Shown here piece after piece: positions 1 to 26,167 of a DNA stretch of 26,167 nt (its first letter is position 1; the number at the start of each line of letters is the position of its first letter). The translations under genes and the position numbers were made by a program. The notes beneath the pieces were generated by a model, which saw only the letters and a program-made list of their open reading frames with translations, had not been told where the DNA came from and ran no database searches. The DNA is from a virus, in IMG/VR virus record IMGVR_UViG_3300022693_003285, positions 1 through 26,167 of that record. One strand, written 5' to 3'.

Positions 1-131
1 TAGACACCAACGTGGCCATCAAGATGAATTTCATTAACCCGGAGAGTTATGACAAATTCATCGAGAAAGGTTGGGATGAAGAACGCCAGATGTATTACTA
101 CCTGGTTTATTTTAACAAAGAAAGTAAATAG
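1..131 (+). CDS. C-terminal end of an unknown phage protein (5' truncated)
   Basis: An open frame runs in from the left edge and stops at TAG 129-131, giving the last 42 residues of a protein whose start lies outside the window. The tail is rich in Tyr and charged residues (QMYYYLVYFN near the end). The next gene starts 2 nt after the stop, so the two are probably co-transcribed. I do not recognise the fragment. A late structural protein is the neutral guess from its position upstream of tail genes, but nothing in the residues shows this. Confidence 0.55.
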   Translation, partial: DTNVAIKMNFINPESYDKFIEKGWDEERQMYYYLVYFNKESK

Positions 132-133
132 GT

Positions 134-313
134 ATGTACACAGTAAAAGAAATAGCAGCTGCTTTGTTGCATTGTAAAACGCTTATTGAGTTTGGTAAGA
201 TTATGAATATTGTGAATTACCTGTGTAGAGCAGGTGATTTTAACGAAGAGCAACGTTATGCAATTGAGGCGGCAGCCATTGTAAAACGAAGGACTTTTAA
301 TTTAGGTATATAA
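134..313 (+). CDS. Small hypothetical protein (59 aa)
   Basis: ATG at 134, stop TAA 311-313, starting 2 nt after the previous stop. The 59-residue product begins MYTVKEIAAALLHCKT and is largely helical in character, with two Cys residues (14 and 31) and a basic C-terminus (KRRTFNLGI). The opening VKEIAAAL resembles the first helix of a small helix-turn-helix protein, but no complete HTH can be argued. The coupling to the upstream gene supports its being real. Function unknown. Confidence 0.5.
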   Translation: MYTVKEIAAALLHCKTLIEFGKIMNIVNYLCRAGDFNEEQRYAIEAAAIVKRRTFNLGI

Positions 314-387
314 AAGAAAAGTACTTCTAATATAAAAAGCAATCATCCAATATATAATGTATAAATTTGAAGATTTTTAATAGTTAT

Positions 388-1287
388 ATGTCAGAGGTTG
401 TTATAAAAGTTCCCAAAAGTAGAAATATTCATAATTGGTTTCCATTTATTGAAGATTGTATGTTGAAAGTAGAAGGGAGCTCTTCACTGGTAGTTGACTT
501 TAATGAGGTATTTTTTTTAGAGACTGATCACTTTGTTTTATTGGCTTGTCTTATAGAAAGCTTTTATCTTAATGGTTGTGATATTAAATATGTTGGTGGG
601 CAGGGTAGTTTAAATAACCATTTAGAAAATATCAAGTTCAAAGAATATTGGAAAGAAGGATTTGATCGTGGGAAATTTACTCTTTCAAGAAATAACACTA
701 CACTTTGCCTATGGAAGATCACTGATACTATGAAGTATTCTTATTCGATTTATGCACGAGAATACTATGAGCGATTTATTAAAAGATACACTACCAATAA
801 GGATTTAGTTCCTTTGTCGTCAAATATGGACGAGGTTTTTAATAATATTTTTGATCATTCGCAATCTCCGGTTACGGGTTACGTTATAACGCAGTATTAT
901 CCTAAGAATAATAAGATTTCGTTTGCAGTATGTGATTTTGGAATTGGTATTGCAAAATCAATAAAGAATTCTGGTATCAATGTGGATGGTAAATTTGATT
1001 CTACAGAGGATTGGAAAGCTATACTTAAATCCTTAGAAAGAGGTTTTTCTGTGAAATCTACTCCTAGAAATAGGGGTTTTGGATTAAATAATATTTTGGA
1101 GTTAACTGAAGATTCTAATGGGTTTTTGCGCATTATTTCCAATAAAGGAATTGTGTATAAACACGCTAATGATTTATATCGAAATGGTGAACTTGGGTGT
1201 AACTTTAATGGAACCTTAATTAAAGTTGAAGTAGACTTAGATACTTTTGAAGAGAAGGATGAAAGTGAAGAATTAAGAGAATTTTAG
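388..1287 (+). CDS. GHKL-type ATP-binding protein with N-terminal STAS-like domain
   Basis: This 299-residue protein, numbered from ATG 388, carries the landmarks of a GHKL (histidine-kinase-like) ATPase. There is an N-box (NMDEVFNNIFDHS, about 147-159), a G1 box (CDFGIGIAKS, about 182-191) and a G2-like box (RNRGFGLNNI, about 227-236). The first 80 residues look like a STAS-type sandwich (SSLVVDFNEVFFLETDH followed by a helix). No HisKA dimerisation domain, receiver or membrane segment is present, so it is not an ordinary sensor kinase. By family, such proteins bind ATP and may act as anti-sigma-like kinases or conformational ATPases. The next gene encodes a STAS-like protein, as in partner-switching pairs. 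An in-frame TTG at 367 would add 7 residues (MKIFNSY). The gene is clearly more AT-rich than the tail genes downstream, suggesting separate acquisition. Confidence 0.75.
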   Translation: MSEVVIKVPKSRNIHNWFPFIEDCMLKVEGSSSLVVDFNEVFFLETDHFVLLACLIESFYLNGCDIKYVGGQGSLNNHLENIKFKEYWKEGFDRGKFTLSRNNTTLCLWKITDTMKYSYSIYAREYYERFIKRYTTNKDLVPLSSNMDEVFNNIFDHSQSPVTGYVITQYYPKNNKISFAVCDFGIGIAKSIKNSGINVDGKFDSTEDWKAILKSLERGFSVKSTPRNRGFGLNNILELTEDSNGFLRIISNKGIVYKHANDLYRNGELGCNFNGTLIKVEVDLDTFEEKDESEELREF

Positions 1288-1289
1288 TT

Positions 1290-1297
1290 TACTTTTG
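1290..1297 (+). promoter_or_regulatory. Candidate -7 box for the STAS-like gene
   Basis: TACTTTTG is a perfect match to the Bacteroidota -7 consensus TAnnTTTG. It lies just after the ATPase stop codon and about 57 nt before ATG 1354. No convincing -33 TTTG is present at the expected distance, so this is a moderate call. Confidence 0.4.
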
Positions 1298-1353
1298 CAA
1301 AATTATTCGTAATTTCAATTACAAGTATTTAATTATTATACATTTATACAGCT

Positions 1354-1644
1354 ATGAAAATTCTGATACTGAAGGATTTGTTAGATAACACTAGTTCTGT
1401 TGATCAAGGCTTGCTTTTGTTCTTGGAATTAAAAAAATCTTATGAAAAATCTGAGGAAGTAATCTTAGAAGTTGATAAGAATTTATTGTTGTCTTCATCT
1501 TTTTTAAACTCTTCGATAGGAGCCTTTTTAGATGATTATGGTTTAATATCGTTTAGGAAAACTGTAAAATTTAAAGGGTCTAAAAATCAATTTAATAGAT
1601 TAAAAAAATATATTGACTCATATGCAAGTCTTTATTTAGCATAG
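1354..1644 (+). CDS. STAS-like domain protein (DUF4325 type)
   Basis: The 96-residue product fits the small STAS-like DUF4325 family. It has an N-terminal strand (MKILILKDLL), a D-G-like helix start, a strand (EVILEVDKNLLL), the conserved SSSF segment before a helix (SSSFLNSSIGAFLDDYG, about 47-63) and a final basic strand and helix (KTVKFKGSKNQFNRLKKYI). STAS domains are phosphorylatable or ligand-dependent protein partners. In DUF4325 proteins the SSSF region sits where anti-sigma antagonists carry the phosphorylated Ser. It lies 66 nt after the GHKL ATPase and is also AT-rich. It has its own putative -7 box and is followed by a strong terminator. The likely partner is the upstream ATPase; the biological output is unknown. 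Confidence 0.7.
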   Translation: MKILILKDLLDNTSSVDQGLLLFLELKKSYEKSEEVILEVDKNLLLSSSFLNSSIGAFLDDYGLISFRKTVKFKGSKNQFNRLKKYIDSYASLYLA

Positions 1645-1665
1645 TAATTCGAAATATTTAATATT

Positions 1666-1696
1666 AAAAGAGGACTTATTTTAAGTCCTCTTTTTT
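1666..1696 (+). terminator. Strong bidirectional intrinsic terminator
   Basis: A perfect 13-bp stem, AAAAGAGGACTTA (1666-1678) with TAAGTCCTCTTTT (1682-1694), has a TTT loop. It is followed by T residues on the + strand and preceded by A residues, so it can work in both directions. It closes the ATPase/STAS-like accessory pair and separates it from the tail genes. Confidence 0.85.
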
Positions 1697-1771
1697 ATTG
1701 TAAAATCGATATGTGTAAATTAATATTTCATTGGATTTTAGGATATATTTGTGAAACCCCAGTTCATAATT

Positions 1772-2266
1772 ATGTCCATAGATTTAGCAGAAAAAAGTAC
1801 AGAGAAGCCTTTTATATGCGGTTTAGCGTATTCCAGAAGCTTAAAGTCTTACCCAAAGACCGGTGAAAACGGCTTTGTAAATACGAGCCTGTTGTCCGGA
1901 ATTTTTGAGGACTTGTATGCAAGTATTAGCGCCATTTCGTTCAATCAAAAATCCACCAGAACCCGCAGCGGGGTCTACTTTACGCAACAACTTCGTTTAC
2001 AATTTCCCAATGGTGATGCGTTTATGGCGGCGCGAATTCAGGAACTAATGCGCGTCAGGTATATGATCATCAAGCTTACTAACGGTAGAAGCTTGATCAT
2101 TGGCCGCAATGACGTTGGTCAAAACACCAGGCCCAAGATTGATGTAGAGAGCAACACCAGAACCACTCAGGTTACCTTTGAATGTCAATCTATTTTCCCT
2201 GCAGGGCATTTCAATGATCTTTCCGGAAAGCTTTTACCTCAATTAATCCCCTTGTCTATCGCATAA
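1772..2266 (+). CDS. Hypothetical phage protein, probable tail or baseplate component
   Basis: From ATG 1772 the product is 164 residues (MSIDLAEKSTEKPFICGLAYSR). An in-frame GTG at 1751 would add 7 residues. I prefer the ATG because the added residues look like untranslated leader. The sequence is beta-rich and soluble, without signal peptide or membrane segment. It includes RIQELMRVRYMIIKLTNGRSLIIGRND and a final strand-rich part. It is followed 4 nt later by another hypothetical gene and then by the tail fibre transcription unit, so a virion-assembly role is inferred from context only. No family is recognised with certainty. Confidence 0.55.
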   Translation: MSIDLAEKSTEKPFICGLAYSRSLKSYPKTGENGFVNTSLLSGIFEDLYASISAISFNQKSTRTRSGVYFTQQLRLQFPNGDAFMAARIQELMRVRYMIIKLTNGRSLIIGRNDVGQNTRPKIDVESNTRTTQVTFECQSIFPAGHFNDLSGKLLPQLIPLSIA

Positions 2267-2270
2267 GTCT

Positions 2271-2798
2271 ATGTCGCGCACCCTGGTCCCCGTTACCATA
2301 AAGCCTCATTTAGTTCCTTTTTTGTATCAGCACTTTAAGGGCGAGACCGCACGGATCAACAACAAGCGCGTAAAAAGTGTGGTTGTAGACACCCGAACGC
2401 CTTTTGGGAAGATGATACGCTTTTTAGCAAAGCAGAAACCGAAAAAGAAGGGGTGTGACACAACTTACAGTATTTTTTTTAGCCTGGAGGAATTCCCTCG
2501 TGGGCGCAAGTATTTTGGGCAATTCTACAAATATGAGAGTGGCCAGAATTCATTTTTACAATTTGATCCGGAAGCGATCGAATTTATAAACGCCGAACTG
2601 GAGGACCATCTCAATACCTCAATGATGTTTTTCCTTTTAGGCTGGCATCAAAAGGATGGAGAACAAGGCCTAGCCAAAGGCATACAGCGCTTTTGCGTGA
2701 AGTATGATCTCTTTGAATATGGCTACGATGTAGCAGCTATTCGCCGCCAGTTCTACCGTTGGCTCAAAAAAACCGAGAATCTTTTTCCTGCAGGATAA
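2271..2798 (+). CDS. Hypothetical phage protein (175 aa)
   Basis: ATG 2271, four nt after the previous stop. The 175-residue basic protein has a Lys-rich stretch (AKQKPKKKG, about 50-58), several aromatic residues and a C-terminal helical region (DVAAIRRQFYRWLKKTENLF) that could be a DNA- or protein-binding helix pair. There is no signal peptide or membrane segment. It pairs with the preceding gene as a two-gene unit that ends just before the TGTCACA promoter at 2804. I do not recognise the family; a conserved Bacteroidota phage protein is the best description. Confidence 0.5.
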   Translation: MSRTLVPVTIKPHLVPFLYQHFKGETARINNKRVKSVVVDTRTPFGKMIRFLAKQKPKKKGCDTTYSIFFSLEEFPRGRKYFGQFYKYESGQNSFLQFDPEAIEFINAELEDHLNTSMMFFLLGWHQKDGEQGLAKGIQRFCVKYDLFEYGYDVAAIRRQFYRWLKKTENLFPAG

Positions 2799-2803
2799 AC
2801 ACG

Positions 2804-2839
2804 TGTCACAGTTGATCTAAGCCGCTCAGGGTAGTTTTA
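2804..2839 (+). promoter_or_regulatory. Predicted late promoter 1 (TGTCACA-N21-TAGTTTTA)
   Basis: TGTCACA at 2804-2810 is followed, with a start-to-start distance of 28 nt, by TAGTTTTA at 2832-2839, a 7/8 match to TAnnTTTG. Transcription would begin near 2844, 24 nt before ATG 2868. The same arrangement recurs before four other units in this window. Confidence 0.6.
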
Positions 2840-2867
2840 GGCTCATTATTAATGTAATGCCCCAACG

Positions 2868-5288
2868 ATGAGCGAATTTCAACAAGACGGAACTTTAGGT
2901 ATAGAAGCTAAACAAGATCACCCGCAGCGGTTAAAAGATCTTGCCGGTACCGAAACCAAATATTACTTCTCAGCTGCAGAGCTCGACAAGATGCGCAGGG
3001 CTACCGAGGAGTTGCATAGAGATAAACCGGGTAAAGATTTAATAGTGTCAGCTGCAAATGGCTTTTTGTTGTTTACAAATGCAGCGGCTGCAAATACGTT
3101 TTTCATAAACAATCCACCTGTAGAGGATGTATTGTTTAAATACACTGATGCTGCAGCTTCAAAAGCAGAGTTCTATCGCAGAGCTAGTGATAACACTACG
3201 CAAATTTTAAAGGAACGAAGCTTAACAGAAGCTGATATTTCGGAAACTGGACCTGTTGAAAATGGTTCCAAAGTTCCTACCGAAGGACAGTTATACACCA
3301 CAGATCAGAAGATAGAAGAAGCTACGAGAGTGGTTAAAAGCATCATCGCTGTACCAAGCAGTTCTGCTAACAGTTACATACGGCAGGATGGTCAAGGGCC
3401 TGCCGGAACGGGATGGTATCGAACAAGTACTTTGAATACAGGCCTAATGTATCAAAAGCTTGAAAAGAAAAGTTATTACTATTCCGGAGAAATAGCTTCA
3501 GGAGTTGATTTTCCTGCAGGCGTATTATTTTTTGATAGCGAAGGAGAAATAGTTGGTTTTCAAATTTCAGAGGTCGGTGTTTATGTGGATGAAGAAATTA
3601 TTTTCGCTGAAAACACTGTCTTTTTTGCAGCCTGTTCCTACGGTGCAAATGCCCAAATCAAGGAAGCCTCAAGAAAACTCAAAAACTCAGAATTAGAAAT
3701 TCCGGTTGCTTCATCTGAACGTGTTGACTCCATTGAATTAGCGGTTGTAGAGGCAGGAAATACTGCGAATGACGTACACGCTTTATTCACTATTGAGAAA
3801 TACTTTGATTTTAAAAAGAATGCTGAAGTTCTACTGAAGCAGAATTATGTAATTTCCCAAACAGGAGATTACATCGAGTGGATCGGTAGAAATAATGAGG
3901 TAAAGTCCTCAATTGAGAATTATCAATCCTTATATCTTTTTGGGGAGAAGGGCGAAGTGACCGACACGTGCGGGTATTATACCAACAGCCAAGGTGTTGA
4001 ATCAATCAGAATACGAGGAGCTTCCGGAAATTATGTAGATCTGGATGGTGGTCAAGTAAACTATCAAGAATTCAACAAATTTAGGATTGAGCTTAACGGT
4101 ACAGATTGGAAGCTTTATGTCAATGATACATTGACAGACACGCAGCCCATAGATGCTTCAGGTGTTTTTACGGTGAGATACATTGGTGATGCCGGCTCAA
4201 ATGCTGTTAAATCAAATGTGAGCTTAAAATATCTGGTTTTAAAATCATCCGCAAATCTAACTACCATTACCGATTTCAAAGAGGATGAATTGATTGATAA
4301 TGAAACGAATGTTTCTTTCATCAACAATTCTAAATTAAAAGCCTCTGCAAAACCTATTGAAGAGGCTCAATGCTACTACACGATTGATTTGGATGGCAGT
4401 GATTCTGGAAACGAAGCTATTTATGTATATTCTCGTATAAAGGATAACTTTTTTTGCAGAACCAAGATCGCTCACTTTGTAAATGCAACAGATTCAATTG
4501 TAAGCGGTATTCGCCCATATACAGACTTATGGAGGCACAATGGAGCAGAAGAAGTAGAATTGGTAAATGGTGTATTTGTCGAAACGGGAAACAACCTTGT
4601 TTTTACTTCAGAAAACGAATATGCTTACTTGGTTCAAGGTGCGGGCGATCACACAGGTGGATGGCACGGGTATGAAGAATTACAAAGAGTGCATTTCTTT
4701 GCAGATGGACTTCCGATTGCTTTTGATGCTGAAATTACAACTCCTGTACCTTGTAATTCCTTTTACTATGCTCAATATTCGACGTGCTACGTGTATGATG
4801 AATATCCTCGTATATCTTCAGAACATGGAAAAATTACAGATTTTACCGATGCAGGCTATAGGACGAAAAATGTTATTCGTTTTAAACAGAATTTTGCGCA
4901 AGAGTTATATAACGGTAATCCAAAAGAAATTCAAGCTTATGGTGGACTATGCTGTACAGGATTAGCGATTGCAGATAAGTATTACGATGATAGTTTTGAC
5001 ATCACAGACACGTTGCAAGATGGCAATCCTTACACGCTTAAGCAAGGTGGTGATTCAACTTTATATTATAACAACACCAACACAGGATTAAGCGCGACCG
5101 TAAAGGCTGATATAATCAATTGTGTTGTGAGTAACGTAGAGACGGCAGGTGATGCGAACAGAATATTAGAGACAGTTCTCTATGATAGAACCACCGATGC
5201 AAAATACTATCGTAGGAATTATGGCTTTTTGTTTAATGATGGGGATTATCTCGTGGCAGAATTAGAAATGAAAATCACCAAAGCCTGA
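2868..5288 (+). CDS. Large tail protein, probable tail fibre or receptor-binding protein
   Basis: At 806 residues this is the largest complete protein in the window. The N-terminal part (about 1-170) is helical and charged and looks like a virion-attachment segment. The middle and C-terminal parts are strand-rich, with many Asn, Asp, Gly and aromatic residues typical of adhesive beta-structured fibres. A segment around residues 400-460 (FRIELNGTDWKLYVND, later VSLKYLVLKS) resembles a LamG/concanavalin-like jelly roll. The C-terminus is Tyr-rich (NSFYYAQYSTCYVYDEYPRI, about 630-650) and is the likely host-recognition end. The gene starts 24 nt after predicted late promoter 1, and its stop overlaps the first lysis gene by one base, so fibre and lysis genes form one operon. 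The role is inferred from size, composition and position; no catalytic motif was seen. Confidence 0.6.
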   Translation: MSEFQQDGTLGIEAKQDHPQRLKDLAGTETKYYFSAAELDKMRRATEELHRDKPGKDLIVSAANGFLLFTNAAAANTFFINNPPVEDVLFKYTDAAASKAEFYRRASDNTTQILKERSLTEADISETGPVENGSKVPTEGQLYTTDQKIEEATRVVKSIIAVPSSSANSYIRQDGQGPAGTGWYRTSTLNTGLMYQKLEKKSYYYSGEIASGVDFPAGVLFFDSEGEIVGFQISEVGVYVDEEIIFAENTVFFAACSYGANAQIKEASRKLKNSELEIPVASSERVDSIELAVVEAGNTANDVHALFTIEKYFDFKKNAEVLLKQNYVISQTGDYIEWIGRNNEVKSSIENYQSLYLFGEKGEVTDTCGYYTNSQGVESIRIRGASGNYVDLDGGQVNYQEFNKFRIELNGTDWKLYVNDTLTDTQPIDASGVFTVRYIGDAGSNAVKSNVSLKYLVLKSSANLTTITDFKEDELIDNETNVSFINNSKLKASAKPIEEAQCYYTIDLDGSDSGNEAIYVYSRIKDNFFCRTKIAHFVNATDSIVSGIRPYTDLWRHNGAEEVELVNGVFVETGNNLVFTSENEYAYLVQGAGDHTGGWHGYEELQRVHFFADGLPIAFDAEITTPVPCNSFYYAQYSTCYVYDEYPRISSEHGKITDFTDAGYRTKNVIRFKQNFAQELYNGNPKEIQAYGGLCCTGLAIADKYYDDSFDITDTLQDGNPYTLKQGGDSTLYYNNTNTGLSATVKADIINCVVSNVETAGDANRILETVLYDRTTDAKYYRRNYGFLFNDGDYLVAELEMKITKA

Positions 5289-5602
5289 TGCTCTCCTTCA
5301 ATCAAATAAAAGAATGGTCCAATATGTCGCTGGCACAGCGGTACAATATGCTGTTAGGTGCAGTTGTCGTTGTGCTGGTGGCGGTAATAATATTTCTTAA
5401 AAATGATATTAACGATGTGCGTGCAGAGTCTCGCGATACTATTAGCAGTGTCATTACTCGATATACTGCTCGTGAGGCTGCTCTTGAAGCAAAACTGGAA
5501 GTCTGTAATCAAGAGCGTTTGGAGCGGCTTATCAAAAGCGAAAAAGAATATCGCGACCTTCTTTTTGAAGCGAAAAAACTCAAAGAAAAACTAGAAAAAT
5601 GA
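5288..5602 (+). CDS. Small membrane protein with coiled coil, holin or i-spanin candidate
   Basis: The 104-residue protein starts at an ATG overlapping the previous stop (TGATG). A single strong membrane helix (MLLGAVVVVLVAVIIFLK, about 21-38) is followed by a roughly 60-residue charged region with heptad-like spacing. It ends in a Lys/Glu-rich coiled coil (about 65-104) with one Cys at about 77. One N-terminal TM plus a periplasmic coiled coil is the topology of inner-membrane spanins (Rz-like); a class III holin or a structural membrane protein is also possible. It overlaps the next gene by 4 nt (ATGA) and lies two genes before the endolysin, which supports a lysis role. Confidence 0.5.
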   Translation: MLSFNQIKEWSNMSLAQRYNMLLGAVVVVLVAVIIFLKNDINDVRAESRDTISSVITRYTAREAALEAKLEVCNQERLERLIKSEKEYRDLLFEAKKLKEKLEK

Positions 5603-5829
5603 AGACGATAGTTAGCCTTATCCTTTGCTTTTGTGCGGCCATTTTTGTCACGCATAAGCTGAACGAAAATAAAATCCCGGAAGTATCAAAATATGAAGCC
5701 GTGAATCCCGCCTGGCAAGATCCACGCGTTTATGAAAAACAGCACGATGTAGAACTGCTCAAGGTAGAAGTTCGTCAACTCATCATCAAGCAGGACCAAG
5801 CGCACGCAGAATTTAAAATCCCAGATTGA
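5599..5829 (+). CDS. Small secreted or membrane-anchored protein (76 aa)
   Basis: The start overlaps the previous stop by 4 nt. Residues 4-18 form a hydrophobic segment (IVSLILCFCAAIFVT), either a signal peptide or a short N-terminal anchor, with Cys residues at about 10 and 12. The rest is a short hydrophilic domain ending in a helix (VELLKVEVRQLIIKQDQ). It sits between the TM/coiled-coil protein and the endolysin, so an accessory lysis role such as a holin or spanin partner is likely. No family is recognised. Confidence 0.5.
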   Translation: MKTIVSLILCFCAAIFVTHKLNENKIPEVSKYEAVNPAWQDPRVYEKQHDVELLKVEVRQLIIKQDQAHAEFKIPD

Positions 5830-5831
5830 TT

Positions 5832-6371
5832 ATGAAAGTATCAGAAATCACCTTTGGCCAGAAACTAAAAGCAGACGTCTTAAAATGCGATTCCCAGGCA
5901 TTTGTAAATAAGGTTGTCGAGATCAGTCAGTGTCTTTATATAAATCCGCATTGGCTGATGGTTGTGATGGAGCTCGAGACTGCAGGAACCTTTGATCCTG
6001 CCATCACCAATAAATTAGGGTATACCGGTTTGATTCAGTTTGGAGATGAAGCAGCTGCAGATTTAAGTATTACTACAGCACAGTTGCGCAAGATGAATGC
6101 TCTTGATCAACTGGAGTACGTGTACAAGTATCTCAAGCCATACAGCAGAAAGATGCAAAAGCTTTCAGATGTATATCTAGCTGTATTCTTTCCTCGAGCA
6201 ATTGGCAAACACGACGGTTGGGTATTGCAAACGGCAAGACTCAATCCGGAGCGCATCGCAAAATGGAATCCCGGCTTTGATGTAGACAAGAATAGACAGA
6301 TCCAGGTTTGGGAGATCAAACAAAAGGTACTTGCTCGAGTACCTAAACATCAACTTAAATACGTAGCCTAA
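5832..6371 (+). CDS. Lysozyme-fold endolysin (muramidase or transglycosylase type)
   Basis: I start this gene at ATG 5832 (MKVSEITFGQ) rather than the in-frame TTG two codons upstream, giving 179 residues. The segment WLMVVMELETAGTFDP (about 41-56) followed by LGYTGLIQFGDEAA (about 62-75) matches the lysozyme-like superfamily pattern: a Glu in an E-[ST]-x-G-x-F-x-P context, then a TGLIQF loop. Glu49 is the likely catalytic acid. The enzyme would cleave the peptidoglycan glycan strand at the end of infection. It has no signal peptide, so release probably depends on a holin encoded nearby. The gene is flanked by small membrane and secreted proteins and overlaps the next gene by one base, consistent with a lysis cassette. 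A tail-associated lysozyme is an alternative. Confidence 0.75.
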   Translation: MKVSEITFGQKLKADVLKCDSQAFVNKVVEISQCLYINPHWLMVVMELETAGTFDPAITNKLGYTGLIQFGDEAAADLSITTAQLRKMNALDQLEYVYKYLKPYSRKMQKLSDVYLAVFFPRAIGKHDGWVLQTARLNPERIAKWNPGFDVDKNRQIQVWEIKQKVLARVPKHQLKYVA

Positions 6372-6550
6372 TGAACACAAATCAAATCCTCCACGAAAAA
6401 TTGAGCGAACAAGATCCGGACTTTGTACAACGAGTCCAGGGTGCTGAAAAAAGTACCGATTTACACGCAATGAAATTGCGGGAAGTAGATCCCGATCGTC
6501 GGGAACTCATCCAGGCACGAATGGATAATATGTATAGAAATCAGTTCTGA
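6371..6550 (+). CDS. Small hypothetical protein of the lysis operon (59 aa)
   Basis: The ATG at 6371 overlaps the endolysin stop by one base (TAATG), and its own stop overlaps the next start by one base (TGATG). This tight chaining supports a real gene. The product is soluble, highly charged and helical (MNTNQILHEKLSEQDPDF at the start, RRELIQARMDNMYRNQF at the end), with no membrane segment. It could be a lysis regulator or simply a small conserved phage protein; no homology is recognised. Confidence 0.55.
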   Translation: MNTNQILHEKLSEQDPDFVQRVQGAEKSTDLHAMKLREVDPDRRELIQARMDNMYRNQF

Positions 6551-7167
6551 TGCAAAAAACATCAAAAATTTTATTACGCCTCTGCGTATTGGCTTTATTG
6601 CTCACAGCTGTTGTTTGTGCAACAGAAAGCTGCAGCACCAAACAAAAGGTTACGAATCGCACGAACAAAGAAGAGCGGATTGACATTGATCAGAATGTTT
6701 CAGAAAAAGAAACAAGAAGTGAAAAGTCTGATTGTACTGCGGTGAGCAAAAGCACCATCGATTGGAAAGCGATAAATGAAGCTCTAAATTTTAAACCGGT
6801 TGATCCTTCAAAACCGAGTACAGTGAAATTTACTCCTGAAGCTGATGGTGGCTTCACCTACGAGAGCAATAATGCAGACGTAAATACTTCAAAGTCTCAA
6901 GAAGAAAAGCGAGAAGTGAACTACGATTCTATTTATCGATCTGTAGAATCGAACCTCAGAAAAGAATATGAAGCCAAATTGATTGCTGCTTTAGAAGCAC
7001 AGGAAAAATCAAGAACTGCAGAAAGCGAATCCTCCAGATGGCCCACTTGGATCTATATTGTGATTGGGCTTGTGATTTTGGTTCTAGCCGTTGGTCTTAT
7101 TTTAGAATTCAGGCCGGAATCTTTAATAAGCCGCACCCTAAAAAAAGTTTTGAAAAGAAAAGAGTGA
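6550..7167 (+). CDS. Candidate unimolecular spanin (N-terminal lipoprotein-like signal plus C-terminal TM)
   Basis: The 205-residue product begins with a basic then hydrophobic signal (KILLRLCVLALLLTAVV) leading to a Cys-containing segment (ATESCSTK, Cys28) that could be a lipoprotein processing site. A long hydrophilic, Glu/Lys/Ser-rich middle (about 29-160) follows. A C-terminal membrane helix (WIYIVIGLVILVLAVGLIL, about 167-185) precedes a basic tail (RTLKKVLKRKE). Lipobox at one end and TM at the other is the defining layout of u-spanins, which bridge outer and inner membranes and disrupt the outer membrane at lysis. The position after the endolysin fits. The lipobox is not a textbook match, so a two-TM protein is the alternative. 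The TGA stop lies inside the first arm of the repeat array at 7162. Confidence 0.55.
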   Translation: MQKTSKILLRLCVLALLLTAVVCATESCSTKQKVTNRTNKEERIDIDQNVSEKETRSEKSDCTAVSKSTIDWKAINEALNFKPVDPSKPSTVKFTPEADGGFTYESNNADVNTSKSQEEKREVNYDSIYRSVESNLRKEYEAKLIAALEAQEKSRTAESESSRWPTWIYIVIGLVILVLAVGLILEFRPESLISRTLKKVLKRKE

Positions 7168-7398
7168 GACCTTTCAGAATTAAATATTAGCAGGATCTAA
7201 GTCTGAAAACGGGAAAGCCTCACTCAGCTCATAGTATAAGGAATAAGAGTGAGACCTTGATTGCAAGTTGAAGTCCCCCGACTGTCTTTCTGGATGTGCA
7301 GTCTCACTCTTAAGCTTGTATTTTTAAAAAAGAGTGAGACTTTAATGGTTCTGTAATTCCTCAAATCCAACAAACCTAGGGAAGAAGTGCCTCACTCT
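7162..7398 (+). repeat. Array of three inverted-repeat units at an exact 85-nt period; ncRNA candidate
   Basis: Left arms GAGTGAGAC start at 7162, 7247 and 7332, exactly 85 nt apart. Each is matched by a right arm: GCCTCACTC at 7217-7225, GTCTCACTC at 7301-7309, GCCTCACTC at 7389-7397. Unit 2 has a perfect 12-bp pair, TAAGAGTGAGAC (7244-7255) with GTCTCACTCTTA (7301-7312). Units 1 and 3 carry the same single A-C mismatch near the loop side. The roughly 45-48-nt interiors are unrelated to one another but contain their own stems: TTTCAGA (7172-7178) with TCTGAAA (7202-7208) in unit 1, AGTC-CCCC-GACT (7272-7283) in unit 2. The region has no convincing ORF. It begins in the stop codon of the preceding gene and is followed at 7451 by an intrinsic terminator, so the lysis operon transcript would carry all three hairpins as a 3' UTR. 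Function unknown. Confidence 0.75.
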
Positions 7399-7450
7399 GT
7401 TGCTAAGTTAGGTTTATTTATTTAAAAATCAAATAGTTATTGCTAACTCC

Positions 7451-7478
7451 AAAAAACCGTGTCACAACGGTTTTTTTT
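7451..7478 (+). terminator. Intrinsic terminator ending the lysis/repeat-array transcript
   Basis: AAAAAACCGT (7451-7460) pairs perfectly with ACGGTTTTTT (7467-7476) around the loop GTCACA, followed by more T. The TGTCACA motif of predicted late promoter 2 begins at the last base of the left stem and fills the loop. The 7399-7450 stretch before it is AT-rich, with one 6-bp dyad (AGTTAG 7406-7411 / CTAACT 7443-7448). Confidence 0.8.
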
Positions 7479-7495
7479 ATGCCTGTCCATCTTTG
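7460..7495 (+). promoter_or_regulatory. Predicted late promoter 2 (TGTCACA-N21-CATCTTTG)
   Basis: TGTCACA at 7460-7466 is followed at the same 28-nt start-to-start distance by CATCTTTG at 7488-7495, a 7/8 match to TAnnTTTG. The predicted start of transcription is close to 7500, the proposed first base of the protease gene, so the mRNA would be leaderless or nearly so. Confidence 0.45.
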
Positions 7496-7499
7496 GGCT

Positions 7500-8384
7500 A
7501 TGCAAAATACACTACTAGACGAGCTTGTAAAGGGTGAGTGGCTGATGAGCGCTCACAACCTGTTTTCCTATAGACAGCTGTGGGATAAAAACTTTCAGTT
7601 GGCACAGCCACAAATGAGCGCCCAAGATATTGCGAAGGAACGCCAGGCAAAAATGCTTTCCATTCTTGATGATAATATGAAAAGCATACGCCCTAACAGT
7701 ATTGAGGAGATACCGGAAGGAAGTGTAGCGGTGATCAGTATGATTGGCGTGATGCTTAGATACGGTACCTGGTATGCTTGGGGTGCAGATGAATTGATAC
7801 ATCAATTAGAATGGGCCAATAACATCAAAAACATCAAAGCGATCATCATCGTGATTGATGGTCCCGGAGGTAGTGTATCAGCCATTTCACCATTTATCGA
7901 TTTTGCTTCACGTAAGCAAAAGCCCATCGTAGCAATTATGGATAGTTCCCTCAGCTTGCACCGATGGATTCCTGATGCGATCGCAGACTATCAAATTGCC
8001 GGCAATACCATAAGCGCTCGCTTTGGTAGCATTGGTGTCGTTTCTTCCTGGTTAGATGTACGACAGTACTGGGAGAATCTGGGCATTTTTGAAAAAGAAG
8101 TCTATCCGGATGAAAGTTCGCACAAGAACGAGATCTGGAGACAGCTCAAGGAAGACGAAGAAAAAGGAATGCAAATGATGCGCGAGCAGCTGAAGCCTAT
8201 CGCAATTCAATTTCAAAACGCAGTTAGAGCTGCACACCCCAATCTAATTGAAGAAGAAGGCGTATTGACCGGTCGAACCTTTTCGGCCGAAGATGCGCTG
8301 CGTGTCAATATGATCGATGCGATCGGGAATATGAGCGATGCCTTCAATCAAGCGGTCATACTCGCAGAAACAAGTAATCTATAA
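7500..8384 (+). CDS. S49-family (SppA-like) prohead protease
   Basis: Numbered from ATG 7500 (MQNTLLDELVKGEWLMSAHN) the protein has 294 residues. The open frame extends upstream through the terminator to a TTG at 7440, and an ATG at 7479 is also in frame. Starts inside or before the terminator are unlikely, so 7500 is preferred and 7479 is the alternative. The ClpP/crotonase-like fold is visible: IDGPGGSVSAISPFIDFA (about 119-136), then KPIVAIMDSSLSLHRWI, in which Ser152 takes the place of the SppA nucleophile. Next come ISARFGSIGVVSSWLD (about 171-186) and a C-terminal GRTFSAEDALRVNMIDAIG typical of S49 enzymes. It sits directly before the capsid gene, as expected for a head-maturation protease that removes the scaffold domain. 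The usual SGG around the nucleophile is SLH here. Confidence 0.8.
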   Translation: MQNTLLDELVKGEWLMSAHNLFSYRQLWDKNFQLAQPQMSAQDIAKERQAKMLSILDDNMKSIRPNSIEEIPEGSVAVISMIGVMLRYGTWYAWGADELIHQLEWANNIKNIKAIIIVIDGPGGSVSAISPFIDFASRKQKPIVAIMDSSLSLHRWIPDAIADYQIAGNTISARFGSIGVVSSWLDVRQYWENLGIFEKEVYPDESSHKNEIWRQLKEDEEKGMQMMREQLKPIAIQFQNAVRAAHPNLIEEEGVLTGRTFSAEDALRVNMIDAIGNMSDAFNQAVILAETSNL

Positions 8385-8404
8385 ACCCTTAATTATAATT
8401 GACA

Positions 8405-10594
8405 ATGAAGAAAATTAAAGCAACAATTGGCTTTTTGATGGCCTTCTTTTCGATCAGCAAAATTCCGATTGCTGAAGGAAAGACAAACTTTTCTGATGAG
8501 CAGCTCTCACAGCTCGCGGAAAAAGTAGGAGCTAAAACCAAGGATCAAATCGTAAAAGCCTTGGATAAGCACGCTTCAGAAATTGAAGCTTCACAAAAGG
8601 ACAACAGCGAACTAGAAGCAGTTCGCGCTGAAGTACAAGCCTTACTTCAGGAAAGTGGACTCACAGAAGAAGAAGCTTCACAGCTTATCGACAACGAAGA
8701 CGGTGATGACGATGATGGTGATGGAGATCCGGGAACTGATGCTTCACAGAAGTCTATCGTAGAGAATCTACAAGCGATTAAGAAAGGCCTAGAAAAACGC
8801 GATCGCATTATCGAAAAATTAATGATGGAACCTGAGCCCGATGATCCGGTAGCAAAGGGGACTGTAACACCTAAGGATACTTTGAAACATTCTAACACAC
8901 ACTTTATGGGTTCAGGGCGTAACCTGGATGCATTTGAAGGTCGTAACTGGAACCAAAGAGCAGCAGGCTTATCCTCTAAGCCTACAGATTGGGCTGCTTC
9001 CGGGAATATTGAAAAACTGAAGACAGATATTGAAGATAACTGGACAGAAGTTAACGATCGAATTAAGTCACTTCATCGTGATTATTTACGATTACCATCT
9101 TATTTCCGTCTACGATCCAATGTAGAAGACCGTATTGCTGATGGTAACATTTCTGTAGCTGAAATCACTCAAGCACGTAAACTGCCTTGGTTACCCAAAA
9201 ATAAGTACTCAATTGCTCCTGAAGAAGGAAAAGTATTCCCGGTAAACATTGATATTGAATTGTTAGGCTATGAGCTTCAACGTATCGAAACAAGCTGGTT
9301 AAACGGTTGGAATAAAGAAGGATCTTCTCCTTACAAAATGGGATTTGTAGAGGTGTTGCTAATGGAATGGGATAAAAAAGCCCGTCAGGAAGATCGTAAG
9401 GTTGCCATTAATGGAGTTTTTTCTAAAACTCCTGATGATGCAAAAGTACCAGGCGCAGCAATCAACCGTGGGGATGGTTTAATGATTCAATTATGGAGAG
9501 CGTATTTTGAAGAGAAAAAATTCAAAACAAAATATGTTGGGTCTCCTACCAAGGCAAATATTGTTGACCATGTTACCGAAGTAATTGAAGCAAACTTACC
9601 TGAGGAGATCCGTAATACTCCAGGCCTTGTGTATAACCTTCACCCGGATTGGCTTCGTGCTTACAAAACACGATATAAGCAAATACATGGGACTGAAACC
9701 GGTTGGAAAGCTGGAGAGGAAATGACTATTGAAAATTATCCGAACATTCGTTTTGAAATAATCTATGATTTACAAAACCCGGACTTTCAGTTCATCACTT
9801 TTGATGATAACGTAGAATTATTGGAGAATCTACCTAAAGAAAAATCTATTTATAGAATGGATACGCTTAAGAGAAACGTATTCATTTATGGAGATTATAA
9901 ATGGGGAGCTCGTTTTATTCATATCGGAACTAAAGTAAAAGAAGGTGATCCGGAAAGCTTTAAAGTGCAAACCGTATGGACTAACGGTCTTCCAATGTTC
10001 AAAAACAACTTCTTTGTAAATCTATACGACGACGCTACAGGTGAGATCAAATTACCCTATTCTAATATTAAAACATTGGCAGGATGGGAGACTGATATTA
10101 CCAAGATCACTGGAAACTTTGAAGGTCAAATTGTAAAAATTAAAGGAGATCTTCTTGCAACTGGTAAAGTAAAAAACAACACTACAACCTTGTTAACAGG
10201 AGATGCAGATTTTGATTTAGCAAGTGGCGGTACTCTAACACTACGTGTTCAAGCTGATGGTAAATTAAAGGAAATTTCACGTACTGCAGAGCCGGAAGTT
10301 CTTCCTGAAGAGAATGATGTGTTATTTGATGCGACAGCAATTGATGCCACAGAAGGAAGTGTATTCAGATTTACTGGAGCTGAAAGCGCAAGCTTAGCCG
10401 AGATCGAAAACGGATTTGATGGTCAGGAAATTATCATTTATGGTACTGATACGGTAGACGTAACCTTTACGGTTTCGAATATCGCTGGCAATGTAAGTGT
10501 AGCTTCAAATGCAGTTCTTGCTGCAGCAGGAGACTATATTAAACTTACTCGTATTGACGGAGTATTCACCGAAGTAGAACGCGCAATAGCGTAA
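8405..10594 (+). CDS. Major capsid protein with N-terminal scaffold and C-terminal beta repeats
   Basis: ATG 8405 is preferred over an in-frame TTG at 8399; the product is 729 residues. Residues 28-145 form a charged coiled-coil scaffold-like region (NFSDEQLSQLAEKVGAK at its start) with a Gly/Asp linker (DGDDDDGDGDPGTD, about 99-112). The central part (about 170-560) is the likely shell-forming domain, with sequence such as LPWLPKNKYSIAPEEGKVFP and TPGLVYNLHPDWLRAYKTR. Residues 570-729 contain two related beta modules, starting NFEGQIVKIKGD and GFDGQEIIIYG and ending DGKLKEISR and DGVFTEVER. The neighbouring S49 protease probably cleaves the scaffold off during maturation. This is far longer than a bare HK97-type capsid protein because of the two additions. 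Identification rests on context, size and architecture; the shell fold cannot be proved by eye. Confidence 0.7.
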   Translation: MKKIKATIGFLMAFFSISKIPIAEGKTNFSDEQLSQLAEKVGAKTKDQIVKALDKHASEIEASQKDNSELEAVRAEVQALLQESGLTEEEASQLIDNEDGDDDDGDGDPGTDASQKSIVENLQAIKKGLEKRDRIIEKLMMEPEPDDPVAKGTVTPKDTLKHSNTHFMGSGRNLDAFEGRNWNQRAAGLSSKPTDWAASGNIEKLKTDIEDNWTEVNDRIKSLHRDYLRLPSYFRLRSNVEDRIADGNISVAEITQARKLPWLPKNKYSIAPEEGKVFPVNIDIELLGYELQRIETSWLNGWNKEGSSPYKMGFVEVLLMEWDKKARQEDRKVAINGVFSKTPDDAKVPGAAINRGDGLMIQLWRAYFEEKKFKTKYVGSPTKANIVDHVTEVIEANLPEEIRNTPGLVYNLHPDWLRAYKTRYKQIHGTETGWKAGEEMTIENYPNIRFEIIYDLQNPDFQFITFDDNVELLENLPKEKSIYRMDTLKRNVFIYGDYKWGARFIHIGTKVKEGDPESFKVQTVWTNGLPMFKNNFFVNLYDDATGEIKLPYSNIKTLAGWETDITKITGNFEGQIVKIKGDLLATGKVKNNTTTLLTGDADFDLASGGTLTLRVQADGKLKEISRTAEPEVLPEENDVLFDATAIDATEGSVFRFTGAESASLAEIENGFDGQEIIIYGTDTVDVTFTVSNIAGNVSVASNAVLAAAGDYIKLTRIDGVFTEVERAIA

Positions 10595-10603
10595 TAACCT
10601 TAT

Positions 10604-10632
10604 AGGTAGCCTGCAACCGTAGGCTACCTTTT
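10604..10632 (+). terminator. Partial intrinsic terminator after the capsid gene
   Basis: AGGTAGCCT (10604-10612) pairs with AGGCTACCT (10621-10629) around an 8-nt loop, followed by only four T. The next gene starts 14 nt later and has no promoter of its own that I can see. This suggests partial termination that sets capsid above downstream expression. Confidence 0.65.
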
Positions 10633-10645
10633 AAAAATTAAAATT

Positions 10646-11473
10646 ATGAGTGGATTAATGTTTAGCTTAAAAAAGCCTGTAAAAAGTAATGCCGGTGCGG
10701 TAACTGCGAAGAAAGCAGATATCGTTTTGGTAGATACTACAGATATTTTAACGCTGCCCTCCAGAGATAGTAAAGGCGTGAGAATGATAGGAAATATTGT
10801 TCTGAAGCCTGGAGCAAATATGATTGAGTTGTACTTGACTCCAAGTACTCAAACTCCATCTTATGAAAGTGAAGGAGAAGAAGACAGCGAGTCTTTTATT
10901 CATCAAATTGAAGGGATGCACCCGGGGAATCAGCTGGAGGCAAAAGAATTTTTTCAAAACAACATCGGTCGTGGATTTATTGCGATCTGGAGCGGTTGCA
11001 ACAACGCTACAGGAAAAGAATTGTATGGTTCGCCATGTGCTCCTTTAAAGATGCAAGGATCCTTTACTGCAGATAACGAGCGTACCGGTTTTACCTTCAC
11101 GTTTGCAAGTGTGCAGCGCACAAGCTATGTGCCGGCTACCTATGAAGGAGCTTTAACTCTAGCGGCACCTTATGAGCCTGCTGACTTTGATTTAAATATC
11201 ACAGCAGCAAATGGTGCATTTTACAAATTACCAACTTCAGCAGCTGCAGATGCGATCGACATTGCAACTACAGACCTGGAGCACGGTGATATTGTTACGC
11301 TAATTGGTGGCGGTGGCGCTAGTCCGGCTACCTTGAGCAACGGTGCTGGAACTGCAGGAACCGTTCAGCTCGTGGGTGGTGTAGATTGGGTTGCGCTTAG
11401 CGATGCGACGATCGATTTACAGGTATTTGACGATGGTACCACACTCTTTTTTAGAGAGGTGGCCCGAAGATAA
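10646..11473 (+). CDS. Tail-tube-like structural protein with a C-terminal beta module
   Basis: The 275-residue protein has two parts. Residues 1-170 follow a pattern seen in Bacteroidota phage major tail proteins: GNIVLKPGANMIELYLTPST, an EGMHPGNQLEAKEFF segment, IWSGCNNATGKELYGSPCAP, then a strand-rich FTFTFASVQRTSYVP. Residues about 175-275 form a Gly-rich beta module that repeats the theme of the capsid C-terminal modules (HGDIVTLIGGGG ... DLQVFDDGTTLFFREVARR). The product may be the major tail tube subunit, or a head decoration protein given its place right after the capsid gene. It has no signal or membrane segment. It ends before a strong terminator, so protease, capsid and this gene form one unit. 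Confidence 0.5.
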   Translation: MSGLMFSLKKPVKSNAGAVTAKKADIVLVDTTDILTLPSRDSKGVRMIGNIVLKPGANMIELYLTPSTQTPSYESEGEEDSESFIHQIEGMHPGNQLEAKEFFQNNIGRGFIAIWSGCNNATGKELYGSPCAPLKMQGSFTADNERTGFTFTFASVQRTSYVPATYEGALTLAAPYEPADFDLNITAANGAFYKLPTSAAADAIDIATTDLEHGDIVTLIGGGGASPATLSNGAGTAGTVQLVGGVDWVALSDATIDLQVFDDGTTLFFREVARR

Positions 11474-11502
11474 AGTTTGATTTTTTGGTTGGTTAGTTGA
11501 AG

Positions 11503-11533
11503 AACCACGTTTCTCTGGAAGCGTGGTTTTTTT
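11503..11533 (+). terminator. Intrinsic terminator after the tail-tube-like gene
   Basis: AACCACG (11503-11509) pairs with CGTGGTT (11522-11528), followed by a run of seven T (11527-11533). It ends the protease-capsid transcription unit. Confidence 0.8.
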
Positions 11534-11550
11534 ATGCCCTCATCTCCCCG

Positions 11551-11572
11551 CTCTTCTCCCACAGGAGAAGAG
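11551..11572. repeat. Perfect 9-bp intergenic hairpin with CACA loop
   Basis: CTCTTCTCC (11551-11559) and GGAGAAGAG (11564-11572) flank a CACA loop. There is no T-run next to it, so it is not a second terminator. It lies between the terminator at 11503 and predicted late promoter 3, in a region with no ORF. Confidence 0.55.
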
Positions 11573-11582
11573 AGCTCAAGCG

Positions 11583-11618
11583 TGTCACAATGATTTGCAT
11601 GTGCAATTTGTTATTTGC
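11583..11618 (+). promoter_or_regulatory. Predicted late promoter 3 (TGTCACA, weak -7 box)
   Basis: TGTCACA at 11583-11589 is preceded by G and followed by A, as in other copies, and lies 62 nt before ATG 11645. The -7 position at +28 reads TTATTTGC, a poor match; TATTTG begins one base later. This is the weakest of the five promoter calls, supported mainly by the motif and its place after a terminator. Confidence 0.4.
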
Positions 11619-11644
11619 TTTAGAATTCAAATAATACCGGTATT

Positions 11645-12724
11645 ATGACAAAAGATGAAGCGATCAAAAGACTGCAGAAAGACACAAAGCGCGGTCAACG
11701 ATTTAACGATTTACTACCGCTTTTAGGCGGTATGAAAGCCCCACAACAGCACAGATATTTTAATCGTGCAGGTTATTCGGCAGCCAACTTGAAGAGCCTG
11801 GAGTATGACATTAAGCAAGCCTATGGCATCAAGAGTGCCGACTTGCGTGCAGCTGCACAAGCTTCTGCAGACAAAGAGCCTCAACCTTTAGACGCTAATC
11901 CTGAGGATCCAGAAGCAGACAAAAATCCGGATGGAACTCCAGAAGTAACTACTCCAGAAGGAACTACTGCAGAGGGAACTACTCCAGAAACAACTACCGC
12001 AGCAGGATCTACTACACCTGCAGCTGATGAATCTACAGAAACTACCGAAGAGCAGAAAGATGCGCCAACTGATCAAGATATTTCCAATATCGAGGTAAAA
12101 GATGCGGAAACCGTACAAAAAAGTGACGACAGCGTTACCAAGGAGACGGTTTTTGAAATTGCTCCGGAAGAAGTGAAAAAAGACGTGAAGCTGCGTGAGC
12201 GCTACCCGTTCTTAAATGAAGAAGAAACTCCGGAAGAGTTTTATACCCTAGTAGGAATTAATGGTCGTGCGTACTTCCAGATGATTGCAGCTCGAGAAGA
12301 ACTTTTTCAAAAAGTTGTTACTGCAGACGGTGCAGAACCGGAGACGGTACCAATGACCAAAGAAGAAATTTTCGCCTTAGCTTCTAAAGCGGTTGAAAAT
12401 TTTGAATTGAACATTCAGGGTCAGGAAGAGCTCGACTATTATCAGGAACATAAAGAAGTGTTGGGGCAGCATCCGATTTTTGAAGAGTATATGCTTCAGA
12501 AAAAAGTAGCAGACTACAAAGAGAAAGATCTTTCTAAACGCCGAGGCTTGCTCAAGAACTACATAGGCCGCGAGAGCAAAAAGCTTCCGGATATGGAAGA
12601 AAAGAAAAAAGCTGAAGTGATCAAAAAAATCAAAGCCTGGGAAAAAGAGCTTGAGTTAGTAGAAGTCCGTTTGGAGCTTCCTAACGAAGAGCGCTACCAA
12701 TCTGTGTTGAATGAGTCTATTTGA
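11645..12724 (+). CDS. Hypothetical virion-assembly protein with Thr/Pro/Glu repeat
   Basis: The 359-residue protein has a small N-terminal helical domain (KDEAIKRLQKDTKRGQRFND). A low-complexity acidic region (about 75-165) follows, with five tandem 5-residue repeats of the form T-[PA]-x-x-[TS]. A helical C-terminal domain rich in Glu and Lys (about 175-359) includes YPFLNEEETPEEFYTLVG and KKAEVIKKIKAWEKELELVE. No enzyme motif or membrane segment is visible. It begins the unit that runs into the terminase genes and overlaps the PLD-like gene by 14 nt. A scaffold, connector or packaging accessory role is possible but not shown. The linker length may vary between relatives because its DNA is a 15-bp tandem repeat. 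Confidence 0.55.
   Translation: MTKDEAIKRLQKDTKRGQRFNDLLPLLGGMKAPQQHRYFNRAGYSAANLKSLEYDIKQAYGIKSADLRAAAQASADKEPQPLDANPEDPEADKNPDGTPEVTTPEGTTAEGTTPETTTAAGSTTPAADESTETTEEQKDAPTDQDISNIEVKDAETVQKSDDSVTKETVFEIAPEEVKKDVKLRERYPFLNEEETPEEFYTLVGINGRAYFQMIAAREELFQKVVTADGAEPETVPMTKEEIFALASKAVENFELNIQGQEELDYYQEHKEVLGQHPIFEEYMLQKKVADYKEKDLSKRRGLLKNYIGRESKKLPDMEEKKKAEVIKKIKAWEKELELVEVRLELPNEERYQSVLNESI
11936..12010 (+). repeat. 15-bp tandem repeat, five units, coding
   Basis: Units read ACTCCAGAAGTAACT, ACTCCAGAAGGAACT, ACTGCAGAGGGAACT, ACTCCAGAAACAACT and ACCGCAGCAGGATCT. They encode TPEVT, TPEGT, TAEGT, TPETT and TAAGS in the linker of the 359-residue protein. The length is a multiple of three, so unit gain or loss keeps the frame. 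Confidence 0.8.
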
Positions 12725-13328
12725 TTTAAATAAGCGCAAGGAAGAAGTTGCCAAAGCAAAAGCTTCCTTGCCTTATCGATCTAAATACCTGGCAACGCAT
12801 TTTAAAAAGCTCGAGAGTCTCGAGCAAGATTTGCACCGGTTGCCTACCAAAGATGAATTCATCTTTCTACAGAGTGCAGCATCATTTAATGCCTTTACGT
12901 TCATTCCTTTCATTGCAAAGCCTTTTCACATTGAACATTTGTACGCTACAACCTACAGCATTAGTCGGGGCGTGATTGATGCGATTATGGAGCTGCATAA
13001 GAGCGGAATGATCGCCCGGGTAACGCTTTTGATCAGCGATAGCATGATAAAAAGGAATCCCCAGACGATTGACAATCTTTTGGCAATGCAAAGCACCAGA
13101 GGGAATGTAGAAGTGCTTTTTGGGTGGATTCACGCAAAAGTGGCTTTGATCAGAACTGCAGAGCATCATTTTGTAGTAGAAGGCAGCGGCAACTGGAGTG
13201 ATAATGCGAAGTATGAGCAATACACCTTTGCAGAAAGTCGCGGACTCTTTGAGTTTAGAAAAGAACTTTTTGCGCATACCGAAATCAGGTATAAAACGGT
13301 AGCCGGGAAACTGGTACCGGTGAACTAA
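12711..13328 (+). CDS. PLD-superfamily-like protein with a single, altered HKD motif
   Basis: The 205-residue protein carries one phospholipase-D-type motif: H141-A-K143 in GWIHAKVALIR, then GSGNWSDN (158-165) and Glu169. In canonical HxKxxxxD the Asp would be at 148, where this protein has Arg. One motif per chain is typical of the Nuc/BfiI nuclease branch, whose members dimerise to build one active site. The N-terminal 50 residues are a basic helical extension (NKRKEEVAKAKASLPYRSKY). It lies between a structural gene and the terminase genes, so a DNA-end-processing or packaging role is an attractive inference. Loss of the Asp may mean altered or absent catalysis, since the His and Lys are the core residues. 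Confidence 0.65.
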   Translation: MSLFDLNKRKEEVAKAKASLPYRSKYLATHFKKLESLEQDLHRLPTKDEFIFLQSAASFNAFTFIPFIAKPFHIEHLYATTYSISRGVIDAIMELHKSGMIARVTLLISDSMIKRNPQTIDNLLAMQSTRGNVEVLFGWIHAKVALIRTAEHHFVVEGSGNWSDNAKYEQYTFAESRGLFEFRKELFAHTEIRYKTVAGKLVPVN

Positions 13329-13351
13329 TTCAAAATTCTGAATTCAAAATT
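13327..13351 (+). repeat. Short direct repeat in intergenic gap
   Basis: AATTCAAAATT occurs twice (13327-13337 and 13341-13351) separated by CTG. It is low-complexity and AT-rich and overlaps the stop of the PLD-like gene. Probably of little consequence. Confidence 0.5.
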
Positions 13352-13357
13352 GATCAA

Positions 13358-13660
13358 ATGAATTTACACGAGGAAGAATACCGTCAGATCACAGAAGCAG
13401 CTGCTAATAATTTTACACTGCGTGAAATTGCTACGATTCTCTTATTAGATCCTGATGATTTTCAAAGGGAATATGATCGGGAGCATAGCGAAGTGCGCAA
13501 GCGTTACGAACGTGGCCGTCTGGAGAGTGAAAATACCATTACACAAAGTTTAAGGGATAATGCTGAAGGTGGAAACATTACTGCAGTACAGATTTTTGAT
13601 AACAAACGGAAGGAGAAAGACTTTCAAGCGGCCAAGGACCGCATTTTATTTCTGAAGTAA
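13358..13660 (+). CDS. Probable small terminase subunit (HTH protein)
   Basis: The 100-residue protein begins with a helix-turn-helix-like region (EYRQITEAAANNFTLREIATILLLDPDDFQREY, residues about 7-39). There the FTLREIATILLL part reads as the helix-turn-helix core. A long helical oligomerisation-type region follows (RKRYERGRLESENTITQSLRDNAEGGN). This is the layout of small terminase subunits, which recognise the packaging site and load the large subunit. The large terminase is 700 nt downstream in the same unit, which supports the call. Another small DNA-binding protein of the packaging operon is the alternative. Confidence 0.6.
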   Translation: MNLHEEEYRQITEAAANNFTLREIATILLLDPDDFQREYDREHSEVRKRYERGRLESENTITQSLRDNAEGGNITAVQIFDNKRKEKDFQAAKDRILFLK

Positions 13661-13764
13661 TGGCGTATAAAAAAGTACCATCGATAAAAGCAGAAGCCAT
13701 TAGAAAATATGGTTTTGAATACTACCCGGAAAAAGAAAAAGACCGCTGGAAGATTAAAAAGTAG
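13660..13764 (+). CDS. Very small basic protein (34 aa)
   Basis: The ATG at 13660 overlaps the previous stop by one base (TAATG), and the frame ends at TAG 13762-13764, two nt before the next start. The product (MAYKKVPSIKAEAIRKYGF at its start) is very basic and Tyr-rich. The tight spacing on both sides favours a real gene that fills an otherwise empty 106-nt gap. Function unknown. Confidence 0.45.
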   Translation: MAYKKVPSIKAEAIRKYGFEYYPEKEKDRWKIKK

Positions 13765-13766
13765 CT

Positions 13767-14393
13767 ATGCGCATTGAGGATATAGAACTGGAGCACATCA
13801 TAGAGTTTCGCGATCACGGCGATTTTAGCAAAGCGCCTGCAGAGATTGTGGAGTTTGTCTCGATGATGGAAAAAGTGCGTGGTATGCACGTGCGTTTTGA
13901 TCAGTACGGTTCTCGAGACGCGATTATAAAACACCTGACCAAATTTGACGGCCTCAGTCATTATATGGCTGCCAAATATCACGATTTGGCAATGGAATAC
14001 TTTCACGCAGACCGGCAGCTTTCAAAAGATGCCTGGCGCGGGATTGTAGCCGATGCGATGTACAAAAACATCAGCGTGATGCGCACGATGGCAGATAACG
14101 TTCAGGATCTGGAGCGCACTAACAAAAGTTTGCTTGCAATGGCCAAGGTGCTGCGACTGGATGAACCGGACCCGGAACCATTTCCTGATGAACTTCTAGC
14201 GAAACCATTTAAAATGTATTCTCTAAATATGGAGTTTCTTGGATTCCCTACCATTGACCGCTACGAGTTAGGAAGACAAATCGACGAGCTGCCCGGCTTA
14301 ACTGAAATGGAAAAGATGATGGCTAAGCGAGAGAGTTTGATTTTACCCCCAAAATTATTTTTAGATGCCGACGAAGACCCACGTTCCACTTAA
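13767..14393 (+). CDS. Hypothetical protein of the terminase operon (208 aa)
   Basis: ATG 13767; the 3' end overlaps the large terminase start by 29 nt. The product is mostly helical and acidic, with a region around residues 65-120 rich in Met and Ala helices (LSHYMAAKYHDLAMEYFHAD, then KDAWRGIVADAMYKNISVMR). It has no signal, membrane segment or recognised catalytic motif. Its position immediately before the large terminase and after a probable small terminase suggests a packaging accessory, or that this gene is itself the small subunit and the 100-residue gene a separate DNA-binding factor. Confidence 0.55.
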   Translation: MRIEDIELEHIIEFRDHGDFSKAPAEIVEFVSMMEKVRGMHVRFDQYGSRDAIIKHLTKFDGLSHYMAAKYHDLAMEYFHADRQLSKDAWRGIVADAMYKNISVMRTMADNVQDLERTNKSLLAMAKVLRLDEPDPEPFPDELLAKPFKMYSLNMEFLGFPTIDRYELGRQIDELPGLTEMEKMMAKRESLILPPKLFLDADEDPRST

Positions 14394-16071
14394 TGACAAT
14401 GTAGAAGGCCGCTATGCGAATTGGGTGAAGCAAACCATTGATTTGATTTCGCCTAAGAATCTCTTTTTAATTGCCGGGCGTGGTACCGCAAAATCTACAG
14501 ATATTCTTGCAGAGCGCACACAAGATATTGTCTACGATATGCCCAGGGCACAGCTTGCATTGGTGAGCGACACGTATTTCAATGCAATGGACAAGATCGC
14601 TCCGGGTATTATGGAGGGATGGCGTGAACGTAAGGGATGGATCGAGGGCGTACATTATGTTACCGATACGCGACCACCGGACAGCTTTAAGAGGCCTTAT
14701 AAGCCAGTAGTACAATACAAGCACACCATTAGCATATTCAACGGCTGTATATTTAAGATTGGTAGTTTAGACCGAATAGCAAACCTTGCAGGAGATTCAT
14801 TCCAGCACGTTTTTGGGGATGAAGTAAAATTTTTCAATCCTGATAAGCTTAAGAAACTGATGCCGGCACGACGTGGATTCCCTGAAGTGTCAGGATCTAT
14901 TTATTATAGAGGTCAGACGTTCACTACCGACATGCCTAATGTAATTGAAGGCGAATTTGATTGGATCCTAGAGCGTGCTAACTTGATGGATAAAGAGCAA
15001 ATTATTTTAGCCTTACGTGCCGGTTGTGTCGTTAATGAAATCCGTAAGGAGTTATACGAGGCCATCAACAAGAATCAACGAGATAAGGCGCGTAAAATAG
15101 TAAAGAACCTGGAGCGCTGGACTGAGCGTTGGACTCGAACGCGCAAAGATAGCAGCTTCTTTTATATGGTTTCTTCTTTTGCAAATGCTGATATACTGCA
15201 GGTGGGATACTTTAAAGACGTTCTCGAGTCTGACGGCATCGAAGCCTTTAAGAGTAGTATCATGACGCTGAAGCCTGACGTTAAGAAAGGCGAAAAGTTT
15301 TACGGAAACTTTGGAGAGCATCATATTTACGATGATGGGATCAATGCGAAGTATTATGATAAATTCAATCTTACCGACAAAATAAAAGACTCCAGCCAGG
15401 CACTGAAGTATGTAGATCATAAAGGCAAGCTCGAGGCGGGTTTGGACTTTGGAGATATGTGTAGCCTTGTGATTGGTCAGCCCCGCGGGAACTACTACTA
15501 CCTCTTAAAAAATATGTTTACCCTGGCTCCGGAAAGTAGTAAGGAGTTGGCAAAAAAGTTCATCGACTTTTTTGAGCATCATCAATACAAGGTTTTGGAC
15601 CTGTATTATGACCGCAGTGGGAACCAGTACCAAAAACAAGGACGCGATTGGGCCGGGGAGATCAAGGACCATATTGAAAAATATGAGGGCGTTTCTACCG
15701 GTTGGCGTGTAAATTTAATGTCGCGTAATCAAGCGAACATCACCCACGATATGGAATTCCGTTTTATGAAAGGTTTTATGGGCGAACACTGGACGCGTAT
15801 GCCGAAGCTCAAGATCGATAAGTTTCAATGTATGCAGCTCATCAGCAGCATACGCCTGGCGAAGATCAAAATGAAGCGCACGGCCACCGGTGCCAACATC
15901 CTGCAGAAAGATAAAACTTCAGAAAAGTTGCTGCTTTCAAAACTCCCGATGTACTCTACCAATATGAGCGATGCCTTTAAATACTTGATGTATCGCAAAA
16001 GCTATGTCAAGATCGCCAACAGGAGCTCGACGCAGACGTTTAATGATCCTGTGATCATAGGTGGGGAGTAG
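14365..16071 (+). CDS. terL: Terminase large subunit (packaging ATPase and nuclease)
   Basis: The 568-residue protein has the full set of large-terminase signatures. There is a Walker A loop AGRGTAKST (37-45, Lys43) and a Walker B with catalytic Glu in HVFGDEVKF (Asp152-Glu153). The C-terminal RNase H-like nuclease has candidate metal ligands Asp361 (AGLDFGDMCSL), Asp416 (LDLYYDRSGN) and Asp536 (TNMSDAFKY). It translocates DNA into the prohead with ATP and cuts the concatemer. The ATG at 14365 lies inside the end of the preceding gene, typical of translational coupling. In many phages the portal gene follows directly; here a small gene and a leftward cassette intervene before portal at 19188. 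Confidence 0.93.
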   Translation: MPTKTHVPLNDNVEGRYANWVKQTIDLISPKNLFLIAGRGTAKSTDILAERTQDIVYDMPRAQLALVSDTYFNAMDKIAPGIMEGWRERKGWIEGVHYVTDTRPPDSFKRPYKPVVQYKHTISIFNGCIFKIGSLDRIANLAGDSFQHVFGDEVKFFNPDKLKKLMPARRGFPEVSGSIYYRGQTFTTDMPNVIEGEFDWILERANLMDKEQIILALRAGCVVNEIRKELYEAINKNQRDKARKIVKNLERWTERWTRTRKDSSFFYMVSSFANADILQVGYFKDVLESDGIEAFKSSIMTLKPDVKKGEKFYGNFGEHHIYDDGINAKYYDKFNLTDKIKDSSQALKYVDHKGKLEAGLDFGDMCSLVIGQPRGNYYYLLKNMFTLAPESSKELAKKFIDFFEHHQYKVLDLYYDRSGNQYQKQGRDWAGEIKDHIEKYEGVSTGWRVNLMSRNQANITHDMEFRFMKGFMGEHWTRMPKLKIDKFQCMQLISSIRLAKIKMKRTATGANILQKDKTSEKLLLSKLPMYSTNMSDAFKYLMYRKSYVKIANRSSTQTFNDPVIIGGE

Positions 16072-16117
16072 TTAGAATTGCTTACTTTTAGGTAATTGTA
16101 ACGCTAGGCACTAGGAT

Positions 16118-16525
16118 ATGAGTAAAAAGCCAGAAATTAAAATTTATCCAGAATACAAGTTTGGAGTTAAATTTCCTGCTTGGACCGAGGAACCTATTAA
16201 TCTTCCTAGATATGATCAAAGTTCACAAAAAATTAAAGCTATAGCAGCAGCTATGAAAAAATGGTTAGAAACCAGTAATGGTTGGCCGCAAGCTACTCTG
16301 CAGAGTGAAAAAAAACGCACCATTCACAACGCTATAAAATCTATGTTAGGCCGAGAACCGGAAGCTCAAGATCTTGAGAAGGTTGAAGAGTTAGGCTATA
16401 ACGGTAATATTTCGATGATCTGTTACGAGGGGAAACCGATCGGTTTTTGCGAATGGTACATGGAGGGAACCAAAACTCCTTTTGTGTTTATCACACCTAC
16501 AAAATATTTTAAGGATGAATCGTAA
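16118..16525 (+). CDS. Hypothetical protein (135 aa)
   Basis: A 135-residue soluble protein starting at ATG 16118, 46 nt after the terminase stop. A TACTTTTA box at 16083-16090 (7/8 to TAnnTTTG) could be its own promoter. The sequence is strand-rich in the C-terminal half (NISMICYEGKPIGFCEWYME) with many Trp and Tyr residues. The N-terminal half includes a helix (SSQKIKAIAAAMKKWLE). It is more AT-rich than terL and ends right at a bidirectional terminator, so it may be an accessory gene rather than a packaging gene. Not recognised. Confidence 0.55.
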   Translation: MSKKPEIKIYPEYKFGVKFPAWTEEPINLPRYDQSSQKIKAIAAAMKKWLETSNGWPQATLQSEKKRTIHNAIKSMLGREPEAQDLEKVEELGYNGNISMICYEGKPIGFCEWYMEGTKTPFVFITPTKYFKDES

Positions 16526-16529
16526 AAAC

Positions 16530-16554
16530 AAAACCCGTCACTAAGACGGGTTTT
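16530..16554. terminator. Bidirectional terminator between converging transcription units
   Basis: AAAACCCGTC (16530-16539) pairs perfectly with GACGGGTTTT (16545-16554) around ACTAA. A and T runs on both sides allow function in either direction. It separates the rightward terminase unit from the leftward cassette and overlaps the stop codon and last codons of the leftward methylase gene. Confidence 0.85.
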
Positions 16555-17197
16555 CAATTTTGAGGATAAGCGGTGTTTTATGCTTGTGCCACTCGTAGTT
16601 TATAGATAGGCTAAACAAGGGTTTACTCATTGCAATAACATTCATACAATGCACTTCGCCGCGTATGTGATGAAAGCACATATTAATAGCAGTCATTTTT
16701 GCACACACAGGGTCAATGTCCTGGGCAATGTAATAATTTCCGGGAGCGACTTTGTTAGCTGCTAGAATAGCCCGGCCACTACCGCTACAAGGTTCGTTTA
16801 TTTCTTTGCCCCACTCGTTTTTTTCGAGTATGAATTGAGCCACCAGGTCACAGAGTGCCGGCGGTGTGAAAAACTGACCAAACCCGCTCTTTTTTGAGTT
16901 GCTCGCGAGCTCCTCGTAAAAAGTACCAAGCGGGTCGTACCAATCGCCGGTAAGGTGACAATTTTCATAAATAAGCATCAAGTGTCCTAGCATTTTGACA
17001 AAGTGGTCAAGTTCGTTGCGTTCGTACCTATTGATTACTTCAAAATACCATTCCTCTTGCGTTTCTCGAGCCATACAGCATACAATAATGCTCAAAAGGT
17101 CATCGAATACTCTGGAGGGTTCGTAACGCATTACAAGGCGTGAAAATTCGTTATTAAAACCACGCATTTGCGTGGGTAGGTGTCTATTTTTTATCAT
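16541..17197 (-). CDS. N-6 DNA methylase-like protein lacking the NPPF/Y motif
   Basis: The 218-residue protein has the front half of a type I (HsdM-like) adenine methylase. It has GQFFTPPALCDLVAQFI (107-123), SAM-binding motif I in NEPCSGSGRAILAA (134-147) and the acidic loop AQDIDPVCAKMTAINM (158-173). The catalytic NPP[FY] motif that should follow is absent; the chain ends with a short tail (SLSINYEWHKHKTP). Similar short methylase-like proteins occur on Bacteroidota conjugative elements, so this may be a natural SAM-binding branch rather than a truncation. The last residues are encoded inside the bidirectional terminator. It is the distal gene of a leftward cassette that includes an ArdC-like protein, which suggests a role against host restriction. 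Activity is doubtful without motif IV. Confidence 0.7.
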   Translation of the reverse strand: MIKNRHLPTQMRGFNNEFSRLVMRYEPSRVFDDLLSIIVCCMARETQEEWYFEVINRYERNELDHFVKMLGHLMLIYENCHLTGDWYDPLGTFYEELASNSKKSGFGQFFTPPALCDLVAQFILEKNEWGKEINEPCSGSGRAILAANKVAPGNYYIAQDIDPVCAKMTAINMCFHHIRGEVHCMNVIAMSKPLFSLSINYEWHKHKTPLILKIENPS

Positions 17198-17220
17198 TTG
17201 ATTTTATTGTTTTGGAAAGA

Positions 17221-17279
17221 AGTCACAAGCCTGTGACTCAGAGGGGAGACTGCACATCGCCCGAAGGGCGATTTTTTTT
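17221..17279. promoter_or_regulatory. Intergenic dyads: TGTGACT palindrome and rightward terminator-like hairpin
   Basis: AGTCACA (17221-17227) and TGTGACT (17232-17238) form a perfect 7-bp dyad around AGCC, a possible operator upstream of the methylase gene. ATCGCCC (17256-17262) pairs with GGGCGAT (17266-17272) around GAA and is followed by eight T on the + strand only, which makes it a terminator for rightward transcription inside a leftward cassette. The rest of the 238-nt gap (17198-17435) shows no gene. Confidence 0.6.
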
Positions 17280-17435
17280 CAAAATCGCTCCTATCGGCTA
17301 GGGATTTTAAGCGTTTAACGTGCGCTTGTCGCTCCTAAAGCACTATTTTACGGATTGCGTTTTCAGGTTTTTGTTAGAGGGGTAAGTCTCAAAAGCACTA
17401 CTAGCAAAATTCATCCCCTGCCTAGGCTCTTTTAA

Positions 17436-17852
17436 TTATGCGGTTTGCTTTTCTTCAATGTCTCGCACTTGGGCGTTAGAGAAAACGAAGCTAATTGGGT
17501 AAAACATGTTCCCTTCTTCATCTTCCATGATGGGTTGTACGGTTCCGTCTTCTTTTCGCTCGGTTGGTTTACCCCAGAGTAAAAAAGCGGTTTCACCTTT
17601 ACGAACTACTTTTCCCTCTTTAATCCAACCCTTAAAGCTTTTAAACTCGGTATGTATGCCGTTTTTGTAGAACTGCTCTAAAAGGATTTGATTGATTTTT
17701 AAATCGTTCAAGGCTTGGCACTGTTGGTCATTCTCGGCTTGGTGTAGGGCTTGCTCCCTCCATTCTGCAGCTAAGGCGCTTAATTCTCGTAAATAGGTGC
17801 GCTTTTCTTGAATGTTCATTTTTTTTGTGGCGTTGTAAACTTTAGTTGTCAT
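17436..17852 (-). CDS. ArdC-like anti-restriction / ssDNA-binding domain protein
   Basis: I start at the ATG read from 17852 (MTTKVYNATKKMNIQEKRTY), giving 138 residues. The longer in-frame extension to 17927 would overlap the next cassette gene. The core matches the N-terminal ssDNA-binding domain of ArdC-type anti-restriction proteins: FKSFKGWIKEGKVVRKGETA, a hydrophobic LLWGKP strand, then YPISFVFSNAQV. Compared with full ArdC it lacks the C-terminal metalloprotease-like domain, so it is a stand-alone binding domain. ArdC proteins protect incoming conjugative DNA. Linkage to a methylase-like gene and to small plasmid-type proteins supports a defence-evasion cassette. Function in a phage context is inferred. 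Confidence 0.65.
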   Translation of the reverse strand: MTTKVYNATKKMNIQEKRTYLRELSALAAEWREQALHQAENDQQCQALNDLKINQILLEQFYKNGIHTEFKSFKGWIKEGKVVRKGETAFLLWGKPTERKEDGTVQPIMEDEEGNMFYPISFVFSNAQVRDIEEKQTA

Positions 17853-17865
17853 GGCGTTGTGTTTT

Positions 17866-18093
17866 TTAAAATGGGTATTGGTTAAAATCGCTGTCCTGTT
17901 CTGCTTGCTCCAAAAACTTTTCTGCAATGCTGTATGCCTTGTTAAATGCTCCTTTGCATTGGTCTTTGTAGAATTTGTAATCTGCCCAGTTGAAGAGGAA
18001 AGAAAATCCTTTTTCGTGAAGTATATTTTTAACTTGGGTAGATGTGTAAAAGGCTGTATTTTGCCCTTGTAAATGTTGTGATGTAGTACTCAT
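17866..18093 (-). CDS. Hypothetical protein of the leftward cassette (75 aa)
   Basis: A 75-residue protein starting MSTTSQHLQGQN, 13 nt upstream of the ArdC-like start. It is aromatic-rich (FSFLFNWADYKFYKDQCKGAF) and ends in an acidic helix (AEKFLEQAEQDSDF). There is no signal or membrane segment. It shares the MSTT start and the surrounding GTAGTACTCAT bases with the 132-residue gene upstream, so the two start regions may be duplicated. Short proteins like this are common in conjugative-element gene clusters of Bacteroidota; the function is not known. Confidence 0.5.
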   Translation of the reverse strand: MSTTSQHLQGQNTAFYTSTQVKNILHEKGFSFLFNWADYKFYKDQCKGAFNKAYSIAEKFLEQAEQDSDFNQYPF

Positions 18094-18107
18094 GATTTTT
18101 ACTTTTT

Positions 18108-18145
18108 AAACCCTTGCACCCGTCCAAAGCTGCAAGGGTTTTGTT
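18108..18145 (+). terminator. Intercistronic hairpin in the leftward cassette, terminator-like in the + direction
   Basis: AAACCCTTGCA (18108-18118) pairs with TGCAAGGGTTT (18131-18141) around a 12-nt loop. On the + strand the stem is followed by TTTGTTTT, on the - strand only by GTTT then A residues, so it terminates rightward transcription best. In the leftward sense it could act as an mRNA stabiliser or attenuator between two genes. Confidence 0.6.
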
Positions 18146-18158
18146 TTACTCTCATTTT

Positions 18159-18557
18159 TTAGATGCTATACGCTAGTATTTCTTTTTCGCTCTTCTCTAA
18201 AAAGGTGGTTAACTCGGCATCAAGTAACTCGACCACTTTTTCAAGTACCTGCGAGTTTGATACCTCGAACTTGTAGCCGTTCACATTTGAAAGGGTTAAT
18301 TTTTCTTTTGTTCCGTCATTGCTAATAATGAACTGCTCTAACTCCTGCTTTTTGTTTTCCAAAAAATTGAACTTGTTTGCGAGAATTTCAAAATTTTTAA
18401 TCTTCTGAATCCTGCTTTGTGCGGTCGGGTTTACGATGTCTTTAATCGTTGTGTTGCTTTTGGCTTCCTGCGGTTTTACATCCTCCGCTTTTTTAAGGTT
18501 GGTTTTGTTGTTAGCCTTTGCCGTTTGTGCCTTTTCGGCTGTTTTTGTAGTACTCAT
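18159..18557 (-). CDS. Hypothetical first gene of the leftward cassette (132 aa)
   Basis: The 132-residue protein has a disordered, Lys/Ala/Thr-rich N-terminus (MSTTKTAEKAQTAKANNKTN). A helical middle follows (NFEILANKFNFLENKKQELEQF), then a small mixed domain (LTLSNVNGYKFEVSNSQ) and a final helix (EKVVELLDAELTTFLEK). A basic disordered tail on a small helical domain suggests nucleic-acid contact, but no known fold can be named. It is first in the leftward operon; a candidate promoter lies just upstream. Proteins of this look accompany ArdC-like and methylase-like genes on conjugative elements. Confidence 0.5.
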   Translation of the reverse strand: MSTTKTAEKAQTAKANNKTNLKKAEDVKPQEAKSNTTIKDIVNPTAQSRIQKIKNFEILANKFNFLENKKQELEQFIISNDGTKEKLTLSNVNGYKFEVSNSQVLEKVVELLDAELTTFLEKSEKEILAYSI

Positions 18558-18586
18558 AATGTGTAATATTTGTTATTATTTATACA

Positions 18587-18623
18587 TAAATATACAATAA
18601 AAACGTGAGAAAAACACACGTTT
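18587..18623 (-). promoter_or_regulatory. Candidate promoter and operator of the leftward cassette
   Basis: On the - strand TATATTTA (18594 down to 18587) matches TAnnTTTG at 7 of 8 positions, with a predicted start about 25 nt before the ATG at 18557. Upstream lies a dyad, AAACGTG (18601-18607) and CACGTTT (18617-18623), over the -33 area, which could be an operator. Part of it, CGTGTGTTTTTCTCAC on the - strand, also occurs at 23251 on the + strand. Confidence 0.45.
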
Positions 18624-18867
18624 ATAGCTGTAATTCAGGTATTTAGGTGATTTTTCAATGTTTGCTGAAATTTTGATCGTGTTCTATTCGCATTTTAAAA
18701 AGCTTTAAGGCTAGAAGCCTCATTTTGAACGTTTAAACCCTAAAATTTTTTTTCTAAAAAATTTGATACTCGATAGAGCACGTCCCGCTAGTTTCCTGTA
18801 TTGCACGTGCAGACCTGCACAGGGATAGAAATATGATTTTCCATACGTTTGGCGCGCCCCAACCAAT
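18624..18867. other. Non-coding stretch between divergent units
   Basis: No supportable gene was found between the leftward cassette and the portal unit. The left half is AT-rich. The right half contains a TGCACGTGCA palindrome (18802-18811) overlapping an inverted repeat GTGCAG-AC-CTGCAC (18807-18820), inside a CCTGT/ACAGG pair (18795-18799 / 18819-18823). A compositional change near 18780, from AT-rich to mixed, may mark the cassette's boundary with phage sequence. Confidence 0.5.
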
Positions 18868-18903
18868 TGTCACAGCCGCAGGCGTTCCAAATAAGTAGTA
18901 TTG
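18868..18903 (+). promoter_or_regulatory. Predicted late promoter 4 (TGTCACA-N21-TAGTATTG)
   Basis: TGTCACA at 18868-18874 and TAGTATTG at 18896-18903 stand exactly 28 nt apart start to start. The -7 box matches TAnnTTTG at 7 of 8 positions. The predicted transcript would begin near 18908, about 11 nt before ATG 18919. It restarts rightward late transcription after the leftward cassette. Confidence 0.65.
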
Positions 18904-18918
18904 TATCAAAGCTTAAGA

Positions 18919-19203
18919 ATGTCATTAGTAAAAGCATACAAGGCACTGGAGCGGATGCGAGAGGCAACCACATCAAATGTTCCTTTTTCCTTTGAATACA
19001 TCTCGTGCAACGAGACCAACGCAACCAGTGAAGGACTGAAGCGTGTCGAACGTGCAGTCCTTCGAACGGGTTACAGCAGATCTAAAGGCATCAAGAGTCA
19101 ATCTCTTGTTGCCTTTACCAATCTAGACACAGGCAAGCCGGGATTCTTCTACATCCCATTATTAATGAAATATAAAGGAATGCTACTATGCGAGAATCAA
19201 TAG
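18919..19203 (+). CDS. Hypothetical protein preceding portal (94 aa)
   Basis: ATG 18919 is chosen over the in-frame TTG 18901, which lies inside the predicted -7 box. The 94-residue protein starts MSLVKAYKALERMREATT and is basic. It contains a central KRVERAVLRTGYSRSKG segment and a C-terminal strand with Phe and Tyr (GFFYIPLLMKYKG). It overlaps the portal start by 16 nt, indicating translational coupling. No family recognised; a small head or connector accessory is the contextual guess. Confidence 0.55.
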   Translation: MSLVKAYKALERMREATTSNVPFSFEYISCNETNATSEGLKRVERAVLRTGYSRSKGIKSQSLVAFTNLDTGKPGFFYIPLLMKYKGMLLCENQ

Positions 19204-20570
19204 AGTTCCACCAACGCAATGCGATCGTATGCGCAGACGATGTACACTTCACCTTTGAGGTGACAGACAATCCACGTCAGTTTGATGAGCAACGGGAGCG
19301 CAAGAATGACTTAGATTGGGCTCAGTCTGTTAATCACATTGGAGATTGGAACATCCATCCTTACGGTAATAACAACGATCTACCAAGTGTAATACAAAAG
19401 GCTGTCTATGAGAATAACGCTGCGCCTGGATTACTTGCTAAGAAAACGCAATTAGATTGGGGGCGTGGTCCTATGCTCTATACAGAGGAGATAGAGGACA
19501 ATGCACCGGTAAAGAAGTGGCTATTTGATAAGGATGTGCAAGCGTGGCTGGATGATTGGGATTACAAGGATTACCTGCTTCGCAACCTTACTGATTTCAA
19601 TCATATAGAAGGCAGCTTCACCAAATATAAGCTTGCACGTGGAGCACGCGTTGGTCGTAAGTTCATTGCAGAGCTAGAACATTTGATGCCTCACGAGTGT
19701 CGTACAGCTTCAGCGCAGTCTAGTATAGTAAAGCACAGACCAAAGCCTACACATGCAGTAGTTACGGACTTTGGCCTTAATAGCATCAGTGCTCTGGATT
19801 ACGAGGTTTACCCCTTATTCAATTTCAAAAATCCTTTTGCAGCCAAGACTTCAATCTTCTATTCGAGTCTGTATACCTTTTGCTCAGAATATTACGCCAT
19901 ACCAAAATTATACGGTTCTCTAGAGTGGTTAAGAAGGTCCACAGCCATTCCGCTCATACTGAAAGCGCTTAGTAAAAACAGTATGAACATCAAGTATCAT
20001 ATTCAATCGCCTGCAGAGTATTGGGATCGCAAACGTGAAATACTCGAGCGCAAGTGTCAACAGGAAGGCAAGACTTATAAAGAATCAATGTTGGAGGACT
20101 ACAAGCGCGATTTCCTGCGACGCATTTCGAAGACATTGGCCAGTGATGAAAACACCGGTAAGTTCTTCCACACAGAGAAAGTATTGAATGCTGAAGGCAC
20201 TTCTTTGATTGAGCAGGGTTGGGAGATCAATGTACTTGATCAAAAAGTTAAAGACTTCATCAACGCTCAACTGGGTATTAGTAAGCACGCCAATTATGCG
20301 CTTTCTGCAAATATCTCTATTCACAGCGCCCTGGCAAACGTAAGTGAAGCAGGGAAGAGCGACAGCGGTTCTGAGCAGCTGTACGCATTGCAGAATTATC
20401 TCCTTACGGGTGTCGATATTCCGGAGATGGTGGTAATGAAACCTATCAACTACGCGCTGCGCGCCAATTTCCCAAACAAAGGCTTGAAAATGGGCTTCTA
20501 TCACGAAGCCGGCAAACGAGAAGAAGATAAGACGCCTAACGATCGGCATAAAAATCTAGCTGCAAAATGA
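19188..20570 (+). CDS. Portal protein
   Basis: The 460-residue protein has features I associate with Bacteroidota phage portals. There is an early HPYGNNNDLPSVI segment (about 57-69), then the GLLAKKTQLDWGRGP region. A middle part follows with IPKLYGSLEWLRRSTAIPL, and a helical stem-like section (about 280-370) with charged residues (ERKCQQEGKTYKESMLEDYK). Near the C-terminus is SDSGSEQLYALQNYLLTG. Portals form the dodecameric DNA gateway that docks the terminase. It follows late promoter 4 and precedes connector-type genes, as expected, although the terminase is 3 kb away because of the leftward cassette. The next gene overlaps by 4 nt (ATGA). Confidence 0.75.
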   Translation: MRESIEFHQRNAIVCADDVHFTFEVTDNPRQFDEQRERKNDLDWAQSVNHIGDWNIHPYGNNNDLPSVIQKAVYENNAAPGLLAKKTQLDWGRGPMLYTEEIEDNAPVKKWLFDKDVQAWLDDWDYKDYLLRNLTDFNHIEGSFTKYKLARGARVGRKFIAELEHLMPHECRTASAQSSIVKHRPKPTHAVVTDFGLNSISALDYEVYPLFNFKNPFAAKTSIFYSSLYTFCSEYYAIPKLYGSLEWLRRSTAIPLILKALSKNSMNIKYHIQSPAEYWDRKREILERKCQQEGKTYKESMLEDYKRDFLRRISKTLASDENTGKFFHTEKVLNAEGTSLIEQGWEINVLDQKVKDFINAQLGISKHANYALSANISIHSALANVSEAGKSDSGSEQLYALQNYLLTGVDIPEMVVMKPINYALRANFPNKGLKMGFYHEAGKREEDKTPNDRHKNLAAK

Positions 20571-21595
20571 TACTATTATTCAAAGAGGAGACCTTTTCAG
20601 AAGAATTCCGTGAGCTTTTAGGCTTTGTGGATGCCGATATTAATTTCAAAAGCGTAAAGTCAGATCTTACCAGTGCTACGCGTGAAATCATCAAATTAGT
20701 TGGACAAAAAACTTATGATCGTTTTGTAACGCTTTTTAATAAAGAGAATAGAACAGCTGATGAAGAGGAGCAGCTGCATTTAATGCGTTACCCGATCGCG
20801 ATGAATACCTATCGTTTGGTTGCACCTTCAAAGGATCTTCAGCATACCAATCAGGGTAGAATGATGCGCACCGATGATCATCAGGCGAGACCTTTTCAAT
20901 GGATGATTGACGCTAACAATGCGGCTAACGAACGCAAGTATTACCGTGCTGTTGATGAATTACTCGAGTATTTATTTGAGGATTCCGCATTTAGGCAGAC
21001 CGTTGAGTATAAGGAGGTGAAAAAATACTTTGTGAGTACGACTTCAGATTTTGAAGAGTATTTCTCGATTCACTCTAGATTAATACTTGTGAAGTTAGGT
21101 CCCGGATTTCGACAAGCACAAAGGAAACATCTTAAACCGGTCTTAGGTGTTGAGCTTTACAATGAGATAGAAAAGGCGCATTTAGAAGGTCCTGCAGCAG
21201 GAGAAGAGCTTCCGGTTCTTTTGCCAATGTCATTTGGTGAAACTCCTACCAGTGAGCAAAAGAAGATCTACTTCCAAATCTATGATTTGGTTAAGGAATT
21301 CTGCGTGTATTGGTCGCTACATTGGGCGATGCCTAGGTTATCGGTAAATCTATTGCCCGAAGGAATACTGCAGCGTTACACCAGTGAGCGCGAAACTACG
21401 CAAGCTTCAAAGGTTCCTGAAGGTCTGCAGGCGCAGCACGCAAGTACCCTGTTTAAAAAGGATGCTATGACCGCCCTTTCAGAAATAGAAACTTTGGTCA
21501 CAGCGCTCTATCCACCGGTGGTAGATCCTCATCAGGAGGAAGAAGATGACGGCTTCCGACTTTTCAATGACGACGACAATTTTGTATCAACATAA
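20567..21595 (+). CDS. DUF6712-like head-tail connector candidate (342 aa)
   Basis: The 342-residue protein starts in the portal stop (ATGA). Its organisation, LVGQKTYDRFVTLFN (about 44-58) followed by a long helical middle and a second, similar-looking half (KLGPGFRQAQRKHLKPVLGVELYNEI), suggests an internal duplication. It resembles what I remember as the DUF6712 family, found beside portals in Bacteroidota phages, but I cannot verify this without a profile search. The C-terminus is strongly acidic (HQEEEDDGFRLFNDDDNF). The role is inferred to be head completion or adaptor ring. Confidence 0.5.
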   Translation: MILLFKEETFSEEFRELLGFVDADINFKSVKSDLTSATREIIKLVGQKTYDRFVTLFNKENRTADEEEQLHLMRYPIAMNTYRLVAPSKDLQHTNQGRMMRTDDHQARPFQWMIDANNAANERKYYRAVDELLEYLFEDSAFRQTVEYKEVKKYFVSTTSDFEEYFSIHSRLILVKLGPGFRQAQRKHLKPVLGVELYNEIEKAHLEGPAAGEELPVLLPMSFGETPTSEQKKIYFQIYDLVKEFCVYWSLHWAMPRLSVNLLPEGILQRYTSERETTQASKVPEGLQAQHASTLFKKDAMTALSEIETLVTALYPPVVDPHQEEEDDGFRLFNDDDNFVST

Positions 21596-21605
21596 CTAAA
21601 CCAAC

Positions 21606-21902
21606 ATGAAACAATTCTTTATTTATCTCCAGATCCAGTTCCGTAGGTTCTTTCCATCAAAGATTGATAAGATGAATCGCAAATTAAATAAGGCACTCGT
21701 AGATGTTTCTGCAGAGCGGAAAGGTGTACGTCTTGCTGTAGATGCGTATATGGTCAAGCATTATCATATAGGCTGCTTGAGCGCATTCATACCTCGTAAG
21801 GGCATCAGCAAGCTGAAGGTGTACAATGATATTCAAAAGCAATTTGGAGAGCAAATGCGTGCTTGCAATTTACGCTTAACACGATCGTTGGTATGGAAGT
21901 AG
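21606..21902 (+). CDS. Small basic hypothetical protein (98 aa)
   Basis: ATG 21606, 10 nt after the previous stop. The 98-residue product is very basic, with an aromatic N-terminus (MKQFFIYLQIQFRRFFPSK). Helices follow (MNRKLNKALVDVSAERKGVRLAVDAYMVKHY) and a basic C-terminus (RACNLRLTRSLVWK). No signal peptide or clear membrane helix is present; the first 20 residues are amphipathic. It overlaps the next gene by 10 nt with the preferred start. Not recognised. Confidence 0.5.
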   Translation: MKQFFIYLQIQFRRFFPSKIDKMNRKLNKALVDVSAERKGVRLAVDAYMVKHYHIGCLSAFIPRKGISKLKVYNDIQKQFGEQMRACNLRLTRSLVWK

Positions 21903-22783
21903 CACAGGGATATCATCTTATTGAAATCCCTGAGCGCGGTATTAAATGGGATATGCCGCAGCATCTCGCTTATTGTGATGCCAGGCAATTTGCAGAGATG
22001 GCCGATTTGTTCTACCGCTATCTTTCCGGCAGTATAGACTATGAGCAGCTGCGCTATTTAGCGGTTTACCGGCTTTTAAATTTGAAGCGTGCAGAAGAAA
22101 ATAAGGATGAAGAGATTGAGCAAAAGAAGAATGCAAACATCTACCAGATCAGCACGTATTTAGATTCTTTTTTTCAACCAAGGGAAAAGCAATCAGATCC
22201 TATTGTTATTCGTCAGGAGTATGTGCATAATGCGATACCGGAAGTTCGGTACCGCTTCAAAAAATATTATGGTCCTGCAAATCATATGGAGGACATCACT
22301 TTTGGGCAGTATGTTGATGCGCTCAACATCTTCGCGATGTACGCCATCGAGCCGCAAAAGGCATTACTCTACAATCTTTGGGCTATTTTCTATCAGCCTA
22401 AAAAATTCAAACAGGCAAAGAAGTTTGATAAGCATGGGGTAGATACAAGAGCCCGAATGGCGCGTCATATCTATTGGGGTAATATTTTTGGCTTTTACCT
22501 GTTCTTTGCAAGCTTTCAGGAGTATTTAGCAACTGCAACCGTGCATTATGAAGGTCGGGAACTGGACCTTTCCATTCTCTATATCGAATCAAAAGACAAA
22601 TTCAAATCCCGCATTCCGGGAATAGGGATGAAGAGCACGGCATTTATGCTGGCCGAAACTTCTGCATTCGGCTCACTGGATGAAGTGGAGCAGGCTCCAT
22701 TTTGGACCATCATCTTAAGAATGTATGACATTAAGAAGCGCGACCTGGATAACGAGGCACGCGAAAAACAAAAGAAAAAATGA
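21893..22783 (+). CDS. Hypothetical phage structural or assembly protein (296 aa)
   Basis: I prefer ATG 21893 (MEVAQGYHLIEIPERGIKWD) to the in-frame TTG 21863 ten codons upstream. The 296-residue protein has an N-terminal beta part and then a helical region (MPQHLAYCDARQFAEMADLF). The segment RYRFKKYYGPANHMEDITFG (about 119-138) leads into QYVDALNIFAMYAIEP, reminiscent of conserved proteins in Bacteroidota phage connector regions. The C-terminus is very basic (REKQKKK). It overlaps the next gene by 4 nt. Position between connector and tail-completion genes suggests tail assembly, but no function can be assigned. Confidence 0.55.
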   Translation: MEVAQGYHLIEIPERGIKWDMPQHLAYCDARQFAEMADLFYRYLSGSIDYEQLRYLAVYRLLNLKRAEENKDEEIEQKKNANIYQISTYLDSFFQPREKQSDPIVIRQEYVHNAIPEVRYRFKKYYGPANHMEDITFGQYVDALNIFAMYAIEPQKALLYNLWAIFYQPKKFKQAKKFDKHGVDTRARMARHIYWGNIFGFYLFFASFQEYLATATVHYEGRELDLSILYIESKDKFKSRIPGIGMKSTAFMLAETSAFGSLDEVEQAPFWTIILRMYDIKKRDLDNEAREKQKKK

Positions 22784-23244
22784 TACTGATTCCTGAATTA
22801 GAAAGCTATATCGAGTCTGTACGCAATCGCGTGGAGGCTATTAATTTTCATCGTGTGCTTGTGGATAACGATGATATTGGTAAGGACCTTCAACAGCGAT
22901 CAGCTGCAGTAGATAAGATAATGTTGTATGCCGGCATTCCTGAGCAAAAGGTAGTTGGTCGTGATGATATGTATCAGGATCGCGATATGATGGGCTTTAT
23001 GGTGCTCGAGAAAACCGATTACTCAGCATCCAGTAGCCACGAGAAATGGCTAGACGTGTTTGCTAGGACACAAGCCACGGCCAATGAAGTACGCAATCTT
23101 ATGATTGCAGATTATGAATCGCATCAAGGTTATTGCGGAATTATGAGTTTCCTCGAGATCAGCTCGATAAGTATTGAACCGGTGAAATACTTCAGCAGCT
23201 GTAACGGTTGGATGATTTTGTTTCAAATGAAAAGTGATTTTTAA
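22780..23244 (+). CDS. Tail-completion-like hypothetical protein (154 aa)
   Basis: Starts in the previous stop (ATGA). The 154-residue protein is mixed alpha/beta, starting MILIPELESYIESVRNRVEA and ending with strands SISIEPVKYFSSCNGWMILFQ. The size, small mixed fold and place after a connector gene resemble tail-completion or neck proteins of siphoviruses, but no motif proves it. It ends 34 nt before the next ATG. Confidence 0.5.
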   Translation: MILIPELESYIESVRNRVEAINFHRVLVDNDDIGKDLQQRSAAVDKIMLYAGIPEQKVVGRDDMYQDRDMMGFMVLEKTDYSASSSHEKWLDVFARTQATANEVRNLMIADYESHQGYCGIMSFLEISSISIEPVKYFSSCNGWMILFQMKSDF

Positions 23245-23278
23245 TTAAATCGTGTGTTTTTCTCACTATATTAGCAGT

Positions 23279-23488
23279 ATGGGAGAATCAAAACAGATCC
23301 TGAGTGATCAGGAAAAGGAAGACAGAGAGGCAGCAGTGATTGCTGCAGCTAATGCGATCTTAGAAGAACGCGCGGTACATCATAAGTTAGGTATCACTTC
23401 TGTGAAGGTGAGGGATTACCGGCGCAAGGAAATGAACTTAACCACAGCGCTTGTGGTATTATTTCACGCAGGAAAAATTAAACTATGA
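23279..23488 (+). CDS. Small helical hypothetical protein (69 aa)
   Basis: ATG 23279 is preferred over an in-frame GTG at 23252, which sits inside a 16-nt sequence shared with the promoter region of the leftward cassette. The 69-residue product starts MGESKQILSDQEKEDREAAV and is strongly helical and charged. It has a VKVRDYRRKEMNLTTALVV segment that could be a DNA- or protein-contact helix. It overlaps the next gene by 4 nt. Function unknown. Confidence 0.5.
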   Translation: MGESKQILSDQEKEDREAAVIAAANAILEERAVHHKLGITSVKVRDYRRKEMNLTTALVVLFHAGKIKL

Positions 23489-23865
23489 ATATTTTTGAGA
23501 AACGTGCCGGTTCTGACTCTGCTCTAGAGAAGCGCTTCATTGCAAAGGTGCTTGAGGAAGAAGCTCAGGAAATCGCAGAAGCTCAAGACAAGATCTTCTC
23601 CAGGTTCAACAGCAGCGACTGGAAGAACAATCGAAGCTTTGATGTAAAAGGAACTATACTGGAGGTTAAACACCTGCCTAAGCATCGTTTTGTCGATATG
23701 AAAACCCGTAATACCCGCGCGGGTAAGATCAAAAAGCGCAACTATCCTGTGCACAACAGTATTATGTACGGCCACGCTAATAACATCGTGCGTGGCATTT
23801 CATTTGGTTTCACCGAGCAGGTGAAGGCTGATATGAAGGAGCTGGAACGAAAATCAAATACTTAG
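23485..23865 (+). CDS. Hypothetical tail-region protein (126 aa)
   Basis: The 126-residue protein starts in the previous stop and is basic. An N-terminal helical part (EKRFIAKVLEEEAQEIAEAQ) is followed by a strand-rich middle rich in Lys, Arg and His (TILEVKHLPKHRFVDMKTRN) and a NSIMYGHANNIVRGISFGF segment. The pattern of a basic helix followed by a small beta domain with late His and Asn resembles minor tail proteins, but I cannot name a family. It ends before the accessory island at 23866. Confidence 0.5.
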   Translation: MNIFEKRAGSDSALEKRFIAKVLEEEAQEIAEAQDKIFSRFNSSDWKNNRSFDVKGTILEVKHLPKHRFVDMKTRNTRAGKIKKRNYPVHNSIMYGHANNIVRGISFGFTEQVKADMKELERKSNT

Positions 23866-23867
23866 AC

Positions 23868-23949
23868 TACCTTTGCAACTTTTCAAGCCCGTTGTGATAA
23901 GCGTGCTTGATTATTCAACAAAAGGCTCGGGGGTGATTTCCCGGGCCTT
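23868..23949 (+). ncRNA. Candidate small structured RNA or leader
   Basis: TACCTTTG at 23868-23875 is a perfect TAnnTTTG box with no gene start for about 190 nt. The predicted transcript from about 23880 would first form TCAAGC (23883-23888) with GCTTGA (23905-23910). A stable 10-bp stem then follows, AAGGCTCGGG (23922-23931) with CCCGGGCCTT (23940-23949), one G-U pair. Only a weak T-run follows (GCTCATTT). No -33 TTTG was found at the right distance. Confidence 0.4.
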
Positions 23950-23982
23950 GCTCATTTAAAATGTTAAAGTTTTAAAAAATAT

Positions 23983-24023
23983 ATGTACCTTATTTGGTAC
24001 ATTGGTGAAAAAGACTATCTTTA
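23983..24023 (+). promoter_or_regulatory. Promoter with overlapping operator for the XRE island
   Basis: TTTG (23993-23996) and TATCTTTA (24016-24023) are spaced by 19 nt, an almost perfect Bacteroidota promoter. A 7-bp dyad, ATGTACC (23983-23989) and GGTACAT (23996-24002) around TTATTT, covers the -33 box, as expected for a repressor site. The XRE protein encoded at 24655 is the obvious candidate to bind it. The predicted start is near 24028, 37 nt before ATG 24065. Confidence 0.7.
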
Positions 24024-24064
24024 CAGTGTTGAATTAATCAAGTAATCATTTAAAAATTATCACA

Positions 24065-24652
24065 ATGGAAACTACAATCTTTACAAAAGTAATCGACGCT
24101 CAAACTCTTTTTGTTTTTGAATTTGAAGGAAATATTAAATCACCATCTGAACCATTTGCATCTCCTTTTAGAAAAGGAATCTTAACAAAGAATGGTTTTG
24201 AAGAAAAGCGAATGGAATTTCCCGCAGGGGCTTACACAAGAATAGAAAGCCTTGATTTTGAATCAGCGATGCAGTTGAGTCTTGAAAATACAGCGCGAGT
24301 AAATAAAATGCATCATGAAAAATATATGACAGAGGAGGCCGAAAGACGTGAAAAAGAGAATGCTGCATTTCAAAGAAAAATGAATAGTTTAATTTCTTAT
24401 GGAAAAGGCTGGTATGAAGTAGAAGTTCCTGCTCTCGTAATGAAAGTTCGTGGAAATGACGGTTGGATTGATCAATCAGTAAGAGTTCTTGCAGATTCAG
24501 GGCTTGATGCATACAACCAAGCTGTGGCTTTTATCGAAAATCCGGAGAACTTTCAAAAAAACGTAATGGCAGTACAGCATGTAGAATCTATCACAGCTGC
24601 CAGCATTGAATATATAGGAGTGCTAACTGACGAGTATCTTTTAGAATCTTAA
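24065..24652 (+). CDS. Hypothetical protein, first gene of the XRE operon (195 aa)
   Basis: ATG 24065 follows a well-formed promoter and operator. The 195-residue protein has an N-terminal beta part (FTKVIDAQTLFVFEFEGNI), then a long charged helix (about 75-105, TARVNKMHHEKYMTEEAERR onward) that is probably a coiled coil. A C-terminal mixed domain follows (GKGWYEVEVPALVMKVRGND). There is no signal, membrane segment or catalytic signature. It is AT-rich compared with the tail genes on its left. The gene is followed 2 nt later by an XRE regulator, so it is probably repressed in the prophage or early state. Possible roles are superinfection exclusion or host takeover; this is speculation from context. 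Confidence 0.6.
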   Translation: METTIFTKVIDAQTLFVFEFEGNIKSPSEPFASPFRKGILTKNGFEEKRMEFPAGAYTRIESLDFESAMQLSLENTARVNKMHHEKYMTEEAERREKENAAFQRKMNSLISYGKGWYEVEVPALVMKVRGNDGWIDQSVRVLADSGLDAYNQAVAFIENPENFQKNVMAVQHVESITAASIEYIGVLTDEYLLES

Positions 24653-24654
24653 TA

Positions 24655-24852
24655 ATGAAAAATAACCCAATCAAAAAGCTCCGCCAGATGGCGGGGCTTT
24701 CTCAATTAGAAATGGCAAAAATCGTAGGTGAGCAGCGCCCGCATATTTCGCGCTATGAAACCGGAAAAGCAGATATTTCTCTTTCTAAATTTTTAACCTG
24801 GTGCGATAAGCTGGATATCACTGATTTTAATACACTTTTTAACGATGAATAA
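24655..24852 (+). CDS. XRE-family HTH transcriptional regulator
   Basis: The 65-residue protein is a minimal Cro/C1-type DNA-binding domain: IKKLRQMAGLSQLEMAKIVG (6-25), the turn, then QRPHISRYETGKADISLSKF (27-46) with the typical SRYE-G pattern of the recognition helix. There is no second domain. It starts 2 nt after the previous stop. It is the likely autoregulator of this operon through the GTACC/GGTAC dyad at 23983-24002. Codons 7-15 are embedded in a terminator-like hairpin. It overlaps the next gene by 8 nt. Confidence 0.9.
   Translation: MKNNPIKKLRQMAGLSQLEMAKIVGEQRPHISRYETGKADISLSKFLTWCDKLDITDFNTLFNDE
24675..24700 (+). terminator. Terminator-like hairpin inside the start of the XRE gene
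   Basis: AAAGCTCCGCC (24675-24685) pairs with GGCGGGGCTTT (24690-24700) around AGAT: 11 bp with one G-U pair, preceded by A residues and followed by TTTCTC. It is shaped like an intrinsic terminator but encodes residues about 7-16 of the repressor. It could attenuate transcription or translation of the regulator. Confidence 0.55.
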
Positions 24853-25201
24853 ACTAACCAATCCCGATTTCCTTTTTTGTGAACTACCGGTAAAAGATGG
24901 CAGCATTCAGGATGAGCGTGCATTCATCTATTGCACAAACTATATTTCATTAATAGAGGTCTGGCCACTTGAGTTAGGCCCGGCAGCCTGGCCAAAAGAG
25001 CAGTTTCAAAAAAACTACAAGTATTTCGATGAAGACTTTCTTTTGGTCTTCACTCAAAACAATATTGACCTGGTCAATGAGCAGATTAGTGATGTTGCAG
25101 TTTTGCAGGGCAAAGCCAGTCGCAAGACTCAAGAACAGTTAATGGATGCAGCGTGGGAATTCTACCGCAACTATTTAGAATGGGTAGATTCTCAAATATA
25201 A
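24845..25201 (+). CDS. Hypothetical protein, third gene of the XRE operon (118 aa)
   Basis: Overlaps the XRE gene by 8 nt. The 118-residue acidic protein starts MNKLTNPDFLFCELPVKDGS, with strands in the first half (RAFIYCTNYISLIEVWPLEL) and Trp-rich helices in the second (DAAWEFYRNYLEWVDSQI). No family recognised. Small XRE proteins followed by an unknown gene are frequent in toxin-antitoxin and defence or immunity modules, so a partner relationship is possible. A tail-assembly chaperone is the alternative, given the tape measure gene 400 nt downstream. Confidence 0.55.
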   Translation: MNKLTNPDFLFCELPVKDGSIQDERAFIYCTNYISLIEVWPLELGPAAWPKEQFQKNYKYFDEDFLLVFTQNNIDLVNEQISDVAVLQGKASRKTQEQLMDAAWEFYRNYLEWVDSQI

Positions 25202-25215
25202 TCCCCTTTTTTCCC

Positions 25216-25361
25216 TACATTTACCACGTCCAATAAGTTTTAAAATTATAGCGTAGGCTTGATTTGGTAACCAAATCCCGCCTTCTAGAGGTTCATCGGT
25301 AATCAATCCGGTGGTACTTCCCTACGCTGTATGGACTTATTGGACGACCCGAAGGCGGGTC
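25216..25361 (+). ncRNA. Highly structured RNA candidate with potential pseudoknot
   Basis: TACATTTA (25216-25223) is a 7/8 match to TAnnTTTG and places the RNA start at about 25228, at the first bases of a perfect 12-bp helix P1: CGTCCAATAAGT (25227-25238) with ACTTATTGGACG (25335-25346). Inside it, P2 is ATAGCGTAGG (25248-25257) with CCTACGCTGT (25321-25330), 10 bp with one G-U. P3 is GATTTGG-TAA-CCAAATC (25261-25277). P5 is CATCGG (25294-25299) with CCGGTG (25308-25313). CCCGCCTTC (25277-25285) is also exactly complementary to GAAGGCGGG (25351-25359), which lies outside P1, giving a possible 9-bp pseudoknot. The same 3' bases can instead form a local hairpin GACCCG-AAGG-CGGGTC (25346-25361). 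No ORF fits the region, and the next ATG is at 25371. It may be a free ncRNA or a cis-regulatory leader. No known class recognised. Confidence 0.7.
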
Positions 25362-25370
25362 TACCAAACT

Positions 25371-25550
25371 ATGGCAAAGCATTATCGAAATTCAGAAGAT
25401 CTTACTTCTATCGAAGGCGAATTTGTAGAAGCCGGTTCCCTTTGGTCTCTCGAAGATCAAATTCTGGTCCTGGTTGATGAGGATCGCTATGCTACTTATC
25501 CTTTTGTCAGTTCGAGCGCAGTCGAGAACGCTCTATTCACCGAAGCTTAG
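25371..25550 (+). CDS. Small acidic hypothetical protein downstream of the structured RNA (59 aa)
   Basis: ATG 25371 (MAKHYRNSEDLTSIEGEFVE) is chosen over the in-frame GTG 25311, which would start inside the structured RNA. The 59-residue protein is acidic with a core SLWSLEDQILVLVDEDRYAT and ends ENALFTEA. It starts only 9 nt after the last hairpin of the RNA element, so folding could control its translation. It ends 4 nt before late promoter 5. Unrecognised. Confidence 0.5.
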   Translation: MAKHYRNSEDLTSIEGEFVEAGSLWSLEDQILVLVDEDRYATYPFVSSSAVENALFTEA

Positions 25551-25554
25551 CACC

Positions 25555-25590
25555 TGTCACAACTTAAGCCAAGCCCTATCCTTAGTATTA
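25555..25590 (+). promoter_or_regulatory. Predicted late promoter 5 (TGTCACA-N21-TAGTATTA)
   Basis: TGTCACA at 25555-25561 is followed at exactly 28 nt start to start by TAGTATTA at 25583-25590. The box differs from that of promoter 4 only in its last base. Predicted start near 25595, about 18 nt before the tape measure ATG. A CCCTTTC/GAAAGGG dyad (25591-25597 / 25605-25611) lies between box and start codon. Confidence 0.65.
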
Positions 25591-25612
25591 CCCTTTCAAA
25601 TCGAGAAAGGGA

Positions 25613-26167
25613 ATGGCAAAACGTATCGTTGATGAAGAAATGCGCTTTAGCATCGTTGTTAATGGCAACGAAGCGCAAAAGGAATTACTCGATCTTGAGA
25701 AAGCCAATCGTAAGCTTCTCGATACCAATCGCAAGAACAGGACTGAGCAGCGCAAACTGGAGCGTCAGGGTAAGCAAAATACTGCCCGGTATAAAGAGCT
25801 CTCTGCAGAGATAGCTAGAAACACTACAGAGCTCCAGAAGAATTACACACGTATGAATAAGCTGGAGGAGGAGATCGGTGTTACCGGTCTTTCTGTTACA
25901 CAGCTTACACGAAAGTTGAAAGCGCTGCGTGTTGCCTGGAACAATTCTACTCCCGGTACCGAACAATACAAAATGTATGAGAAGCAGATAGCAGCTGTCA
26001 ATCAGCAGCTATCCACATTGCGTATGCGTTCTCGAGGTGCAAAAAAGGGTCTTTCTTCTCTTGCAGATGGTTTCAACAAATATTCCGCGCTCGCAGTTTC
26101 GTTTATTGCGGTTCTAACAGGCGTCGCATTCCAACTGCAGCAGCTTATAGATTTCAACGGGAAACTT
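25613..26167 (+). CDS. Tape measure protein (3' truncated by window end)
   Basis: ATG 25613 opens a frame that stays open to the last base, 185 codons so far. The N-terminal 150 residues are almost entirely charged helix (ELLDLEKANRKLLDTNRKNR; TARYKELSAEIARNTTELQK; NKLEEEIGVTGLSVTQLTRK). A hydrophobic segment follows (YSALAVSFIAVLTGVAF, about 155-171). A long coiled coil leading to a membrane-active helix, late in the tail gene order, is typical of tape measure proteins, which set tail length and help deliver DNA. A predicted late promoter lies immediately upstream. The full length cannot be seen. Confidence 0.75.
   Translation, partial: MAKRIVDEEMRFSIVVNGNEAQKELLDLEKANRKLLDTNRKNRTEQRKLERQGKQNTARYKELSAEIARNTTELQKNYTRMNKLEEEIGVTGLSVTQLTRKLKALRVAWNNSTPGTEQYKMYEKQIAAVNQQLSTLRMRSRGAKKGLSSLADGFNKYSALAVSFIAVLTGVAFQLQQLIDFNGKL

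Follow-up and report, generated by a model that had tools for sequence, protein, structure and literature searches.

C4 antisense RNA, studied in phages P1 and P7, is a classic of phage immunity, and in these phages a copy of the target also precedes the RNA. Plasmid antisense incompatibility RNAs, in which small matched changes in antisense and target give new specificities, offer a general analogy only to the Bacteroidota units described here, which are without replication control. RNase P releases the C4 RNA of P1/P7 from a longer transcript by cutting on the 5' side of the outer stem, and target binding is by loops a' and b', with small differences setting the specificity (PMC5320573); PMC2864571 lists c4-a1b1 as a motif name. 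The Bacteroidota units resemble P1/P7 C4 (RF01695) and c4-a1b1 in that the antisense lies in the leader of the targeted transcript, in the outer stem, and in a specificity segment that varies between phages (PMC5320573). P1/P7 C4 acts on an antirepressor operon, whereas the Bacteroidota units precede small uncharacterised genes beside the tape-measure gene. Among the papers searched, none reported such RNAs in Duneviridae.

The stretch of DNA analysed, hereafter the window, is the 26,167-nucleotide virus record IMGVR_UViG_3300022693_003285, which belongs to a phage of marine flavobacteria. A tape-measure gene, cut by the window end, lies at its right end (25613-26167; phrog_25337, E 2.6e-43) and was the anchor for finding relatives. 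It is preceded by a 59-aa gene (25371-25550; T-like family, YRN..GSLW..LVLVDEDQY), the first cistron after a structured RNA that sits just upstream of it, all on the plus strand. From sequence comparison, we read this RNA as a C4-type antisense RNA unit composed of a leader, a helix I domain, and an antisense strand, with a probability of about 0.7.

The element is headed by a -7-like box, TACATTTA (25216-25223), of the Bacteroidota type TAnnTTTG with the final G changed to A; this TTTA variant also occurs in L066, L067, and L070, and the consensus suggests a promoter. The leader copy of the target (X5', GTCCAATAAG...TAGCGTAGG, 25228-25257) provides the 5' strands of P1 (25228-25240) and P2 (25247-25257), and its TCCAAT begins exactly +13 from the box start, the same spacing as in about 24 relatives, where the box is 13 bases ahead of the leader motif. 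There follow the P3 hairpin GATTTGGTAACCAAATC (25261-25277), the helix I 5' strand CCCGCCTTC (25277-25285), the P4 hairpin with TCGGTAATCAATCCGG (25288-25320), which closes over TAATCAAT, and the antisense strand anti-X, CCTACGCTGTATGGACTTATTGGAC (25321-25345), which comprises the 3' strands of P2 and P1 and takes the place of anti-X in relatives. The helix I 3' strand GAAGGCGGG (25351-25359) is the exact 9-bp complement of the 5' strand and can alternatively join a local hairpin, GACCCG/CGGGTC (25346-25361). P1 is a perfect 12-bp stem (CGTCCAATAAGT/ACTTATTGGACG), P2 has about 10-11 bp with one G-U, and P3 (GATTTGG/CCAAATC, 7 bp) shares one base, C25277, with helix I. TTTGGTA within P3 (25263-25269) is complementary to TACCAAA (25362-25368). 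An earlier note on this DNA had described four helices, including the perfect 12-bp and 7-bp stems, the 9-bp complement, the local 3' hairpin, and the TTTGGTA/TACCAAA pairing, and we found all of them. At the DNA level, GATTTGGTAACCAAATC is also a near-perfect palindrome, identical in three phages, and may be a protein-binding site.

The RNA is far more stable than expected from its composition, with a minimum free energy of -60.8 kcal/mol compared with -34.8 +/- 3.7 for dinucleotide shuffles (z -6.96, reached by none of 200 shuffles). P1 is improbable by chance, as a perfect 12-bp stem arose in 2 of 1,000 dinucleotide shuffles. Stems of 9 bp or more arose in 54 of 1,000, so the 9-bp link is by itself not rare by chance and needs other support. 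Two close homologues carry copies about 90% identical to the window RNA: L005 and L004, a prophage also present in Leeuwenhoekiella marinoflava DSM 3653 (L034). P1, P2, and P4, whose uncompensated disruption in homologues the earlier note had named as telling against the fold, are unbroken in both. All 51 pairs hold, and the 151 cells of these pairs in the three-phage alignment are all standard. Five pairs changed on both sides (one in P1, four in P2), and sliding the partner by 1-3 columns as a control gave zero two-sided changes. Helix I, P3, and nearly all of P4 are invariant across the three phages and show no covariation; the supports for helix I are its identity in these homologues and a partly compensated version in a more distant genome (L138, below). 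No DNA-level relative of the window was found in the phage collection.

Relatives of the locus were gathered through relatives of the tape-measure protein, relatives of the T-like 59-aa family, and named Duneviridae phages. In about 27 related Bacteroidota phages, the corresponding position ahead of the tape-measure gene holds one common layout, in the order TAnnTTTG box, copy at +13 of the second and third codons of the following gene, helix I enclosing a hairpin domain, antisense, and start codon. In most of the relatives gathered, such an RNA lies upstream of the T-like gene or of a G-like gene, about 100 aa long, that precedes it. Antisense matches of 8 nt or more to the element's own gene start occur in 24 of 27 elements, L138 among them, and at 1 of 194 other ORF starts drawn from these loci, with the limit that the elements are not all independent in descent. 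The own 7-mer is present in the antisense region of 22 of 24 elements (foreign 7-mers, 0 of 534) and the own codon 2-3 hexamer in the leader of 18 of 24 (foreign hexamers, 19 of 534). Across 17 distinct target cores, the letters of antisense, leader, and target vary together. Examples of matched triplets are GACAAAA / TTTTGTC / ATGACAAAAG in L073, GACTAAA / TTTAGTC / ATGACTAAAG in L075, and GTCAAAA / TTTTGAC / ATGTCAAAAG in L079, and the match between antisense and start extends over 18 bases in L059. Ranked by duplex energy, the own target comes first in only about half of the 24 elements, since 8-nt targets pair weakly, and exact matching is the cleaner test. A mechanical detector returned 26 loci, and in 24 of them the leader motif sits precisely at +13 relative to the box; the reversed sequences gave 1 match and the minus strand 5. 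Of 23 relatives tested, 19 have an intrinsic terminator between the unit and the tape-measure gene; these 19 units have their own promoter-like box and their own terminator, as expected of an accessory transcription unit.

The window copy is tied to this group through another Leeuwenhoekiella genome. A DNA search across that genus matched the window's P4 hairpin, the portion common to both, in genome G402 (L138; blastn E 2.5e-5). Past the hairpin, L138 has the antisense TGTTATTGGACA and the helix I strand ATGGCGGG (partner CCGGCCAT, with one G.G mismatch). This antisense matches the gene start ATGTCCAATAACA of a G-like protein perfectly over 12 bases, and TTATTGGAC in the window's anti-X is the core of the same 12-bp antisense. 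Applied to the window leader, the +13 rule predicts the target ATGTCCAAT(AAG), which is the target found in L138. On this ground, the window's 25321-25345 is the antisense strand and CCCGCCTTC/GAAGGCGGG is helix I, and P1+P2 are better read as the duplex that this antisense strand forms with the 5' leader of the RNA. The window leader (GTCCAATAAG...GCGTAGG) pairs with its own anti-X at -34.4 kcal/mol, and the duplex of the window's anti-X with the L138 start reaches only about -15 to -16 kcal/mol. Near the L138 element (L142, reverse complement 7000-10900), the 18 kb covered contained no relative of window or L004 proteins. Its neighbours include relatives of two genes, of 212 and 349 aa, which in L087 lie ahead of the RNA (L087:883-2746), and this may point to a mobile accessory cassette.

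Among Rfam families, the nearest is c4-2 (RF02944, clan CL00128). The syntenic element of Flavobacterium phage 1H (L075) matches it at 49.4 bits (E 8.9e-8, cut-off 41), and two further elements score below the cut-off (L077, 38.7 bits; L011, 35.5 bits). The window element shares with c4-2 the order helix I, hairpin, antisense strand, helix I, and the outer stem of the c4-2 model corresponds to what the earlier note had called a pseudoknot in the window. It differs in that neither P4 nor helix I resembles the c4-2 consensus in sequence, in having P3 as an additional hairpin, and in lacking the cis target. An Rfam scan, one of the checks proposed in the earlier note, left the window RNA without a match to any family, at the gathering threshold or at E up to 5, and a search with RF02944 in 50 relatives of L. 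marinoflava gave no match, nor did its controls, so that this search is uninformative. R1, a model built on the window element, did not detect the other relatives either, and the homology of the window copy therefore rests on L138, position, and architecture. C4-type features are nonetheless present: without its leader, the segment 25277-25361 folds at -33.3 kcal/mol into helix I and P4 and leaves anti-X largely open, as for a C4 outer stem, and a target copy that pairs with anti-X lies upstream of the domain with TCCAAT at +13. The start of the 59-aa gene has no antisense target in cis. The window RNA thus probably works like C4, but we do not file it as a c4-2 member because this copy fails on both the Rfam match and the cis target. 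As a C4-type RNA it is of a known kind, here in a form that Rfam does not match for the window copy.

Folding at full length yields the leader:anti-X duplex, with the local 3' hairpin in addition in the window class (the window, L004, and L005). Folding without the leader yields helix I and the inner hairpin, with the antisense strand largely open. The same pair of folds was found in the window, L004, L005, L131, L079, and L053; in L070 and L059, the exceptions, the leader-less fold prefers pairing of anti-X with the start over helix I. The earlier proposal of a structured RNA that begins at a promoter-like box and has two competing folds next to a start codon is thus supported, with the promoter a predicted one. 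Its pseudoknot stands as a pairing and not as a reading: the 9-bp helix is better understood as helix I of the antisense domain, and we favour alternation of helix I with P1/P2 over a true pseudoknot in which they coexist because the link from P1 to helix I is 5 bases.

From the computed folds, the conserved layout, and the target complementarity in relatives, we infer a course of transcription, processing, repression, and immunity. Transcription would start at about 25226-25229, and in the intact transcript anti-X would be held by the leader through P1+P2. If the leader were cut off, as by RNase P in P1/P7 C4, helix I would close the domain and expose anti-X, which could then block translation of an mRNA beginning ATGTCCAATAA. 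In most relatives, the blocked mRNA would be that of the next gene. For the window class, any action of the antisense would most likely be in trans, against a related phage or prophage in an immunity-like manner, and a weaker cis pairing of TTTGGTA with TACCAAA could operate alongside at the start of the 59-aa gene.

The target itself is what the window class lacks. At the start of the 59-aa gene there is no ATGTCCAAT, and the site chiefly targeted in relatives, at codons 2-3 of the following gene, is missing. The next-start target is likewise absent in all three phages of the class and in L053. Neither the window class nor L053 has an intrinsic terminator before the tape-measure gene, and the window class has no G-like gene, unlike most relatives. 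A search of the window and of 51 kb surrounding the L. marinoflava prophage gave no convincing trans target for the window antisense; the best match, an ATG near 5323, was rejected because it lies inside another gene. A pattern search for other carriers of the window specificity found none in 397 genomes, and three viral contigs that it returned were judged chance matches on inspection. The window RNA may have lost its cis target, may act in trans, or may use the weaker TTTGGTA/TACCAAA pairing.

The absence of an antisense target downstream fits a purely cis-acting two-state leader, in which access to the start of the 59-aa gene is switched by TTTGGTA of P3 and by the 9-bp pairing, and the C4-like layout is inherited and unused in trans. 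The three phages retain both TTTGGTA/TACCAAA and the local hairpin, but the pairing is invariant there, so that nothing shows selection on it, and a 7-nt match is weak. The functional pairing that is conserved in L138 and the other relatives is that of the antisense strand. We therefore regard a purely cis leader as unlikely, and of the cis switch at the 59-aa ATG put forward in the earlier note, there remains the 7-bp complementarity, with the relatives' main target missing. The lack of a G-like gene, target, and terminator before the tape-measure gene would suit a decaying remnant, an RNA left idle after the G-like target gene was lost in the window lineage. Decay would not give five two-sided changes in P1/P2 with none of the 51 pairs broken, and we hold a remnant to be distinctly improbable.

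A metabolite riboswitch, a ribozyme, or another unrelated structured RNA, readings that the earlier note had also entertained, could account for the ornate fold and for the T-loop-like CCGGTGCAAGTCCGG hairpins of some relatives, which we take to resemble elements of cobalamin riboswitches. These readings do not fit the window's lack of any Rfam match even at E 5, nor the relatives, which have no common aptamer core and conserve instead the complementarity to their own start codons; we consider them very improbable. A C4-type antisense unit, in our estimate, best joins the leader duplex, the helix I domain, and the matched targets of the relatives.

If so, C4 logic would operate in some thirty Bacteroidota phages, with 17 antisense-target cores changing together, and the window copy would indicate that a unit can persist past the loss of its cis target. 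Speculatively, and with more doubt than confidence, temperate phages of Bacteroidota might use diversified C4-like RNAs as immunity types, each of which would silence a small gene in same-type phages alone, the window phage having kept the RNA and dropped its own target gene so as to silence competitors of the same type and not itself. Immunity types set by RNA would be directly testable in laboratory flavobacteria. The rule of box, +13 copy, antisense, and start codon also provides a way to find such units without a sequence model.

Several observations concern the surroundings of the units. In the window, a 195-aa gene, an HTH_3 protein, and a phrog_18499 protein (24065-25201) lie between the phrog_25557 gene and the RNA, and in L004 the RNA directly follows the phrog_25557 gene, so that the three intervening genes appear to be insertions at an accessory site. 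We considered a role for the HTH gene upstream and dropped it, because L004 carries the RNA without it. By eye, proteins resembling the G-like family (motif like YLSS..A....R) flank the RNA on both sides in L007, L009, L013, L014, L017, and L018, and are possible paralogue pairs. Directly past the terminator, 20-110 bases before the tape-measure gene, most relatives (L059, L063, L066, L073-L080, L087, and L131) have CATGTCACA, CATGTTACA, or CATGTCTTAA, the window version being CTGTCACAACTTAAG (25553-25560); this is perhaps a late promoter or activator site ahead of the tape-measure gene. The +13 detector also picked up a unit in a more distant phage whose tape-measure protein is 29% identical (L021:3819-4010; leader TGTCTAACATTCAAACTGG, antisense CCAGTTTGGTGTTAGACA) and one in Flavobacterium phage laban6-1 (L133:829-1010) with a 16-bp match, and such RNAs may thus be wider spread.
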